DNA of 64,000 nucleotides from Natronoarchaeum rubrum (GTDB lineage Archaea; Halobacteriota; Halobacteria; Halobacteriales; Natronoarchaeaceae), in assembly GCF_024494695.1 (NCBI RefSeq), contig NZ_JANHDP010000003.1:526907-590906 (forward strand). Direction: 5' to 3'. How positions within the stretch are numbered: position 1 is the stretch's first letter; each line of letters begins with the position of its first letter. A program made the position numbers and the translations under genes. The notes beneath the pieces were generated by a model. The model was not told where the DNA came from, ran no database searches, and saw only the letters and a list, made by a program, of their open reading frames with translations. Below, piece by piece: positions 1 through 64,000 of the stretch.

Positions 1-1
1 C

Positions 2-280
2 CGCACCGGCGCGATCCGCGCGAACCTGGTGTTCTACGCGGTGCCGGTCGTCTCGACGCTGGGCGGCTGGGCGCTGCTCGACGAGCAAATTTCGGGGCTG
101 GCGATCGTCGGCTTCCTGACGATCTTCGCCGGCTTCGCGGTGCTGGGCACCGAGGACGTCGACGTTCGCGGGCAGGTCGCGCGGCTGGCCGGGCGGCTAC
201 CGGACGAGGTCGTGGAGAGTGAAGAGGCCGAGGAGCGACTCGGGATTCGGAACGAGCCGCGAGGGTTCGAGTCGGACTGA
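2..280 (+). CDS. EamA/DMT-family transporter, C-terminal fragment
   Basis: The reading frame is open from the left edge of the window, so only the last 92 residues are present and the true start lies outside. The visible part has two hydrophobic helices separated by a short charged loop (LLDEQISGLAIVG), the usual last repeat of EamA-type drug/metabolite transporters, followed by a hydrophilic acidic tail typical of haloarchaea. Such proteins export or import small metabolites across the membrane; the substrate cannot be inferred. It could belong to a related 10-TM family, since only the end is seen. Confidence 0.75.
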   Translation, partial: RTGAIRANLVFYAVPVVSTLGGWALLDEQISGLAIVGFLTIFAGFAVLGTEDVDVRGQVARLAGRLPDEVVESEEAEERLGIRNEPRGFESD

Positions 281-322
281 TCTCGGGGGCGGTTCGCGGT
301 CTTTTTCGGACGGATCGGCGGA

Positions 323-642
323 TCAGTTTTCGGCCGAACTGTCGTACATCGCCTCGACTCCCGTTCGCCGCGGATCAGCTCGTCGACGCCGTCAGTGAGC
401 GTGACGGCGCCGGACACGGTCGGGCGATAGTACGTGTACAGGCCGTCCTGCCCGCGGTCCGTTCGCCGGCGCTTCTCGACGAGACCGACGTCGACGAGTT
501 CGTCGAGGTGGTAGTGGATCGTACTGTCGTCGATATCGATCGCGGCTTCGAGCTCCCTGGGACTCATCTCGCCCCCGTGGACGAGTCGGTAGAGACTCTC
601 CCGGCCGACGCTTCCGTCGGACTGCGGCGCTCGCTGGAAGTT
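323..642 (-). pseudogene. Decayed winged-helix (ArsR-like) transcriptional regulator
   Basis: On the minus strand a clear winged-helix segment is readable: SLYRLVHGGEMSPREL, then a recognition helix (DDSTIHYHLDELVDVGLVEK) and a wing ending in YTYYRP. The first helix has no start codon: reading upstream from the only in-frame ATG (565-567) the frame is open to a TAA at 643-645 without ATG, GTG or TTG. Near the end the frame runs on into neighbouring sequence, while a -1/+1 shift around 340-365 would give a natural ending (GVEAMYDSSAEN, stop at 323-325). I read it as a gene broken at the start and frameshifted near its end. A short functional protein from ATG 567 is the alternative. Confidence 0.5.
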
Positions 643-676
643 TTATCACGAACGATTGCGAACAAGTCTCGCAAGC

Positions 677-701
677 GACCGATGGCTTCGCTCCCTCGGT
701 C
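677..701. repeat. Inverted repeat just upstream of the GlcD-type gene
   Basis: Arms GACCGA and TCGGTC flank a 13-base centre containing GGCTTCGCTC. It ends 9 bases before the ATG at 711, so it could be an operator or merely one of the short GC-rich hairpins scattered in this genome. Seen directly; function unknown. Confidence 0.4.
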
Positions 702-710
702 ACCACGCCC

Positions 711-2159
711 ATGACCCACGACTGTTCGTTCCTGACGTCTCTCGACCTCGACGGCGACGTCTCGTTCGGGGATTCCGATCGCGATAGCCACGCCGGCGAC
801 TGGGGAACCGCTGCGGACGAGCGGGTCCGACCCGACGCCGTGGTCTTCGCCGAGTCGACCGAAGACGTATCCGAGGTACTGGCCGCGGCCGACGAGCGCC
901 GCGTCCCGGTGACGCCCTTCGCCGCGGGCACCAGCCTGGAAGCGAACGCGACGCCGACTCACGCCGGCGTCTCTCTCGACCTGACCCGGATGGATGCGGT
1001 GCTGGACGTCCGCCCCGACGACCTGCAGATCGATGTCGAACCGGGCGTCTACGGGTCCGCGATCGACGAGGCTGTCGCCGAACACGGTCTGTGGTTTCCC
1101 CCGCTCCCTTCTTCGGGCGACATCTCGACCGTCGGCGGCATGATCGCTAACGACGCGTCGGGGATGCAGACCGTCGAGTACGGCGAGGTCGGCGACTGGG
1201 TGCTCGGACTGGAGGCGGTGCTCGCCGACGGGAGCGTGATCGAGACCGGCTCCAGAGCGGTCAAGACTTCCAGCGGCTACAACGTCGGCGACCTGCTGGT
1301 CGGCAGCGAGGGGACGCTGGCGGTCGTCACGCGCGCGACCCTGGAACTCGCGGGGCGGCCGGAGCAGATCCGCGGCGGCCGGGCGTTGTTCCCGACGCTC
1401 GACGACGCCGCGTCGGCCGTCTTCGACGCGGTTCGGTCGGGGGTCGACGTCGCGAAGATCGAACTCGTCGACGCGACCAGCGCGACGATGGCCAACGAGT
1501 ACTCGGGGACCGACCTCCCCGACGTGCCGACGGTGTTCCTCGAGTTCCACGCGGACAACGGGATCGAAGCGGAGATCGACTTCTGTCGGACGATCTTCGA
1601 GGCTCACGACGTAGAGCGCTTCGACCAGGCACCCGACGACGAGGGCATGGCCGAACTGTGGCAAGCGCGCAAGGATCTCGCGTTCGCCGTCAGGAGCTAC
1701 GATCCCGACCTGACGGCCACGTCGCCCGGTGACGTGACCGTCCCGATCAGCGACTATCCCACGATCGTCCGGTACGTCCGGGACCTGGCCGACGAACACG
1801 ACCTGTTGATCCCCTGCTTCGGCCACGCCGGCGACGGCAACCTCCACTACTCGGTGCTGGTCGACGAGTCGGACCCGGCGGAAGTCGAATCCGGGAAAGA
1901 GGTCTCCGAGCAGATCGTCCGGAAAGCTCTCGAACTCGGCGGGACCTCGACCGGCGAGCACGGCATCGGTACCGGCAAGCGCGAGTACCTCGTCGCCGAG
2001 CACTGCGACGCCGGCGTCGAGGCGATGCGCCGGATCAAGCGAGCGCTCGATCCCAACGACACGCTCAACCCGGGGAAGATCTTCCCGGAAACCGCCGACG
2101 AGGAGCGACTGTGGGTCGAGGCGCCGGATCGGGACGGACCGTCCAGCGACGCGTCGTAG
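711..2159 (+). CDS. FAD-binding oxidoreductase, GlcD / D-lactate dehydrogenase family
   Basis: A 482-residue soluble flavoprotein that should oxidise a 2-hydroxy acid such as D-lactate or glycolate and pass electrons to the respiratory chain. The N-terminal FAD_binding_4 domain (about residues 40-215) shows PFAAGTSLE and GGMIANDASG, and the C-terminal FAD-oxidase domain shows GHAGDGNLH with GEHGIGTGKR near the end, both hallmarks of the family. Length is normal for the stand-alone dehydrogenase; no Fe-S domain is fused. The ATG at 711 follows closely on the TATA-like tract near 640-646. It is divergent from the decayed regulator, which may once have controlled it. The substrate (D-lactate versus glycolate) cannot be told from sequence. 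Confidence 0.9.
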   Translation: MTHDCSFLTSLDLDGDVSFGDSDRDSHAGDWGTAADERVRPDAVVFAESTEDVSEVLAAADERRVPVTPFAAGTSLEANATPTHAGVSLDLTRMDAVLDVRPDDLQIDVEPGVYGSAIDEAVAEHGLWFPPLPSSGDISTVGGMIANDASGMQTVEYGEVGDWVLGLEAVLADGSVIETGSRAVKTSSGYNVGDLLVGSEGTLAVVTRATLELAGRPEQIRGGRALFPTLDDAASAVFDAVRSGVDVAKIELVDATSATMANEYSGTDLPDVPTVFLEFHADNGIEAEIDFCRTIFEAHDVERFDQAPDDEGMAELWQARKDLAFAVRSYDPDLTATSPGDVTVPISDYPTIVRYVRDLADEHDLLIPCFGHAGDGNLHYSVLVDESDPAEVESGKEVSEQIVRKALELGGTSTGEHGIGTGKREYLVAEHCDAGVEAMRRIKRALDPNDTLNPGKIFPETADEERLWVEAPDRDGPSSDAS

Positions 2160-2239
2160 GGAACACCGCGCGGAGAACGCCGGGCTGCGGTGCGGCGCGG
2201 CTCGGCGCGGCGGCGCGGACGACCTACTTCCGGCGGGGC

Positions 2240-3934
2240 TCAGTCGTGGACCAGCACGTCGAGCACGACCGGTCCCTCGGTTTCGATCCCGCGCTCGACA
2301 GCCGCTTCGATCTCGCCCGGACGCTCGATCAACCGGCCGGCGGCGCCGTGGCTTTCGGCGTTCGCGGGGATGTCGATGGGCGGGTCGATGTCCATCCCGA
2401 CGAACTCGTGGCCGGACTCCTCGCCGCCGAATATCTCGAGCGCGTTGTCCTTGAGGATCCGGTAGTTCCGGTTATCCGGTATCACGACGGTGAGATCGAC
2501 GCCCTGGCGGACGGCAGAGTACAGCGCCTGCGGGTAGTAAAGGTACGAGCCGTCGCCGACGAAACCGAGCACGTCTCTCGGTTCGCGATCGTCGCGGTCC
2601 CGTTCGGCGATGGCGGCCCCGACCGCCGCGGGGAGGCCGTAGCCCAGTCCGCCACCCTTGTTCGAGACGTACTGTTCCGGCTCGAACGACCAGCGAGTCA
2701 GCATTGCGTACTTCGCGGTGACGCCCTCGTCGACGACGTACGCGTCCGGCGCCGCCACCTCCAGCGCGTCGACGAGTTCCGCCTTCGAGGCTCGCGGGTC
2801 GTCGCTCTCGTCCTCGCCCATCGCGTCGACGCGCCGGGCCGCCATCTGCTTGAACGATTCGACGGTCGCCAGCCGCGAGTTCACGGTCTCGGCGTCTATG
2901 CGGTCATCAACCCGGTCTGCGAGTGCCCGCAGTACCCGCCCGAGGTCGCCCAGTACGGCCGCGTCGGCGGGCTGGTTCTTCCCGATTTCTCGGGCATCGT
3001 CGCCGACGTGGACGCAGGTCGTGTCCGCGCCCACGAGGTCGCGCTCGTGGCTCCACAGCGTGGTGTTCGTAGAACACCCTGCGAACAGCAGCACGTCGGT
3101 GCTCATGATCGTCGCCGCCAGATCCTCGTCCGGCGGAATATAGGACACCCACTGATCGTGATCGGTCGGGAAATCGACCTCGCAGGCGAGAATCTCGCCG
3201 TGGACTCGCAAACCCCCTGCCTCGGCCAGGTCCACGGCGGCCTCGACGGCGTCGACGCCCGATCGGGCGACGCCGTCGCCGACCACCAGCACCGCGTCCT
3301 CGGCGTCGACGAGCAACTCGGCCGCGTGTTCGATCTGTCCGGGATCGCCGCGCCCGGCGTCCGGGATCGGGCCGAGGCGCTCGGGTTCGGCGTCCGTCTC
3401 GGCCGTCGTCACGTCCATCGGCAACCCGAGGAAGACCGGCCCCGTCGGCGGCGTCAGCGCCGTCCGGAACGCCCGACGGAGCATCGTCGGCAGCGCCGCG
3501 ACGTCCAGCACCTCCGCCGACCACTTGCAGAACTGGTCGGTCAACTCCTCGAGGTCGCCGCTCAGGATCGGCTCTTCGTGGCGAAAGTCGGTGGCGTGGT
3601 GCCCGGCGGTCACGACGATGGGCGCCCCGGCGAAGCGCGCGTTCATCAGGTTGCCTGCCCCGTGGGCGACTCCGGGCGTGGTGTGCAGATTTGCGACCCC
3701 GACCGGCAGCACGTCCGGATCGTGGTGGCTGTGGTAGCGCCGCGTCTGGGCGTACCCGCCGGCCATCCCGACGGCGATATCCTCGTGCAGTCCGAGCACG
3801 TACTCCGGGTCGCCGTCGGCCAGCGCACGCAGCACCGGCAGTTCGGTGGTCCCGGGGTTGCCGAACACGTACTCGACGCCGTACCGCTCCAGAGCGTCGA
3901 CGAACAGGTTCGCTCCCGTATACGCGTCTCCCAT
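2240..3934 (-). CDS. Thiamine-diphosphate enzyme, benzoylformate decarboxylase / acetolactate synthase-like
   Basis: 564 residues with the three-domain layout of ThDP-dependent decarboxylases and acetolactate synthases. The N-terminal PYR domain opens with GNPGTTELP and carries the catalytic glutamate in GLHEDIAVGMAGGYAQ; the C-terminal PP domain has the GDGSYLYYPQ...N metal/ThDP motif. The middle Rossmann-like domain lies near residues 195-330. The N-terminal motif and lack of a small regulatory subunit nearby favour a decarboxylase of an aromatic or branched 2-oxo acid over biosynthetic IlvB, but this is inference. An upstream GTG at 3949 would add five residues; the ATG at 3934 fits the family start better. 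Convergent with the GlcD-like gene. Confidence 0.82.
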   Translation of the reverse strand: MGDAYTGANLFVDALERYGVEYVFGNPGTTELPVLRALADGDPEYVLGLHEDIAVGMAGGYAQTRRYHSHHDPDVLPVGVANLHTTPGVAHGAGNLMNARFAGAPIVVTAGHHATDFRHEEPILSGDLEELTDQFCKWSAEVLDVAALPTMLRRAFRTALTPPTGPVFLGLPMDVTTAETDAEPERLGPIPDAGRGDPGQIEHAAELLVDAEDAVLVVGDGVARSGVDAVEAAVDLAEAGGLRVHGEILACEVDFPTDHDQWVSYIPPDEDLAATIMSTDVLLFAGCSTNTTLWSHERDLVGADTTCVHVGDDAREIGKNQPADAAVLGDLGRVLRALADRVDDRIDAETVNSRLATVESFKQMAARRVDAMGEDESDDPRASKAELVDALEVAAPDAYVVDEGVTAKYAMLTRWSFEPEQYVSNKGGGLGYGLPAAVGAAIAERDRDDREPRDVLGFVGDGSYLYYPQALYSAVRQGVDLTVVIPDNRNYRILKDNALEIFGGEESGHEFVGMDIDPPIDIPANAESHGAAGRLIERPGEIEAAVERGIETEGPVVLDVLVHD

Positions 3935-4033
3935 GCTTCCTACTGGCACGGGCCATCAAGTTGGCTCTTTGGTGGGTCGCCGGCGTGCGGAGACACAGAA
4001 ACGAGTCGGCGATGTCAAACCGGAGGAAGACGT

Positions 4034-4074
4034 GCTCACTTCGTTCGTCACGATGTCACGCTCACTTCGTTCGT
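4034..4074. repeat. Direct repeat pair of 15 bases
   Basis: The 15-mer GCTCACTTCGTTCGT occurs at 4034-4048 and again at 4060-4074, 26 bases apart, in the gap between the ThDP enzyme and tRNA-Val. CTTCG-rich 15-mers like this are common dispersed elements in haloarchaea. No function seen. Confidence 0.7.
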
Positions 4075-4096
4075 GTGACTGTCGCAAAATCCGTAG

Positions 4097-4171
4097 TGGG
4101 TTGGGGCGGAGTCGAACCGCCGACCTGCTCCGTGTGAAGGAGCCGTCATAACCAGGCTAGACCACCAACCC
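4097..4171 (-). tRNA. tRNA-Val (anticodon CAC)
   Basis: A 75-nt cloverleaf reads on the minus strand. The acceptor stem is GGGTTGG pairing with CCAACCC plus discriminator A, the anticodon stem is GCTCC/GGAGC around loop TTCACAC, giving anticodon CAC (Val, GTG codon). The T arm is GGCGG-TTCGACT-CCGCC. CCA is not encoded and no intron is seen. The D arm is regular (GTCTAGCCTGGTTATGAC). Confidence 0.95.
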
Positions 4172-4197
4172 GGTACAGAAATCGGTACTCGGAGCCG

Positions 4198-4208
4198 AGA
4201 CTTAAGAC
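4198..4208 (-). promoter_or_regulatory. Putative promoter box for tRNA-Val
   Basis: The minus-strand sequence AAGTCTTAAGTCTC places a TTAAG TATA-like box about 30 bases upstream of the mature 5' end of the tRNA at 4171, the normal archaeal spacing. Only the position and composition support it. Confidence 0.4.
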
Positions 4209-4224
4209 TTGCTTCTCGGAGCGA

Positions 4225-4479
4225 TCACGTCCCGCGGTATCGCCGGACGCGACGGCGGGCGTCGGCGGCGAAGTCGGCCGCCTCGTTCTCGGTGCGATCG
4301 GTGGCCTCGTCCAGCTTCGCGCGAAGCCGCTCGACGCGGCCCGGTTCCGGTTCCTCCTCGCGCCCGGCGAGTTCGCGGGCCTTCGCCACGACGGGTTCGA
4401 GCGTCTCGACGACGCCCTGCTTGGCGTGTGCTCCCGCTCGGGCCAGGTAGTACCGCGCATCGCTGAAGTGCCGGTTCAT
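4225..4479 (-). CDS. Small conserved haloarchaeal protein (DUF7553-like)
   Basis: 84 residues, fully hydrophilic, predicted mostly helical: MNRHFSDARYYLARAGAHAK at the start, then TLEPVVAKARELAG and a charged C terminus rich in Glu and Arg. Short proteins with this opening are widespread in haloarchaea and have no known function. The ATG at 4479 is chosen because the longer frame upstream has Arg-rich shadow composition and crosses two putative iron boxes. It is followed by tRNA-Val on the same strand. Function unknown; the family name is from memory. Confidence 0.65.
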   Translation of the reverse strand: MNRHFSDARYYLARAGAHAKQGVVETLEPVVAKARELAGREEEPEPGRVERLRAKLDEATDRTENEAADFAADARRRVRRYRGT

Positions 4480-4633
4480 ATCTGACCGTAGGAAGGCAAC
4501 AGATATAACGGTTGTGGCGTCACACTGCTGACGTGTCGCACGCCTTCGGGCGATCAGGCCGTGTGGAGCGCGCTCGCGTACGATCCTACTGATCCCGGGG
4601 CGAGCCGAACCGCTCCACCTCGCAACGTTTGCT

Positions 4634-4649
4634 TTTAGGCGAGCCGAAA
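4634..4649. promoter_or_regulatory. Degenerate iron-regulator-like box
   Basis: TTTAGGC-GA-GCCGAAA is a 7+2+7 palindrome with one mismatch, the same architecture as the perfect copy at 9379-9394. It lies 20 bases before a second copy (4669-4684), between the small protein and the metallo-hydrolase. Similarity to DtxR/Idr sites (TTAGG...CCTAA) is from general knowledge. No obvious iron gene starts here. Confidence 0.4.
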
Positions 4650-4668
4650 CCGGTGGCTTTAACAAATT

Positions 4669-4684
4669 GTTAGGCATACCTAAA
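4669..4684. promoter_or_regulatory. Iron-regulator-like box (DtxR/Idr type)
   Basis: GTTAGGCATACCTAAA contains TTAGG-N4-CCTAA, matching the core of the box overlapping the siderophore-binding lipoprotein gene at 9379-9394. It is about 190 bases upstream of the small gene starting at 4479 and about 220 upstream of the metallo-hydrolase at 4903, so its target is unclear. It may mark a lost iron gene. Confidence 0.5.
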
Positions 4685-4902
4685 ATCGCGGCGTCGGAGG
4701 CAACCGTTGGATGACGCTCCTGCCCTCCACCCGTGGTGTGCCAGCAGACTGGGGGACCGGCGACGGTCCCCGCCAGACGGTCGAGGTTCCGTGGGCATCG
4801 GACTCGACACGTCCCGTAGCATCTCTCTTTCGCGACAACGACCGACGCCGAGTCACCGGTTCACAAACGGTTTTACTGTTCGGCCGTCCAAACGGACCAC
4901 GA

Positions 4903-5859
4903 ATGTTCAGCCGGCTCTCGATCCCGACGCCGTTCCAGGTCGGCCCGGTCAACGCCTACCTCGCCGGGCGGACGATAATCGACCCAGGGCCCGACAGCGA
5001 GGAGTCCTGGGAGGCTCTCGCGGCGGGGCTCGCCGACCACGATCTGGAACCGGGCGACCTCGATCGCGCGCTGATCACCCACCCCCACCCCGATCACTTC
5101 GGCGCCGCGCGGCGGCTCCGCGAGGCCGGGGTGGAGATTCTCGCCGCACCCGCAACAGCCGAGATCATCCGGGCGTTCGGCGACCGACTCGACTACGAGC
5201 AGTCCTTCTTCGAGGACTTCTTCGTCGCTCACGGGATGTCCCGTTCGACCGCCAGCACCGTCGTCGAACTGCCGGAGGCCTATCTCCCCTACGCGCCGGA
5301 CTGCGAGGTCGACGCCACGCTCGCGGACGGCGACGTGCTGGAGATCGCCGATCTGGACGTGACGGTCGAAGCCGTCGAGGGCCACGCGCCGGGCGAGCTC
5401 ATCTTCACGTACGAGGCAGCCGGCCGGGACCGAGCGATCGTCGGCGATCACGTGCTCGGCGACGTGACGCCGAACCCGCTCTTGCAGCCGCCGGCCGAGC
5501 CCGGCGGGGAGCGCCCGCGCATGTTGCCGGCGTACAACGACTCGCTGGCCGAACTCCGCGACCGCGGGCTCGACGAGATCCTGCCCGGCCACGGCGAGCG
5601 GATCGAGGCGCCCGGCGAGAGAATCGACGAGATGCTGGCCGCCCACGAGGACCGCACGGACAACGTCCGCGCGCTCGTCGAGGAACCCGCCACCGCGATG
5701 GACGTGATGGAGGGGCTGTTCGACGACCTGCCCGCGACCGAGTACTTCCCGGCGATGAGCGAGGCGATCGGCCACCTCGACGTGCTCGAAGCGCGAGGCG
5801 ACGTGACGCCGACCGAGGGCGACGACGGGCTCGTTCGCTACGAGGCGACGGGAGCATGA
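4903..5859 (+). CDS. Metallo-beta-lactamase-fold hydrolase
   Basis: 318 residues. The MBL core spans about 1-220 with the metal motif THPHPDHFGAA (HxHxDH), a downstream VEAVEGHAPGELIF histidine and a GDHVLGD aspartate. The C-terminal 90 residues (AHEDRTDNVRALVEEP...) form the helical/winged domain seen in LACTB2/RNase-Z-like hydrolases. The ATG at 4903 is preceded about 30 bases upstream by a TTTTAC box and begins MFSRLSIPTPFQVGPVNAYL, the normal family N terminus; the longer frame upstream is noise. It ends in a 4-base ATGA overlap with adenine deaminase, so both are surely one operon. Substrate unknown. Confidence 0.88.
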   Translation: MFSRLSIPTPFQVGPVNAYLAGRTIIDPGPDSEESWEALAAGLADHDLEPGDLDRALITHPHPDHFGAARRLREAGVEILAAPATAEIIRAFGDRLDYEQSFFEDFFVAHGMSRSTASTVVELPEAYLPYAPDCEVDATLADGDVLEIADLDVTVEAVEGHAPGELIFTYEAAGRDRAIVGDHVLGDVTPNPLLQPPAEPGGERPRMLPAYNDSLAELRDRGLDEILPGHGERIEAPGERIDEMLAAHEDRTDNVRALVEEPATAMDVMEGLFDDLPATEYFPAMSEAIGHLDVLEARGDVTPTEGDDGLVRYEATGA

Positions 5860-7589
5860 AGCGCACGCAAGCCGTCGCGCTCGGCGAGGCGCCCGCGGAT
5901 CTCGTGATCACCGGCGGGCGGGTGTTCCTCCCCGAGACCGGCGAGTTCCGCGCGCTCGACGTCGCGATCTGCGACAACGAGGTTGCCGCGCTCCCCGACG
6001 ACGCGGACGACGTGATCGGCGAGAACACCCGCGTGATCGACGCCGACGGCCGGGCCGTGCTGCCGGGCTTCATCGACGCCCACACGCACGTCGACACGGT
6101 TCAGACGCTGGAAAACGCCTATCACTACGCGCTGGAGGGCGGCACGACGACCGTCGTCACCGAAACCTCCGGGCTGGGCGGCGCGTTCGGCGCCGAGGGC
6201 GTCGAGGCGCTGCTCGCGGCCACGTCGTACCTGCCGATCACAGTGAAGGCGACCGTTCCGCCCCAGCCCCTCGCGGACACGTTCGAGGAGCCCCGCGCCG
6301 ACGAGGACGAGGCCGAGGCGCTCGCCGAGTTGCTCGCGGACGACCGGATCGTCGGCGTCGGCGAGACCGACTGGATCCACGTCGTCGGGCGCGACTCGCC
6401 GATCGAGCGGCTCCACGAGCGCGCCGAGAGGGAAGGCAAGCGCAGCTGCGGCCACGGCGCGGGCTGCGACGGCGCCAAGCTCTCGGCGTTCGCGGGCGTC
6501 GTGGACAACGACCACGAGGCGATCACCGCCGACGGCATCGTCGAGCGCGTCGAGCGCGGCATCCACGCGATCGGCCGGTACGGCTCGATCCGGGACGACG
6601 TCGAGGCGGTCGCCGGCGCGGTCGACCGCGTCGGCGCCGCGGAGCTATCGCTCTCGACCGACGGGATGTGGCCCCGGAAACTGCTCGACGAGGGGCTGAT
6701 GGACGCCGTCGTCCGGCGGACGATCGAGGCGGGCGTCGACCCCGCGGACGCGATCCGGATGGCGACGCTCAACCCCGCGCGACACTTCGGGCTCGACGAC
6801 CGCGGGAGCCTCGCGCCGGGCAACGCCGCGGACGTGCTGCTCGTCGACGACCTCGAATCGGTCAACGTGACCACGGTGATCAGCGGCGGCGAGGTCGTCG
6901 TCCACAACAACGAGGTCCGCGTCGCGCCCCGAAGCCACGAGTACCCCGACCGGTTCTACGACGCCGTCGACGTGCGGACCGATCCCGACGCGTTCCGCGT
7001 CCCGGCCGACGCCGCCGACGCCGAGGGCCACGTGCGCGCAATTCAACTGGGCGAGGGACTGCTCTCCCACGAGACGACGGTCGAACCCGCAGAAGTAGAT
7101 GGCGAACTCCGCGCCGCGCCCGAGCGCGACGTCGCCAAGGTCGCGCTGCTCGATCGCCATCCCGACGCCGACGGCTCGGGCTTCACCGGATTTCTGACGG
7201 GGTACGGCATCGAGCGCGGCGGCGTCGCGACGAGCATGACGATGGAGGCCACCGGCGTGCTCGCGGTCGGCGCCGACGACGCCGATCTCCGCGCCGCAGT
7301 CGAACGAGTCAACGAGCTCGGCGGCGGCTGGGCGGTGGTCCGCGACGGCGACGTGATCGCCGAACTTCCCTACCGGGTCGCCGGCTGTGCTGCTGATCTG
7401 GAGGTTGAAGAGACCGCGAAGCTGCTCGACGCCGCCGAGAACGCGGTGCGCTCGCTGGGCGTCGGCGTCGAGCGGCCGCTGGTCTCGCTGGCGTCGCTGC
7501 CGTTCGTCGGCGTCCCGACGATGAAGCTGACGACCTCGGGGTACGCCGACGTCGTGCGCCGGGAGCTGGTCGGCCTCGATCCCGACTAG
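5856..7589 (+). CDS. ade: Adenine deaminase
   Basis: 577 residues of the amidohydrolase superfamily, converting adenine to hypoxanthine and ammonia in purine salvage. Seen: N-terminal beta domain with DLVITGGRVF, metal-binding PGFIDAHTHVDTV, the long TIM barrel with SCGHGAGCDG and LSTDGMWP, and MATLNPARHFGLDDRGSLAPG as in dihydroorotase-like enzymes. The C-terminal Ade domain carries MTMEATGVLAVG and ELPYRVAGCAADL and ends in VGVPTMKLTTSGYADV, typical of AdeC. The start overlaps the stop of the MBL gene, implying translational coupling. Converges with the cobalamin adenosyltransferase, the stops overlapping by a few bases. Confidence 0.9.
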   Translation: MKRTQAVALGEAPADLVITGGRVFLPETGEFRALDVAICDNEVAALPDDADDVIGENTRVIDADGRAVLPGFIDAHTHVDTVQTLENAYHYALEGGTTTVVTETSGLGGAFGAEGVEALLAATSYLPITVKATVPPQPLADTFEEPRADEDEAEALAELLADDRIVGVGETDWIHVVGRDSPIERLHERAEREGKRSCGHGAGCDGAKLSAFAGVVDNDHEAITADGIVERVERGIHAIGRYGSIRDDVEAVAGAVDRVGAAELSLSTDGMWPRKLLDEGLMDAVVRRTIEAGVDPADAIRMATLNPARHFGLDDRGSLAPGNAADVLLVDDLESVNVTTVISGGEVVVHNNEVRVAPRSHEYPDRFYDAVDVRTDPDAFRVPADAADAEGHVRAIQLGEGLLSHETTVEPAEVDGELRAAPERDVAKVALLDRHPDADGSGFTGFLTGYGIERGGVATSMTMEATGVLAVGADDADLRAAVERVNELGGGWAVVRDGDVIAELPYRVAGCAADLEVEETAKLLDAAENAVRSLGVGVERPLVSLASLPFVGVPTMKLTTSGYADVVRRELVGLDPD

Positions 7590-8119
7590 TATTCCGGATT
7601 TTCCTCGCGGACGCCGTCGCGCTTGTTCACGGCGCGTGCGAGCACGAACAGCGCGTCGGAGAGCCGGTTCAGATACTGGACGGCCTCGCCGTTGATCGTC
7701 TGGTCGGCCGCGAGCGCGACGGTCCGGCGCTCGGCGCGCCGACACACCGTTCTGGCGTGGTGAAGCCGCGATCCCTTCTCGCTCCCGCTCGGCAGGATGA
7801 ACTGCTCTAAGGGGTCGAGTTCGTCGTCGAAGGAGTCGATCATCGCCTCCAGCTCGTCGGTGTGGTCGTCGCGCACGACGGGATCGTCCTCGTCGGGGTC
7901 GGGGTTGGCGAGGTCGGCCTGCGCGACGTGGAGGTGATTCTGGATCGCGGCGAGGTGGTCGTCGACGTCGTCGTGACCGGTCGGTCGGACCGTTCCGAGC
8001 AGCGCGTTCAGTTCGTCGACCGTGCCGTAGGCCTCGATCCGCGCGCTGGTCTTCGAGACGCGGGACATGTCCCGGAGATCGGTCATCCCCTCGTCGCCGC
8101 GGCCGGTGTAGATCTTCAT
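7586..8119 (-). CDS. Cob(I)alamin adenosyltransferase, PduO type
   Basis: 177 residues. Transfers adenosyl from ATP to cob(I)alamin to make coenzyme B12. The N-terminal ATP-binding motif is KIYTGRGDEGMTDL, followed by EAYGTVDELNALLG, CRRAERRTVAL and NRLSDALFVLARAVN, the ordered signatures of PduO/CobO2-type enzymes. The start MKIYTGRG at 8119 is the family start; the upstream extension is Arg-rich shadow. It is transcribed in the same direction as, and 68 bases downstream of, the metal-chelate binding lipoprotein, so corrinoid or siderophore supply may be co-expressed. Confidence 0.92.
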   Translation of the reverse strand: MKIYTGRGDEGMTDLRDMSRVSKTSARIEAYGTVDELNALLGTVRPTGHDDVDDHLAAIQNHLHVAQADLANPDPDEDDPVVRDDHTDELEAMIDSFDDELDPLEQFILPSGSEKGSRLHHARTVCRRAERRTVALAADQTINGEAVQYLNRLSDALFVLARAVNKRDGVREENPEY

Positions 8120-8187
8120 GTCCGGACCCACGGAGCGGACCACCTTAGTTCTCCCCGGGACGATGTTCGCTGTCCGCTCGGAATCCG

Positions 8188-9375
8188 CTACTCGCCCGAG
8201 CCGGTGATCGCGTTCGCCAGTTCCTGCCGATCGAACAGCCGCTCGTCCTCGGGAATCTCGGGGTAGGAAGCGCCGCCGTCGGGCGTACCGGGCCACTCGC
8301 CGAACTGCTCGGGGTAGAGCTGCTTGGCGCCCATCTCCAGCTGGAACAGGTTCATGATCGGGCCCTGATAGCGCATCCCGGCGGCGTACACGCGGTCGTT
8401 CTGCACGGCGGAGAGCTTCTGGCCCGACGCCTCGCTATCCAGCTGGTTGCGCACCTGAGTCATGTCGTGGCGGGGCGTCAGTCCCCAGAGGTGCAAGATA
8501 ACGTCCGGATCGGCTTCCAGCATGGTTTCGTAGTCGACGGTACCCCACAGCTGCTCCCAGTCTTGATCGGCGAACGCGTCGGTCGCGCCGAGCGGGCGCG
8601 TGTCGGCCAGCCAGTACCCCGGCTTGTTCAGGTGGTAGGTGAAGAACTGATCGTTCTGGGCGCTGTACGTGACCCGCACCGCGGTCGGACGTTCCTCCTC
8701 GGGCGGGAGATTCTCCTCGATCGTCGCGACGGCGTCGTCGCGGATCGACTTGATCGCCCGATAGCGCTCGGACTCGTCGAACACGGCTGCGACCTTCGCG
8801 AACAGCTCCCAGAGGCCGTAGTACTCGTACTGGTCGCGGTATCCCTCGGGCGGTTGTGCGTTCGTACCGCTGTAGAAGTTGCCGAACCAGGGACCCTGCT
8901 GGTTTCGGATCTCGTCGATGCGCGACTGGTCCCAGTTGCTCTGGGTGCTCACCCAGGCGGGGTCCGCCAGATGAACGTCGGCGGCGGTCGTGTAGACCGT
9001 CTCGGGACTGAAGCTGCCGTCCAGCGGGTTCAGGAGGTCGCCCCACTCGTAGTCGACGCCCTCCAGGTGGTCGTAGTAGTGGCTCATCGTCGTCTCGGCC
9101 ATCTCGGTGGCGAACATCGACTCGATCGCGCCGCTGTGGCCGAGCGCCACGGCCATGTCGGCGTACTGCGGGTAGATCGTGAACACGCTCTCGGGTGGAG
9201 CGTCGAACTCGACCTCGCCCATCGGCGCCATCGACACCGAGTAGGAACCTTCCGAGGACTCCGATCCGGGCGTTTCGCCGAGACAGCCGGCCAGCGAGGC
9301 GCTGCCGGCCAGCACGCCCAGAGATCGAAGGTAATTCCGCCGCGTCCAGCCGTCACCGGTCGTCGCGTCGTGCAT
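8188..9375 (-). CDS. ABC transporter substrate-binding lipoprotein (iron-siderophore/corrinoid type)
   Basis: 395 residues, periplasmic-binding fold of the FepB/BtuF class. The N terminus has a Tat motif (TRRNYLRSLG) and a lipobox ending LAGC, so the protein is probably exported folded and anchored by lipid. Two lobes are visible with a long central helix around residues 190-215. Start ATG 9375 is chosen because it gives the Tat signal and places the iron box directly upstream, whereas the longer frame runs through that box. No permease or ATPase is adjacent. Iron regulation is inferred from the box; the siderophore or corrinoid bound is not known. Confidence 0.85.
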   Translation of the reverse strand: MHDATTGDGWTRRNYLRSLGVLAGSASLAGCLGETPGSESSEGSYSVSMAPMGEVEFDAPPESVFTIYPQYADMAVALGHSGAIESMFATEMAETTMSHYYDHLEGVDYEWGDLLNPLDGSFSPETVYTTAADVHLADPAWVSTQSNWDQSRIDEIRNQQGPWFGNFYSGTNAQPPEGYRDQYEYYGLWELFAKVAAVFDESERYRAIKSIRDDAVATIEENLPPEEERPTAVRVTYSAQNDQFFTYHLNKPGYWLADTRPLGATDAFADQDWEQLWGTVDYETMLEADPDVILHLWGLTPRHDMTQVRNQLDSEASGQKLSAVQNDRVYAAGMRYQGPIMNLFQLEMGAKQLYPEQFGEWPGTPDGGASYPEIPEDERLFDRQELANAITGSGE

Positions 9376-9378
9376 GTG

Positions 9379-9394
9379 TTTAGGCACGCCTAAA
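9379..9394. promoter_or_regulatory. Palindromic iron box (DtxR/Idr-like)
   Basis: TTTAGGC-AC-GCCTAAA is a perfect 7+2+7 palindrome ending four bases upstream of the ATG at 9375. DtxR-family repressors of actinobacteria and the haloarchaeal Idr proteins bind TTAGG...CCTAA sites. Its position over the promoter/start suggests direct repression of the binding protein when iron is plentiful. Confidence 0.75.
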
Positions 9395-9586
9395 ACATCT
9401 AAAAGACTTGTGTTTGCGCTCAATGCGGGAGACCGACCGGTGCAGTACAGCCACTCCGGTCCGACCGGTGCGAGACACGCTTATCCACACAATCTCGGAG
9501 GATGGATTTGATGCGTGCCTTCTTTTCTGTTGAATCGTGGTCGAACTAACCGGTCGATACGTCCGCGTATCTAACAGTGTATTCGA

Positions 9587-9808
9587 TTAGCAGCAGCCGT
9601 CCCGTTCTGGCGTCCACTTACATGCATTGCCTGTCGTAAGGTCGTTTTCGTCGATGTAGGTCGACAGACAAGCGTAGTTACAGAAGTATGCAGGCGACCC
9701 ACAGTCGTCCACACAGTCACGGACACAGATGGGGTCGTGGTCGAAAATAAACGAATCACAGTACACGCACGTCTCGTCCGCGTGGGGAGTGGCGATAGTC
9801 GTGGACAT
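9587..9808 (-). CDS. Small cysteine-rich zinc-binding-like protein ending in Cys-Cys
   Basis: 73 residues with ten cysteines: TCVYC, ICVRDC, DDCG, FCNYAC, NACKW and the C-terminal DGCC. The spaced pairs resemble treble-clef or MYND-like zinc fingers, and small Cys-rich proteins of this sort (DUF7576-like) are common in haloarchaea. It lies seven bases downstream of the 125-residue hypothetical gene, suggesting an operon. The Cys-Cys terminus also occurs in the two small proteins at the end of the ars operon. Function unknown; metal or arsenite binding is an inference. Confidence 0.65.
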   Translation of the reverse strand: MSTTIATPHADETCVYCDSFIFDHDPICVRDCVDDCGSPAYFCNYACLSTYIDENDLTTGNACKWTPERDGCC

Positions 9809-9815
9809 ACTCGTT

Positions 9816-10193
9816 CTATGAGATGGACGACGGAAAGCGTTTCCTGAGGTAGCTAATAAGCTCCTTCCCCAGACGCTCGTCGAACTGACGGGGATGGTCG
9901 TTCTGACACGGGTGGTTCCAGCATGGCTTCTCCCGGAGCGCCCAACGCCGATTCCACTTTTCGACAGGGTACGAGGCGATTAAGCGCTCACAGAATGTAA
10001 CGAAGCCGATACTGCGTTCGTTCCGAAGCACAGCGAAATCGTCGAACGAAGGGAAGCGGCGACTGGAAAGGTCTGGACCAATTGCCAACACTGTGAGAAG
10101 TTGACGCGACCAGAAGTTGAGACTGGTACTCTCAATGCATACGCGTTCAGCCCACACGATCTTGAACGTCGTTTTTACCTCAGGGAACTTCAC
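9816..10193 (-). CDS. Hypothetical protein, unrecognised
   Basis: 125 residues, basic and rich in Trp and Arg (EKWNRRWALREKPCWNHPCQ), unlike the acidic proteins around it, which suggests foreign origin or an unusual role. The frame is uninterrupted and ends seven bases before the Cys-rich gene. The DNA of residues 13-27 (WAERVCIESTSLNF) overlaps a repeat that recurs at 19763-19803, so the N terminus may be repeat-derived and the true start may be internal. No family recognised. Confidence 0.4.
   Translation of the reverse strand: MKFPEVKTTFKIVWAERVCIESTSLNFWSRQLLTVLAIGPDLSSRRFPSFDDFAVLRNERSIGFVTFCERLIASYPVEKWNRRWALREKPCWNHPCQNDHPRQFDERLGKELISYLRKRFPSSIS
10115..10155. repeat. Imperfect dispersed repeat with hairpin, copy 1
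   Basis: Hairpin arms TTGAGA (10117-10122) and TCTCAA (10130-10135) around a 7-base loop, followed by TGCATACGCGTTCAGC. It matches 19763-19803 at roughly 85 percent, with the arms fully conserved and most differences in the loop and the 3' part. Confidence 0.65.
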
Positions 10194-10306
10194 CGACGTA
10201 TTCTCTTTCTACCGCACCGATTCTGATTCAGATCGGTGATGGTACCGCTGTACCCAGGGTTCAACTTGATTCCAGAGTTTCGAGGGGCTCGTCGAGGGAA
10301 ACATAT

Positions 10307-10333
10307 TAGTGCTCACTTGTATAAGCTAGTGCT
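10307..10333. promoter_or_regulatory. Putative ArsR operator/promoter of arsR-arsM
   Basis: The heptamer TAGTGCT occurs at 10307-10313 and 10327-10333, exactly 20 bases apart (two helical turns), flanking a TATA-like TTGTATAAGC. The second copy ends three bases before the arsR ATG at 10337. Spaced direct repeats over a promoter suit a dimeric repressor; autoregulation by ArsR is inferred. Confidence 0.5.
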
Positions 10334-10336
10334 GAT

Positions 10337-10696
10337 ATGACAGAGGATGCGATCACGGATGGGGCCACGGGAGGGGCCGAGACCTGCTGCACACCGCCCG
10401 GAGACGTCGACTCGGACGCGATGGCGACAGACCTCCAAGTACTGACCGCGATGGGGAACGACACACGATACGAGCTGCTTCGCCGAATCTCGAACGCCGA
10501 TGACGGCGTCTGCGTCTGTGATCTCGAAGCCGCCGTCGGCGTCAGTCAGAGCGCCGTCAGCCAAGCGCTCTCCCGCTTGTACACCGCAGGACTTGTCACG
10601 CGCCGCAAAGAGGGGTCCTGGCGGTACTACGAACCGACTGAAACGACCGCGGCCCTTCTCGAAACCCTCGACGAGCTGCGAGGTGCCCATGAGTAA
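10337..10696 (+). CDS. arsR: ArsR-family arsenic-responsive repressor
   Basis: 119 residues with one winged-helix domain (about 30-110). The sensor motif CVCDLEAAVGVSQSAVSQAL contains the paired Cys of arsenite-sensing ArsR proteins; a further CC pair sits near residue 17. The wing ends VTRRKEGSWRYYEP. It overlaps arsM by eight bases, so the two are co-transcribed and coupled. Direct repeats with a TATA box lie immediately upstream. As(III) should release it from DNA, as known for the family. Confidence 0.92.
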   Translation: MTEDAITDGATGGAETCCTPPGDVDSDAMATDLQVLTAMGNDTRYELLRRISNADDGVCVCDLEAAVGVSQSAVSQALSRLYTAGLVTRRKEGSWRYYEPTETTAALLETLDELRGAHE

Positions 10697-11531
10697 CGAT
10701 ACTACGGCGGCCGGTGACCGTGACCCCGAGGAGACCCGCGAGATGGTGCGCGAACGCTACGGGACTATCGCTTCGGACAGTCAGGACTGCTGTGGCGATG
10801 TCGGCATCGATACCACCGACGACGATGGGTGCTGTGAGGGCAACGCGGACGCGACCGGGAGCGAACGCCTTGGCTACGACGCCGACGATGTCGCGTCGGT
10901 CGCAGATGGCGCAGACCTTGGCCTCGGGTGTGGAAATCCGAAGGCGTTCGCCGAGATGACGCCCGGCGAGACAGTGCTCGACCTCGGCTCGGGTGCGGGC
11001 TTCGACTGCTTCCTCGCTGCAGAGGAGGTCGGCCCGGACGGCGACGTCATCGGCGTCGACATGACACCAGAGATGGTCTCGAAAGCGAGGGAAAACGTTG
11101 CGAAGAACGACGCCGTCAACGTCGAGTTTCGCCTCGGTGAGATCAGTCACCTGCCGGTTGCAGACGCGACCGTCGACGTCGTCATCTCGAACTGCGTCGT
11201 CAACCTCGCTCCGGAAAAACAACGGGTGTTCGACGACGCCTACCGCGTTCTCAAGCCCGGTGGCCGCGTCGCCATCTCGGATGTCGTCCAAACCGCCCCG
11301 TTCCCCGACGACGTCAAGATGGACCCGGACTCGCTAACTGGCTGTGTCGCCGGTGCGTCGACTGTCGATTCCCTTGAAGCGATGCTCGACAGTGCCGGCT
11401 TCGAAGCGATCGAGATAGCCCCTAAAGACGAGAGCACCGAGTTCATCAGCGATTGGGACGCTGATCGCGATCTCAGTGACTATCTCGTTTCTGCCACTAT
11501 CGAGGCCCGGAAACCAGCGCACCCCACCTGA
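10689..11531 (+). CDS. arsM: Arsenite S-adenosylmethionine methyltransferase
   Basis: 280 residues. Methylates As(III) with SAM to volatile or less toxic methylarsenicals. The Rossmann SAM site is VLDLGSGAGFDCFLAAEEVG with acidic GVDMTPEM; the ArsM cysteines appear in SDSQDCCGDVG, DGCCEGNA, ISNCVVNL and LTGCVAGAS. The ATG at 10689 lies inside the end of arsR (8-base overlap) and gives the normal ArsM opening (ETREMVRERYGTIA). Methylation offers a detoxification route that needs no efflux pump, important as no pump gene is seen here. Confidence 0.93.
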   Translation: MSNDTTAAGDRDPEETREMVRERYGTIASDSQDCCGDVGIDTTDDDGCCEGNADATGSERLGYDADDVASVADGADLGLGCGNPKAFAEMTPGETVLDLGSGAGFDCFLAAEEVGPDGDVIGVDMTPEMVSKARENVAKNDAVNVEFRLGEISHLPVADATVDVVISNCVVNLAPEKQRVFDDAYRVLKPGGRVAISDVVQTAPFPDDVKMDPDSLTGCVAGASTVDSLEAMLDSAGFEAIEIAPKDESTEFISDWDADRDLSDYLVSATIEARKPAHPT

Positions 11532-11605
11532 CTGATCAGCAGGTGTGGGCAGTTCTGCCCACTCAATAGCCCCTACAGAGAGTGTACGACCTCGTTGCGC
11601 CTGCG

Positions 11606-12037
11606 CTACGGTTCGTCTTGATGGACTTCGTCAAATAGGGCCTCGACGCGTTGCTCCACGTCGTCACGAATCTCGCGGACAGTATCAAGATCTTGTCCGT
11701 GAGGATCGTCTAGCGCCCAGTCCCGAACATCCACATCTTCTGCGTCCAGTTCCAGCGTCGAACAACCCATCGTAGCGACGATGTCGCACGATTCGAGCTC
11801 GTCAGTCGAGACTTCCCGCGGTGTTCGGTCGGAGAGATCGAGGTCCCGCTCTCGCATGACCGTGACGACTTCCTCGTGAACGTGCTCAGCCGGGTGTGTC
11901 CCCCCTGTGAGAATTTCGATGCTGTCCCCTAGCTCTCGCTGGTCACGCTCTTGTTCGGCGAACGCTGCCGACATTTGACTGCGACCGGCATTCTGGACAC
12001 ACACGAATCCCAACTTCGTCGTCGATTCCGTACCCAT
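11606..12037 (-). CDS. arsC: Arsenate reductase, low-molecular-weight phosphatase type
   Basis: 143 residues. Reduces arsenate to arsenite. The active-site loop CVQNAGRSQM is the C-x5-R P-loop of the LMW protein tyrosine phosphatase/ArsC fold, with the catalytic acid in WALDDPHGQD near the C terminus. A second Cys pair (ESCDIVATMGCST) could serve the redox relay known for thioredoxin-linked ArsC. It is convergent with arsM and carries its own promoter: a TTAAG box about 25-30 bases upstream and repeated ATGAGGAATA motifs at the start. Confidence 0.88.
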   Translation of the reverse strand: MGTESTTKLGFVCVQNAGRSQMSAAFAEQERDQRELGDSIEILTGGTHPAEHVHEEVVTVMRERDLDLSDRTPREVSTDELESCDIVATMGCSTLELDAEDVDVRDWALDDPHGQDLDTVREIRDDVEQRVEALFDEVHQDEP

Positions 12038-12084
12038 GAGGAATACCCTCTCTTAGGCCGTCTTAAGGGTTCATATGAGGAATA
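12036..12084. promoter_or_regulatory. Repeats over the arsC start and promoter
   Basis: The decamer ATGAGGAATA occurs at 12036-12045 (overlapping the minus-strand start codon) and at 12075-12084, 39 bases apart, with CTTAGGCCGTCTTAAG between them supplying the likely TATA box. Two identical sites spaced about four helical turns could bind a regulator such as either ArsR. Confidence 0.45.
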
Positions 12085-12208
12085 TCTCGCCCTATATAGG
12101 ACCAAATAGCTGCCGTGTCAGAGCTGGAGCCACTCTCAAACACTGACCACTGAAGCGGGTTCCAACGGAGCGGTGAGAACTAGCTCGCCGATCGCTCTCG
12201 TCGACTGG

Positions 12209-12601
12209 TCATAGCTCCCGCGATCCATCGAGGGCGATGAGGACAGCATTGGCGCGCGCTGTCGCACGATATTTTCGCCACTTCCCCTCTTTACGGCGTG
12301 TGACGAGTCCAGCATCGGTGAGCTGGGACAGGGCGTGGCTGATCGCGCTGTCGCTAACATCGAGTAACGGCGCAAATTCGCAGACGCAGAGTTCCTCGCC
12401 AGCGACGTGGAGGATACGAACGATCTTGTACCGGGTCTCGTTCGCGAGCGCCGATAGCAGCCCGACATCTTGGTCCAGCGCTGGCCCACCCGCGGCCGCA
12501 TCAATCTCTTCGAGTTCCGCCAGACGCTGGGAGACCTCCTCGTCACCACAGCCACCCCGTTCGTCGGCGAGATACCGCTGTAGCCGCTCAGTCGATGACA
12601 T
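12209..12601 (-). CDS. Second ArsR-family repressor
   Basis: 130 residues; winged-helix domain in the second half with the sensor motif LCVCEFAPLLDVSDSAISHAL and wing VTRRKEGKWRKYRA, very like the first ArsR. An N-terminal extension of about 45 residues contains a GGCGDEE loop. ATG 12601 is chosen (MSSTERLQRYLAD); an ATG at 12607 adds two residues. A TTAATCC box about 25 bases upstream fits a leaderless start. It is divergent from arsD-arsA about 325 bases away and likely controls that operon or itself. Confidence 0.88.
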   Translation of the reverse strand: MSSTERLQRYLADERGGCGDEEVSQRLAELEEIDAAAGGPALDQDVGLLSALANETRYKIVRILHVAGEELCVCEFAPLLDVSDSAISHALSQLTDAGLVTRRKEGKWRKYRATARANAVLIALDGSREL

Positions 12602-12885
12602 ACACATCGATTGAGCAGATAGTGGATTAAGCATTGTGGAGCGACCTGCGAGCCACGCGCATTCGATTGACATCCGATCATTTTAGGATTCTATAAGATG
12701 GCTCCAGAAATACATTGGCAGTAATCTTCTATTTTGACGTGTTTTGAGGCCCTAAACGCCGCACATGTTCTGAATCGCACGTTGGGCCACGTCCGCGCTG
12801 AGCCGAAGAGCTTATGACCATGATTGAATAACTGCTCAACTGAATGCAAGGCAACTCTGTCCACTCCGTGATCCATGATAGCTGC
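12602..12885. other. Intergenic region, no supported gene
   Basis: About 280 bases of lower-GC DNA between the second arsR and arsD. A 78-residue minus-strand frame starting with TTG covers much of it but has no recognisable domain. An ATTCTATAAGATGG tract near 12690 could be a promoter. Nothing else is supported. Confidence 0.5.
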
Positions 12886-12902
12886 ATTGTCGACCAGACA
12901 AT
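12886..12902. promoter_or_regulatory. Perfect palindrome upstream of arsD, putative ArsR operator
   Basis: ATTGTC-GACCA-GACAAT has 6-base perfect arms and a 5-base centre, ending 24 bases before the arsD ATG at 12927, where an archaeal TATA/BRE would lie. Position and symmetry fit binding by an ArsR dimer. Not the same motif as the repeats upstream of arsR. Confidence 0.55.
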
Positions 12903-12926
12903 TGAGCGAGCGATCTATTCTCACCA

Positions 12927-13256
12927 ATGACTGAACTCACCCTGTACGAGGAGGCGATGTGTTGCTCCACCGGCGTCTGTGGTCCTGACCCCGACGAAGA
13001 GCTCGTTGAAGTCAGCGCCGCCCTCGATCAACTCGAAGCGGAGTTCGAGGACGTCGACGTCTCGCGGGCGAACATGCAGCACAACATCGATCAGTTCCTC
13101 GAAACGCAGCGCATCTACGATCTGGTCGAGGAACACGGCCCCTCGATCCTGCCGATCACCGTCGTCGACGACGAAATCGTCGCCAAGTCCGAGTACCTCT
13201 CGTACGACGAACTCGCGGCAGCACTCGAAACCACTACCCAGACACAGGAGGCCTAA
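12927..13256 (+). CDS. arsD: Arsenic metallochaperone ArsD
   Basis: 109 residues, thioredoxin-like fold. The N terminus ELTLYEEAMCCSTGVCGP carries the conserved Cys12-Cys13-x4-Cys18-type As(III) site of ArsD. ArsD binds cytosolic arsenite and hands it to ArsA. It is separated from arsA by only three bases. A perfect palindrome lies about 25 bases upstream. Later vicinal Cys pairs of some ArsD proteins are absent, as in many homologues. Confidence 0.93.
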   Translation: MTELTLYEEAMCCSTGVCGPDPDEELVEVSAALDQLEAEFEDVDVSRANMQHNIDQFLETQRIYDLVEEHGPSILPITVVDDEIVAKSEYLSYDELAAALETTTQTQEA

Positions 13257-13259
13257 CGC

Positions 13260-15191
13260 ATGAGCACAACGCCCACCGACGCGCGAGCGGTCGTCGAGCC
13301 GACGAGTGATGAGACCGAGTTCGTCTTCTTCAGCGGCAAAGGCGGCGTCGGCAAGAGCACCGTGAGCTGTGCGACGGCAACTTGGCTCGCCGACAACGAC
13401 TACGAGACGCTGCTGGTGACGACCGACCCTGCGCCGAATCTCTCGGACATCTTCGGCCAAGAGATCGGCCACGAGGTCACCGCGATCGACGACATCGAGA
13501 ACCTTTCGGCCATCGAGATCGACCCGGACACTGCCGCCGAGGAGTACCGCCAAGAGACGATCGAACCGATGCGCGAACTGCTCGGTGAGGACGAAATCGA
13601 GACGGTTGAAGAACAGTTGAACAGTCCCTGCGTCGAGGAGATCGCCGCATTCGATAACTTCGTCGACTTCATGGACAGCCCGGAGTACGATGTCGTCGTC
13701 TTCGACACCGCTCCCACGGGACACACCATCCGTCTGATGGAGCTGCCCTCCGACTGGAACGCCGAACTGGAGAAAGGCGGCTCGACCTGCATCGGGCCGG
13801 CAGCCTCGATGGAGGAGCGCAAACAGGACTACGAGCGTGCCATCGACACGCTTCAGGACGACGAACGAACCTCATTCGCGTTCGTCGGCAAGCCCGAGGA
13901 CTCTTCGATCGACGAGATCGAGCGCAGTGCAAGCGACCTCGGCGACCTCGGGATCGAGTCCCAACTGCTGATCATCAACGGCTATCTCCCCAGTTCGGTG
14001 TGTGAGGATCCGTTCTTCGAGGGGAAGCGGGAAGACGAGCAGGCCGTTATCGAGCGCGCACGGACGGAGTTCGGCGCCGACGCGATGGCGACGTACCCAC
14101 TCCAGCCGGGCGAGATCGCAGGGCTCGACCTACTCGCAGATGTCGGCGGCGTCCTGTACGACGGCGACGAGGCGACCGTCGATGTCGGGACGGCGACTGA
14201 CATTGACGCCGAAATCGCAGTCGACTTCGAGTCGATGGCTGACGCCGAGGCAGTCGCCGATCAGCTGCAACCGGGCGACGAGACACGGTACCTCTTCTTC
14301 ACCGGGAAGGGCGGCGTCGGCAAGAGTACGATCGCTTCGACGGCGGCGACGAAGCTCGCCGAAGCTGGCCACGAAACGCTCGTCGTCACAACCGACCCGG
14401 CCGCCCACCTCGAGGACATCTTCGGCGAACCGGTCGGCCACGACCCGACCTCGGTCAGCCAGGCGAACCTCGACGCCGCGCGGATCGACCAGGAGAAAGC
14501 GCTGGAAGAGTACCGCACGCAGGTCCTCGACCACGTCACCGGAATGTACGAGGACAAAGAGGACACTCAGATCGACGTGGACGCGGCGATCGCAAACGTC
14601 GAAGAGGAACTGGAGTCACCGTGCGCCGAAGAGATGGCCGCCCTCGAGAAGTTCGTGAGCTACTTCGACGAAGACGGCTACGACGTCGTCGTCTTCGACA
14701 CCGCCCCCACGGGGCACACGCTCCGACTGCTCGAACTTCCCTCTGACTGGAAGGGCTTCATGGACCTCGGGTCGCTGACGAAGGGCGCCGCCCCCGCGAA
14801 AGGCGACCAGTACGACGAGGTCATCGAGACGATGAAAGACCCTGAACAGAGTACGTTCGCGTTCGTGATGTACCCCGAGTACACCCCGATGATGGAGGCC
14901 TACCGGGCCGCTGCAGACCTCGAAGATCAAGTCGGGATCGAAACCTCGCTGGTGGTAGCGAACTACCTGCTCCCCGAGGAATACGGCGACAATGCCTTCT
15001 TCGAGAACCGCCGCGCCCAGCAGGCGGAGTACCTCGGCGAGATCAGCGATCGGTTCAACGTGCCGATGATGCTCGCCCCTCTGCGTCAGGACGAGCCAGT
15101 CGGACTGGACGAACTGCGCGCGTTCGGTGAAGAGATCACCGGGCTGGACGATGTCACCGAGGAGGCGGAACAGGAGGTGACAGCGTCGTGA
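13260..15191 (+). CDS. arsA: Arsenite-translocating ATPase ArsA (tandem two-domain)
   Basis: 643 residues made of two homologous ATPase halves. Each has a deviant Walker A (FSGKGGVGKST at about residue 25 and FTGKGGVGKST at about 348), a VTTDPA switch, and the DTAPTGHT signature. The metal-site cysteines appear in SPCVEEIAAF, STCIGPAAS and SPCAEEMAALEKF. ArsA normally drives the ArsB pump with ATP. It follows arsD directly, and its stop overlaps the GTG of the next gene (GTGA). No ArsB or Acr3 is seen in the window, so its membrane partner must be elsewhere or absent. Confidence 0.95.
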   Translation: MSTTPTDARAVVEPTSDETEFVFFSGKGGVGKSTVSCATATWLADNDYETLLVTTDPAPNLSDIFGQEIGHEVTAIDDIENLSAIEIDPDTAAEEYRQETIEPMRELLGEDEIETVEEQLNSPCVEEIAAFDNFVDFMDSPEYDVVVFDTAPTGHTIRLMELPSDWNAELEKGGSTCIGPAASMEERKQDYERAIDTLQDDERTSFAFVGKPEDSSIDEIERSASDLGDLGIESQLLIINGYLPSSVCEDPFFEGKREDEQAVIERARTEFGADAMATYPLQPGEIAGLDLLADVGGVLYDGDEATVDVGTATDIDAEIAVDFESMADAEAVADQLQPGDETRYLFFTGKGGVGKSTIASTAATKLAEAGHETLVVTTDPAAHLEDIFGEPVGHDPTSVSQANLDAARIDQEKALEEYRTQVLDHVTGMYEDKEDTQIDVDAAIANVEEELESPCAEEMAALEKFVSYFDEDGYDVVVFDTAPTGHTLRLLELPSDWKGFMDLGSLTKGAAPAKGDQYDEVIETMKDPEQSTFAFVMYPEYTPMMEAYRAAADLEDQVGIETSLVVANYLLPEEYGDNAFFENRRAQQAEYLGEISDRFNVPMMLAPLRQDEPVGLDELRAFGEEITGLDDVTEEAEQEVTAS

Positions 15192-15556
15192 GCGAAGCTG
15201 TATCGGAGGAGCCAGCCGTCGAAGCGTCGTTGCAGGCGTTCACCGAGACGCTCTGCGACTCAGAGACCTACCAGCAGTTCGTGGACGCAAGCGAGCAACT
15301 CGAAGCCGACGATGAAGCGCAGTCACTGCTCGAAACGTACCAGCAAAAACAACAGCAGCTGCAAGGAGACGAGTTCGACTCGTCGGTCATGAGCGATCTT
15401 CAGGAACTCCAGACTGAGCTCTCGAACAACGAGACGATCCAACAGCATCGGGCAGCGCAGGAGGAACTCGTCGCCCTGCTCAAGCAGACGAACGATGTAG
15501 TCAGCGAGCAGATCAGACGGGAGTTCGCGCAGTCACTCGGAGGTGGGTGCTGTTGA
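15188..15556 (+). CDS. hcsL: Halo-CC-star protein HcsL (YlbF-like), ars operon
   Basis: 122 residues starting at a GTG that overlaps the arsA stop. Almost entirely helical and Gln/Glu-rich like YlbF/YmcA-type proteins (ETLCDSETYQQFVDASEQLE), and ending in LGGGCC. I recall this as the long halo-CC-star family found beside ArsA in haloarchaea; the name is from memory. The terminal vicinal Cys pair is a plausible arsenite or thiol-exchange site. Coupled to arsA upstream and hcsS downstream by overlapping start/stop codons. Its exact role is undescribed as far as I know. Confidence 0.78.
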   Translation: MSEAVSEEPAVEASLQAFTETLCDSETYQQFVDASEQLEADDEAQSLLETYQQKQQQLQGDEFDSSVMSDLQELQTELSNNETIQQHRAAQEELVALLKQTNDVVSEQIRREFAQSLGGGCC

Positions 15557-15738
15557 GCTCGTCCGACGAAGACGTGCTGGCTGCCGCCGAGGCGCTCGGG
15601 GAGGACCTCGATGTGGCGCAGTCGGAGGCGACGGCGGCTGAGTTCGAGTCGCTGTTGATCGAATGCAATGAAACGATTAGTGACGAGATCGGTCTCGAGT
15701 ACGGCGCCGTCTGCGACGCCGGAAGCGACTGTTGCTAA
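15547..15738 (+). CDS. hcsS: Halo-CC-star protein HcsS, ars operon
   Basis: 63 residues, overlapping the end of hcsL by ten bases. The best start is the GTG at 15547; a TTG two codons later is possible. The C-terminal half (FESLLIECNETISDEIGLEYG) resembles the C-terminal half of hcsL (LKQTNDVVSEQIRREF), so it looks like a shortened paralogue. It too ends in Cys-Cys (GSDCC). Last gene of arsD-arsA-hcsL-hcsS. A function with ArsA or in As(III) transfer is inferred from context only. Confidence 0.75.
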   Translation: MLLSSSDEDVLAAAEALGEDLDVAQSEATAAEFESLLIECNETISDEIGLEYGAVCDAGSDCC

Positions 15739-15760
15739 CAGCAGCTCTGGTGGCTACTCC

Positions 15761-15770
15761 AATTTTTCTT
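15761..15770 (+). terminator. T-rich terminator of the arsDA operon
   Basis: AATTTTTCTT about 25 bases after the hcsS stop. Archaeal termination usually occurs at oligo-T on the coding strand; no strong stem precedes it. Confidence 0.45.
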
Positions 15771-15800
15771 ATATCAGTAGACGGATGCTGATAGAGGGTG

Positions 15801-15830
15801 AGCTGTCAGTATCCAAGCTGTCAGTATCCA
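15801..15830. repeat. Perfect tandem duplication of a 15-mer
   Basis: AGCTGTCAGTATCCA is repeated back to back at 15801-15815 and 15816-15830, in non-coding DNA after the ars operon. A recent slippage event or a paired binding site. Confidence 0.9.
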
Positions 15831-16154
15831 TCTATTGCAGAAGTGTCTGTGTCCAATTCTTCGATGACACGGAGAGGGTATGATCGATGTCGAGTACATC
15901 AAAAAAGTGGTGAGTGTGGACGTGGCGCCGATCAGCAGACATAAATCGAGTTCTAACCACAGCGGATAAAAGGCACGCATCAAATTCATCCTCCGAGGTT
16001 GTGGTATCCACGACTGACGAATTTTATATATCAGCATATGATTTATTACTTGTTGGCGCTCCGGCAATGGCACTCGAATCGGCCGACGGGCGGGACCGCT
16101 CGGAGAGCGCGAGAAACAGTAGTGTTAAATTCCGAGAGCCGGGTACTGTCGCGT
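15831..16154. other. AT-richer intergenic region at the right edge of the ars island
   Basis: About 320 bases without a supported gene. It includes a very AT-rich stretch (TTTTATATATCAGCATATG near 16021-16040) and a GTGTTAAATTCC promoter-like box about 26 bases before the zinc-ribbon gene. Short frames on both strands lack domain signals. Confidence 0.5.
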
Positions 16155-16319
16155 ATGGAACTGGATCAGTACTGTCCGCAGTGTGAGGCCGAACACACGT
16201 TCTGGCTCGCGGCCAGCACGGAACTCCACCTCGGAACGAAGACGAAGTGGCGCTGCCCCGAGTGCAACTACGGCTTCGTGAAGATCGACGACACCGTCGA
16301 CACGAGCGCGACGGCCTGA
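16155..16319 (+). CDS. Small zinc beta-ribbon protein (DUF7838-like)
   Basis: 54 residues with two CxxC knuckles, YCPQCEAEHTFW and RCPECNYGF, about 28 residues apart: a single zinc ribbon. Small proteins of this pattern are highly conserved in haloarchaea (DUF7838 from memory), function unknown. The ATG at 16155 has a TTAAATT box about 26 bases upstream, so it is probably leaderless. Its stop abuts the stop of the convergent NikR-like gene. Confidence 0.8.
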   Translation: MELDQYCPQCEAEHTFWLAASTELHLGTKTKWRCPECNYGFVKIDDTVDTSATA

Positions 16320-16742
16320 CTACACGAACGCCTGCGAGAACTCGTCGACCGGCAGCACGGAGTAATCGACCGACAGCGTGTCTTGGGTCGCGCGGATCTT
16401 CCCGACGAACGCGGAAATCTCCTCCAGACGCCCCTCCAAGATGAACAGCTCCATGCAGTAGTGGTCGCCGACGTGGCTGTGGAAGTTCGACGCCACGAGA
16501 TCCTCGTGCTCGTGGCGCAGGTGCATCATCCGCTCCTCGACGCTGGTCGTCTCGTAGTCGAAGACGACCGTGACGACGCCCATCAGTTCCTTGTCCTCCA
16601 GACGCTGGTCCTCGAACTCGCCGAGCAGATTGCGCGACGCCTCGCGGATCACCTCGCTGCGGCCGGTGTACCCGTGATCCTCGGAGAATTCGTCGATCCG
16701 TTCGAGCAGTTCCTCCGGCATCGAGACGCTCACGACGGTCAT
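16320..16742 (-). CDS. NikR-like nickel-responsive CopG-family regulator
   Basis: 140 residues. N-terminal ribbon-helix-helix ([18 protein letters not shown]...[14 protein letters not shown]) followed by an ACT-like metal-sensing domain with the nickel ligands of Nik[25 protein letters not shown] (His-x-His plus Cys). Length matches NikR. It would repress nickel uptake genes when Ni is bound; none are adjacent. Convergent with the zinc ribbon and divergent from nothing nearby, so it is a stand-alone regulator. Confidence 0.85.
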
Positions 16743-16799
16743 ATGTTAACTGACCGCGCTCGAACTATTAAGAATTGCTAACCGCCAGTCGCGGGACGC

Positions 16800-18320
16800 C
16801 TACGCGTCCTCTGATTCGCCCAGGGACTGCCAGGAGAGCCGCAGGTCCCTGGCGGCGGCGGTCTGGTCGATCCGCCGGGCTGCGGTCCGCTGGGGCGCAT
16901 CGGTCGCCGCGTCGGCGTCCTGCCGAGTCGAAGCCGAGGCAAGGCTCGACGAGCTTTGCTCGTCGGTGTCTTCGCCCGCCACGGCGTCGAACGCCGCGGC
17001 GAGTTGGTCGAGCGAATCCTTGCTCTCGACCTCGGTCGGTTCGGTCATCAACGCCTCGGGGACGATTTCGGGCCACTTCGTCGTCGGCGGGTGGACGCCG
17101 AAGTCGAGCATGCGCTTCGCCACTTCGGCGGCGTCGCGATCGCCCGCGCTGGCGACGAACTCGTGGTGGAACGGGCCGTAGGGAACCTCCAGATCGATCT
17201 GCTCGGCGAGGTAGTTGGCGTTGAGTACGGCCTTCGCGCTGGCGTCGGCGAGGCCGTCGTCGCCGAGCCGGGCGATGTAGGCGTAGGCCTTGACGAGCAC
17301 GAGCCAGTTGCCGTCGAACCCGTGGACCTTGCCGACGGACTGTTCGGGCTCGAAGCGCTCGTAGCCCATCTCGGTCGTCCGAACGCGGGGCGCCGGAAGG
17401 AACGGCGCGAGCTTCTCGGCGACGCCGATGGGGCCGGCACCCGGCCCGCCGCCGCCGTGTGGCGTCGCGAACGTCTTGTGGACGTTGTAGTGCATGATGT
17501 CGAAGCCCATGTCGCCTGGGCGAGCGCGTCCGAGCAGGGCGTTGAGGTTCGCGCCGTCGTAGTAGAGCAGCCCGCCGACGTCGTGGACCGCCTCGGCGAT
17601 CTCCTCGATGTCGCGCTCGAACAGCCCGAGCGTGTTGGGATTCGTGAGCATCAGCGCCGCCGTGTTTTCGGACAGCGCACCCTCCAGGGCGTCGAGGTCG
17701 ACGCGGCCGTCCTCGCCGCCCGGCAGCTCGACGACGTCGTAGCCCGCCAGCGCCGCGCTGGCGAAGTTGGTTCCGTGGGCGCTCTCGGGGACGATCACCT
17801 CGTCGCGGTGGCTCTCGCCGTTGTGCTCGTGGTAGGCGCGCGCGACGAGGATGCCGGCGAACTCGCCGGCGGCGCCGGCGGGCGGCTGCAGCGAGACGGC
17901 GTCCATCCCGCCGATGCGACCGAGATAGTCCTGCAGGCGGTGGAGCAGCTCCAGCGTGCCCTGCTGGCGCCGCTCGGGGCGGTCAGGGTGGACGGCGGCG
18001 TCGGCCAGCGCGGCGACGTCCTCGGTGAACTTGGGGTTGTACTTCATCGTGCAGCTCCCAAGGGGATAGGGCCCGCTGTCGACGCCGTAGGTCATCTGGG
18101 AGAGTCGCGTGTAGTGGCGCGCGAGTTCGGGCTCGGAGAGTTCGGGGAGCGTCAGCTCGTCCCGGGTGAGGTCGTCTGGAAGCGGTGAATCGGCGCCCTC
18201 AGCTTCGGCATCACCGTCCCCGCTACCGCCGATCTCGACGGTCGTCTCGTCCTTCTCGGAGAGCAGCGGCTCGTACACGTCCTCGTCGTCTCTGGTCCAG
18301 CGCGCTTGATCGTACTTCAT
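16800..18320 (-). CDS. gcvPB: Glycine dehydrogenase (decarboxylating) subunit 2
   Basis: 506 residues, the PLP-binding half of split P-protein. Decarboxylates glycine and loads the aminomethyl group on lipoyl GcvH. The PLP lysine is in [31 protein letters not shown] is the family N-terminal signature. The body ends normally near residue 450, after which about 50 low-complexity residues ([15 protein letters not shown]...) are added, encoded partly by a hairpin at 16947-16965. Its ATG overlaps the gcvPA stop (ATGA). Partners gcvT and gcvH lie about 33 kb away. Confidence 0.93.
16947..16965. repeat. 8-bp-arm hairpin inside gcvPB
   Basis: CGACGAGC-TTT-GCTCGTCG is a perfect inverted repeat with a 3-base loop, in the region coding the extra C-terminal tail of GcvPB. 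Similar hairpins with TTT or TTC loops sit inside the bioU-like gene, suggesting a dispersed short palindromic element. Confidence 0.8.
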
Positions 18321-19729
18321 GAGAGCACCTCCTCGACCGCGGCGACGAACTCGTCGAGCGTCGCCTCGTCGTGATCGGTCGCACAGACTTGCACGAGGTC
18401 GTCGTCGAGGGCGTGGACCGCGAACCCGCGGTCTGCGAGGTCTGACGCCACCTCGGCGGCCGGCGCGTCGGTGCGCGCGACGAACTCGCGGAAGTGGTGC
18501 CGATCGTGGATCGGCGCCGCGACGCCCGGAACGGCGTCGAGACGGGTCGCGAGGTCGCGCGCCTTCGTCACGGCGCGTTCGGCTTCCTCGACGAGCCCCG
18601 AGGGACCGAGCCAGGCGGCGTGGATCGCGGTCCGGAGCGCGACCCAGGCCTGGTTCGTACAGATGTTGCTCGTCGCCCGCTCCTTGCGGATGTGCTGTTC
18701 TCGGGTCTGCAGCGTGAGCGTGTAGGCGCGGCGTCCGCCGGCGTCGTCGCTCGCGCCGACGAGTCGGCCGGGAACCTGTCGGACGTACTCCTCGCGGGTG
18801 GCGAACAGGCCCAGCCCCATCCCGTAGCTCGCCGGAAGCCCGAGGGTGCTCGCGTCGCCGACCACGACGTCGGCGCCGACGCTCGCCGGCTCTTCGAGCA
18901 GCGAGAGCGCGATCGGATCCGAGCCCAGACAGAACAGCGCGTCGTTCTCGTGGGCCAGATCGGCGATCTCGGACAGCCCCTCCTCGATCGCGCCGCGTAC
19001 CGTCGGCGTCTCGGCGTACACCAGCACCGCGTCGTCGTCCAGTCGGTCGGCGAGACCGTCGCGGTCGACGTTTCCGTCGTCCATCGAGTAGGTCCCGACG
19101 GTCAGATCGGTTCCCGAGACGTAGTTCGCCAGCACGTCCCGGCGCTCCGCGCGCAGTTGCTCGGGGACGAGCACTCTGTGGCCGCTCGCGCTGCGGACCC
19201 GGTCGGCCAGCGTCGCCGCCTCGCCCAGCGCCGTCGCGGCGTCGTACATCGAGCAGTTCACGATCTCCAACCCCGTGAGCTCGACGAACAGCGACTGGTA
19301 CTCGAACAGCACCTGCAGGAACCCCTGGGCGATCTCGGGCTGGTACTGCGTGTAGGAGGTCAGGAACTCCGAGCGCTGGGAGAGGTGGTCGACCAGCGAT
19401 GGGACGTAGTGGTCGTAGTGGCCCCGCCCGAGCAGTTCGACGAGATCGTCGTTCCGCCCGAGCGTCGAGCGCAGTTCCTCGCGAATCTCGCGCTCGCCGC
19501 GCGCTGCGATGCCGAACTCGCCGTCGAAGCGCACCGACTCGGGCACGTCGAACAGTTCCTCGGCGGAGTCGACGCCGACGGCCGACAGCATCGCCGCGGT
19601 CTCGGACTCGCCGTGGGGAGCGTACGGGCTCCCGTCCTCGCCTGCCGATTCGCGCGTCACGGGCGGCCCCCCGTCGCCCGTCGCATGCTGACTGCGTCTA
19701 TCACGTCCGAACGTAGCCGCCAGGGGCAT
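18317..19729 (-). CDS. gcvPA: Glycine dehydrogenase (decarboxylating) subunit 1
   Basis: 470 residues, the catalytically supporting half of the split P-protein. Signatures: [20 protein letters not shown] near the start, [20 protein letters not shown], and [11 protein letters not shown]. Two starts are possible: ATG 19729 (used here) or GTG 19660, nine residues before the conserved GSPYAPH; the shorter form fits homologues better. It precedes gcvPB with a 4-base overlap. A conserved hairpin repeat lies 34-74 bases upstream of the ATG. Confidence 0.9.
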
Positions 19730-19762
19730 ATCAGGACCCCGGTTTTTCGAGCGCACCTCAGT

Positions 19763-19803
19763 AGTTGAGACCGGCGCTCTCAATGCAGACGCTCTGAGCG
19801 ACA
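19763..19803. repeat. Imperfect dispersed repeat with hairpin, copy 2
   Basis: Arms TTGAGA (19765-19770) and TCTCAA (19778-19783) with a 7-base loop, then TGCAGACGCTCTGAGC. It matches 10115-10155. It lies in the gcvPA promoter region and at the left border of the AT-rich patch 19800-22900. Confidence 0.65.
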
Positions 19804-19932
19804 CAGTAGTTACCTCAACTTACTATCATCTGTCAATAACGGGCGTTCTGCATGAACTGGAATGAATTTGTGCCTAACCTGTGGCCGATTTCGGCAATCG
19901 ACTAAGTCAGTTCCCCGGCCAGTACGATCTGT

Positions 19933-21096
19933 ATGTCATCGGGCATCTCTCGGAAAGCGTTTCTTCGCGCAAGTGGAGTCGCACTTGCTGCGACTATCGC
20001 AGGGTGCAATAGCATAACTGACAACAGCGGACCGAACACCGATACACAGACTTCTCCTGAGGCCTCTCCGCAATCCGAACAACAGAATGACGACTCTCCG
20101 ACGTTCGGTAATTTCTACGTCGGCAACGCAGGCACAAGCAGTAGTACGGTCATCGACGGACGTGCTGAAGTCGTATATACACGGCCCGATACGGCCACCG
20201 ACAAGTCACCCGTTGTAATGGTGCCCGGCCTTGGGTTGTCACCGTACATTTACCGGACGACACCTGACGGTCGACGCGGTTGGGTGGAGTACTTTGCCGA
20301 AGCTGGCCATCCAGTGTATGTATTCAACCCGCCTCGAAACGTCGATTCAGGTGGCTTAGACACTGCTGCCCTCCAGAACTCAGACTCTGCATCACTCTCT
20401 CGATGGTCTATCGATCGAGCATGGCCGACATGGGGGTTCGGACCTGAAGTCAGTGACCCGTACGATGACGTTCGATACCCGGTCGAGTCGGTCGACCAAC
20501 TCATTGCGTCATTCCCCGCATACGTCAGCACCAGTGGCGGAGGTGGCGGTAGGCAAGGTGGAGGCCAGACGGGCGGACGTGGCGGCAACCAAAACTCCAC
20601 ATCTGCGGATTCCACTGAGGCAGCAACTGGAACTCAGCCAGGGACGACTACCGGAGGTGGCGGTGGGAGTCAGTTCGCATCACCTCAGGAGACTGCCGCC
20701 CTAGAGGCGCTTCTCAACCGTGTTGGTCCGGCAGTGCTGCTCGTTCACTCAGCGGGCGGTAGTTCCGGATTCACGGTTGCACAAGCTGTGCCGGATCTCG
20801 TTGACCGGATCGTCGCAGTTGAGCCGGTCGGTGCGCCGACTGACCCGCAAACTGTGGCGGAGATGGGTGGTGATGCACCGTTCATGGGCGTGTATGGCGA
20901 TTATGTCGACGAGCGTGGACAGACTGGTCGCAAGGAAGCGACCCAGACAACTGCAGACCTCGCAGGAGAGACAAGTCCCGCATCGACGCTGCTTAGCCTT
21001 CCGGACGAAGGGATATCCGGAAATACACATCTCATGATGCAAGACGACAATAACGGTGAAATCGCTGATCGGATTATTTCCTGGATTAGTGACTGA
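19933..21096 (+). CDS. Secreted alpha/beta-hydrolase (lipase/esterase-like) lipoprotein
   Basis: 387 residues. The N terminus SRKAFLRASGVALAATIAGC is a Tat-like signal (RK in place of RR) with a lipobox, followed by a Ser/Gln/Asp-rich linker. The hydrolase fold shows the oxyanion strand VVMVPGLGLSPYIY, a nucleophile in VHSAGGSSG (Ser273) and a candidate catalytic His in GNTHLMM near the end. Between residues about 196 and 255 is a Gly/Gln/Thr-rich insert, an atypical flexible loop in the cap region. GC is lower than in neighbouring genes, consistent with transfer. Substrate unknown. Confidence 0.75.
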   Translation: MSSGISRKAFLRASGVALAATIAGCNSITDNSGPNTDTQTSPEASPQSEQQNDDSPTFGNFYVGNAGTSSSTVIDGRAEVVYTRPDTATDKSPVVMVPGLGLSPYIYRTTPDGRRGWVEYFAEAGHPVYVFNPPRNVDSGGLDTAALQNSDSASLSRWSIDRAWPTWGFGPEVSDPYDDVRYPVESVDQLIASFPAYVSTSGGGGGRQGGGQTGGRGGNQNSTSADSTEAATGTQPGTTTGGGGGSQFASPQETAALEALLNRVGPAVLLVHSAGGSSGFTVAQAVPDLVDRIVAVEPVGAPTDPQTVAEMGGDAPFMGVYGDYVDERGQTGRKEATQTTADLAGETSPASTLLSLPDEGISGNTHLMMQDDNNGEIADRIISWISD

Positions 21097-21164
21097 TTTG
21101 AGGCCGTAGTATCGTTCGGCCCGAGACAGAATGTATTTGCACCGACCAAATGAATACTCGATAG

Positions 21165-21455
21165 ATGCGGCAGTTGCTCTGGTGGCTCATTGGTGGGTCT
21201 CATGGAGGCCGAAATCGGCTTCGTATCCTCCGCGCACTCAACGACCAGCCACGAAACACCAATCAATTGTCGAATGATCTGGGTTTGAACTACAAAACAG
21301 TGCAGCACCACCTCGAAGTCCTCGAAGAGAGCAATATCGTGACCACGGAGGGTGACAATTACGGGCAGATGTACTTCCTCTCAGATAGAATGATGAACAA
21401 CCTCGACATCATGGAAGACGTGGCGGAACAGGCCGGAGTTGATGATGATTCGTAA
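21165..21455 (+). CDS. Winged-helix transcriptional regulator
   Basis: 96 residues: one wHTH domain (RNRLRILRALNDQPRNTNQL, recognition helix LNYKTVQHHLEVLEES) and a wing GDNYGQMYFLSD, of the ArsR/MarR-like kind frequent in haloarchaea. A preceding Trp-rich MRQLLWWLIGG segment may be a short membrane-contacting helix. Its last 14 bases overlap the next gene, encoding a membrane protein, so they form a pair that probably senses something at the membrane. Target unknown. Confidence 0.78.
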   Translation: MRQLLWWLIGGSHGGRNRLRILRALNDQPRNTNQLSNDLGLNYKTVQHHLEVLEESNIVTTEGDNYGQMYFLSDRMMNNLDIMEDVAEQAGVDDDS

Positions 21456-21870
21456 CTGGATCAAGAGTCCACTTGGAACGACAGTAGCGAGTGCGACCGC
21501 CGCGAGTGGTATCGCACTCTTAGTCGCACTCTTCGTATCAGTTCCATCTCATGGCCCTCCGTCGAGGCCGCTGTCCTCCCAGGTTGAACTGCTCATTCGG
21601 ATGGAGGTTTTCTTTACAACCCTGAATCTCGTGTTACTGGTGGCACTCGCAGCCATCTACGTGCAGCTTTATCGTGATCTTCCGAACAAGTACACAGCAA
21701 GCCTGCTTGTGCTAAGCCTCACGCTGCTCCTATACGCGGGTACGTCAAATCCATTAGTACACAACATCCTAGGCTTCCGCCCTCGCCCAAATATCGGCGC
21801 GTTCGTGTTTCTCCCGGACTTCTTCATCGGACTTGCCATCCTGGTTCTTCTCTATCAAAGCCAGACCTGA
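21442..21870 (+). CDS. Four-helix membrane protein paired with the wHTH regulator
   Basis: 142 residues with about four hydrophobic helices (TASGIALLVALFVSV, LNLVLLVALAAIYVQLY, TASLLVLSLTLLLYAG, DFFIGLAILVLLYQ) and short loops. Two tandem ATGs at 21442 and 21445 and a TTG at 21439 are possible starts; all lie within the wHTH gene, giving an overlap of about 14 bases. Not recognised as a known family, but two-gene wHTH/membrane modules of this sort recur in haloarchaea. A sensor or co-regulator role is inferred. Confidence 0.7.
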   Translation: MMIRNWIKSPLGTTVASATAASGIALLVALFVSVPSHGPPSRPLSSQVELLIRMEVFFTTLNLVLLVALAAIYVQLYRDLPNKYTASLLVLSLTLLLYAGTSNPLVHNILGFRPRPNIGAFVFLPDFFIGLAILVLLYQSQT

Positions 21871-21916
21871 GTTCGCATTAATATTTCAGATCTCTGAGAG
21901 GGGTTTCATAGACTGA

Positions 21917-22678
21917 TTTCGTTCTTATCGAAGCTACCCCTTCACCGGCGATAGAACGGGCCATAAGGACGAAATCATCGGGACAAAAGAGCAAACCGAC
22001 GAATACGCCTATCAATGGGCGACGGTCCAGCTGGTCGGCAACGCCGTCCCAATCGTGCTGGATGCGCGCCCCGTCCGAAAGGGAGAGACACAACTGGAAA
22101 TCGTCGAGGACTTGCTCGATTCGGCTGAGAACCTCGTTCATGTCGATGACGTGCTGATGGACCGGGAGTTCGATAGCCAACACGTTCTGGAGATGATCAG
22201 CCAGCGTGGGCTCTCGTACGTTGGCCCGAAACGGATTCAGACCAGCGAGAAAGTCCAGGCCAAGCGATTGCTCCAGCGCGGTCAGGACCGCTACGAGACC
22301 GACCGGAAGCTCCACCTCGGGAAAACGAGTGGCACGAGACGACGCTAATCTACCGGCAGAAAGAGGACTCCGAGCACGACGACCATAGGCAGTACTCGGT
22401 GTTCATGACGACTCGAGGGAGTGGCCACCTCAGCGAATACGGCTACAGGTGGGAGATCGAGAGCGGGTACAGGTCGGTCAAGCGGTTCATGGCGGCGACG
22501 ACCTCGAAGGATTTCGGGCTTCGATTCTTCTACTTCGCATTCACGTCTCCTGTACTCGATTTGGCGAGCGGTGGACCTGCTGGTACAGGTCGAATTGACC
22601 GGAGAACACGAGCATTCGCCACTCGTGACGGCCGACAATACACTGATGCTGCTGAAGGAGGAAACCGGTATCGGGTGA
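21917..22678 (+). pseudogene. Broken IS4-type DDE transposase
   Basis: Three overlapping frames together give a transposase lacking its N-terminal third (first catalytic Asp not seen). Frame 1 carries the second Asp region (VDDVLMDREFDSQHVLEMI); a shift at the AAAA run near 22321-22325 continues as NEWHETTLIYRQKEDSE and YGYRWEIESGYRSVK, a perfect Y-2-R-3-E-6-K signature of the IS4 superfamily; a second shift near 22545-22555 continues as LLYSIWRAVDLL to a stop at 22678. Clearly inactive. Confidence 0.82.
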
Positions 22679-22971
22679 TAAAGTCTTCAGTTAGGGTTTC
22701 CGTGGCGTCTGAGGGGTAACACTGTCGGGAGCCGACAAAATCCGCCCGTCTGATTGGAAATATGATAAGGACGCCTGTTCAGAGAGCGATTTGAAGCAGT
22801 TTCCACTTGTCGATTTAGCCGAAACCACGCATTACAGTCCCGCTAAACCCTCTGTAGTCTCAACTTCACCGCACCAAGTGAAGTAAACCAGATAACGCTA
22901 TAGCAAATTGAATCAGACCGGTAAGATCCGGTCGGCGTCACCGACTTCCGTTCGGTTCCCGAACACCGAGT
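22679..22971. other. Intergenic remnant right of the transposase
   Basis: No coding signal. It contains an inverted repeat ACTTCAC-N8-GTGAAGT at 22863-22884 and another, GACCGG-N6-CCGGTC, near 22915-22932. Either may be an IS end or a promoter-proximal operator of the next gene; neither is proven. Confidence 0.45.
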
Positions 22972-23271
22972 ATGGGAACCGACGCAGACGACGCCGACAC
23001 CGACGAGGGCGTAACCGTCTGGCTCGTCGAGCGAACGTACTCCGACGACGAGCAGAACCTGATCATCCTCACGTACGCCACGATCGACGGCGAGCGATAC
23101 TTCCGGAAAGAGCGCGCGCTGACGTCGTTCACCGACGTCCGGGACACGACGGCCGCCGTCGACGCCGAACCGGAGAACCTCGGAGCGGTCGACGACGCCG
23201 ACCTCCGGGAACAGTACGCCGCCGAAGCACGCCGGATGGCGGACGTTCACGAGCCCGACGACGTGATCTGA
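22972..23271 (+). CDS. Conserved haloarchaeal hypothetical protein
   Basis: 99 acidic residues with a single small alpha/beta domain: TVWLVERTYSDDEQNLIILTYATIDGERYFRKERAL. No motif identifies a reaction. The composition returns to the high-GC, acidic norm of the chromosome, so the accessory patch ends before this gene. Followed 49 bases later by a Bat-type regulator on the same strand. Confidence 0.6.
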   Translation: MGTDADDADTDEGVTVWLVERTYSDDEQNLIILTYATIDGERYFRKERALTSFTDVRDTTAAVDAEPENLGAVDDADLREQYAAEARRMADVHEPDDVI

Positions 23272-23320
23272 CGCCGGAACTCGCCGCACGGTTTTAGGCC
23301 GCCGCCGTGTATCGACAGCT

Positions 23321-24070
23321 ATGCGCGAACTCGCCTTCGCCCTGGAGTACGAGCCGGGCTGCAACAGGGTGGCCGACACGCTCGCGGAGTACCCTGATGC
23401 CCGGATCCGTTCGCTCTCCTTGCACGCGACCGACGAGAAGCTCTGGCGGGTCGACCACGCGACGGGGTCGCCCGACGCGCTGGACGCGATCGAGGACGCC
23501 TTTCTGACGGCCGACTACTACGCGGACTGCCTGGCGACCGAGCACTGCGGCGCCACCCAGTCGACCGAAGTGCTCGAACACACCGACGACGCGCTCGTGC
23601 TGTACTCCTACTGGGAGCGAACTCCCGACTGCAACTCCGTGCCCCACATCGCCCGCGACCACCTCGGCGACGGCGTGCTGTTCGAGACGCGCCACGAGGG
23701 TCGCCACTACACCTGGCGGCTGGTTCACTCCGGCGAGGGCGACGTGGCCGACTTCTTCGAGGACCTGGAGGAGGCGGTCGGCGACTGCGCCCGGACCGAG
23801 ATGCTCCGCACCGGTGAGAGCGCGGCGTCGGCGGGTGACGCCGCCGGCGAGACGAGCGATCTGACGCCGAAGCAGGACGCCGCGCTCCGGGCTGCCGTCG
23901 AACACGGCTACTACGAGTCACCGCGGGCGGTCGACGTCGGCGAGCTCGCCGATCACCTCGACGTGCCGCGATCGACGCTGACCTACCGACTCCGACGAGC
24001 CGAAGAACGGCTGGCGAAGCGCCACGTCGCCGAGGAACCGGGCACCGAAGGACCGTCGGCGTCGCTCTGA
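23321..24070 (+). CDS. Bat-type HTH regulator (bacterio-opsin activator HTH)
   Basis: 249 residues: an N-terminal sensory domain (about 1-165) with several cysteines (PGCNR, DCLATEHCGA, PDCNS, GDCART) and a C-terminal HTH_10 domain (LTPKQDAALRAAVEHGYYESPRAVDVGELADHLDVPRSTLTYRLRRAEERL, split here as the helix-turn-helix). It stands directly upstream of the metal-transporting ATPase (100 bases), so it is probably its metal-responsive regulator, the Cys cluster being the likely sensor. A TTTTAGG promoter box is about 25 bases before the ATG. Confidence 0.8.
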   Translation: MRELAFALEYEPGCNRVADTLAEYPDARIRSLSLHATDEKLWRVDHATGSPDALDAIEDAFLTADYYADCLATEHCGATQSTEVLEHTDDALVLYSYWERTPDCNSVPHIARDHLGDGVLFETRHEGRHYTWRLVHSGEGDVADFFEDLEEAVGDCARTEMLRTGESAASAGDAAGETSDLTPKQDAALRAAVEHGYYESPRAVDVGELADHLDVPRSTLTYRLRRAEERLAKRHVAEEPGTEGPSASL

Positions 24071-24169
24071 TGCGGTACTGGCGTCGTGCTGACGCCGTAC
24101 CGGCGCCGCCCCGGTTTCTTGGAATATTCCAACTAAGGCTTATCGACGTACCGCCCTAACCCTGACGTA

Positions 24170-26560
24170 ATGACAGAGAAGTCGGACCAGGGCGCGGAGG
24201 CGGGAGGCGGAGAGCGGCGCGAGCTGACCGCTCGCTTCTCCGTTCCCGAGATGGATTGCCCGTCCTGCGCCGGGAAAGTCGACAAGAGCCTCAAGCGGGT
24301 CGACGGCGTGCTCGACGCCACCGAGCAGCCGACGACCGGGACGGCGACGGTGACGTACGATCCAGATCGCACCGACCGGTCGGACCTCGTCGCGGCGATC
24401 GAGGGCGCCGGCTACGAGGTCGTCGGAGGCGACGAGGAACCGGCGGACGGCGAAGAGGGAAGCGACGGCGTCGACGTCGCGCCGCCCGCCGAAATCTGGA
24501 CGAGCACGCGCGCGATCAAAACGTGGATCGGCGCGGTGCTGGTCGCGCTCGGCTTGCTGTTCGAGTTCGTCCTGACGGGACTCAACCCCGAGATCGCGAG
24601 CGTTCTGGACTACCCGCTCTCGCTCGCGGACGTGCTGTTCCTCGGCGCCGTCGTGGCCAGCGGGCTGCCCGTGATCCGGGGCGGCTACTACTCGGCGCGC
24701 CAGCGCAGCCTCGACATCGACCTGCTGATGGGGACCGCGATCATCGCGGCGACGGGGATCGGCTACTTCGTCGAGGCGGCGACGCTGGCGGTTCTCTTTA
24801 GCATCGCGGAGCTGCTGGAAGATTTCGCGATGGATCGGGCGCGGGACTCGCTGCGCGAGCTGATGGAGTTGTCGCCCGACGAGGCGACGGTCCGGCGCGG
24901 TGGAGAGGAGATCACGGTGCCGGCGGAGGAGGTCGAGGTCGGCGAGACGGTCGTCGTCCGACCGGGCGAGAAGATCCCCCTCGACGGCGTCGTCAGAGAC
25001 GGCGAGAGCGCGGTCGACGAGTCGCCGATCACCGGCGAGAGCGTGCCGGTCGACAAGACCGCTGGCGAGGAGGTGTTCGCCGGATCGATCGCCGCGGAGG
25101 GGTATCTGGAGGTCGAGGTCACCTCGACGGCGGGCGACTCGACGCTCTCGCGGATCATCGAGATGGTCCAGGGCGCCCAGGCCGAACGGACGGAAACCGA
25201 GCAGTTCGTCGACCGGTTCGCGGGCTACTACACGCCGGTCGTCGTCGTGCTGGCGATCCTGACCGCCGCCGTCCCGCCGCTGCTGATCGACACCGCTGCG
25301 ACGGTCGAGATCGCCGGCCTCGCCCACTCGTTCGAGGGCGACTGGGGGACGTGGTTCGTCCGGGGGCTAACCCTGCTGGTGATCGCCTGCCCCTGTGCGT
25401 TCGTGATTTCGACGCCCGTCTCAGTCGTCTCGGGGATTACCAGCGCCGCGAAGAACGGCGTCCTCATCAAGGGCGGCAACTACCTCGAAGCGATGGGCGA
25501 GGTCGACGCCGTCGCGCTGGACAAAACCGGGACGCTCACCAAGGGCGAGTTGGCGGTCACCGACGTCGTCCCGGCGGACGGTGGCGACGCCGACGACCTG
25601 CTGCGACACGCCGCCGCGCTGGAGCGGCGAAGCGAGCACCCGATCGCGCGGGCGATCCTCGACCGCGCCGAGGAGGCGAGCGTCGACGACCTGCCCGAAC
25701 CGTCGGCGTTCGAGAGCCTGACCGGCAAAGGCGTCCGCGCCGATCTCGACGGGCGGACGGTCTACGCCGGCAAGCCCGCGCTGTTCGAGGAACTGGGCGT
25801 CGATCTCTCGGCCGCTGGCGTCGGCCCCGCCGGCAGCGAGCGCACCGACGGCGGGACCGTCGCTGCGACGCCGTCGGACGGCGAGCGCGGCGCCGACGTC
25901 GAGACCGTCGCCGACCGCGTTCGGGCGCTCGAACGCGAGGGCAAGACGGTCGTTCTCGTCGGGACCGACGCGGAGTTGCTCGGCGTCGTCGCGGTCGCCG
26001 ACGAGGTGCGGCCCGCCTCGAAGCGCGCCGTCGAGCGCCTGCGCGACCTCGGCGTCGGCCGGGTCGTGATGCTCACCGGCGACAACGAGGGCACCGCGCG
26101 GGCGATCGCCGAGGAGGTCGGCGTCGACGAGTACCGCGCCGAGTTGCTGCCCGACGAGAAGGTCGACGCCGTCGAGGCGCTGCGAGCGGAGTACGGCAGC
26201 GTCGCGATGGTCGGCGACGGCGTCAACGACGCGCCGGCGCTGGCGACCGCGAACGTCGGCGTCGCGATGGGCGCGGCGGGCACCGACACGGCTCTCGAAA
26301 CCGCGGACATCGCGCTGATGGGTGACGACGTCGGGAAACTGCCGTACCTGTACGATCTTTCGCACAAGGGCAACGCCGTCATCCGGCAGAACATCTGGTC
26401 GAGCCTCGGCGTCAAGGCGCTGCTGGCGGTCGGCGTCCCGCTGGGCTACGTCTCGGTCGCGCTGGCGGTGGTTGTCGGCGACATGGGAATGAGCCTCGGC
26501 GTCACCGGCAACGCGATGCGGCTCTCGCGCGTGACGCCCGATCGGTTCGAGGACGAGTAG
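24170..26560 (+). CDS. P1B-type heavy-metal-transporting ATPase (Zn/Cd/Pb-like)
   Basis: 796 residues. Pumps soft metal ions out of the cell using ATP. One HMA domain with CPSC at residues 30-33; about eight membrane helices; CPC metal site at 407-409; phosphorylation DKTGTLTKG at Asp451; hinge MVGDGVNDAPAL. Near the end the DMG motif (GDMGMSLGVTGNAMRL) resembles the D-x-G of ZntA-type pumps, so Zn, Cd or Pb is more likely than Cu, though copper cannot be excluded. The region 545-590 has a low-complexity insertion in the nucleotide domain. Preceded by a Cys-rich Bat regulator. Confidence 0.9.
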   Translation: MTEKSDQGAEAGGGERRELTARFSVPEMDCPSCAGKVDKSLKRVDGVLDATEQPTTGTATVTYDPDRTDRSDLVAAIEGAGYEVVGGDEEPADGEEGSDGVDVAPPAEIWTSTRAIKTWIGAVLVALGLLFEFVLTGLNPEIASVLDYPLSLADVLFLGAVVASGLPVIRGGYYSARQRSLDIDLLMGTAIIAATGIGYFVEAATLAVLFSIAELLEDFAMDRARDSLRELMELSPDEATVRRGGEEITVPAEEVEVGETVVVRPGEKIPLDGVVRDGESAVDESPITGESVPVDKTAGEEVFAGSIAAEGYLEVEVTSTAGDSTLSRIIEMVQGAQAERTETEQFVDRFAGYYTPVVVVLAILTAAVPPLLIDTAATVEIAGLAHSFEGDWGTWFVRGLTLLVIACPCAFVISTPVSVVSGITSAAKNGVLIKGGNYLEAMGEVDAVALDKTGTLTKGELAVTDVVPADGGDADDLLRHAAALERRSEHPIARAILDRAEEASVDDLPEPSAFESLTGKGVRADLDGRTVYAGKPALFEELGVDLSAAGVGPAGSERTDGGTVAATPSDGERGADVETVADRVRALEREGKTVVLVGTDAELLGVVAVADEVRPASKRAVERLRDLGVGRVVMLTGDNEGTARAIAEEVGVDEYRAELLPDEKVDAVEALRAEYGSVAMVGDGVNDAPALATANVGVAMGAAGTDTALETADIALMGDDVGKLPYLYDLSHKGNAVIRQNIWSSLGVKALLAVGVPLGYVSVALAVVVGDMGMSLGVTGNAMRLSRVTPDRFEDE

Positions 26561-26622
26561 CGACGGCCGGCCGACTCGACGACGATGACGACGGCGGCGC
26601 GACGCCGACGATCGGCGTCCGC

Positions 26623-27648
26623 CTACCGCTGGGACTCCCGCAGAATCAGCGGGCCGATCGCCAGCGTCCGTTTGGCGACCGGCGCGATCCGGAGGATGTA
26701 GGCGACGAAGAGCAAGAACGGGATCAGCGAGATAGTAAACGCCGCCGCGAACACCCAGGTGACGGTCGGAACGGACAAGAAGACGCCCGTGAACGTCGCC
26801 GAACCGACGAACGTCAGCATGCCGCCGGCGACGATCAGCGAGGGGATCGCCGCGTAGAGGATGTACACCGAGAGGTCGACCAGCGCCCACTGGAAGTACA
26901 GCGTCTTGATGTGCTCGCGGGCAGGACCGAACATCGCCAGCGAGGATCTGAGCTCCTCGAACGCTTCGCGCTGGTCCTCGTCGAACTCGTCGCCGAACTC
27001 GTCGACGATGCGCTCGACCTGATAGATCTTCCAGCCGTAGTTGAAGTTCAGCGCCGCGAACAGCACGTCGAACGTGCCGAACTGGGCGCCGTCGAGTTCG
27101 TTCTGAACCTCCTCGGCGTTGCCGTGAATGCTGTCGACGAACTCGCCCGTCTGGTCGATCAACTGCTCGTTGTCGCTCTCGCGGACGATCCGGTCGACTA
27201 CCTCGGCTCGTCGCTCGATCTCCTCGGCGAGGTGACCGAGAAACGCCGAGGGATCGGCCGGGACGGCCGTACCGAACAGGTCTTTCGTGTACGTTCGGAA
27301 GTCCATGGCGTCGCTCATCCGCTTGCGCTGGTCACCCAGCGGCCCGTTCTCCTGGGAGAGCACGAGTTGGCTGATCGTGACGACCAGCGTCGTGCCCGTG
27401 ATGATCGCGCTGATCATCGTCGAGAACGTCGTCTCGATCGTGTCGTCGGAGGCGAGTTGGGTCGACAGCGGTGGCTCCAAGAGCAGGCTCAGTCCCAGGA
27501 ACGACAGGAACACGAGCGCGGCGAACGCGCCGGTCAGGGCGAACCGGTTCGTCCGGAACAGCAGCCAGATCTTGACCCGGCTCTCGTCGGCCCGGCCGCG
27601 CATCGTGTCCGCGGTGCTGATCTCCCCGCTGCTGTCATCCTCGCTCAT
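26623..27648 (-). CDS. Haloarchaeal membrane protein, four helices with cytosolic domain
   Basis: 341 residues. Two N-terminal helices (FALTGAFAALVFLSFLGLSLLL and FSTMISAIITGTTLVVTISQLVLSQENG), a long hydrophilic helical middle (about 135-265), then two C-terminal helices (SVYILYAAIPSLIVAGGMLTF and VTWVFAAAFTISLIPFLLFV). Not assigned to a known transporter; the layout resembles bestrophin/TMEM-like or DUF families. It overlaps by four bases the DUF4177 gene, so they are one operon. Start ATG 27648 is used; the longer frame is Arg-rich shadow. Confidence 0.75.
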   Translation of the reverse strand: MSEDDSSGEISTADTMRGRADESRVKIWLLFRTNRFALTGAFAALVFLSFLGLSLLLEPPLSTQLASDDTIETTFSTMISAIITGTTLVVTISQLVLSQENGPLGDQRKRMSDAMDFRTYTKDLFGTAVPADPSAFLGHLAEEIERRAEVVDRIVRESDNEQLIDQTGEFVDSIHGNAEEVQNELDGAQFGTFDVLFAALNFNYGWKIYQVERIVDEFGDEFDEDQREAFEELRSSLAMFGPAREHIKTLYFQWALVDLSVYILYAAIPSLIVAGGMLTFVGSATFTGVFLSVPTVTWVFAAAFTISLIPFLLFVAYILRIAPVAKRTLAIGPLILRESQR

Positions 27649-27863
27649 CCGTCCTCTCGCGTCCGTTCGTCGGCCTCGGCCGGGCGCTTGAGCAGCAGGT
27701 ACTTCGTCCCGCCGCCGGTGTAATCGATCGTATCGACGAGTTCCCAACCCTCGGCGCCGAGTTCGTTGAGCCGCTCCGTCGGGTCCTTTGCTTCCTTCAT
27801 CGTCGCCTCTCGAGGCGGCCGGAGGCTCCGGTACTCCCACTCGATTCGTCGGGCATCAGTCAC
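27645..27863 (-). CDS. DUF4177-like small protein
   Basis: 72 residues: IEWEYRSLRPPREATMKEAKDPTERLNELGAEGWELVDTIDY...TKYLLLKRP. The LNELGAEGWELV core is the DUF4177 signature. Function unknown in general; first gene of a two-gene operon with the membrane protein (ATGA-type overlap). Confidence 0.8.
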   Translation of the reverse strand: MTDARRIEWEYRSLRPPREATMKEAKDPTERLNELGAEGWELVDTIDYTGGGTKYLLLKRPAEADERTREDG

Positions 27864-27962
27864 AGAGCAGTGTTCGAGGCTCTGGCATAAGCATATTGGC
27901 CCATCCCGACGATCGCGTGGCGCTCGTCGTACGCTTAAGCGCCACCTCGTGGTACCGTCGGT

Positions 27963-29390
27963 ATGCGCCTCGTGCAGGTGTTGATTCCGGAAGGAAATCG
28001 ACAGCCGGTGTTGCGGGCACTCGACGACCAGGGAATCGACTACGCGGTGTTCGACGAGACCGGTCGCGGCGAGTTCGAGGCGATGGTTCAGTTTCCCGTC
28101 CCACCGACGGGCGTCGAGCCGGTGCTCGAAGACCTGCGAGCGGCCGGCGTCAGCGAGAGTGCATACACGATCGTGTTGCCGACCGAGACCGTCGTCTCCG
28201 AACGTATCGTGGCGCTGGAGGCGCTCTATCCCGGCGATCGTCTCTCGCGGGAGGAGCTAAAAGCCAACGCCCAATCGCTCGCACCGGAGCTGCTGACGTA
28301 CTTCGCGTTCATCGTCCTGAGCACGGTCATCGCCACGGGCGGACTGCTGCTCGATTCGGCGGCGACGATCATCGGCGCCATGGTCGTCGCGCCGCTGATG
28401 GGGCCGGCGATCACCGCGAGCGCAGGCAGCGTCCTCGCGGACCGCGATCTGGCGGCCCGAGGCATCGCGCTGCAGGTGACGGGACTCGTCCTGGCCATCG
28501 TCGTGGCCGCGGCGGCGGGGGCGCTGCTCAGGGGGACAGTGATAATCCCGCCGGGAACCGACATTCGGACGATTCCACAGATTCTAGAACGGACGAGTCC
28601 CGACTTCCTCTCGCTGTTCATCGCGTTCGGCTCGGGGATCGCCGGCGCGATCAGCGTCTCGCGCGGGTCGGGATCGACACTCGTCGGCGTCGCCATCGCG
28701 GTCGCGCTCATTCCGCCCGCAGCGACGGCGGGGCTCGGGATCGCCTGGGGCTTTTCGGGCGTCGCGGCGTCGGCCACGGTGCTGGTGCTGGTCAACCTGC
28801 TGTCGATCAACCTCTCGGCGCTGGCGATCTTCTGGTTCAGCGGCTACCGGCCCGAACGCAGGACGCATCGAGACAGCGCCCGTTCCTCGGTTCTCAGGCG
28901 CGGCGCGGTGCTCGTCGTCGCACTCGTGGGGCTCTCGGTCGTGCTCGGACTGGTCACGTTCGCGTCCTATCAGACGACCACGTTCGAACAGCAGGCGACC
29001 GCCGAGACCGAGCGCTTTTTCGACGAGGCTGCGCTCTCGGCGTACGAGCTCGAAGCCGTCGAGGTCGACTACGATACACAGGACATCCTCCTCGGAAACG
29101 ACCCGGCGGTCTCGGCCGTCGTCGGACGGCCGAACGCGACCGGGATTCCGCCCGACACCGCCACGCAACTCGACCGACGAATCGAACGAGCGACCGGCCG
29201 AGATCCCGCGGTGCGCGTCTCGTTCGTCGTCGCGCAAGAGACCGAACCGATCCCTCCGACGACCGGCACCTCGACCGGTGTACGCGTCGAGGCAGACCGC
29301 GGCGGGGCGCCACGGACGACGGTCGCGGTCGGTTCCGAGTACGAAAATAGTCGGGGTGCGATCACACCGACGTCGCCGGCTCGTCCTTGA
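27963..29390 (+). CDS. TIGR00341/DUF389 membrane protein
   Basis: 475 residues. The cytosolic N terminus (about 1-95) is a small ferredoxin-like domain; from residue 105 there are about five membrane helices with the conserved SAATIIGAMVVAPLMGPA and RGSGSTLVGVAIAVALIPPAATAGLGIAW motifs of DUF389. The C terminus is hydrophilic. Function not known; transport or sensing suggested for the family. Its last 29 bases overlap the end of the convergent HdeD-like gene. Confidence 0.88.
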   Translation: MRLVQVLIPEGNRQPVLRALDDQGIDYAVFDETGRGEFEAMVQFPVPPTGVEPVLEDLRAAGVSESAYTIVLPTETVVSERIVALEALYPGDRLSREELKANAQSLAPELLTYFAFIVLSTVIATGGLLLDSAATIIGAMVVAPLMGPAITASAGSVLADRDLAARGIALQVTGLVLAIVVAAAAGALLRGTVIIPPGTDIRTIPQILERTSPDFLSLFIAFGSGIAGAISVSRGSGSTLVGVAIAVALIPPAATAGLGIAWGFSGVAASATVLVLVNLLSINLSALAIFWFSGYRPERRTHRDSARSSVLRRGAVLVVALVGLSVVLGLVTFASYQTTTFEQQATAETERFFDEAALSAYELEAVEVDYDTQDILLGNDPAVSAVVGRPNATGIPPDTATQLDRRIERATGRDPAVRVSFVVAQETEPIPPTTGTSTGVRVEADRGGAPRTTVAVGSEYENSRGAITPTSPARP

Positions 29391-29940
29391 CGACGCGGCG
29401 TTCGGCCGATCCGACCGACAGCAGCGCGACGCCGCTGACCAGCAGGTTGACGCCGAACAGCGTGCCGACCGCCCACAGCGCCGTCGACGGGAAGCCGGCG
29501 AACAGCAGTCCGGCCAGCAGGATGCCGATCGCGCCGCTGGCCGCGATCCAGAGCCCGTTGGCCTCGCGGGGCATCCCCAGCCCGGCGACGAGTTCGATCA
29601 GACCGCCGACGAACAGGTACGCGATCACGAGCAGCGTCAGCGTCGTCAGCCCGAACACCGGGTTCACGAAGAAGATGACCCCGGCGACGACGTACACGAC
29701 ACCGAGAACCACTTGGACGGCGCTCCCGGTCCAGCCGGGCGCCGAGAACGCGTGGACCGCGTGGGCGATCCCGCCGGCCACCAGTAGGACGCCGAGCAGT
29801 AGCGACAGCGAGACGCCCGTCACGAACGGAAACACGATCGCGAGTAGTCCGAGTAGCGCGAGGACGATCCCCGTGCCGGCGGGGACGCGCCAGTTTTGAT
29901 CGGGAGCGATGCCTATCTCTTCTACAGATGTTTCTGCCAT
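29362..29940 (-). CDS. HdeD-family membrane protein (DUF308)
   Basis: 192 residues with six short helices in repeated pairs (IVLALLGLLAIVFPFVTGVSL...LLVAGGIAHAVHAF, AVQVVLGVVYVVAGVIFFVNP). The pattern fits the HdeD acid-resistance membrane family; in haloarchaea the role is not established. A TATAAAC promoter lies about 20-25 bases upstream of the ATG at 29940. Tail-to-tail with the DUF389 gene. Confidence 0.85.
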   Translation of the reverse strand: MAETSVEEIGIAPDQNWRVPAGTGIVLALLGLLAIVFPFVTGVSLSLLLGVLLVAGGIAHAVHAFSAPGWTGSAVQVVLGVVYVVAGVIFFVNPVFGLTTLTLLVIAYLFVGGLIELVAGLGMPREANGLWIAASGAIGILLAGLLFAGFPSTALWAVGTLFGVNLLVSGVALLSVGSAERRVVKDEPATSV

Positions 29941-30044
29941 TTCAGTTCCTCCGTGTATAAACTACGACGTCAGCGCGTATAACCGCCGTTTACTGGATCC
30001 GAGAATATACGTCGGGACGATATGTCAGAATTCGCATCTACAGT

Positions 30045-31277
30045 TCACCCCTCGGGATCGCGGGTCTCGTCGACGCCGTCAGCCGAATCGGCGTCCGCAG
30101 GCGCACCGGTGTCAGTCGCTTCAGGATCAGTTCCGTCGGAATCGGCATCGTCCCCGCCCCCGTCGCTCTCGGGATCCGTACGATTGGCCGCCGAAACGCC
30201 CGCTGCTCGGCCATCGTTCGGCGTCGATGCGCCAGCCGCCGCCCGATCGGCGGCCGCGGGCGCTCTCGCCGGACCGATGGCGGCGTCCCTGACCAGCACC
30301 TCGACGATGATCTTCAGCATCCCCAGCACGATCGGTCCGAAGAACAGGCCGACGACGCCGAAGACCGCCACGCCGCCGAAGATGCCGACGACGATCGTAG
30401 CGGGGTTGAGCGAGGCGCCGCGGTTGACGATCAGCGGGCGGAGCACGTTGTCCGACCCGCTGATCACGACGGCGCCGAAGACCAGTAGCGCGCCGGCCGC
30501 GACCGGCCGGTTCACGAGCGCGAGGAAGCCGACGGCGGGGATCCAGACCACCGACGCGCCCACCAGCGGGAGCAAGGAGAGTACGAACGTGATGACGAAC
30601 CAGAACGCCACGTTGCCGAACCCGAGCGGGACGAACGCCAGCACCGTCAGCAGCGCCTGGACGAACGCCACGACGGCGGTGCCGACGATGCCGGCCCACA
30701 TGAGCCGATCGAAGTTCGCGAACAGCTCCTCGCGGAGCTCGGGCTCGATCGGCGTCACGCCCCGGAGCCACGCCACCAGCGCGTCGCCGTCGCGCAGCAG
30801 GTAAAACAGGACGAATCCGAACACGGTGAGCCCGATCAGCAGCTCGGGGATGCCGCCGACGATGGTGACGACGTTACCCGCTGCGCCCTGGAGACCGTTC
30901 TCGACGGCGTCCGAGAGCGTCTGGACGAGCATCTCTGTCTCGATCCCGATCCGGCCCGACACCTGGTCGGCGATCGCCTCGGCGTCCAACGTCTCCACAC
31001 CCTCGACGATCCTGTCGGCCTGCCTGACGGCGGTCGCGAGCGCCAGTCCGACCGGGACGAGGATCACCGCCGTGGCGAACATCATCGTCGCGGCGGCCGC
31101 GAGCGTCGGCCCGATCCGGCGCGCGAGCCGATCGTTGATGGGGTCGAGCACGTACGCGAGCAACACGGCGAACAGCACGAACTGCAGGTACGGCAACACG
31201 ACCAGCGCCGAGAGGGCCGCGACGACCGCCGCCAGCGCGAGGAGGAAACGTCGCGACCCGGGAGAGCGTCGACTCAT
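30045..31277 (-). CDS. AI-2E family (PerM-like) transporter
   Basis: 410 residues, about seven to eight membrane helices. The central LRGVTPIEPELREELFANFDRLMWAGIVGT and the DNVLRPLIVNRGASLNPATIVVGIFGG motif are typical of the AI-2E/PerM/YhhT family, thought to export small molecules or ions. The C terminus (about 340-410) is a low-complexity acidic tail. The region between this gene and rfcL, about 200 bases, holds no supported gene. Confidence 0.87.
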   Translation of the reverse strand: MSRRSPGSRRFLLALAAVVAALSALVVLPYLQFVLFAVLLAYVLDPINDRLARRIGPTLAAAATMMFATAVILVPVGLALATAVRQADRIVEGVETLDAEAIADQVSGRIGIETEMLVQTLSDAVENGLQGAAGNVVTIVGGIPELLIGLTVFGFVLFYLLRDGDALVAWLRGVTPIEPELREELFANFDRLMWAGIVGTAVVAFVQALLTVLAFVPLGFGNVAFWFVITFVLSLLPLVGASVVWIPAVGFLALVNRPVAAGALLVFGAVVISGSDNVLRPLIVNRGASLNPATIVVGIFGGVAVFGVVGLFFGPIVLGMLKIIVEVLVRDAAIGPARAPAAADRAAAGASTPNDGRAAGVSAANRTDPESDGGGDDADSDGTDPEATDTGAPADADSADGVDETRDPEG

Positions 31278-31475
31278 GAGTGGTAGGCTCGGCGACGCGA
31301 CCCGGATATCGGTTGTGCGGACGCCGTCGCTCCGCTCGACCGGGTCGTCGACGCGAGCGTCGGATCGTGGTACAGGAGCCGCCGCAAAACGCGTTGTTTA
31401 CCGGTGTGTGCGCAGTGGGTTCGAACAGTTGCGGGGTGGTTGTGGCGCGGGCCTGCCGGATCTCCACCGACCGCG

Positions 31476-32990
31476 TCAGAAGAAGTCGTCCAGACCGGAC
31501 TGGTCGTCGTCCGACTCGGCGGCGTCGGCGTCCGCATCGTTCTCGGACGATTCGGCGTCCGCGTCGGTCGCGTCGGCGTCGCTCGCGCCGGCGTCGAGCG
31601 TCACCTGACCGTCGTCGCTCTCGTTCTCGTCGCTCGACTCGTCGGCGTCGTCGTCGCCCGCGTCGTCGGTCGATCGTACCGCGCCCTCGAACGCGCCGCC
31701 GGAGTGCTCGACGGCGGCTTCCGCCCGCAGCTCCTCGGCGTCCTCGACGATCGACTGGACCTTGTTCGTGTCTTTCCCGCTGCCGGTGACGAAGGACAGC
31801 TCTTTCGCGTCCAGATCGTAGGCGGCGGCCATCCGAACCGTGAGATCGCGGTTCTTGCAGTGATGAGTCATCACCGCGAGAAACGGCAGTACGCGCCGGC
31901 GGGCCGTGCCGATGCTGGTGCCGCTCTGTTCGGCGATCCGCCGCGCGATGCCGTCGCGCGTCTGGCGGGTCCCCTTCGAGCGCCCGAGCTTCGACCAGTA
32001 GCTCGGCGGGCCGTAGCGAGTCCATCCGCCCTTCGATCCCTGGCGGGCCGCGGCGACGCCGGCGGTCATGTTGTCGCCCGCGTAGCGCCAGTACGAGTAG
32101 TTCTGCGTCGCCCGCACCCGGCCGAGCCAGCGGTCGGCGTTCGCCAGGTAGCCGTAGGCGTCGGCGAGCTCTTGCCCTTCGTAATCTTTGGGCATGTTGT
32201 CCTCGATCCAGTTGATCATGTCGTCGGGCGTCTCGTCGACGTCGTAGGAGGCTTTCAGCGCCTCCTCGGCGTCTAACTTCTTGATCACGTCGTCGAGGTA
32301 ATCGAAGATGCCCTCGGTCGTGTCGCGCTCGCCGGTCATCACGTCGTCGACGGTCAGCGTCTCCGTTTGCTCGGCGACTGCCTGGAGGTCGTTGATCGCC
32401 GAGCGCAGGTCGCCGCTGGTCTGCTCGGCGATCTTCTTGAGCGCCTCGTCCTCGAACTCGACGCCCTCCTGCCGGCAGATGTCCCGCAGCACGGGGACGA
32501 TCGAGCGCGTCGAAACGTCGCGGAACTCGATCTCCTCGCAGGCGTTGCGCAGGCTCTGGGACATGTCGTAGAACTCGTTTGCGATCAGCACGATCGGCTG
32601 GTTGGCGTCCTTGACGACGCCCGTGACCGCTCGCGAGCCGCCGTAGTCGGCGTTGCCGTGGAAGTTGTCCGCCTCGTCCATGATGACGAGACGGCGCCCG
32701 GCGCCCCCGGCGGTCAGCGTCCCGCTCTTGGAGGCTTCGCCCGCGATCCGATCGATCACGTCGCCCTGACGCTGGTCGCTGGCGTTGAGTTCCATCACCG
32801 GCCAGCCCATGTCGTTGGCCAGCGCGTGGGCCGCGGAGGTCTTGCCGATCCCCGGGCTCCCGTGGACGATCGCCGCCTTCCGGTGGTCCTCCCAGGAGTC
32901 GGCCCACTCCTTCAGCGCGTCGCGGGCCTTGTCGTTCCCCCGGACCTCGGCGAGGGTGTCGGGGCGGTACTTCTCCGTCCAGTCGGTCAT
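31476..32990 (-). CDS. rfcL: Replication factor C large subunit
   Basis: 504 residues. Clamp loader subunit that opens PCNA on primed DNA. Walker A is HGSPGIGKTSAA (about residue 45), Walker B MDEADN, and sensor regions IANEFYDMS follow. The C-terminal 90 residues are strongly acidic and low complexity, ending in QSGLDDFF, a clear PIP box (Q-x2-L-x2-F-F) that contacts PCNA. The acidic region is longer than in non-halophilic archaea. Confidence 0.95.
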   Translation of the reverse strand: MTDWTEKYRPDTLAEVRGNDKARDALKEWADSWEDHRKAAIVHGSPGIGKTSAAHALANDMGWPVMELNASDQRQGDVIDRIAGEASKSGTLTAGGAGRRLVIMDEADNFHGNADYGGSRAVTGVVKDANQPIVLIANEFYDMSQSLRNACEEIEFRDVSTRSIVPVLRDICRQEGVEFEDEALKKIAEQTSGDLRSAINDLQAVAEQTETLTVDDVMTGERDTTEGIFDYLDDVIKKLDAEEALKASYDVDETPDDMINWIEDNMPKDYEGQELADAYGYLANADRWLGRVRATQNYSYWRYAGDNMTAGVAAARQGSKGGWTRYGPPSYWSKLGRSKGTRQTRDGIARRIAEQSGTSIGTARRRVLPFLAVMTHHCKNRDLTVRMAAAYDLDAKELSFVTGSGKDTNKVQSIVEDAEELRAEAAVEHSGGAFEGAVRSTDDAGDDDADESSDENESDDGQVTLDAGASDADATDADAESSENDADADAAESDDDQSGLDDFF

Positions 32991-33041
32991 TGCCCGGAGG
33001 TAGGGACGAACCGCGTTTAGTGGTTGCGGAGCGGCGCGCCG

Positions 33042-33419
33042 TCAGGCTTCGTCGTCGGTATCTCTGAGGTCGACCCGAGGTGCGTACCCCTCGTACGCTT
33101 CGTCGCTGGAGACGACGGCGTCGCCGTTCGACTCGACGAGATGAAGCGCGTCGAACGGCGTGAAGCCGTGGTCCTCGACGTATGTCGCCGCGGCGACCAC
33201 TGCGTCGACATCGCCGCGGACCTCCACGAGGGCGGCGGCGTTAGCGACGACTCGCTCCGCGTCCCTGTCTTCGCGGTAGGCGACCAGCAGCAGTTCGACG
33301 AGCGTGAATCGCGACGTCCACAGTTCGTTCCGATGGTCGCGGTACACCGATTCGGCCGCATCGCCCAGCCAGTCGTCGTCTTTGATCAGTGCGAGGAGGA
33401 AGTCCGTCTCCGCGTACAT
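33042..33419 (-). CDS. vapC: PIN-domain toxin, VapC family
   Basis: 125 residues with acidic PIN residues: AETDFLLALIKDDDWLG (first Asp), TLVELLL (Glu), DALHLVES (third) and SSDEAYEG (fourth). Likely an RNA-cleaving toxin. It starts immediately after the stop of the antitoxin gene, so the two are coupled. Confidence 0.85.
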   Translation of the reverse strand: MYAETDFLLALIKDDDWLGDAAESVYRDHRNELWTSRFTLVELLLVAYREDRDAERVVANAAALVEVRGDVDAVVAAATYVEDHGFTPFDALHLVESNGDAVVSSDEAYEGYAPRVDLRDTDDEA

Positions 33420-33650
33420 TCAGTGACCGGCCTCGTCGAGCGCGGCTTCGCGGGCGGCATCGCGGAGTTCGTCGGCCGATTTCTCGACATCGGCGAACTC
33501 GTCGCGGAGCGCAGCGAGGGGATCCTCCGCGACGGGGATCAGCTTGATGCCGTCGTGGAGGTCGACGACGCGATAGCGGTCGCCGTACCGTTCTCGGAGC
33601 TCTTTCGGGAGCGTCAGGCGGCCGCGATCGTCGAGCGTCGCATCGGACAT
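33420..33650 (-). CDS. vapB: AbrB-fold antitoxin, VapB family
   Basis: 76 residues. N-terminal swapped-hairpin DNA-binding domain (ATLDDRGRLTLPKELRERYG, YRVVDLHDGIKLIPV) and a helical C terminus that should wrap and inhibit the downstream PIN toxin. First gene of the pair; probably represses its own promoter. Confidence 0.87.
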   Translation of the reverse strand: MSDATLDDRGRLTLPKELRERYGDRYRVVDLHDGIKLIPVAEDPLAALRDEFADVEKSADELRDAAREAALDEAGH

Positions 33651-33815
33651 ACTCGAACGAAGGGCGGGGAGAAATATGAAGATTCCCCTGGTTTGCAGGA
33701 TTACCCACGAAGTGATGTCCGGAGGGTACAGCCAGACATTCTTCTCGAGGGGCGGTAGGAACTAACCGACGTCCTTCACCCCCGCGGTTTTGGCTCGTTG
33801 CGTGGCATTTCACGT

Positions 33816-34937
33816 ATGCCCGGCCTCTCAGAAGCGACCGACCTCGCGAAGCGCGTGTTCGCAGAGTTCTCCGAGAAGAACGTGTCGTTCATGGCCGGCG
33901 GGATCGCGTACAACGCGTTCATTTCGCTGGCGCCGCTGCTGATCTTGCTGTTTCTGGTCGTCTCGACGCTCGGCGGCGGCCTCGAACAGCGCGTCGTCGA
34001 CTCCGCGGGGACGTGGCTCCCCGGCCCGATCGCCGACGTCGTCGCCCAGTTATTTCAGGGCGACGGCTCGTCCGGCGGCGCCTCCGTGATCGGTCTGGTC
34101 GTGCTGGTCTGGGGGACGCTCAAGATCTTCCGCGGGCTCGACACGGCGTTCTCAGAGATCTACGAAACCGTCGACGAGAACTCGTTTAGCGACAAGCTGA
34201 AAGACGGCGTCGTCGTCCTCGGCGCGCTCGTCGTCGCGATCGTGGCGACCGTCGGGGTCAGCGCCGCCTTCGCCGTGCTCTCGGACACGATCCCCTTCAT
34301 CGGACTGTTGACGCCGATCGTGTTGCTGGTCGGGCTCGCGATCGCCTTCTTCCCGATGTACTACGTGTTCCCCGACGCCGACCTCGAACCGCGCGAGGTG
34401 CTCCCCGGCGTCGTCTTCGCGGCGGTCGGCTGGGCGGCGCTGCAGGGACTCTTTCAGGTGTACCTGGCGTTCTCGGATCCGGGCGCGGGAAGCTTCTTCG
34501 GCGGCGTCATCGTGCTCGTGACGTACCTGTACTTCTCGGGGCTGGTGCTCCTGCTGGGCGCGGTGATCAACGCTGTCGTCGGCGACCACTCCACTGGAAC
34601 ACCCGGCGGCGTCGGACGCGGCGCGGCGAGCGACGCCGAGGCGGGGAGCGAACGCACGCTCGACCGCAGCCAGGTCGCCGCGTACCTCTGGACGCTCCGC
34701 GAGGATCTGACCGGCTACTACGGAGAGACGCGGCCCGCGAACGGAGACGAGCACCCGCGCCCGGCTGGCGACGTGCGCGTCGTCGAGTACGCCGAGCCGT
34801 CGGGCGACGACGAGACGTGGACGGTCACGCTCCAGTGGGACGCCGACGAGGAATCGCTCGATCGCGTGCCGTCGGACGATCGGGTGCCAGCAGGTGGCTC
34901 CGGGCGGTCGGACGACCGAGTATCGCCGGCCGACTGA
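33816..34937 (+). CDS. YihY/virulence factor BrkB family membrane protein
   Basis: 373 residues, six helices in the first 265 with the family signatures FMAGGIAYNAFISLAPLLI and YYVFPDADLEPREVLPG, and a hydrophilic C-terminal domain unique to haloarchaea. Role unknown. ATG 33816 is preferred over the TTG 18 bases earlier. Stop is two bases from the convergent CNNM-like gene's stop. Confidence 0.88.
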   Translation: MPGLSEATDLAKRVFAEFSEKNVSFMAGGIAYNAFISLAPLLILLFLVVSTLGGGLEQRVVDSAGTWLPGPIADVVAQLFQGDGSSGGASVIGLVVLVWGTLKIFRGLDTAFSEIYETVDENSFSDKLKDGVVVLGALVVAIVATVGVSAAFAVLSDTIPFIGLLTPIVLLVGLAIAFFPMYYVFPDADLEPREVLPGVVFAAVGWAALQGLFQVYLAFSDPGAGSFFGGVIVLVTYLYFSGLVLLLGAVINAVVGDHSTGTPGGVGRGAASDAEAGSERTLDRSQVAAYLWTLREDLTGYYGETRPANGDEHPRPAGDVRVVEYAEPSGDDETWTVTLQWDADEESLDRVPSDDRVPAGGSGRSDDRVSPAD

Positions 34938-34939
34938 AG

Positions 34940-36334
34940 TCACTCCCCGCCGGGGCCGGTCGCGTCGGCGTCCCCCCGCTCGGGAGCGGCTTCGGCCGCG
35001 GCGTCTAACTCCCGGAGGACGACCGTCGAGATCCGGGTGCCGTCGACGGCCGCGACCGTCGCGGCGTACCCGTCGAGCGCGACGCGGTCGCCGGTCGCGG
35101 GATCGCTGCCGAGCGCGCCCAGCACGACGCCGCCGATCGTGTCGTAGTCGTCGTTCGCGAACGCGGTCCCGAGGCGCTCGTTGACCTGATCGATCGGGAC
35201 GCCGCCGTCGAGCTCCCAGGCGCCGTCTTCGAGTCCCGTCATCGACGGCTCGTCGGCGTCCAGATCGAACTCGTCGGTGATCTCGCCGACCAGCTCCTCC
35301 AGAACGTCCTCGATCGTGAGGATGCCTTCGAGGGCGCCCCACTCGTCGATCACGACCGCCATCTGGACGTTGCGGGCCTGGAACTCCGAGAGGATGTCGT
35401 CGATCCGGCGCGTCTCGGGGACGACCAGCACCTCGCGAACGAGATCGCGAGCGAGCGGTTCGCCCTCGTCGCCGTCGTCCGCAGCGGCGTCCGTCTCCTC
35501 GATCGCGCGCAGCACGTCCTTGGCGTGGACGAACCCCTCGACGGGCACGTCGGTCTCCTCGTCGACCACGACGTACCGGGTGTAGGGGCCGGTGGCGGCG
35601 ATCGACCGCAGCTCCGACAGGGGCGTCCGCGCGGCGACCGTCGCGACGTCGGGACGAGGCGTCATCACCTCGCGGGCGATCGTGTCGCCCAGGTCGAACA
35701 CCGACTCGATCATCTCGACTTCCTCCACGTCGATCGCGCCGTGCTCGCCCGAGCGGCCGACGATCGTCAGGAGCTCCTCCTCGCTGTGGGTCTCCTCGGA
35801 CTCGGAAGCCGGCGAGACGCCGACCAGCCCGGTAAAGTAGTTCGCCGTGCCGTTGAACACGACGAGGCCGGGGATGAAGAGGTAGTAGAACACCTTCATC
35901 GGCGCGGAGACGAACAAGGCGATCCGTTCGGCCTCCTGAATCGCCAGCGTCTTCGGCGCCAGTTCGCCGAACACGACGTGCAGGAACGTGATGATCGAGA
36001 AGCCGATCGCCACCGCGACGATGTGGACCACACCTTCGGGAAGCACCGCACCGAGCACCGGTTCGATCACGGCGGCGACGGCGGGCTCGCCGGCCCACCC
36101 CAGTCCCAGCGAGGACAGCGTGATTCCCAACTGGGTGACCGCCAGATAGTCGTCGAGATTGTCCATCGCCTCCTGAACCCGCAGGGCGGCCTTTCCGCCC
36201 TCCTCGACCATCGCGTCGACCCGCGTCGCACGGACCTTCACGAATGCGAACTCGGAGGCGACGAAAAAGCCGTTCAGTGCGACGAGGACGAGCGCCAGCA
36301 GCAATCTGGCGGCGGAAAAGACGAAGTCGACCAT
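34940..36334 (-). CDS. CNNM/CorC (HlyC) family transporter or efflux protein
   Basis: 464 residues: an N-terminal DUF21 membrane domain (LVALNGFFVASEFAFVKVRATRVD), two CBS domains (about 210-335: MTPRPDVATVAARTPLSELR and LVVPETRRIDDILSEFQARN) and a CorC_HlyC C-terminal domain. Family members handle Mg2+/Co2+ or similar ions. The ATG at 36334 is chosen over an upstream frame extension because the membrane helix starts there. Confidence 0.9.
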   Translation of the reverse strand: MVDFVFSAARLLLALVLVALNGFFVASEFAFVKVRATRVDAMVEEGGKAALRVQEAMDNLDDYLAVTQLGITLSSLGLGWAGEPAVAAVIEPVLGAVLPEGVVHIVAVAIGFSIITFLHVVFGELAPKTLAIQEAERIALFVSAPMKVFYYLFIPGLVVFNGTANYFTGLVGVSPASESEETHSEEELLTIVGRSGEHGAIDVEEVEMIESVFDLGDTIAREVMTPRPDVATVAARTPLSELRSIAATGPYTRYVVVDEETDVPVEGFVHAKDVLRAIEETDAAADDGDEGEPLARDLVREVLVVPETRRIDDILSEFQARNVQMAVVIDEWGALEGILTIEDVLEELVGEITDEFDLDADEPSMTGLEDGAWELDGGVPIDQVNERLGTAFANDDYDTIGGVVLGALGSDPATGDRVALDGYAATVAAVDGTRISTVVLRELDAAAEAAPERGDADATGPGGE

Positions 36335-36436
36335 ATTTTCTGGTACTACCGCTGGCCGACACAAAACGGTGCCGCACGGGGCCGCTCCGACGCTCGCGAC
36401 GGCACGTACCCCCGGCCGCGCTCGTCGACGCCGCCG

Positions 36437-37114
36437 TTACCGCCGCTCGGCGAGGAAGAACGGCTTCCCAACCGGCTCGCCGTCCTCGTAGGCGTCCTCA
36501 CCGTCGGGGTCGAGCACCTCTCCCTCGCCCTCGTGGCCGAGCCGATCGGTGACGATCCACCAGTCCTGTAGGTCGAAGCCCGCCTCGACGATCATCTCGC
36601 AGGTCTCCTCTGGCCCGGGGAAGCTCCACGCCATCTCGACGCCGCTGTCGAGCCAGTCGGGGTTCGACCCCGCCCAGTCGGTGCCGCCCGAGGACAGCAA
36701 CAGCACGCCGCCGGGCCGGAGCACGCGGGCGAACTCCTCGATCACCGCGGCGTGGTCCGGGACGGGAACGTGGATGATCGAGTGGTACGCGCAGACCGCG
36801 TCGAACGCGTCGGCGCCGAAGCCGAGATCGGTCATGTCGCCCTGAACCAGCTCGGCTCGCGGGACAACATCGGATGCGAGTCCCAACTGTTTGGCCGAGA
36901 AATCCAGCCCGACGACGTCGTGGGTCGGCGTCAACCCGCTCGCGACGGGCGTTCCCTGCCCGCAGCCCGCGTCGAGCACCCGTGCGCCGGCGGAGATGCG
37001 GGCCCGGACCTCGTCGAGCAGCGACGCCTCCGCCGGTTCGCCGGATCGCTCCGCGAAGTGCGTCTCCGCGAGGTCGTCGTACGCTTCGCGGACGCGCTCG
37101 CGCTGGTCGGTCAT
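36437..37114 (-). CDS. Class I SAM-dependent methyltransferase
   Basis: 225 residues with the SAM motif VLDAGCGQGTPVASG, acidic loop GLDFSAKQ, and FDAVCAYHSIIHVP. Substrate unknown; generic methyltransferase 11/25 fold. Divergently unrelated neighbours on both sides. Confidence 0.85.
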   Translation of the reverse strand: MTDQRERVREAYDDLAETHFAERSGEPAEASLLDEVRARISAGARVLDAGCGQGTPVASGLTPTHDVVGLDFSAKQLGLASDVVPRAELVQGDMTDLGFGADAFDAVCAYHSIIHVPVPDHAAVIEEFARVLRPGGVLLLSSGGTDWAGSNPDWLDSGVEMAWSFPGPEETCEMIVEAGFDLQDWWIVTDRLGHEGEGEVLDPDGEDAYEDGEPVGKPFFLAERR

Positions 37115-37177
37115 GGTAACGAAGGGCGCGGTGGCGTGACTAAGCTTTTCTGCTCCGGCGGCGAGCGATCCGGCCGT

Positions 37178-37660
37178 TCACTCGCGGTCGGCCGTCGCGG
37201 ACGCCGCCTCGGCAGCGGCGTCCTCGTCGTCGGCGTCGTCCCCGACCACCAGCACCGGCACCGGACTCGTCCGGACGAGGGCGTCGGTCGTGCTGCCAAG
37301 CAGTGCGCGTCGGAGACCGGAGCGGCCGCGCCGCCCGAGGACGATCACGTCGGCGTCGTGCGTCTCGGCGTACGCCTCGACAGTGTCGGCCGGGACGCCC
37401 TCCTCGACCGCAGTTTCGGCGTCGACGCCGGCCTCGGCGGCGCGGTCGACGACGGTGTCGAGGATCTCGCGCCCCTCCGAGCGCAGGTTCGCCTCGACTT
37501 CCTCGGGGTCGACGATCGCGTTGTCGTAGGCGGTCCGCGTCTCGATGACGTACAGAGCGTGCAGGTCGGCGCCGTAGGTCGCCGCGAGGTCGATCGCTCG
37601 GTCGGCCGCTCGGTCGGCCGTCTCGCTCCCGTCGGTCGCCAGCAGGACGGTGTCGTACAT
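37178..37660 (-). CDS. Universal stress protein, UspA family
   Basis: 160 residues with a single Usp domain: MYDTVLLATDGSETADRA start and the ATP-binding GRRGRSGLRRALLGSTTDALVRTSPVPVLVV signature (G-x2-G-x9-G-S/T). The C-terminal 20 residues are Ala/Asp/Glu rich. The ATG at 37660 gives the standard start; the longer frame is noise. Confidence 0.92.
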   Translation of the reverse strand: MYDTVLLATDGSETADRAADRAIDLAATYGADLHALYVIETRTAYDNAIVDPEEVEANLRSEGREILDTVVDRAAEAGVDAETAVEEGVPADTVEAYAETHDADVIVLGRRGRSGLRRALLGSTTDALVRTSPVPVLVVGDDADDEDAAAEAASATADRE

Positions 37661-37734
37661 GCGCGGTAGTACGCGCTCGATCGGCAAGAGCGTCGGGCCG
37701 GACTCGACGAGAGGCGGCCGGTCGGCGCCCGCGC

Positions 37735-38385
37735 TCAGTCGCGACGCCGCTCCTCGAACAGTCGCCAGCCGACGACGCCGTAGCCCGACAGCAATAAAAC
37801 AAAGCGCTCGCCGGTCATCGCGATCGGGAACAAGCGCTCGGCGTCGCTCCCGTCGGCGGTCGGCTTCACGCCGGTCCGGTAGTGGGTCTCGCCGACCGAT
37901 CCCTCGGCGGTGGCGTTCGAGAGCGTCCGGGTTCCGTCGGGCGCCCGATCGAACTCGACGAACGTCTGGACGAACCCGCGCTCGTCGGAGTAGAGGAACT
38001 GGCCGGAAAGGTCGTAGAACCGGTCGTGGAGCGGCCAGAACAGGTTGACGCCGTTGAAGAAGGCGTCGAGCAGGACGTGGGAGAACACGACCGCGACGAG
38101 CGCGACCCACGCCACGCGGGCGCCGCGGGCGCCCCAGCGCTCCAGAACGTACGACTCCTCGCGGCGCAGGTCCCACCACAGCGCCAGCCCCGCGAGCGTC
38201 GGCCAGACGAGGTTGTGCAACACGGCGCGGTGGGTGCCGATCAGCCAGAGATCCAGAAACGTGTCGAGGTCGACGAGCGCCGAGGCGGCCATCACGAACA
38301 GAATCGCCCGGGTGTCGAACCGGTCGGCGAGCAGCGCCGTCCCGATCAGCCCCGCGAGCGCGACGTGGACGAGCGTCGATGGCAT
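37735..38385 (-). CDS. Membrane-bound metal-dependent hydrolase (DUF457/YdjM-like)
   Basis: 216 residues, four helices. STLVHVALAGLIGTALLA and ALVDLDTFLD...THRAVLHNL carry the His/Asp residues of the LexA-binding, inner membrane-bound hydrolase family (YdjM/DUF457). The C-terminal hydrophilic part precedes the last helix. Substrate unknown. Confidence 0.83.
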   Translation of the reverse strand: MPSTLVHVALAGLIGTALLADRFDTRAILFVMAASALVDLDTFLDLWLIGTHRAVLHNLVWPTLAGLALWWDLRREESYVLERWGARGARVAWVALVAVVFSHVLLDAFFNGVNLFWPLHDRFYDLSGQFLYSDERGFVQTFVEFDRAPDGTRTLSNATAEGSVGETHYRTGVKPTADGSDAERLFPIAMTGERFVLLLSGYGVVGWRLFEERRRD

Positions 38386-38565
38386 GCCACACGGTTGAGG
38401 TCTCGGACAGCTTAGGGGTTTCGCGAAACGTGGACGTCGCCGACCGGCCGCAGTCGCGCGAGCGCCGAGACGCCAACGATTTTCCGCCGGAGCGCCAACG
38501 TCACGGACGATGTCATCGAACGGACGCGCCGCGTTCCGACCGCTGGTCGCCCCGGAGGTGGCGCC

Positions 38566-39234
38566 GTGACGACGACGCTCGTCGAGGGATTGGTCTGGCA
38601 GTTCGACCTCGGGATGGTCAACGCCTACCTGATCGACGACGGCGAGGTGACGCTCGTCGACGCCGGCACGCCCCGGTCTGCCGACGACATCCGATCGAGG
38701 ATGGCCGAGATCGGCTACGAACCGGCCGACATCGACCGCGTGCTGATCACGCACTACGATCTCGATCACGTCGGCGGGATCGCCGGATTGGATCTCGACG
38801 CGCCGATCTACGCGCGGGAACCGGACGCGAGCCACTTCGAGGGCTCGGCGTCGCCGTCGCCGACGAACCGCAAGGGGCTGTTCCAGCGCGTCGTCGGCGT
38901 CTGGGTGACGCGGCCGGACGAGCCGGTCCGGCGGGTCGAGGATTCCATCGGCGGGTTCGACGCCTACGCGACGCCGGGACATACGGCGGGCCATACCGCA
39001 TTCGTCCACGAGGAACTCCGGACCGCGCTGGTCGGCGACCTCGTGACGGGCGACGACGGCGCCCTCTCGACGCCGCCGCTCCCGATGACCAAGGATCCCT
39101 CGCGCAACGCCGAGAGCATCCGGGAGTTGGCCGCCCGGGAGCTCGACGTCGACGTGGTCGCGATGGGCCACGGCGATCCGGTCGTCGAGGACGGGGCGGC
39201 GGCGCTGGCGGATCTGGCTCGACGCGTCGGGTGA
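38566..39234 (+). CDS. Metallo-beta-lactamase-fold hydrolase
   Basis: 222 residues, glyoxalase II-like. Metal motif THYDLDHVGG (H-x-x-x-D-H, with Tyr in the second His place), ATPGHTAGHTAF, VGDLVTGDDG and AMGHGDPVV. The change of the first HxH to HxxxDH is a deviation from standard HxHxDH. GTG at 38566 is the only suitable start. Substrate unknown. Confidence 0.85.
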   Translation: MTTTLVEGLVWQFDLGMVNAYLIDDGEVTLVDAGTPRSADDIRSRMAEIGYEPADIDRVLITHYDLDHVGGIAGLDLDAPIYAREPDASHFEGSASPSPTNRKGLFQRVVGVWVTRPDEPVRRVEDSIGGFDAYATPGHTAGHTAFVHEELRTALVGDLVTGDDGALSTPPLPMTKDPSRNAESIRELAARELDVDVVAMGHGDPVVEDGAAALADLARRVG

Positions 39235-39327
39235 ACGCTTCCACCGCGGACGCGACCCCGAGCAGTTCGACGCGCGTCGAAGTTGCCTTTCGATGCGCTT
39301 TTACGAGAATCGCTCGCACGATGAGCC

Positions 39328-40041
39328 ATGACCGAGCGTCAGGATCCGCGCCGCGACCTCGCGGAGAAGATCGCAGGCGAGATCACGCTCAGCGACGACC
39401 CCGGGGCGACGCTGCGCAAGTGGCGGACCGATTTCGACGTTTCCCAGACCGAACTCGCCGAGGTGCTCGACGTCTCCTCGTCGGTCGTCAGCGACTACGA
39501 GAGCGGACGCCGATCGAGTCCCGGCATCGGCGTCGTCGGGCGGATCGTCGACGGCCTGCTCGACATCGACGAGCGCCGCGGCGGCGACCGCATCCGGCAG
39601 TACGCCCGGGTGCTCTCGGCGGGCTTCGAGAGCGACGTCGTGCTCGACCTGCGGGAGTACTCCGCGACGATCCCGCTGAGTCGGTTCTACGACGCCATCG
39701 ACGCGACCGAGATCGCCGAGGGAAGTCAGGACTCGATCACCGGCCACACCGTGATCGACAGCATCCGAGCGATCACGCGCCTCTCCAGCGAGGAGTTCTA
39801 CCGGATGTACGGCCAGAGCACGAACCGAGCGCTCGTCTTTACGGGCGTCACGCGCGGGGAGTCGCCGCTGGTCGCGCTCCGCGTCGTCAACCCGACGCCG
39901 AACGCCGTCGTCCTTCACGGGTTAGAGCCCGACGAGCTCTGGGAGCACGCCCCGAAGCTCGCGACGATCGACGACTACTCGCTGGCCGTCTCGAACGCCG
40001 ACCTCGACGGGATGCTCGACGCGATGCGGGAACTGCCCTAA
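39328..40041 (+). CDS. XRE-family transcriptional regulator beside HMG-CoA synthase
   Basis: 237 residues. An N-terminal HTH (LRKWRTDFDVSQTELAEVLDVSSSVVSDYESGRR) and a C-terminal domain of about 140 residues with unknown ligand. Convergent with HMG-CoA synthase, 24 bases apart. Neighbourhood with mevalonate genes is frequently seen in euryarchaea, so regulation of isoprenoid synthesis is possible but unproved. Confidence 0.8.
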   Translation: MTERQDPRRDLAEKIAGEITLSDDPGATLRKWRTDFDVSQTELAEVLDVSSSVVSDYESGRRSSPGIGVVGRIVDGLLDIDERRGGDRIRQYARVLSAGFESDVVLDLREYSATIPLSRFYDAIDATEIAEGSQDSITGHTVIDSIRAITRLSSEEFYRMYGQSTNRALVFTGVTRGESPLVALRVVNPTPNAVVLHGLEPDELWEHAPKLATIDDYSLAVSNADLDGMLDAMRELP

Positions 40042-40065
40042 AAGGAGGCCGTCAGTCGAACGCCG

Positions 40066-41403
40066 TTACTCGACGTAGCGGTACTGGCGCTCGCCCATGC
40101 GACCCCAACCGTCGAAGACGAACTCGCTGTCGGGCGTCGTGAGCTCCTCGACGTCCGAATCGACGTCGTGGTTGTGGGCGTCGTGGATCTCCTCGTACTC
40201 CTCGAAGGAGAGCTCGTAGCGCCGGTCGAGTTGCTCGTCGACGTTCATCGCCTCGACTTCCTCGCGCCAGCCCTCCCGAACCGTCTCGGCGTGGACCTCG
40301 GCCTGGGCGCCCGAGCCGTAGGAGCCGACCAGCATGCGCTGGCCTTCCAGGTCGAGGTCCTTGTCGTAGGCGTCACGGAGCGCGCTGGCGCGCGCGATGT
40401 GGACCGAGCCGGTGTACCAGTTCCCCACCTTGCGGGAGATCTCGAGCGTCGGCTCGACGGTCGCTGCGTACCACTGCTTGTACTGGTCGGTTTCCGCGAG
40501 CGCGTCGACGTAGTCGCGGATCGCCTCCTCGTAGGTCTCGTCGTCGTCGAACGCCTCGCGGCGGGGCTGGCGCCCGATATCGTCGGCGAGTTCGTCCTCG
40601 ATCGACGTGTCGCGGATCATGTGCCGGTAGCCCAACAGCCCGGCCTTGCGGACCATTCCGGGGAACGGCGTGTGATAGGGGATGTACGCGTAGTCGTCGG
40701 GATGCGTCGCGCCCGCGACGCTCTCGAAGTCCTCGACGGCCTCGCGCATCCGCGCGAGGTACACTTGCATCGAGCGCTTGCCGTCGACGCTCGGGAACTG
40801 CTGCTGGGGCTTGAGGAAGTCCGTCTCGTCGGCGCTGCCGTACCCCTGCTCGGCGCTGATCTCGACGAGGCTCGGGTCCTCGGTGATCAGCATGGCGACG
40901 GCGCCGGCGCCCTGGGTCGCCTCGCCGGGGTCGTCGCGGGCGTACAGCGCGGTGTCGGTCGCGATCACGATCGCCGCCTTGCCGCGATTCCGGCCCGCAC
41001 GGATCCAGTTGTACGCGTCGTCGACCGCCTGCGTGGCGGCGACGCAGGCGAACTTGCGCTCGCCCTTGTTGGCGTGGTGGAAGTCGCCGTCGTACACCTG
41101 CTCCAGACAGCCCGCGACGTACGTCGAGACGGGCTTGGAGTTGTCGAACGCGCTCTCGGTCGCGACGTCGATGCGGCCGACGTCCTCGGGCGTCAGGCCC
41201 TTGCGCTCCATCAGGCGGTGGGCGGCGTTGGCGCCCATCGTGACGATGTCCTCGTAGCTGTCGGGGAACGAGCTGGCGTGCAGCCCCAGTCCCTTCGTGT
41301 ACTTTTCGGGATCCTCGCCTTGCGCTGGCGCGAAGGTGTTCGGAAGGTCGAGCTTGAGCCGACCGGTCCTGATCTCGATGGCGTCGATGCCGACGGCTGT
41401 CAT
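40066..41403 (-). CDS. Hydroxymethylglutaryl-CoA synthase
   Basis: 445 residues of the thiolase-fold condensing enzymes; condenses acetyl-CoA with acetoacetyl-CoA for the mevalonate route to archaeal lipids. The catalytic Cys lies in KFACVAATQAVDDAY; YIPYHTPFPGMV and GNWYTGSVHIARAS follow. N-terminal TAVGIDAIEIRTGRLKLDL matches the archaeal enzyme. The C-terminal acidic tail is haloarchaeal. Divergent from the archaeosortase-like gene, with about 110 bases for two promoters. Confidence 0.93.
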   Translation of the reverse strand: MTAVGIDAIEIRTGRLKLDLPNTFAPAQGEDPEKYTKGLGLHASSFPDSYEDIVTMGANAAHRLMERKGLTPEDVGRIDVATESAFDNSKPVSTYVAGCLEQVYDGDFHHANKGERKFACVAATQAVDDAYNWIRAGRNRGKAAIVIATDTALYARDDPGEATQGAGAVAMLITEDPSLVEISAEQGYGSADETDFLKPQQQFPSVDGKRSMQVYLARMREAVEDFESVAGATHPDDYAYIPYHTPFPGMVRKAGLLGYRHMIRDTSIEDELADDIGRQPRREAFDDDETYEEAIRDYVDALAETDQYKQWYAATVEPTLEISRKVGNWYTGSVHIARASALRDAYDKDLDLEGQRMLVGSYGSGAQAEVHAETVREGWREEVEAMNVDEQLDRRYELSFEEYEEIHDAHNHDVDSDVEELTTPDSEFVFDGWGRMGERQYRYVE

Positions 41404-41517
41404 ACGCGTGTGTGAGGGAAGGTGATATATGGGCCTGTCGATGGGCAGTTCGACGCGTGTCGAATACGCTCGGGGACAACACTGATTTCGGATTCCGGAT
41501 AATGACTCTCCGTGTCG

Positions 41518-42396
41518 ATGCTCCGATCGGTGACTGTGATCGACGGACTGTTTCTCGCGAGCATCGGCTGCCTCTGGATCGCCGCGGCGGGCAACCGATT
41601 CGGGCGCGGGCGTCTCGCTCGTCAGATCGGCGCGGTCGGCTGGGGGCTCTTTTCGCTCTTCTGGCTGCACACGGCGGCGGGCTACCTGATCACGTCCAGA
41701 ACATTTCTCGGCATCATCGGGCTCGTAACCGTGGGGCTGACGGCGTACGCGTGCACGCTCGTCGTCCGCGACCGCGACGCCGGCGCTCGGCTCACCGTGG
41801 CGTTCTCGGTGATGGGGGCGCTGTTCGTCCCGTTCCAGTTCGTCGGTCCGATCCACGGCGCGGTGCTCGGCGCGGTCGCGGCCCACACCGTGGCCGGGCT
41901 CTCCGTGCTCGGCTACGATCCGATCGTCGGGTACGGGCCGGAGGGGTACGCGAACGTGATCTACTTCGAGGGGCTGCCGGTTCGCTACGGCATCAGGATC
42001 ATCTCGGCGTGCTCGGGGATCAGCGCGATCGCGCTGTTCGTCGGGCTCATCGCCGCGACGAAGGCATCGCCGCGAAAGCGGCTGCCGTTCGGCGTCGGCG
42101 TCGCGGCGCTGGTCTACGGCCTCAACCTCGTTCGCACGATGCTGGTCGCCGGCGCGCTCGGCGGGAACTGGTTCGGCTTCGCGACCGGCATCACGGCGTC
42201 GCTGTACGGCGTCACCGATCCCCGGCTGGCGTCGTACTACGTCGCCGAGTACCTGCTGTCGCAGGTGCTGGTCGTCGTCGCGCTGCTCGGCGTCTACGTC
42301 GCGCTCTCGGCCCGGCTGTCGGAGCTACAGGAACTCGTCGGGGACATTCTCGACGAGGCGTCGACCGACTGGACGCGACTGGTCGGTCAGAGATAG
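41518..42396 (+). CDS. artA: Archaeosortase A-like membrane protease/transpeptidase
   Basis: 292 residues, about eight helices. ArtA processes PGF-CTERM-type tails of secreted proteins and attaches a lipid. The candidate catalytic Cys is in IISACSGISAIALF (Cys165) and the Arg in GLNLVRTMLVAG (Arg206), 41 residues apart as in the exosortase/archaeosortase family. Starts at ATG 41518; a GTG two codons before is an alternative. Its last ten bases overlap the end of a large convergent secreted-protein gene whose C terminus has PGM plus helix plus Arg cluster, a likely substrate. Confidence 0.8.
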   Translation: MLRSVTVIDGLFLASIGCLWIAAAGNRFGRGRLARQIGAVGWGLFSLFWLHTAAGYLITSRTFLGIIGLVTVGLTAYACTLVVRDRDAGARLTVAFSVMGALFVPFQFVGPIHGAVLGAVAAHTVAGLSVLGYDPIVGYGPEGYANVIYFEGLPVRYGIRIISACSGISAIALFVGLIAATKASPRKRLPFGVGVAALVYGLNLVRTMLVAGALGGNWFGFATGITASLYGVTDPRLASYYVAEYLLSQVLVVVALLGVYVALSARLSELQELVGDILDEASTDWTRLVGQR

Positions 42397-45300
42397 TCGC
42401 GACGGCGGAGGGCGGCGCCGATCAGGACGGCGAACGTCTCCATGCCGGGCGTCGACAGGCTGGACGCCGGGACCTCAGTCTCCTGAAGCCCGGTCGACGT
42501 CTGCGCGCCGTCGTCGTCGATCACGGTCAGGCTGACCTCGCCAGTGGCGACACGCCTGTTGTCCGCGTTGACGTCGATCACGAACCGGGGATTCGTTCGG
42601 TCGTACGTGCCGCTGAATCTGAAGTCGCTGTCGATCTCCCACTGGTAGTTTTCGATCTGCCCGTCGGGATCGCTCGACGCGGTCGCGTCGTAGACGATGT
42701 AATCGACCTCGCCGTCGGTGTCGTTGTCGATCAGTTCGGTGGTGTACGATGCCGACGGTGCGACGTTGACGACGGTTATCGTGCGTGTCGTCGTGTCGGT
42801 GGCGCCGTCATCGTCGGTGACGGTGAGCGTCACGTCGTAGCTGCCGTCGTCGGCGTAGCTGTGGGTCGGCGTCTCGCCGGTCGCCGTGGCGCCGTCGCCG
42901 AACGCCCACTCGTAAGTGGCGATCGAGCCGTCGGCGTCGGTCGATCCCGACGCGTCGAAGGCTACGTCGTCGGTCGTGCTCGGCGTCGACGGCGAATAGG
43001 TGATATTCCCGCTCGGCGCGACGTTATCGACCTGCACTTGTCGGGCCACCGTGTTCGTCGCGCCGCCGCTGTCGGTCACCGTCAGCGTCACCGTGTACGT
43101 TCCGTCATTGGCGTAGCTGTGTGTTGCCGTCTCGCCGGTGGCCGTCGCGCCGTCGCCGAACGCCCACTCGTAGGACCGGCCGTCGGTGCCGCTCGCCGTC
43201 TTGGCGCGGACGGTGACGGCGTCCGCAGTCGTCGGATCGGACGGCGAGATCGCAATCCTCGTCTCGGGGATCCGCCTGACGACGACGGCGCTGACCTTGG
43301 CGTTCTGGACTTCGTCGCTGAACGTCAGGTTTAGACTTCCATCGTCGACTGCCACCGTCCGCGTCAACACCAACGCGGTATCTGGCCCCACGCGGCTGTG
43401 GACGTCGAGATCGTTAACCACCACCTCGCTCTCGGCGCCGACGTCGAACACGCGGGAGCCGTCGCCGCCCCCGCCTCCGTTTCCGCTCCCGAAGTAGATT
43501 TCCGCGAACTTCAGCGTCACCTCGTAGGTCCCGTTATCGAGGGCGGCGTCGTACGAGAACTCCTCGCCGGAGGCGTAGCGCTCGGATTGGTACAGCGCGT
43601 CGTCGGACGTGTTGGCGATGGCGCTCGTACTCGAGTACGTGCTCCCGCCCGTCGTGTACGGACTGCCGCCGTCGTCCGCGACGTACGTCACGCCGTCGCC
43701 GGCAGTGTACGACGACCCGCCGGCGTTGACAGCGAAGACGAGCGGCTCGCCGACGACCACCGTCTCGTTCTGTGCGTCCGCCCCGTCGTTTCCGCCGGCG
43801 TCGGCGGCGTTCCGGAGCCTCACGGAGTAGGCCCCGTCAGTCGACACCTCGTAGCTGGCGGTGTAGGTCCCGTCGCTCTCCGTGAAGTCGGATGCGTCCA
43901 GTGTGGCTCTTTCGGGTCCGTCGAGCGTGACGTCGATGTCCGCCAGCGACTCGTCGCTGTCGAAGCTGACGGTGACGGATCGACCGACAGGATTCGTCAC
44001 TGAGAAGTTCGTTATCGTCGGCCCGTCGGCCAGCCCCGTCGTGTTGACGTACACCGGCACTCTGTCACCGCTGCCGCGACTGGACGCGTAGATGTACCAC
44101 TCGCCGCTCCGCGGGCTCGAATTGAGTTCGAAGCCGAACTGCGCGGTGCCGTCGACGATGCGGGCCGAGGTCGCGCTCTCGTCCCGCACGAGGACGTTCC
44201 GATTCTGGACGGCGAACTCGATCGGGCCGGAGTCGACGCCCGCGGTCACGTTGGCGGTGAAGGGCGGGCTCTCGGCGGCGTCGATCACGAGCTCGTCCTC
44301 GCCGTCGCCGTCTCTGTCGGTCATCTTCTCGTCGTCCCACTCGATGGTGTAGGGGCCGGAACTGCTCTCGCCGGCGACGACCCGAAGCCGCTGTGACGCG
44401 TTCGTCGCTGTCGAGAAGTTCGACGGTTCGTTTGCGGGGAGCGCGGTCGAACTGCTCGCCCCGATCGTCACGTCGCCGGTTTCGTCGCTCCCCGCGACGT
44501 ACGCGACTTCGACCCGGCCGTCGGCGTCGGTCGTCGCGGTGACTGTTCGTCCGCGCCCACTGTCGCTGACCAGTTCGCCGCGGCCCTCGACGACGCTGAG
44601 GTTCACTCTCCGCCCGGCGATGGGATCGTCGTACCTCCCTCGCACCTCGAAGGAGACGGCCGTCGAGCTGCCGGAGTACACCGTCCATTCGCCCGTTTCG
44701 ACCGGCGTCACGTACTTCGCTTCCGGAGACCCGACGCTCTCGTCGAGTCCGACCTCGGCGACGCTCAGGTCGTACTCGATCGGTTGGCCGCTCTCGTCGA
44801 ACCGGTCGAAGACGATTTCGAGCGTTCCGTAACTCGATCCCGGCGTCCGGGTTACGCTCCAGTCACTGACGTGGTCGGCGTCGCCCAGATACTCGTCCCA
44901 CGCCGACTCCGAGCGTAGCGTCGGCAAGCTGATCGTGACGTTTTCGCCTGCGGTGCCCCTCACCGGCACCGTTCGGGTCGATTGCCGGCCCGTGTGGACG
45001 CTGATCCGCTCGCTCCCGCTCGTCGACGCGCTCACCGAGCCCTGAAGCGCGACCAGCGAGATGCGCGTTCCGTCGATGAACGTCGGCTCGGCGACCGTCC
45101 GCTCGGCGTTCTCGAACCGGTTGTACACCAGCGACCCCTCGATCACGGTCGTCGGCGCGTCGTCGAGTTCGTTGTAGTTCGGCCGGTATTCGATCAGACC
45201 GGTCGAGAACGTCCGACCGGATCCCCAGTAGTCGCCCGCTTCTCCCGGTCCCGAGACCGAGACGTTCGAGACGTTCAGCTGCCCCCGGATCGTCTCTAGC

Positions 45301-45584
45301 TGTCCGGATGGCGGGGCCGGGTTGATAAACAACGTCCGCTCGGGATACCGAGTTCCGAGCGGAATCGTCACGTCCCGCTGTGTCCGCCCGTCCGGTGAGA
45401 CGATGGCGTTCCGCAGTTCGATCATCCCGCTTTGCACCTGCTCACTGTGGGCGAGTTCGACCTCGGCGTTCTGGTCGGGGACGACCGTCGCCTGGTAGCC
45501 GGTCATCGCGATGATCAGGGCGGCGAACAGCAACACCGCGCCGATCTGGACCGCCTGGGCGCGGGTATCGCTTTGAAGATTCAT
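42387..45584 (-). CDS. Large secreted protein: pilin-like N terminus, Ig-like, malectin-like and PKD domains
   Basis: 1065 residues. N terminus AQAVQIGAVLLFAALIIAMTGYQATVVPDQN is a class III-like signal helix shared with the next gene. Domains: Ig/invasin-like around 315-400, a malectin-like carbohydrate-binding domain around 625-800 (VFAVNAGGSSYTAGDGV...), then three PKD repeats around 810-1040, two nearly identical (YEWAFGDGATATGET). The C terminus STPGMETFAVLIGAALRRRD has the order motif-helix-Arg cluster of CTERM sorting tails, here with PGM in place of PGF. The ATG at 45584 is preferred to the GTG 12 bases upstream. Confidence 0.82.
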   Translation of the reverse strand: MNLQSDTRAQAVQIGAVLLFAALIIAMTGYQATVVPDQNAEVELAHSEQVQSGMIELRNAIVSPDGRTQRDVTIPLGTRYPERTLFINPAPPSGQLETIRGQLNVSNVSVSGPGEAGDYWGSGRTFSTGLIEYRPNYNELDDAPTTVIEGSLVYNRFENAERTVAEPTFIDGTRISLVALQGSVSASTSGSERISVHTGRQSTRTVPVRGTAGENVTISLPTLRSESAWDEYLGDADHVSDWSVTRTPGSSYGTLEIVFDRFDESGQPIEYDLSVAEVGLDESVGSPEAKYVTPVETGEWTVYSGSSTAVSFEVRGRYDDPIAGRRVNLSVVEGRGELVSDSGRGRTVTATTDADGRVEVAYVAGSDETGDVTIGASSSTALPANEPSNFSTATNASQRLRVVAGESSSGPYTIEWDDEKMTDRDGDGEDELVIDAAESPPFTANVTAGVDSGPIEFAVQNRNVLVRDESATSARIVDGTAQFGFELNSSPRSGEWYIYASSRGSGDRVPVYVNTTGLADGPTITNFSVTNPVGRSVTVSFDSDESLADIDVTLDGPERATLDASDFTESDGTYTASYEVSTDGAYSVRLRNAADAGGNDGADAQNETVVVGEPLVFAVNAGGSSYTAGDGVTYVADDGGSPYTTGGSTYSSTSAIANTSDDALYQSERYASGEEFSYDAALDNGTYEVTLKFAEIYFGSGNGGGGGDGSRVFDVGAESEVVVNDLDVHSRVGPDTALVLTRTVAVDDGSLNLTFSDEVQNAKVSAVVVRRIPETRIAISPSDPTTADAVTVRAKTASGTDGRSYEWAFGDGATATGETATHSYANDGTYTVTLTVTDSGGATNTVARQVQVDNVAPSGNITYSPSTPSTTDDVAFDASGSTDADGSIATYEWAFGDGATATGETPTHSYADDGSYDVTLTVTDDDGATDTTTRTITVVNVAPSASYTTELIDNDTDGEVDYIVYDATASSDPDGQIENYQWEIDSDFRFSGTYDRTNPRFVIDVNADNRRVATGEVSLTVIDDDGAQTSTGLQETEVPASSLSTPGMETFAVLIGAALRRRDYL

Positions 45585-45618
45585 GAATCTGGACACCGTT
45601 TCCCCGGTAGCATAGACT

Positions 45619-47433
45619 TCATCCTGCTGCCTGGCGGATCGTCTCTGAGTCTTGCCCCGCAGTGCTTTCGACGACTAATGTCACGTCGTACTCCTGACCG
45701 GTACCCAGGCCCTCGAATTTCTCGTTGTTTACGCTGAAGGTATTTCCGGTCGGAGTGTACCCTTCCCGATCCACCTCGAACCCATCGTCCGCTCGTTCCA
45801 GAACGACCCGCACGCTCTCGAAACTCCCATCTCCCGATGAAACCGCGAAACTGTATCGAATCCCGACTTTTCCATTTCCGGGCAGTTGTTGAACGTCGAA
45901 CGAGTCGATACGCGGTCCGCTCGGTGTTGGAGTCGTATCGTCGCTGACGTTCGTCACCGTCACCTCGAGCGCGTCACCGTCACTCCCACTAGACGCGTAC
46001 ACCGTCACCGTGCCGTTCTCCTTGGCAGTCACCGTCGTCCCGCTCTCCCCATTTCCGTCGGTCGTGGAACGGTTAGAACCGAGTTCGATGACCGACGTGT
46101 TGCTGATCGCGTAGTCGACGGTCGCACCGTCCGCGACTGCGTCAGTGTACATCGACAGCGTCGCGTCGGGAGTGCCTCGCTGGCCGACATCGAACGTACA
46201 CGATCCTCGCGGGGATCGATCCGGACACGAGATTCCATTCTGGCCCGCGATCTTCGACGTGTCCCAGTAGACATCGTACGCGTTGCTCCCGCCACCACCG
46301 CCGCCGACTCGGACGTCGATCGAGAAGCGCTCGTACGGCGTCGCGCCGGAGAAATCGGTCGCGTTGATCCAGACGCCGACCGTGTCGCCGCCCTCGGCAT
46401 CGATCCGGACCCGGCCGTTCCCGTCGGTCGTCGTCGTGCTGGTCGTTCCGCCGCTGACGTTGTACCGCACCTCCGTGTCGGCGACCGGGTTGTTGTGCCG
46501 GTTCCGAACTTCGGCGACGACGGTCGTCGGCTCTCCTTTGGGGACCGGCCCGCCGTCGTCGACCGCGACGAGGTACTCGGCATCGGTATCCGGCGTCGGG
46601 CCGCTGGATGCCCCACCGACCCGAGCGCGTGCCATCCGGAGCTCGTACTCGCCGGGGTCGAGTTCGATCGTCGTGTTCACGTAGTCGCCGGTCGTCTGGT
46701 TGTTAACTATCGTGGCGTCGCCATCGAGTGCGCTGCTCCAAATGCGCGGACTCCGCGTCGGCACGGTGATCCGAATCGGGTTGCTGGCGGTGCTCTCGAC
46801 GGTGACCGCGTTCGTCGAAGCGCTCACCGTCCTGACGTCCACCGACGTCGTCGCGCTGGACGACGCCTGTAGCTCGCCCGCCAGCGTCACGAGCGTGATC
46901 TCGTCGCCGTCGACCAGCACCTGCTCGGCGACGGTCGTGTTGGCACCCGTCGGGTGGGCGTCGTACAGCAGCGAGTGCTCGTAGATCGTCGTCGGGGCGT
47001 TGTCCCACTCGTTGTAGTTGGGCTGGTAGGCGAATGTGGTGGTGTTCACCGTCCGAGTGGCCCCGCTCCAGTACTTGCCCGCCCCGCCTCCGCCCATCGC
47101 GTCGGCGTTCTCGATCACGACCTGTCCCGTCCCCAGCGTCCGCAGCTGTCCGCTCGGCGGTGCAGGATTGACAAAGAGTGCTCGGGCGGGGTAGTTCGTT
47201 CCGAGCGTGAGCGAGTAGGCGCCGCCCTGGCTCCCGCCGGCCGTCGAGACGATGCCGTTCCGGAGATCCTGTAGCTGTCCGTGAACCTCCTGATTGTGGT
47301 TGAACTCGATCTCGCCGTTCTGGTCCGGGACGACCGTGGCCTGGTAGCCGGCCATCGCGATGACGAGCGCGGCCAGCAGCAGCACCGCTCCGATCTGGAT
47401 GACCACCGCGCGTTCGTCGCCCCGGAACTCCAT
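45619..47433 (-). CDS. Secreted protein with pilin-like N terminus and Ig-like domains
   Basis: 604 residues, paralogous to the following gene: AVVIQIGAVLLLAALVIAMAGYQATVVPDQNGE and the FVNPAPPSGQLRTL and YQPNYNEWDNAPTT motifs are shared. Contains an Ig-like/Big domain near 315-380 and further beta-rich domains, many Thr/Ser sites and a small Cys pair (SCPDRSPRGSC). No CTERM tail. It is 34 bases upstream of the larger protein, so they probably form an operon with cell-surface function. Confidence 0.8.
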   Translation of the reverse strand: MEFRGDERAVVIQIGAVLLLAALVIAMAGYQATVVPDQNGEIEFNHNQEVHGQLQDLRNGIVSTAGGSQGGAYSLTLGTNYPARALFVNPAPPSGQLRTLGTGQVVIENADAMGGGGAGKYWSGATRTVNTTTFAYQPNYNEWDNAPTTIYEHSLLYDAHPTGANTTVAEQVLVDGDEITLVTLAGELQASSSATTSVDVRTVSASTNAVTVESTASNPIRITVPTRSPRIWSSALDGDATIVNNQTTGDYVNTTIELDPGEYELRMARARVGGASSGPTPDTDAEYLVAVDDGGPVPKGEPTTVVAEVRNRHNNPVADTEVRYNVSGGTTSTTTTDGNGRVRIDAEGGDTVGVWINATDFSGATPYERFSIDVRVGGGGGGSNAYDVYWDTSKIAGQNGISCPDRSPRGSCTFDVGQRGTPDATLSMYTDAVADGATVDYAISNTSVIELGSNRSTTDGNGESGTTVTAKENGTVTVYASSGSDGDALEVTVTNVSDDTTPTPSGPRIDSFDVQQLPGNGKVGIRYSFAVSSGDGSFESVRVVLERADDGFEVDREGYTPTGNTFSVNNEKFEGLGTGQEYDVTLVVESTAGQDSETIRQAAG

Positions 47434-47565
47434 GCGTGACCAGTTACAGGGTACGGGCAACAAAAAGGGTGTTGGCGTAGCTACCGGGCAAACGAACGCA
47501 GCGAAGACAGGAGATAGGACCGAGAATCTCGTTCGGCCGCGCAGAACTTCGACGGCGGGTCCGAG

Positions 47566-48156
47566 CTACTCGTCGTCCGCTTCCTCTTCCTCGACGACCT
47601 CGGGGTCGCTCATCGCGCTCTGGAGACTGTCGAGCCCGTTGACCCACGTCGAGACGAGGCCGTACTCCAGTTCTTCGGCGACGGTGAGATCGAGTTCCTC
47701 GCCGTCGATGATCAGCGTCCCCGCCTGGACGACGTAGCCCAGGGCGGCATCGAGGTCCTCCTCGGCCTCGGCGTCGGCGGCGGCGCGGACGTACTCCTCG
47801 ACGCCGGCGTCCTCGGCCGGGCCACCGGTGACGTACTCTTCGGCGGCGTAGAACACGCACACCAGACTGGTCTGGACGTCGTCGACGAGCAGTTCCTTTT
47901 CCTCGTCGTCGAACTCGACTTCGCCGAGGACGATCCCGCGGATGTCGTCGACCTCCTCGACGGCCTGATCGGCGTCGATCTCGTCGGCGTCGTACGCTCG
48001 GACGACCTTCGCGACCGCGATCGCGGCGTCGTCCTGCAGGTTCAAGAGGAGTCGAGCCGAGTCCTCGTCCTCCGGGTCGAGATCCTCGTCCGATATCCGG
48101 TCGAGCCAGTTGTGCCAGCGTTCTTCCGAGTAGAACTCGTTCGGCGGCGCGCTCAT
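47566..48156 (-). CDS. DUF2150 family protein
   Basis: 196 acidic residues, helical: FYSEERWHNWLDRISDEDLDPEDEDSARLLLNLQDDAAIAVAKVV. The sequence is the haloarchaeal DUF2150 family, function unknown. A Glu/Asp tail ends the protein. About 160 bases downstream lies the TatD-like gene. Confidence 0.85.
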   Translation of the reverse strand: MSAPPNEFYSEERWHNWLDRISDEDLDPEDEDSARLLLNLQDDAAIAVAKVVRAYDADEIDADQAVEEVDDIRGIVLGEVEFDDEEKELLVDDVQTSLVCVFYAAEEYVTGGPAEDAGVEEYVRAAADAEAEEDLDAALGYVVQAGTLIIDGEELDLTVAEELEYGLVSTWVNGLDSLQSAMSDPEVVEEEEADDE

Positions 48157-48319
48157 ACTTTGACCGTACGCTGGCGGCCTGAAAACCCTTTCTCTCCGCC
48201 AGCCGGGCGAATATTGCCGAGAGATCGTCCAGTGTCGCCGAAACCGTGCGAATAGCGGCCGTTTCAGAGAGCGACACCAAGCTTGAAACGGTGGCCGATT
48301 CGATCGGGCGAGCGTCAGA

Positions 48320-49192
48320 TCACTCTCCGAGCGTTCCGACCGTGTCGATGCCGTACACCGCGCGCGGCGTCTCGACGTGCGCCCGCCGGACGGCGTCCTC
48401 GTGGCCCTCTTCGAGCAGCCACCGGACGCGCCGGGGGACGGTCTTGGGACCCAAGACGGCGCCCGGCCGGTCGGGGTCGTCGACGAAGTCGGTCTCCATC
48501 AGGAACGGCTCGCCGGACTCGACCGCGACGCGCAGGCGTTCTTTTTCGCTCATCACGCTCGGGATCGGCCCCGCGAGACGGCCGCCCGCGTAGTGTTTGA
48601 CGACCCGATCCGCGGGGAGGCCGGCCTCCTCGGCCCACTCGGCGACCTCGGTCATATCCTCGCTCGCCTCGGCGTGGAGCTGGACCGCACAGCCCGCTTC
48701 GGCGCCGCACTCGAACGCTCGGCGCATCACGTCGTTCGAGGCATCCCACACCGCGTCGGGCACCTCGTAGTGGGGACGCCCCGACTTGAGCGCCAGCGCC
48801 TCGCCATCGGCGACGTACTCCGCGGCGACGTCGATCCCGGCCTGCATCACGTCGCGGGCGTCGTCGGGCGCGAACCCGCGCTCGTCGACGAGGCGGCTGA
48901 TCAGTCCGGGGTGGACGCCGAGCACCGGCCACGCCCGGCCGTCGAGAACGTCGCTCGCGCGCTCGACGACCTCGATCGTGCGCTCGAACACCTCGCGGAA
49001 CTCCTCGCCCGCCGCCTCGGGATCGACGGCGTCGGGGTCGCCGGGCTCGACGCCGAGGTGCCAGGAGGGCTTGTTGACCACCAGCAGGTGCGTTCCGCCC
49101 AGATGCGCGAAGTCCTCGACGGCGTCGATCCCCCGACCGTGGTCGGGGTCGAGGTGCATGTGGTCGTCCAGCACCGGCGTGTCCAGATCCAT
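48320..49192 (-). CDS. TatD-family metal-dependent hydrolase
   Basis: 290 residues, TIM barrel. Metal residues: DDHMHLDPDHGRG (HxH), VLGVHPGLI, VQLHAEASED, and METDFVDDP (Asp). The start at ATG 49192 is the family start (MDLDTPVLDDHMHL); the upstream frame is noise. Potential DNase/phosphatase activity as for TatD, but the haloarchaeal clade is uncharacterised. Confidence 0.85.
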   Translation of the reverse strand: MDLDTPVLDDHMHLDPDHGRGIDAVEDFAHLGGTHLLVVNKPSWHLGVEPGDPDAVDPEAAGEEFREVFERTIEVVERASDVLDGRAWPVLGVHPGLISRLVDERGFAPDDARDVMQAGIDVAAEYVADGEALALKSGRPHYEVPDAVWDASNDVMRRAFECGAEAGCAVQLHAEASEDMTEVAEWAEEAGLPADRVVKHYAGGRLAGPIPSVMSEKERLRVAVESGEPFLMETDFVDDPDRPGAVLGPKTVPRRVRWLLEEGHEDAVRRAHVETPRAVYGIDTVGTLGE

Positions 49193-49405
49193 GGGCGTGA
49201 GATGGGCAATCCGAGAGGGAAAGCGCTTCGCTTCGCGAGTAGTCGGCGGCCGGCCGTCGTGATCGTCGTGCGCTGGCACGAACCGACAGCGGCGCTGGCG
49301 GTCTCTGTTGAGAAGTTTCCCCACCTATCGCCTGACGACCAACTTATTTTCGTCCCAAAAACAGTATTACATTTGCTTTCATCCCCAACACCACCCAACA
49401 CAGAA

Positions 49406-49419
49406 TATTATATTAGGAA
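49406..49419 (+). promoter_or_regulatory. TATA-like promoter upstream of the CBS/NUDIX operon
   Basis: AATATTATATTAGG stands out in otherwise GC-rich DNA about 55-65 bases before the ATG at 49473, implying a short leader instead of the usual leaderless start. Confidence 0.45.
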
Positions 49420-49472
49420 TTCGTGGGCATTCGTATGCCACAACTAAGTGGCGATGGCCCGACGATCGAACC

Positions 49473-49934
49473 ATGATCGACGTACCCGTCGCCGCGGTCG
49501 CGAGCGCGACCGCGCCCGAGGTATCGCCGGAGACGACCACCGTCGAGGCTGCGAGCCGACTGCGACGGCCCGAGGTACCCGCGCTGGTCGTGTGCGACCG
49601 GACGTCCGTCGTCGGCATCGTGACCGAGTCGGACGTGGTCGCCGCGGTCGCCGAGCGCGGCACGGATCGCCCGGTCGAATCGTACATGTCCAGCCCCGTC
49701 GTGACCGCACGGCCGTCGACGCCGGTCGGAATCGCCGCCGACCGGATGCGCGACGCCGGGATAACGCTGCTCGCGGTCGTCGAAGACGGCGCCTACGAAG
49801 GCGTCGTCACCCGCCGATCCCTGCGGCCGTACGTCTCTCGACGACGGCTGGCGGTCGACTGGGACGGCGAGCCGCTGTCGCTCGACGATCCGAACGCGGC
49901 CGACGCCCCAGGTGGGGAGGACTGCGATGCCTGA
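49473..49934 (+). CDS. CBS-domain protein
   Basis: 153 residues, two CBS motifs: VSPETTTVEAASRLRRPEVPALVVCDR...GIVTESDVVAAV and SSPVVTARPSTPVGIAADRMRDAGITLLAVVED...GVVTRRSL. CBS pairs bind adenosine nucleotides. Its end overlaps the NUDIX gene by eight bases, so both are co-translated; a nucleotide-sensing link is suggested. Confidence 0.87.
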   Translation: MIDVPVAAVASATAPEVSPETTTVEAASRLRRPEVPALVVCDRTSVVGIVTESDVVAAVAERGTDRPVESYMSSPVVTARPSTPVGIAADRMRDAGITLLAVVEDGAYEGVVTRRSLRPYVSRRRLAVDWDGEPLSLDDPNAADAPGGEDCDA

Positions 49935-50457
49935 GCCGACCGAAGAGCGCGGGCTGGCGGCTGCGACAGGGTGCGACGAGGTCGTCACCGACGGCGGCGT
50001 CAGTACGATGGGGTCGCGGAGCAAGTCGCCCAGCGACGGCGTGTACGTGCCGAAAGTGTACGCGTACATCACGCGAAACCGCAGCGAACTGCTGGTGTTC
50101 GAGGGGCCCGAGCACGACGGCCTGCAGGTACCGAAAGGGACCGTGGAACCGGGCGAGCTGCTCGACGACGCGCTGGGGCGCGAAGTTCGTGAGGAGAGCG
50201 GACTCGACGTCGCCGGCGCGGAGACCCACCTCTGTACCGACGTGTGGACGCGCCGGCGGTCGCCGCCGCGGCGGTACGTCCGGCACTTCTACCACGTCGA
50301 CGTCGACGAACCGCGCGACGGCTGGACGCACGCGGTGACCGGTGACGGCGAGGAGGTCGGCCTGGAGTTCGAGTTCTCGTGGGTCGATCTTCGGTCGGAG
50401 CGGGAGTTCGCAATGGCGATGGACGACTACGTCCCGACGCTTCAGGAGCGCCTCTGA
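49927..50457 (+). CDS. NUDIX hydrolase
   Basis: 176 residues. The NUDIX box is readable as GTVEPGELLDDALGREVREE followed by SG, with the G-x5-E-x7-R-E-x2-E-E signature. An N-terminal 40-residue extension precedes the domain. Hydrolyses a nucleoside diphosphate derivative; substrate unknown. Overlaps the CBS gene by eight bases. Confidence 0.88.
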   Translation: MPEPTEERGLAAATGCDEVVTDGGVSTMGSRSKSPSDGVYVPKVYAYITRNRSELLVFEGPEHDGLQVPKGTVEPGELLDDALGREVREESGLDVAGAETHLCTDVWTRRRSPPRRYVRHFYHVDVDEPRDGWTHAVTGDGEEVGLEFEFSWVDLRSEREFAMAMDDYVPTLQERL

Positions 50458-50556
50458 GCCGCCGTTCCGGCGTCCGCCGCCGGCTATCACCCCAGCCGTA
50501 AGTTTCCCTTCGCGTACGTACAACGACTATTGACCGACTCGTCGAACCTGCAGTGC

Positions 50557-50895
50557 ATGCAGACAGTGTTCCACCTCATTCAGGGCGATCCGGGGGACCG
50601 AAAGACCGCGCTCACCATCGCCGAGAACCTCACGCAGGACGAGACCGTCGAGATGGACGCGATCGAGGTCGTCGCGCAGGCAGACGGAATCGAACCGCTC
50701 ACGGCCGACGGCGAGGGGAGCGACCACGTCCGGTCGCTGCTCGACGACGGCGTCGCGTTCAAGGCCTGCGGCAACACGCTCGACATGGAGGACCTCGACG
50801 AGGCGGACCTCGTCGACGGCGTCGAGACGGTTCCCTCGGGCGCCGGCGAACTCACCAGGCTGCAGGACGAGGGCTACTCCTACATCCGACCGTAG
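50557..50895 (+). CDS. DsrE/DsrF-like sulfur-relay-family protein
   Basis: 112 residues. MQTVFHLIQGDPGDRKTALTIAENL opening, central VEVVAQADGIEPLTADGEGSD-like strand and FKACGNTLDM with the single conserved Cys seen in DsrE-like proteins. Could take part in persulfide transfer; the partner is unknown. ATG 50557 is preferred over a TTG 27 bases upstream. Confidence 0.8.
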   Translation: MQTVFHLIQGDPGDRKTALTIAENLTQDETVEMDAIEVVAQADGIEPLTADGEGSDHVRSLLDDGVAFKACGNTLDMEDLDEADLVDGVETVPSGAGELTRLQDEGYSYIRP

Positions 50896-50958
50896 CGGGC
50901 GTCATTCGGCGCCGCCGCACCGGCCGCAGCGGCGTCGTGACGCCGTGGCGACCGCCGC

Positions 50959-51516
50959 TCACTCCCCGAGCAGCACGTCGTCGTTCGCGGCGTTGCGCAG
51001 CGCGTCCGAGCGGCCGTGGGTGCCCGGCGCGATGGCGACGGTCCGGACGCCGTTGCGTCCCGCGGTCTCGATGACGGGCTTGAAATCGGTGTCTCGCGAG
51101 GCGATCGCGAGCACGTCGATCTCGTCGCGCACCGCGGACTCGCTGGCGTCGATGGCGAGCTTGACGTCGACGTCGCCGCTCGTGATCACGACCTCGTAGC
51201 CCCGCGCTTCGGCGGCCTGGATCAATCCGGGCGTGGCGTGTTCGTCGAGGTAGAGCCGCGTGATCCCGAGCTGGCCGAACGCCTCGGCGGACTCGCGCAC
51301 GTCGTCGAGGTCGACGTCGAACTCGTCGCGGAGCACGTTCGGCCCGTCGACGAACAGGCCGACGCGCGGGCGCTCCTCGGTGTCGTCGACATCGGCGGCG
51401 TCGCCCGCATCGTCTCCGGCGTCGTCGCCAGCCCCCTCGTCGGCGTCGAGCGGCGACGCGGCGTCACCGCCCCCGCCGCCCAGCCGATCGCGGAGGGCCA
51501 GCAGTTGCTCGATCAT
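50959..51516 (-). CDS. NYN-domain (LabA/DUF88-like) putative ribonuclease
   Basis: 185 residues. An Asp/Ala-rich linker (about 15-48) then a PIN-like NYN domain: RVGLFVDGPNVLRDEF (first Asp), TSGDVDVKLAIDA and LAIASRDTDFKPVIETA (SRDSDF-like). Convergent with gcvT on the opposite side. Likely RNA-cleaving; target unknown. Confidence 0.85.
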   Translation of the reverse strand: MIEQLLALRDRLGGGGGDAASPLDADEGAGDDAGDDAGDAADVDDTEERPRVGLFVDGPNVLRDEFDVDLDDVRESAEAFGQLGITRLYLDEHATPGLIQAAEARGYEVVITSGDVDVKLAIDASESAVRDEIDVLAIASRDTDFKPVIETAGRNGVRTVAIAPGTHGRSDALRNAANDDVLLGE

Positions 51517-51644
51517 GGTCTCCGTTTCCGGCGTCGCTGGATAGGTGTGACGGAACGACGCCGGGACGTAGCCGGCGAGCGGCCGATCCGAAGCGTGCGC
51601 AGTGACGCGCAAAGCATTACTCCGAGGCCTGCGACCGGTCGAGT

Positions 51645-52751
51645 ATGTCGCTACGACAGCCGCCGCTCGCGGCGGTCCACGAGGCGGCCGGCGCCGACAC
51701 CACCGAGTTCGGCGGGTGGGAGATGCCGGTCGAGTTCGACTCGATCACGGACGAGCACCGGGCGGTCCGCGAGGCGGCGGGGATCTTCGACGTCTCGCAC
51801 ATGAGCGAGATCGAGGTCGGCGGCCCCGACGCCGAAGCGTTGATGCAACGGCTCACGTCGAACGACGTCGCCGCGCTCGGTCCGGGCGACGCGCAGTACT
51901 CGATGATCACCGACGAGGAGGGCGTGATCGTCGACGACACGGTCGTCTACCGGCTGCCGAGCGAGACGCCGGAGTACCTGTTCGTCCCGAACGCGGGCCA
52001 CGACGAGCAGATGCTCGATCGGTGGACGAGCCACCGCGACGAGTGGGGGCTCGACGCCACCGTCGAGAACCGCACCGAGACGTACGCGATGTTCGCCGTA
52101 CAGGGCCCCGACGCACCGGGGCTCGTCGCCGACGCCGTCGACGCTCCGGACGCCGACAACGAGGCGGTCGACGACATCGGTCGGTTCGAGGCCGACTACC
52201 GATCGATCGCGGACGTCGAGTGCCTGCTCTCGAACACCGGCTACACGGGCGAAGCGGGCTTCGAGGTGCTCGCGCCGTGGGACGAAGCCGAGACGGTCTG
52301 GGACGCGTTCGACTGCCAGCCCTGCGGACTCGGCGCGCGCGACACCCTCAGGATCGAAGCGGGATTCCTGCTGGCGGGCGAGGACTTCCATCCCGAGGAC
52401 AATCCCCGGAACCCCTACGAGGCCGGCGTCGGCTTCGCGGTCGACCTCGACACCGAGTTCGTCGGCCGCGACGCGCTGGCGAGCGCGACGGAGGCGGGGC
52501 CCGACCAGCGCTTCGTCGGGATTCGGCTGCTCGACCGCGGCGTCCCGCGTCACGGCTACCCGGTGACGACCGCCGACGGCGAGCGGATCGGCGAGGTCAC
52601 CAGCGGGACGATGAGCCCGACGCTGGATGAACCGATCGGCCTGGGCTACGTCGACACCGGGCACGCCGACGCCGGCACCGACGTCCGCGTCGAGGTCCGC
52701 GGCCAGGCGAAAAAGGCAAGGGTCGAGTCCCCGAAATTCCTCGATAGATGA
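51645..52751 (+). CDS. gcvT: Glycine cleavage system T protein (aminomethyltransferase)
   Basis: 368 residues. Takes the aminomethyl carried on GcvH, releasing ammonia and making methylene-tetrahydrofolate. Signatures: [54 protein letters not shown]. Overlaps gcvH by four bases (ATGA). P-protein genes lie about 33 kb to the left. Confidence 0.95.
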
Positions 52752-53131
52752 GCTTCGAGACCCCTGACGACCGCCGATACCTGGAATCGCACGAGTGGGC
52801 CCACCGCGACGGAGACGCCGTTCGCGTTGGAATTTCCGACTTCGCGCAGGACGAACTCGGCGACGTCGTGTTCGTCGAGCTGCCCGACGCCGGCGACGAG
52901 GTCACCGCCGACGAGGAGTTCGGCGTCGTCGAGAGCATCAAGGCCGTCTCGGACCTGTACGCCCCGGTCGGCGGCGAGGTCGCCGCGGTCAACGAGGCGC
53001 TGTTCGACGCGCCGGAACTCGTCAACGACGACCCCTACGGCGAGGGGTGGATGCTGGAGATCGAACTCGACGACGAGAGCGACCTCGACGAGTTGCTGTC
53101 CGCAGCCGAGTACGAAGACCAGATCGCGTAG
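52748..53131 (+). CDS. gcvH: Glycine cleavage system H protein
   Basis: 127 residues. Lipoyl carrier of the glycine cleavage system; the lipoylated Lys is in the motif [18 protein letters not shown]. Length and the start [15 protein letters not shown] are typical. Translationally coupled to gcvT. Confidence 0.95.
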
Positions 53132-53231
53132 GGCGGTCGTTTTCCTCTTCCTCCGGATCGGTGAGCAACGGCGCTCGCGATACGCGTCAGCCGACGCCGC
53201 TCACGAACCGAGCCGGGGCGCCGAGAACGGC

Positions 53232-53915
53232 TCAGTCTTCGACGGCATCGATCGGCGACCACTCGTCGACGGCGTCCCGCAGCCCGTCGACCGCCCCGGA
53301 CGGCTCCGCGAGATCGAGCGGCGGCACCGTCTCGACGCCGACGCCGGTCATGCGCTCGATTTCGGCGGGGTTCGTTCGCTCGGCGACGCTCGCGCCCTCG
53401 TACTCGTTGAGAAGGATCGCCGCCACCTCGACGCCGCGGCGCTCCAGCGCGTCGACCGTCAGCGCGGTGTGGTTCAGCGTTCCGAGTCCCGACCGCGCGA
53501 CGACGACGGTCGGGAGAGCGAGGTCGGCGACGAGATCGATTACCTCGCGCTCGCCGGCCAGAGGAACTCGCAGGCCGCCGATCCCCTCGACGACGCCGGC
53601 GTCGACCGCTGGGTCGTCCAGAACGCGCTTACAGCCCTCGCGGATCGACTCGTAGGAGAGATCGACGCCCTCGCGCTCCGCGGCGACCCGAGGTGCGAGC
53701 GGCGGTTCGAGCCGGCGCAGACAGGTCGCGGCGTCGGCGTCGCCGCAGGCCTCGGCCACGAACGCCGCATCGTCGTCGGGCGGGTGTCCGGTCTGGGCGG
53801 GCTTGATCGCGCGCGCTTCGACGCCGGCGTCGCGCAGCCAGCCCGTCAGGCCGGCGGTCGCGACGGTCTTGCCGACGCCGGTGTCGGTGCCGGCGACGAA
53901 CAGGCCGCGGGTCAT
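53232..53915 (-). CDS. bioD: Dethiobiotin synthetase
   Basis: 227 residues. ATP-dependent ring closure of DAPA with CO2. P-loop GTDTGVGKTVATAGLTG, AIKPAQTG (substrate Lys), and EGIGGLRVPL (G3). Last gene of the operon bioB-bioU-like-bioF-bioD. The ATG at 53915 is about 30 bases after bioF. Confidence 0.93.
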   Translation of the reverse strand: MTRGLFVAGTDTGVGKTVATAGLTGWLRDAGVEARAIKPAQTGHPPDDDAAFVAEACGDADAATCLRRLEPPLAPRVAAEREGVDLSYESIREGCKRVLDDPAVDAGVVEGIGGLRVPLAGEREVIDLVADLALPTVVVARSGLGTLNHTALTVDALERRGVEVAAILLNEYEGASVAERTNPAEIERMTGVGVETVPPLDLAEPSGAVDGLRDAVDEWSPIDAVED

Positions 53916-53946
53916 GGATCGCTTCGGCGGCGAGCCGCGACGCCAC

Positions 53947-55203
53947 TCATAGCACCCCTACCTCCTCGCCGGCCTCGCGGAAGGCGTCGATGCAGCGTTC
54001 GAGGTTGCGGGCGCCGTGGGTCGCCATCGGCGCGACGCGGATCCGGCTCGTCCCCTCGGGCACCGTCGGCGGGCGGATCGCCGGCGCGACGACGCCGCGC
54101 TCGTACAGCGCGTCGGCCAGCGCCAGCGCGTCGCCCCGGTCGCCGACGAGCACCGGCAGGATCTGGGTTTCGCCCGGCACCTCGAAGCCGAGATCGGTCA
54201 GCCCGTCGCGCAGGAACTCGACGCTCCGCCAGAGCCGGTCGCGCCGGTCCGTGGTTCGGGCGAGATGGAGCGCCTCCGAAGCCGCGGCGGCGGCCGGCGG
54301 CGCCAGTCCGGTCGAGAACACGAAGGAGCGGGCCGCGTTGACCAGATACTCGATCAGGTCGTCGTCGCCGGCGACGAACCCGCCCTGACTCGCCAGCGCC
54401 TTCGAGAGCGTTCCCAGCTGGACGTCGACGCGGTCTGAGAGCCCCTCGCGCTGCACGATGCCGCCGCCGCCCTCGTAGAGGCCGGTGGCGTGGGCTTCGT
54501 CGACCATCACCCACGCGCCGGCCTGCTCGGCCAGATCGCAGATGTCCGACAGCGGCGCCACGTCGCCGTCCATGCTGAACACCGAGTCGGTGACGATCAG
54601 CCACGAACCGTCGGTCGTTTCGGGATTCCGCGCGGCGTCGCCGAGCTTCGCCGCCAGGTCCTCGGCGTCGCAGTGGTCGTAGACGATCACCTCGGCGCCG
54701 GCGAGTTTGCAGGCGTCGACGATGCTGGCGTGGTTGTACTCGTCCGAGAAGATCACGTCCGGATCGAGCGCCGCGATCGTGCCGACGTTGGCGGCGTAGC
54801 CGGACGAAAAGGCGAGCGCGCGCTCCGTATGTTTGCTCTCGGCCAGCCGGTCCTCCAGATCTCGGTGGACCAGCGTGTCGCCGGTGACGAGTCGGCTCGC
54901 GCCCGCGCCGGTGCCGACGATATCGGCGGCGTCGGCGGCCGCCTCGACGACCCGGTCGTCGGTCGTCAGCCCGAGGTAGTTGTTCGACGCGAACACGAGG
55001 CGCTCCTCGCCGTCGAGCACCGGGAGGTCGCCGCCGGCTGCCGGCGCGAACTGCGCGCGCTCGGCGACGCGGTTCGCGGGAGAGAGTCGCCGCCGGAGGT
55101 TCCGGCGCTCGCGGTCGGCGAGGCGGGCCGAGAGGTCGAACCCGCGGTCGCCGTCGAGCGGCCCCGGCGGGCGGGTGCCGCCGGACTCGTACTCGTCGCT
55201 CAC
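53947..55203 (-). CDS. bioF: 8-amino-7-oxononanoate synthase
   Basis: 418 residues, PLP fold type I. Joins pimeloyl thioester and alanine into KAPA. The PLP Lys is in LGTLSKALASQGGF; NYLGL and GTGAGASRLVTG near the N terminus and DEAHATGLYEG follow. Start is a GTG at 55203; a tiny reading frame upstream overlaps it. Followed by bioD. No pimeloyl-CoA ligase/bioW or bioC is visible here. Confidence 0.92.
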   Translation of the reverse strand: MSDEYESGGTRPPGPLDGDRGFDLSARLADRERRNLRRRLSPANRVAERAQFAPAAGGDLPVLDGEERLVFASNNYLGLTTDDRVVEAAADAADIVGTGAGASRLVTGDTLVHRDLEDRLAESKHTERALAFSSGYAANVGTIAALDPDVIFSDEYNHASIVDACKLAGAEVIVYDHCDAEDLAAKLGDAARNPETTDGSWLIVTDSVFSMDGDVAPLSDICDLAEQAGAWVMVDEAHATGLYEGGGGIVQREGLSDRVDVQLGTLSKALASQGGFVAGDDDLIEYLVNAARSFVFSTGLAPPAAAAASEALHLARTTDRRDRLWRSVEFLRDGLTDLGFEVPGETQILPVLVGDRGDALALADALYERGVVAPAIRPPTVPEGTSRIRVAPMATHGARNLERCIDAFREAGEEVGVL

Positions 55204-55256
55204 GGCTCCGTCCTCCGAATTTCGTCCCGACCGATCGACTCGTGTTCGCCCGTCAT
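55200..55256 (-). CDS. Tiny leader-like ORF overlapping the bioF start
   Basis: An ATG at 55256 opens an 18-codon frame (MTGEHESIGRDEIRRTEP) whose TGA overlaps the GTG of bioF as GTGA. It would translationally couple to bioF. It may be a true leader peptide or a chance reading frame; the overlap is of the kind used for coupling elsewhere in this window. Confidence 0.35.
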   Translation of the reverse strand: MTGEHESIGRDEIRRTEP

Positions 55257-55392
55257 AGCTCAGTTGTGACACACCGGAAGCGCTACACCCCGGCGCTTTC
55301 CTTCGTTGAGTGGCCCCTGCGGCTCCGGTGATAAAGCCTTTCTCACTTCCTGCCGGCACCCGGCTCGAACGGTCGGGAGCAAAAACTGCGGC

Positions 55393-56604
55393 TCAGAACC
55401 CCGGCATCAACTCTGCGGGACCGAACACGCCGTACTCACCCGCACGGTTACGTCGAACCGCCGCTCGCAGATAGCCCAGTGCGGGCCCGTTGACGTTCGC
55501 GGCCATGCTCGTCTCGTCGCCCAGCTCGAAGGTGTTCGTCGCGCGCTCGCCGTCGAACGTCGTCCCCGTCACGGAGACGGTGGTCGTCGTCGGCTTCTCG
55601 TCCGACCTGACGTCGAGGATGCCCCCGACGGTGACGTCCTCGGCGTCGCAGATCCCCGCCCGCTCCAGCAGCACGTCGTCGGCGTGTTCCATATCGTGGA
55701 ACTCCAGCACGCCGTCGTGGGCGTCGATTATCTCCTCGATTTCGGCGTCGCTGAGTCCTCTGGCGGTCTCGACGTCGTACCCGTCGAGGTGCGCGATGTC
55801 CTCGCGGACCGTTCCTCGGTTGTCCTCGTAGCCCGATTTCAGGCCGACGCCCCACCAGATGTCGACCTCGTGGACCTCGACGAACGACTGGGCGGCGAGG
55901 GCCGCGGCGCCCGTCAGGAAGCCCGGCGTCGCGCCGGCGCCGCAGACGAACGTGATGCCGGTGTCCTCCAGCTGGTCGGCGCGCTCGTCGAGCATCCCGA
56001 TCACGCGCGATCGCTTGAGCACGTCGATCAGGACGCCGGAGTAGCCCGCGTCGGCGAACCGATCGGCGATCCGCGGGATGAAGTCGTGTTCGAGATTCGG
56101 CAGGGCGATCAACACGGCGTCCACGGCGTCCGACACTGCGATCACGTCGTCGATCGGCGTCTCGGTCGGCTCGCCCTGCTCGGAAGCGACAACGCCGGCG
56201 CCCTCGCCGGTCTGCTTGACGCCGTCGGACGCCGCGGCGTCCGCGGCGCTGCCGGTGGCGTCGGCAGCGACGCCGCCGTCAGTCGCTGCGTCCGGCCCCT
56301 CGGTATCGCCGCGGCCGTCGCCGTCTCGCGGCTGATCGCCGTCGTCTCGCGGCTTTGCCGCTCGACTGTCCGCGGAGCTTCGCTCCGCGCTACTCGACTG
56401 TTCCGGGCCGCTTTGTGGCCCGCTTGCGATATTGCCTTCCGTCGCGTCCAGCAGCTCGTCGATGTCGAGACCGTCGCGATCCGCGGCGATGCCGTTCCGG
56501 TCGCAGGCCGCGACCGGGGTCAGTCCGTCCTTGTGCTGGCTGACTTCGAGCGTTCGTCGTCCGATGCCGCCGGTTCCCAGTACCGCGAAGTCGATGTCTG
56601 TCAT
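55393..56604 (-). CDS. bioU: BioU-like NAD(P)-dependent DAPA synthase candidate (annotated saccharopine dehydrogenase-like)
   Basis: 403 residues. N-terminal Rossmann fold AVLGTGGIGRRTLE, then a low-complexity insertion of about 90 residues (58-150), then the catalytic-like half with GVLIDVLKRSRVIG and CGAGATPGFLTGAAAL. It lies inside the biotin operon between bioB and bioF, where bioA would be expected. BioU enzymes replace BioA to make DAPA in cyanobacteria and some haloarchaea. Without the insertion the Lys in VLKRSR (Lys197) would fall near position 124, the position I recall for the cyanobacterial suicide Lys; this alignment is inference. Confidence 0.65.
   Translation of the reverse strand: MTDIDFAVLGTGGIGRRTLEVSQHKDGLTPVAACDRNGIAADRDGLDIDELLDATEGNIASGPQSGPEQSSSAERSSADSRAAKPRDDGDQPRDGDGRGDTEGPDAATDGGVAADATGSAADAAASDGVKQTGEGAGVVASEQGEPTETPIDDVIAVSDAVDAVLIALPNLEHDFIPRIADRFADAGYSGVLIDVLKRSRVIGMLDERADQLEDTGITFVCGAGATPGFLTGAAALAAQSFVEVHEVDIWWGVGLKSGYEDNRGTVREDIAHLDGYDVETARGLSDAEIEEIIDAHDGVLEFHDMEHADDVLLERAGICDAEDVTVGGILDVRSDEKPTTTTVSVTGTTFDGERATNTFELGDETSMAANVNGPALGYLRAAVRRNRAGEYGVFGPAELMPGF
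56350..56422. repeat. Cluster of three short hairpins within the bioU-like gene
   Basis: GCGGC-TTT-GCCGC (56350-56362), CGCGGAGC-TTC-GCTCCGCG (56372-56390) and CGGGCC-N7-GGCCCG (56404-56422) follow each other. They code part of the extra low-complexity stretch in the protein, suggesting hairpin-element insertion. Confidence 0.85.
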
Positions 56605-56633
56605 GCGTCGGTGTGTCGTGAATCGGTCCGCGA

Positions 56634-57782
56634 TCAGTCGTCGGTCGCTTCGCTCGTCGCCGTTCCCGCCGCGGTGTCGAGGTCGGCGGCGGCGTCGTCG
56701 CTTCCGCCACCGTCGCTGTCCGAATCCTCACCGCCGCGCGCTTTCACCGCCTCGGGATCGAACTCGTTGACGTCGGTGTTCGGTTCCATGCCGGCCCGCT
56801 CGATCACCTCGATGTCGTCGCCGGGCGACTGGCCTTCGGTGGTAAGGTAATCGCCGGTGAGGACGCCGTCGGCGCCAGCCTCGAAGGGGAGGTGCTGCTC
56901 GTCGACGTCGAGATTGACCTCGCGCCCGCCCGTGAGCCGGACGCGCGCCTCGGGATGGAGCAGCCGGTAGACGGCGACCGCCTCGATGATCTCATCGGTC
57001 GTTATGTCGGCCGAATCGCCGAGCTTCTCGGCCATCGGCGTCCCCGCGACCGGGTTCAGCACGTTGACGGGCAGCGAGGAGACGCCGATCTCCTGCAGGG
57101 CGACCGCGGCGTCGACCCGGTCGGTCGGCGTCTCGCCCATCCCGAGGATCACGCCGGCACAGAGATCCATCCCGGCCTCTTTGGCGACTTCCAGCGTCTC
57201 CACCCGGTCCTCGAAGCCGTGGCTGTCGACGATTTCGGGGAAGAAGCGCGGCGAGGTCTCGATGTTGTGATTGTAGTGGTTGAGCCCTTCCGCCGCGAGA
57301 ATCTCGGCTTCCTCTTCGGTGAGGATGCCGAGGCTGGCGTCGACCTCCACGTCGGTCTCGTCTCTGACGAGCCGGATCGCCTCCAGGACTTCCTCCCACT
57401 CCTCGGGCCGGCGCTCCTTCGAGACGCCCTTTTCGGCGACGACGATGCCGAAGCGCTGGGCGCCGTCGCGCTCGGCGCGCTTCGCGGCTTCGAGGACCTT
57501 CTCGGGGCCGAGGAAGCCGTAGTTGTCGATCCCCGTGTCGAAGTGGACCGACTGGGCGCAGAAGCCACAGTCCTCGGCGCAGTTGCCCGCCTTGGCGTTG
57601 ACGATGCTGCAGGCGTCGACCGTATCGTCGCCCAGTTCCGAGCGGACGTAGTCCGCCGCCGGAGCGAGATCCTCGACCGGTTGGGCGATCAGCGCCAACC
57701 CGTCGCGCCGGTCGAGTTCCTCGCCGGCGAGCACGCGCCGAACCGCGTCGTCGACCGTCCGGTTTCCTGTCTCGTAAACCAC
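56634..57782 (-). CDS. bioB: Biotin synthase
   Basis: 382 residues, radical SAM. Inserts sulfur into dethiobiotin. Cluster motif NCAEDCGFCAQS preceded by SIVNAKAG; CAGVILGMGET, LPVNVLNPVAGTPMA and LTGGREVNLD are BioB hallmarks. Starts with GTG 57782. The C terminus (about 345-382) is a low-complexity acidic-Ser tail. First gene of the biotin operon. Confidence 0.94.
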   Translation of the reverse strand: MVYETGNRTVDDAVRRVLAGEELDRRDGLALIAQPVEDLAPAADYVRSELGDDTVDACSIVNAKAGNCAEDCGFCAQSVHFDTGIDNYGFLGPEKVLEAAKRAERDGAQRFGIVVAEKGVSKERRPEEWEEVLEAIRLVRDETDVEVDASLGILTEEEAEILAAEGLNHYNHNIETSPRFFPEIVDSHGFEDRVETLEVAKEAGMDLCAGVILGMGETPTDRVDAAVALQEIGVSSLPVNVLNPVAGTPMAEKLGDSADITTDEIIEAVAVYRLLHPEARVRLTGGREVNLDVDEQHLPFEAGADGVLTGDYLTTEGQSPGDDIEVIERAGMEPNTDVNEFDPEAVKARGGEDSDSDGGGSDDAAADLDTAAGTATSEATDD

Positions 57783-57866
57783 GAGCTAGAAGTGAGTTGA
57801 CGCCACTATAATAGTTCGGGATGGCGAGAGGTCCACCGCTGAACGGCCGGCGCCAAGTCGATCGGG

Positions 57867-59558
57867 CTAGTCGTCTTCCCAGAGATGTGCCGCTTCGTGC
57901 TCGGACTCGATCTGATCGCTCGCCGCGACGCCGACGAGTTCGGTGAACGCCGCGATCGCCTCGTCGTCGCCCGCGACGAGCAACACGTCGTTCGGTTCGA
58001 TCGTGAACTCCGGTCCCAGTTCCGCGAGCACGTCCGCTCCGCGTTCGACGGCGACGACCGTCGCGCCCGTTCGCGCCCGCACGTCCGCGTCGCCGAGCGA
58101 CCGGCCGGTCAGGTCGGGCGCCGTCGTCCGGATCAGTTCGAGTTGCGTCTCCGGCGTCAGCACCTCCTCGTCGAGCAAATTCGTCGCGAGCATCCGGCCG
58201 GTGACCGACGAGAGCGAGATCACGTAGTCCGCGCCGGCCCGGTAGAGCTTCGCGACGTTATCGTCCTCGTTCGCACGCGCGATGACCTCGACGCCGGGCG
58301 CCAACTGCTCGACGACCAGCGAGGCGTACACCGACGCGGTGTCGTCGCCCAGCGCGAGCACCACCGTCGTGGCGTCCTCGATGCCGGCGTCCCGGTACGT
58401 CGACCGATCGCGAGCGTCGCCCAGAACGTCCGGATCCTGTTCCGGATCGTCGTCGATGACGACGACTTCGCGCCCGAGATCGCGTATCGACGCCGCCGCG
58501 GTCTGTCCGACCAACCCGTTCCCCACGACGATCACGTGATTCGAGCGCTTCAGACCCGGAGTGATCGTCCGACTCTTGAGCGTCGACAGGTCCTCGTGGC
58601 CTCCCGCCACGACGAGGATCGTGTTCTCGTCCAGACGGTGGTCCGGCTTCGGAGACGGCTCGAACTCGCCGCTGTGCCAGGTGCCGATCACGTTCAACCC
58701 GAAGCGTTCTCGGATTCCGGAGCCGGCGAGCGTCTTGCCCGCGAGATCGCTGCCCTGCTGAATCCGCAACTCGGTTATAGCGAGGTCGTCGCCGAGCTCG
58801 ATCGCGTTGTCGAGTTCCGTCGACAGCGACGTGGTCGCCTTGCGCGCGAGACTCTGTCCCAGCACCTGTCTGGGCTGGATGATATCGTCGGCGCCGGCGT
58901 ACTGGTGATACTCGCGCGTCGCTTGCTCTTCGACGACGCTGACGATCCGCCGGCTGGGTGCGACCTGACTCGCGGCGAGCACGATGCTGGCGTTGACCTC
59001 GTCGTCGACGTTCGCGATCAGGGCGCGAGCCTTCGGAAGATTCACCGCTTCGAGCGCCGTGGTCGCCGTCGGGTCGCCGACGACGACCGGCCATCCCTCG
59101 GTTCGGAGCGCCTCGGCCTGGTCGAGGTCTTCGACGACGAACACGTAGGGGACCTCGATGGCCTCCAGTTCCCCCCGTAGCGACTCGCTGATCGACGTGT
59201 GCCCGCAGATGACGACGTGTCCGACCTCGTCGCTCGACGTCGGGACATCGGTCGCGAGTGCGTCCTCCAAAAGCGGAACGAGGAACACCGGTAGCGCAAG
59301 AAAGACCAACAGCACGCCCGTGAGATTCATGGCGACGACGAACAGGTTCATCTCCGGGCTCTCCCAGGGGGCGTCGCCGCCGAACCCGGCAGTCGTCACG
59401 GCCTCGACGACGACCTGTATCGAGTGGACGAACCCCACCGTCTCGCCCTCGAACTGGGCCATGCCGAACTGGTAGGCCGCCGCGTAGGCGACGACGATCA
59501 GCGCGACTGCGACGATCGACCCGACGCCGCGGCGGAGCCACTTAGTCATCGGGTGCAT
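57867..59558 (-). CDS. Two-TM potassium channel with tandem TrkA-type domains
   Basis: 563 residues. Two membrane helices flank a pore loop EAVTTAGFGGDAPWESPEMN, where TAGFGGD replaces TVGYGD. Then two RCK/TrkA-N plus TrkA-C modules (about 115-320 and 330-560) with VVICGHTSIS and VIVVGNGLVGQ nucleotide loops. Likely a K+ (or Na+) channel gated by NAD(H) or ligands. Start ATG 59558; an ATG at 59549 is possible. Confidence 0.87.
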   Translation of the reverse strand: MHPMTKWLRRGVGSIVAVALIVVAYAAAYQFGMAQFEGETVGFVHSIQVVVEAVTTAGFGGDAPWESPEMNLFVVAMNLTGVLLVFLALPVFLVPLLEDALATDVPTSSDEVGHVVICGHTSISESLRGELEAIEVPYVFVVEDLDQAEALRTEGWPVVVGDPTATTALEAVNLPKARALIANVDDEVNASIVLAASQVAPSRRIVSVVEEQATREYHQYAGADDIIQPRQVLGQSLARKATTSLSTELDNAIELGDDLAITELRIQQGSDLAGKTLAGSGIRERFGLNVIGTWHSGEFEPSPKPDHRLDENTILVVAGGHEDLSTLKSRTITPGLKRSNHVIVVGNGLVGQTAAASIRDLGREVVVIDDDPEQDPDVLGDARDRSTYRDAGIEDATTVVLALGDDTASVYASLVVEQLAPGVEVIARANEDDNVAKLYRAGADYVISLSSVTGRMLATNLLDEEVLTPETQLELIRTTAPDLTGRSLGDADVRARTGATVVAVERGADVLAELGPEFTIEPNDVLLVAGDDEAIAAFTELVGVAASDQIESEHEAAHLWEDD

Positions 59559-59630
59559 CTCGTCACTGCTGACCAATCAGTGTTGCCGACCGGGGCCACA
59601 AGCGACGAACGGCGACGAGAGCCGTCGTTA

Positions 59631-61751
59631 CTACTCGTCGTCGAGCGCTTCGGGTTCGAACAGCGTCTCGAACAGCTTTCGCTCCCCGGCCCGGAGATGC
59701 TGGTTGAAGGTCGGCGGCGCGACGCCGAGCGTCTCGGCGATCTCCTCGCCGGTCTTCTCGCGGGGCCACTCGAAGTAGCCCGAGAAGTACGCCGCCTCCA
59801 GCACTTCGTGCTGGCGGTCGGTGAGGTGGTCGTCGAGGCGCTCGCGGAACGATCGCCTGCTCCGGGCGGCGCTGGCGCGCTCGCGGCGCGCGACGAACTC
59901 GACGGACGGGTACGTCGAGGTGATCCGTTCGGCGAACGACCGCACCTCGGCGTCCTGGGGCAGGTCGACGACGACCCGGCCGCCGTTGGGATCCGCTCGG
60001 ACCGTCCGCGGGACGCCGCCGTGGTCCGCGACGGTCGTCGCGATCGTGTCACTGGCGATCCGACACTCGAACAGCGCGGTACCCTTGCGCTCGCTGATCA
60101 GGCGCGCGTCCGACACGCCGGGGACGCCCTCGGCGAACGAGAGCACGGCCTCGGGATCGGCGTCCGGAATCGAGTAGAAGATCAGGTGGCTGCCGTCGGA
60201 CTGGGGCAGGATCGTCCGAAGGTCGACGCTACTGCCGGTGTTCGCCGAGAGATCGTACAGGAAGTCGTCCGCGTCGGGGACGCGGAACTCCACCTGCACG
60301 ACGCTGTCGGTCATCAGCGCCTCCTTCCGGTCGATCGCGTTGATCGCGTAGCCGATCGTCTCGCCCAACTCCGAGAGCACGCCGCTGGTCTCCTCGTCGA
60401 ACGTGTCTAACCTGTCGGCGTAGATCTGCAACACGCCGTACACCGCGCCGTCGTACGCCAGCGGGACGGTCGCGACCGATCGGAAGCCGCACTTCAGCGC
60501 CTGCTTGCGCCAGCTGCCGATCCGGTCGTCCTCGAAGATGTTCTGGACGACCTGTGACTCGGCGTTCTGGAGGGTGCGCTGGATGGGGTTGTCCGTGCCG
60601 TCCAGGTCGACGTTCGCGAGGAACTGCCCCTCGTCGCCGCCCTTCGCGCGCGGCCGGATCGTCTCGTTGATGTCGTTGTACCCGCCGATCCAGGCGAACG
60701 CGTAGGGGTCGATGTCGACGAGGCGCTCGCAAACCTCCTGTTCGATCTCCGCGCGCGTCGAGGCCTTCACCAGCGCCTGGTCGATGTCGCGGATCACCGT
60801 GTTGATTCGGTTGAGGCGCTTGAGCTGTGCGTTCTGGCTCTCCAGTTCGCGGTCACGGTCACGGAGCTGTGCCTCGCGCTCGGCCCGGTCGAGCGCCGCC
60901 CGCGCGTTCGCACCGAGGATCTCGACGAACTCCGCCGTGGCCTCTTGCAGCGCGGCGTCGCCGGTCGTCCCGGCGAGCAGGACGCCGTGGTCGCCCAGCG
61001 GGACCGTGAACTCGGTGGTAAGGTCGGTGGTCTCGGTGTAGAGCGTGTCCCGTCCCTGAACGTCGTCGTGGTGGCGCACCTCGCCGTCGACGAAGGCGTC
61101 CCAGGCGAGACTCTCTCCGCCGCTGAACGTCGGCGGTGCGTCATCGAACCCCTCGACGTCGGCGACGTACGCGCTCGGTCGCAACACGCCCGCGGACTCG
61201 TCGAGCAGATACACCGCGAGCCAGGGGAGTTCGAGCGCTTCGTCCGCGATCTCGACCGTGAGATCCGCGATGTCCTCGCGCGTCTCGGCGCGCATCAGCG
61301 AGCGCATGCCCTCGTTGAGCCCGCCGAGCATCCGCTCGCGCTCGGCGAGGTGGCGCTCGGCCCGCGAGCGATTGACCGCGTTCCGGATCCGGTTTGCCAG
61401 GAGATCGTACTGCTGGTCGCTGTGTTTCTTCTGCAAGTAGTCGGTGACGCCCTGGGAGATCGCCTCGCTGGCGACCTCCTCGCTACCCTTCCCGGTGTAG
61501 AGGATGAAGGGAAGCCGCGGGTCGCGCTCTCGGACCGACTTCAGGAAGTCGACGCCGTCGGTCGGCCCCATGCGGTAGTCGCTCACCACGCAGTCGATCC
61601 GCTGGGCGCCGTCCAGTCGGTCGAGCGCCGCCTCGGCGTCCATAACGGACGTCACGTCGATGTCGTCGTTGTCGGTCTCGAGGAAGGTCGCGACCACGTC
61701 GAGGAACTGCTCGTTGTCGTCGAGATGGAGTACGTGGATCCTGTCCGTCAT
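59631..61751 (-). CDS. Receiver-GAF-Bat-type HTH regulator
   Basis: 706 residues. Residues 1-120: response-regulator receiver (DD at 11-12, phosphorylated Asp58 in VVSDYRM). Residues 140-290 and 315-470: GAF-like domains joined by a coiled coil. Residues 485-640: Bat domain. Residues 640-700: HTH_10 (LTDRQHEVLEAAYFSGYFEW...IAETLGVAPPTFNQHLRAGERKL). It follows the archaellin genes on the same strand, so it may sense light, redox or oxygen and alter motility genes. No partner histidine kinase is adjacent. Confidence 0.85.
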   Translation of the reverse strand: MTDRIHVLHLDDNEQFLDVVATFLETDNDDIDVTSVMDAEAALDRLDGAQRIDCVVSDYRMGPTDGVDFLKSVRERDPRLPFILYTGKGSEEVASEAISQGVTDYLQKKHSDQQYDLLANRIRNAVNRSRAERHLAERERMLGGLNEGMRSLMRAETREDIADLTVEIADEALELPWLAVYLLDESAGVLRPSAYVADVEGFDDAPPTFSGGESLAWDAFVDGEVRHHDDVQGRDTLYTETTDLTTEFTVPLGDHGVLLAGTTGDAALQEATAEFVEILGANARAALDRAEREAQLRDRDRELESQNAQLKRLNRINTVIRDIDQALVKASTRAEIEQEVCERLVDIDPYAFAWIGGYNDINETIRPRAKGGDEGQFLANVDLDGTDNPIQRTLQNAESQVVQNIFEDDRIGSWRKQALKCGFRSVATVPLAYDGAVYGVLQIYADRLDTFDEETSGVLSELGETIGYAINAIDRKEALMTDSVVQVEFRVPDADDFLYDLSANTGSSVDLRTILPQSDGSHLIFYSIPDADPEAVLSFAEGVPGVSDARLISERKGTALFECRIASDTIATTVADHGGVPRTVRADPNGGRVVVDLPQDAEVRSFAERITSTYPSVEFVARRERASAARSRRSFRERLDDHLTDRQHEVLEAAYFSGYFEWPREKTGEEIAETLGVAPPTFNQHLRAGERKLFETLFEPEALDDE

Positions 61752-61844
61752 GCCTGGCCAGTTAGGTACCCGTAGTTGCCGAACGCGCGATATATATCTA
61801 TTTGAAAATAACGTGGCAACTATCAGGTGAGATAAATCGGGTCG

Positions 61845-61857
61845 GTCTAAAAAATAG
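61845..61857 (-). terminator. T-rich terminator downstream of archaellin 1
   Basis: On the minus strand GCCTATTTTTTAGACC lies about 125 bases after the archaellin stop and before the receiver-Bat regulator, fitting an archaeal oligo-T terminator. Confidence 0.4.
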
Positions 61858-61979
61858 GCCCGAATCGCGGCGTCGAGATGCCGCGGCGGGGAAAAAGTGG
61901 GACCGCATCAGCGCGGCCAGTCACGCACCGCGGTTGTCAGAGGCTCCCCATCCAAGGGACTGATCGAAAGCGGTGCCGC

Positions 61980-62879
61980 TTACAGCTCGACTGCGTCCTC
62001 GTCGCTGTAGGAACTCAGCGACTGCGGGACGTTGACGACCGTCACGGCCTGGCTGCCGGACTGGGTGACGATCCGCACCGTGGCTTCCTCACCCTCCTGC
62101 AGGTTGCGGAGGTCGGCGCTGTCGTCGTTCGCAAGGTCGAGCATGATCGTGAAGCGGTCCTGCCGACTGGTCAACACGGGCACCGTGTTATCAGGATCGG
62201 TCGTCCCCTCGACAGCGAAATCACCAACGCCAGCACTCGCCATCTCGGCGTAGCCGAGCGTGGCTTCGCCGTCGGGGCCGATGTACTCGACGGACGCGCC
62301 TTCGAGGTCAATCTCGTTGGCGCCCGGCGACTGCATCACCGTCATGTTGATATGGCCGACCTGATTAGTACCGGTCCCAGAGATCAAGACGCTGGTCAAG
62401 GTTGCGGTAGCGTCAGATCCAGTGTTGTACGTTCCACTTGCGCTCGTCCCGTCATCTGCAGTCAAAGTGAAACTTTCCGTGTCACTGATTGTGACGCTGT
62501 AACTGTCTTGGGCAGTCGTGTCCCAGGTTCCGACATCAGATCCTGCGACACTGATGTCCAGGTCCCCGCTGTAATCTGAGGATCCAGACAGGGTGAACGA
62601 GGTGTTACTATCGTGAAGCGTGGCCTCCACGTCCTGCGTTGCTCGATCCACTTCATCGATCTGGCCGATTGAGCTGATGACGAGCACCTGGTTCGACACC
62701 TGTGCTTCGGAGTCTTCGCTGGTCGCGGATGCCTGATTTTGCAGATAGCCCGCGGTGTTGATCAGTACGCTCGCTGCGATCGCGGCGACCAGGATCATCG
62801 CGATGAAGATGATCAGGGTCTCGATCCCGACCTGCCCGCGGTCGGTATCTCTCGAAAAGTCTGGAAGTGTAACGTCCAT
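61980..62879 (-). CDS. Archaellin (archaeal flagellin) 1
   Basis: 299 residues. The class III signal ends DTDRG with Q following, so the archaeal prepilin peptidase would cut before [20 protein letters not shown], the hydrophobic filament core helix. The middle (80-190) is Ser/Thr/Asp rich and variable, the end ([26 protein letters not shown]) is conserved in the paralogue. A second archaellin follows upstream with an identical 5' part. Motility filament structural subunit; many Asn-x-Ser/Thr sites allow glycosylation. Confidence 0.95.
62516..62873 (-). repeat. Archaellin direct repeat, copy 1 (358 bp)
   Basis: Every base I compared from 62516 to 62873 matches 63643-64000 at a constant offset of 1127. 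The repeat covers the signal, core helix and first variable region of the protein. Confidence 0.92.
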
Positions 62880-63112
62880 GCTGTGTATCCTCGTGATTGT
62901 TGTCCGACCACCGTTCCGGCGGTCGTTGCATCTCTGTTACAACGTATATGAAAAAAGGATAGTACCTACCAGTACAGGAGAGAGGATTCAGCTAGACCTC
63001 TCTAATTAGGCCACCATTTGTCTCGGCCGAGAACAAACGTTACAGAGAGTTCTACGGCGCGATTTACGTTCTTCTGAATCGACAGCAAAAAGAAATCCGT
63101 TGAAAGAGCCGT
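62880..63112. other. Gap between the two archaellins
   Basis: 233 bases without a gene. It has AT-rich parts (a minus-strand T6 run near 62952-62957 followed by CATATACG) that could terminate archaellin 2 and promote archaellin 1. Confidence 0.4.
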
Positions 63113-64000
63113 TTACAACTCGACTGCGTCCTCGTCGCTGTAGGAGCTCAGTGACTGCGGGACGTTGACGACCGTGACGGCCTGGCTACCGGACTGGGTG
63201 ACGATGCGGACCGTGGCTTCCTCACCTTCCTGCAGGTTGCGCAGGTCGGAGTTGTCGTCGTCGACGAGTTCGACGGTGATCGTGAAGCGGTCCTGACGCG
63301 AGGTCAGAACGGGCACCGTGTTGTCAGGGTCGGTCGTCCCCTCCACAGCGAAGTTGCCTTCGGCGGCGGTTTCGGCGTAGCCGAGCGTGGCTTCGCCGTC
63401 GGGGCCGATGTACTCGACGGACGCGCCTTCGAGGTCGATCTCGTTGGCGCCCGGCGACTGCATCACCGTCATGTTCATCAGGCCGACCTGATTGGTCCCG
63501 GTCCCGGCGATCGAGACGCCAGTCAGGGTTGCGGTAGCGTCAGATCCTGCGGTGTACGATCCACTACCGCTCGTTCCATCATCTGCGATTAGTTCAAAAC
63601 TTTCTCCATCATTGATTGTAACGCTATAACTACTTTGTGCGCTCGTGTCCCAGGTTCCGACATCAGATCCTGCGACACTGATGTCCAGGTCCCCGCTGTA
63701 ATCTGAGGATCCAGACAGGGTGAACGAGGTGTTACTATCGTGAAGCGTGGCCTCCACGTCCTGCGTTGCTCGATCCACTTCATCGATCTGGCCGATTGAG
63801 CTGATGACGAGCACCTGGTTCGACACCTGTGCTTCGGAGTCTTCGCTGGTCGCGGATGCCTGATTTTGCAGATAGCCCGCGGTGTTGATCAGTACGCTCG
63901 CTGCGATCGCGGCGACCAGGATCATCGCGATGAAGATGATCAGGGTCTCGATCCCGACCTGCCCGCGGTCGGTATCTCTCGAAAAGTCTGGAAGTGTAAC
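63113..64000 (-). CDS. Archaellin (archaeal flagellin) 2, 5' end cut by the window edge
   Basis: At least 296 residues; only the first two codons are missing beyond 64000, judging by the identical copy. Same signal peptide and core helix as archaellin 1; the middle segment differs ([21 protein letters not shown] against [21 protein letters not shown]), and the C-terminal third is nearly the same. Tandem archaellins are usual in haloarchaea and act together in the filament. Confidence 0.95.
63643..64000 (-). repeat. Archaellin direct repeat, copy 2 (358 bp, runs off the window)
   Basis: The second copy of the repeat described at 62516-62873; identity may continue past 64000. Outside the repeat the two genes diverge clearly, so the block is sharply bounded. 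Confidence 0.92.

What the first reader, a model, noticed from the sequence alone, without database searches (positions are those of the whole stretch)
9587..15738. Arsenic island without an efflux pump but with three Cys-Cys-ended small proteins
arsR, arsM, arsC, arsR2, arsD and arsA are present yet ArsB/Acr3 is not. Three small proteins in the island (9587-9808, hcsL, hcsS) all end in Cys-Cys, as arsenite-binding tails might. ArsA may work with these proteins and methylation in place of an ArsB pump, an undescribed arrangement.
Basis: partly seen in the sequence, partly recalled or inferred. Interest (0 to 1): 0.75.

Follow-up and report, generated by a model that had tools for sequence, protein, structure and literature searches.

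The report
ArsA with two thiol-tailed partner proteins
Salt-loving archaea carry a fixed four-gene arsenic-resistance unit in which the ArsA motor protein is made together with two small proteins ending in two cysteines; it is often found in genomes where no standard arsenite pump was recognised, and the two small proteins, whose role is unknown, are good candidates for a missing part.

Summary
The genes are real and correctly placed; no Acr3, ArsB or ArsP was found in the window. Two of the three CC-ended proteins, HcsL and HcsS, belong to a conserved haloarchaeal unit, arsD-arsA-hcsL-hcsS: of 68 HcsL loci, 67 have ArsA, 65 HcsS, 58 ArsD. The third (9587-9808) is a widespread zinc-finger-like family, found in none of the 68 fetched loci. 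Pump-less arrangements are known: Halobacterium NRC-1 carries the same unit, and a review says arsB plays no role there and a novel transporter was proposed. In 194 haloarchaeal genomes ArsA_halo and HcsL go together with one real exception; full Acr3 occurs in 8 of 36 genomes with ArsA_halo and 98 of 158 without (kinship uncorrected). HcsL has the RicA/RicF fold; in Bacillus, tail cysteines of that pair hold an Fe-S cluster on a partner. A stand-alone paralogue ends GGCCxD (20 of 20 fetched), so the tail is not arsenic-specific. Best reading: HcsL/HcsS are ArsA partners presenting paired thiolates, probably for As(III); binding and exporter are untested. The island is an insertion bounded by 34-nt inverted repeats.

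The parts
9488..9521 (+). left terminal inverted repeat of the inserted island
   Evidence: 34 nt, 94% complementary to 15970-16003; the 22-nt core with up to 3 mismatches had 0 matches in shuffles
9587..9808 (-). 73-aa Cys-rich, zinc-finger-like protein ending CC; passenger of the island, not part of the ArsA unit
   Evidence: no Pfam or NCBIfam hit; 57 of 120 listed homologues end CC; in 0 of 68 fetched HcsL loci; one homologue named by a source as similar to small CPxCG-related proteins
10337..10696 (+). arsR1, ArsR/SmtB regulator
   Evidence: NF033788 72.5 bits over cut-off 55
10689..11531 (+). arsM, arsenite methyltransferase
   Evidence: NF008823 359 bits over cut-off 263
11606..12037 (-). 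arsC-like low-molecular-weight phosphatase/arsenate reductase
   Evidence: PF01451 105 bits; arsenate reductase models match below cut-off
12209..12673 (-). arsR2, divergent regulator gene upstream of arsD-arsA-hcsL-hcsS
   Evidence: NF033788 80 bits over 55; an ArsR2-type hit in 56 of 68 loci
12927..13256 (+). arsD, arsenite metallochaperone with Cys12, 13, 18
   Evidence: NF033727 116 bits over 90; the three Cys in 59 of 59 aligned ArsD, window included
13260..15191 (+). arsA of haloarchaeal type (ArsA_halo)
   Evidence: NF041417 1184 bits over 800; Cys124, 177, 455 align with E. coli R773 Cys113, 172, 422
15188..15556 (+). hcsL, Com_YlbF/Ric-fold protein ending GGGCC
   Evidence: NF041416 161.7 bits over 140; PF06133 61.9 bits over 23.9; model closest to RicA/RicF
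15547..15738 (+). hcsS, short relative of the HcsL C-terminal half, ending CC (GTG at 15547 or TTG at 15553)
   Evidence: NF041415 92 bits over 55; hhalign 91.9% to HcsL residues 64-122
15970..16003 (-). right terminal inverted repeat of the inserted island
   Evidence: closest held genome has 159 nt in place of window 9410-16108

Best explanation
arsD-arsA-hcsL-hcsS encodes one soluble arsenite-handling machine. ArsD brings As(III) to ArsA, whose three-cysteine metalloid site is intact. HcsL and HcsS, translated from genes that overlap arsA and each other, form a RicA/RicF-like pair whose flexible C-terminal CC tails present vicinal thiols. They dock on ArsA and take up or hold As(III)/Sb(III) released by its ATP cycle, passing it on to a membrane exporter that is not encoded in the unit and need not be ArsB or Acr3. 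Shown here: gene linkage, overlap, fold, tail conservation, ArsA and ArsD ligand conservation, lower frequency of full Acr3. Inferred: complex formation, As(III) on the tails, hand-over, unknown exporter.
For: Linkage: ArsA in 67 and HcsS in 65 of 68 HcsL loci; 4-nt arsA/hcsL overlap in 62 of 67, hcsL/hcsS overlap in 65 of 65; the same 24 plasmid records carry both. Class survey: 38 of 194 genomes have ArsA_halo or HcsL over cut-off, 34 have both over cut-off, and 37 have both if two contig-cut or shortened arsA genes and one HcsL at 134 bits are counted. Tails: 111 of 112 HcsL end CC. Fold: Com_YlbF, best PDB matches RicF/RicA (6prk, 6prh, 2pih); tail disordered in the model (pLDDT < 50 at 120-122). 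Precedent: RicA and RicF tail cysteines ligate a cluster shared with RicT, and removing the tails breaks the complex (PMC6751060, abstract and passages). RicT/PSP1 was found in 0 of 29 genomes, so another partner is needed. In 5 of 68 loci a protein behind hcsS has its own Cys-rich tail ending CSPGCC or CGPGCC; the 3 of these tested are Rdx family: an unrelated fold with the same tail in the same place. ArsA ligands intact. NRC-1 has arsD-arsA-hcsL-hcsS on pNRC100.
Against: The CC tail is not arsenic-specific: 20 of 20 fetched stand-alone paralogues end GGCCxD (the 20 were picked from the listed matches, not at random). 7 of 65 HcsS lack the full CC end. One genome (G151) has ArsA_halo with no HcsL, HcsS or ArsD in the 13 kb fetched, and its ArsA keeps all five cysteines, including Cys248, so no ArsA residue was found that tracks HcsL. 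No interaction or binding was measured or predicted. The Acr3 contrast is not corrected for kinship and weakens to p 0.077 with distant Acr3-like proteins counted. Structural matches to Ric are at Foldseek E 2e-3 to 1e-2, none at or below 0.001.
Confidence: 0.5

Rival explanations
1. HcsL/HcsS are a Ric-like sensor. Their tails ligate an Fe-S cluster (or zinc), alone or with ArsA, and tune ArsA or the ars transcripts according to thiol or metal stress; they do not carry arsenic.
For: Same fold and cysteine-tail layout as RicA/RicF, where the tails hold a [4Fe-4S] cluster. A stand-alone relative matches the HcsL model in about two thirds of genomes without an over-cut-off HcsL (104 of 158, one of them a true HcsL just under the cut-off); 20 of 20 fetched have the tail.
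Against: RicT is absent in 29 of 29 genomes. The pair is bound to arsA. A different fold (Rdx) shows the same tail in the same operon.
Confidence: 0.22
2. Ordinary ArsA-driven efflux with the pump encoded elsewhere in the genome (Acr3, a divergent Acr3-like protein, an ArsP permease or another family). HcsL/HcsS are minor accessories.
For: 9 of 68 loci have Acr3 and 9 an ArsP-like permease within about 8 kb. 9 of 29 genomes with HcsL have a full Acr3 and 24 of 29 an ArsP_1 protein. A divergent Acr3-like family (about 142-158 bits, 5 of 29 genomes) keeps a Cys and a Glu that align with Acr3 (that these residues matter is recalled). The literature treats ArsA as able to work with Acr3 (PMC2963123, passages). 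Family searches can miss exporters: the PF02040 search did not match the E. coli control genome nor H. salinarum G023, although the review says NRC-1 has a gene called arsB.
Against: 28 of 36 ArsA_halo genomes lack full Acr3; 7 of 36 lack any Acr3-like match and any ArsP_1 match at E<=1e-20. ArsP is not enriched with ArsA_halo (26 of 36 against 105 of 158, p 0.56). A review reports that NRC-1 arsB plays no role in resistance (PMC3600143, passages).
Confidence: 0.2
3. Pump-free detoxification: ArsA plus CC proteins store arsenite and ArsM methylates it, with no exporter at all.
For: No known exporter family found in the island or window. A review states that NRC-1 lost arsenite resistance when arsM was deleted (PMC6205960, passages). 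H. salinarum (G023) has no Acr3, ArsP or PF02040 match at E<=1e-3.
Against: ArsM is found in only 16 of 68 loci. Storage needs no ATPase of the ArsA type. Unknown exporters cannot be excluded by known families.
Confidence: 0.08

Closest known systems
Halobacterium sp. NRC-1 pNRC100 ars clusters (arsADRC, arsR2M)
   Same: Same genes, including hcsL and hcsS after arsA; no pump annotated in the 15-kb stretch read; review reports that arsB plays no role and that a novel transporter was proposed (PMC3600143, passages)
   Different: The passages read do not mention the two CC genes; there the second arsR and arsM lie downstream of hcsS rather than upstream of the unit
RicA/RicF (YmcA/YlbF) of Bacillus subtilis
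   Same: Com_YlbF fold, two small related proteins, conserved C-terminal cysteines
   Different: Partner RicT not found; HcsS lacks the N-terminal half; encoded with ArsA; cofactor unknown
ArsDAB / ArsDA-Acr3 efflux systems
   Same: ArsD metallochaperone and two-domain ArsA with the As(III) cysteines
   Different: No pump gene in this island; two extra proteins translated with ArsA
NCBIfam halo-CC-star proteins HcsL (NF041416), HcsS (NF041415) and ArsA_halo (NF041417)
   Same: All three models match over their cut-offs
   Different: The models as seen here give names only; no paper in the library holds 'halo-CC-star'

Membership tests
ArsA ATPase | two ArsA ATPase halves with P-loops | tested here: met
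   PF02374 546 bits, three matched stretches; aligned end to end with R773 ArsA
ArsA ATPase | As(III) ligands Cys113, 172, 422 (ligand role recalled) | tested here: met
   window Cys124, 177, 455; 59 of 59 haloarchaeal ArsA aligned, window included
ArsAB or ArsA-Acr3 efflux system | a pump gene in the operon or genome | tested here: inconclusive
   none found in the window; own genome not held; closest held genome has no full Acr3 (33.7 bits)
Com_YlbF / Ric family | Com_YlbF domain and helical fold | tested here: met
   PF06133 61.9 bits over 23.9 for HcsL; 6prk, 6prh, 2pih among the top structural matches, prob 1.00, E 2e-3 to 1e-2
Ric complex | RicT (PSP1) partner | tested here: not met
   PF04468 in 0 of 29 genomes with HcsL; the search did match the B. 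subtilis control
Ric complex | C-terminal cysteines ligate a [4Fe-4S] cluster | not testable with these tools
   cysteines present; cluster needs biochemistry
ArsD metallochaperone | Cys12, Cys13, Cys18 | tested here: met
HcsL/HcsS (NCBIfam) | score over curated cut-off and terminal CC | tested here: met
'three CC arsenite proteins' set | 9587-9808 linked to the ars unit | tested here: not met
   0 of 68 fetched loci

The most novel reading that the evidence does not exclude
ArsA in haloarchaea does not drive a pump at all. With HcsL and HcsS it is a soluble ATP-driven loader that builds As(III)- or Sb(III)-thiolate complexes on paired CC tails, a Ric-fold storage and hand-over device that stands in for Acr3; the tail chemistry was taken from an older stand-alone Com_YlbF protein.
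Probability: 0.1. Interest if true: 0.85.

Novelty: new variant of a known kind. Interest (0 to 1): 0.58.

Why it matters
ArsA is normally explained as the motor of a membrane pump. In haloarchaea the motor's constant companions are two small Ric-fold proteins, and full Acr3 tends to be missing. A review says a novel exporter was proposed for Halobacterium NRC-1; hcsL and hcsS sit in that very operon, so the question can be tested with a two-gene deletion. No tested role of a Com_YlbF protein in archaea or in arsenic handling turned up in the listings of two searches; one paper lists an archaeal YlbF only as up-regulated in aerial hyphae (PMC10067837, passages).

Tried and rejected
Rejected: 9587-9808 as a member. 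Rejected: ArsA Cys248 as an HcsL-specific docking residue, since the HcsL-less ArsA of G151 keeps it. Rejected: ArsP as the general partner exporter (p 0.56). Considered: a fixed ArsM role (16 of 68 loci). Considered: the heavy-metal P-type ATPase at 24170-26560 as the missing pump; no evidence beyond nearness. A similar-looking ORF family, judged by its sequence only, lies in 5 of 68 loci. Led nowhere: neighbours of the stand-alone paralogue gave no consistent partner. Wang et al. 2004 (PMC400623) is not held, so its results are cited through reviews. The HcsS model is of low confidence (pLDDT 72.5, pTM 0.48) and is not used.

Limits and rows left out. HcsL loci L009 (masked stretch), L063 and L068 (broken or read-through frames) have no readable CC end and are counted as misses (65 of 68). 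Searches were given 29 genomes, reached from 29 of the 68 loci. The class sample is 194 genomes drawn by the tool; the closest-genome search used 391. The PF02040 control did not ring in the E. coli genome at either threshold, so ArsB absence is less certain than Acr3 absence. The ArsP-like permease of L035 matches two other NCBIfam efflux models below their cut-offs, so its substrate is open. Gene counts per locus are minima, since 20 of 68 loci are shorter than 16 kb. Genome lists for the tables were copied by hand.
Full report
What is there. The window is haloarchaeal DNA, GC about 0.68, falling to 0.55-0.64 across the island. The island reads arsR1-arsM, then arsC and arsR2 on the other strand, then arsD-arsA-hcsL-hcsS. 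hcsL starts inside the arsA stop, and hcsS inside the end of hcsL. No Acr3, ArsB or ArsP was found in the window by Pfam scans of 30 proteins or by tblastn of the window with Acr3-family and ArsP-like queries.

How the island is bounded. A pair of 34-nt inverted repeats, 94% complementary, lies at 9488-9521 and 15970-16003; their 22-nt core had no match in shuffles. Of 391 genomes searched, the closest by one 1.4-kb stretch covering the HMG-CoA synthase gene is G258 (93%). It has the two flanks 159 nt apart where the window has 9410-16108, and G197 has them 111 nt apart. The island is best read as an insertion. Similar repeats occur in 37 and 41 haloarchaeal plasmid records. Of seven such hits inspected, two lie directly beside an annotated transposase, one of which was tested and has a DDE domain. 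None of the island proteins scanned is a transposase.

The third CC protein. The 9587-9808 protein has no Pfam or NCBIfam match. Of 145 relatives 120 were listed; 57 of these end CC and 63 do not. None of the 68 fetched HcsL loci carries it. In G150, which has its own ArsA-HcsL unit, the homologue, with a CC end, lies on another contig. It is inside the inserted segment but is not part of the ArsA unit.

The real unit. A pattern-based scan of one genome for each of 84,980 species gave 68 loci encoding HcsL. ArsA was found in 67, HcsS in 65, ArsD in 58, ArsR2 in 56, ArsC in 45 and ArsM in 16 (20 loci are shorter than 16 kb, so these are minima). ArsA and HcsL overlap by 4 nt in 62 of 67 loci; in the other five the mechanical ORF starts further upstream. 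HcsL and HcsS overlap in 65 of 65. In the plasmid collection the 24 records with HcsL are the same 24 that carry the haloarchaeal ArsA. In 194 haloarchaeal genomes, ArsA_halo passes its cut-off in 36 and HcsL in 36, with 34 in common. Of the four others, G076 has HcsL at 134 bits with a CC end beside arsA, G044 and G211 have contig-cut or shortened arsA genes beside HcsL, and only G151 has an ArsA_halo (57% identical) without HcsL, HcsS or ArsD in the 13 kb fetched.

What HcsL and HcsS are. Both are NCBIfam 'halo-CC-star' families; no paper in the library holds that term. HcsL is a Com_YlbF protein (PF06133, 61.9 bits). An HcsL profile finds RicA and RicF of B. subtilis (2pih 3.6e-6, 6prk 4.5e-5, 6prh 8.9e-5). 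Its model (pLDDT 85.6) has Ric and other Com_YlbF chains as best structural matches (prob 1.00, TM 0.64-0.69 for the Ric chains, but E only 2e-3 to 1e-2). HcsS aligns with the C-terminal half of HcsL (hhalign 91.9%). In B. [quoted passage not shown] RicT/PSP1 was found in 0 of 29 HcsL genomes, while the B. subtilis control did ring.

Where the tail comes from. In the class survey 140 of 194 genomes match the HcsL model; the listed matches below the cut-off are mostly at 55-73 bits and come from a second, stand-alone relative. Twenty of these, chosen from the list and not at random, were fetched, 9 of them on contigs over 1 Mb: 20 of 20 end GGCC-x-D. The tail is therefore not special to the arsenic setting. 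In favour of a metalloid role, 5 of 68 loci have behind hcsS a different protein with a Cys-rich extension ending CSPGCC or CGPGCC; the three tested are Rdx family.

ArsA and ArsD. Window ArsA Cys124, 177 and 455 align with R773 Cys113, 172 and 422 (ligand role recalled) and are invariant in 59 of 59 aligned haloarchaeal ArsA; so are Cys37 and Cys248. ArsD Cys12, 13 and 18 are invariant in 59 of 59.

Is there a pump? ArsB (PF02040, E<=1e-10) is in 2 of 194 genomes, neither with ArsA_halo. In 29 HcsL genomes at E<=1e-3 there are two weak matches of 24 and 28 bits. This search has a weak point: its control did not ring in E. coli, and it found nothing in H. salinarum G023 although a review says NRC-1 has an arsB. 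Full Acr3 is in 106 of 194: 8 of 36 with ArsA_halo against 98 of 158 without (Fisher p 2.7e-5). This ignores kinship, and with any Acr3-like match at E<=1e-20 it is 19 of 36 against 110 of 158 (p 0.077). ArsP shows no link (26 of 36 against 105 of 158, p 0.56). Seven of 36 ArsA_halo genomes have neither an Acr3-like match nor ArsP at E<=1e-20, among them G023. Near the window's own lineage, G150 has the unit and no full Acr3, G197 has full Acr3 and no ArsA_halo over cut-off, and G258 has no full Acr3 and no DNA match to the unit's arsA-hcsL stretch like that of G150. Yet 9 of 68 loci have Acr3 and 9 an ArsP-like permease within about 8 kb, so HcsL/HcsS are not simply a replacement for a pump.

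Known background. pNRC100 of Halobacterium NRC-1 carries arsD-arsA-hcsL-hcsS, with arsR and arsM downstream. A review reports that arsADRC gives As(III) and Sb(III) resistance, that chromosomal arsB plays no role, and that a novel transporter was proposed (PMC3600143, passages). [quoted passage not shown] ars operons with arsA in genomes without arsB were counted before (PMC2963123, passages). The primary NRC-1 paper is not held. The pump-less arrangement is thus known; in the passages read the two CC genes are not mentioned.

Conclusion. The most likely reading is an ArsA complex with a Ric-like HcsL/HcsS pair whose CC tails provide thiolate ligands, probably for As(III) or Sb(III), feeding an exporter not yet named. 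Binding, complex and exporter are inferred. The main rival is an Fe-S or zinc role as in Ric. The finding is ordinary in its genes and in lacking a local pump, and new in pointing to a conserved partner pair with a clear test.

Noticed in passing
window 9488-9521 and 15970-16003: 34-nt inverted repeats bound a 6.5-kb island in which no transposase was recognised; similar repeats lie beside annotated transposases in two plasmids and about 0.4 kb from arsR-arsM in Halomarina sp. BND7.
   Followed up: partly
L069-L088 (20 loci): A stand-alone Com_YlbF relative of HcsL ending GGCCxD, common in haloarchaea, with no steady gene neighbour; its partner is unknown.
   Followed up: partly
L010 8716-9021, and likewise in L013, L016, L017, L018: Rdx-family protein (3 of the 5 tested) with a Cys-rich tail ending CSPGCC or CGPGCC directly downstream of hcsS, in loci that also hold Acr3.
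   Followed up: partly
L014 5099-5581 and relatives in 11 other loci: A small cupin-like ORF (family guessed from its sequence, not confirmed) near arsD, in L014 between arsR2 and arsD; 12 of 68 loci.
   Followed up: no
L089 4657-5652, and in L090-L094: Divergent Acr3-like permease keeping a Cys and a Glu that align with Acr3, with no ars gene recognised in the fetched 8-11 kb; possible second arsenite exporter of haloarchaea.
   Followed up: partly
window 24170-26560: Heavy-metal P-type ATPase with an HMA domain about 8 kb from the island.
   Followed up: no
L103 5234-7144: Lone ArsA_halo (57% identical) without ArsD, HcsL or HcsS in 13 kb, in a genome with full Acr3.
   Followed up: partly
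window 61980-63925: Two very similar ORFs side by side; the one tested is archaellin family.
   Followed up: no
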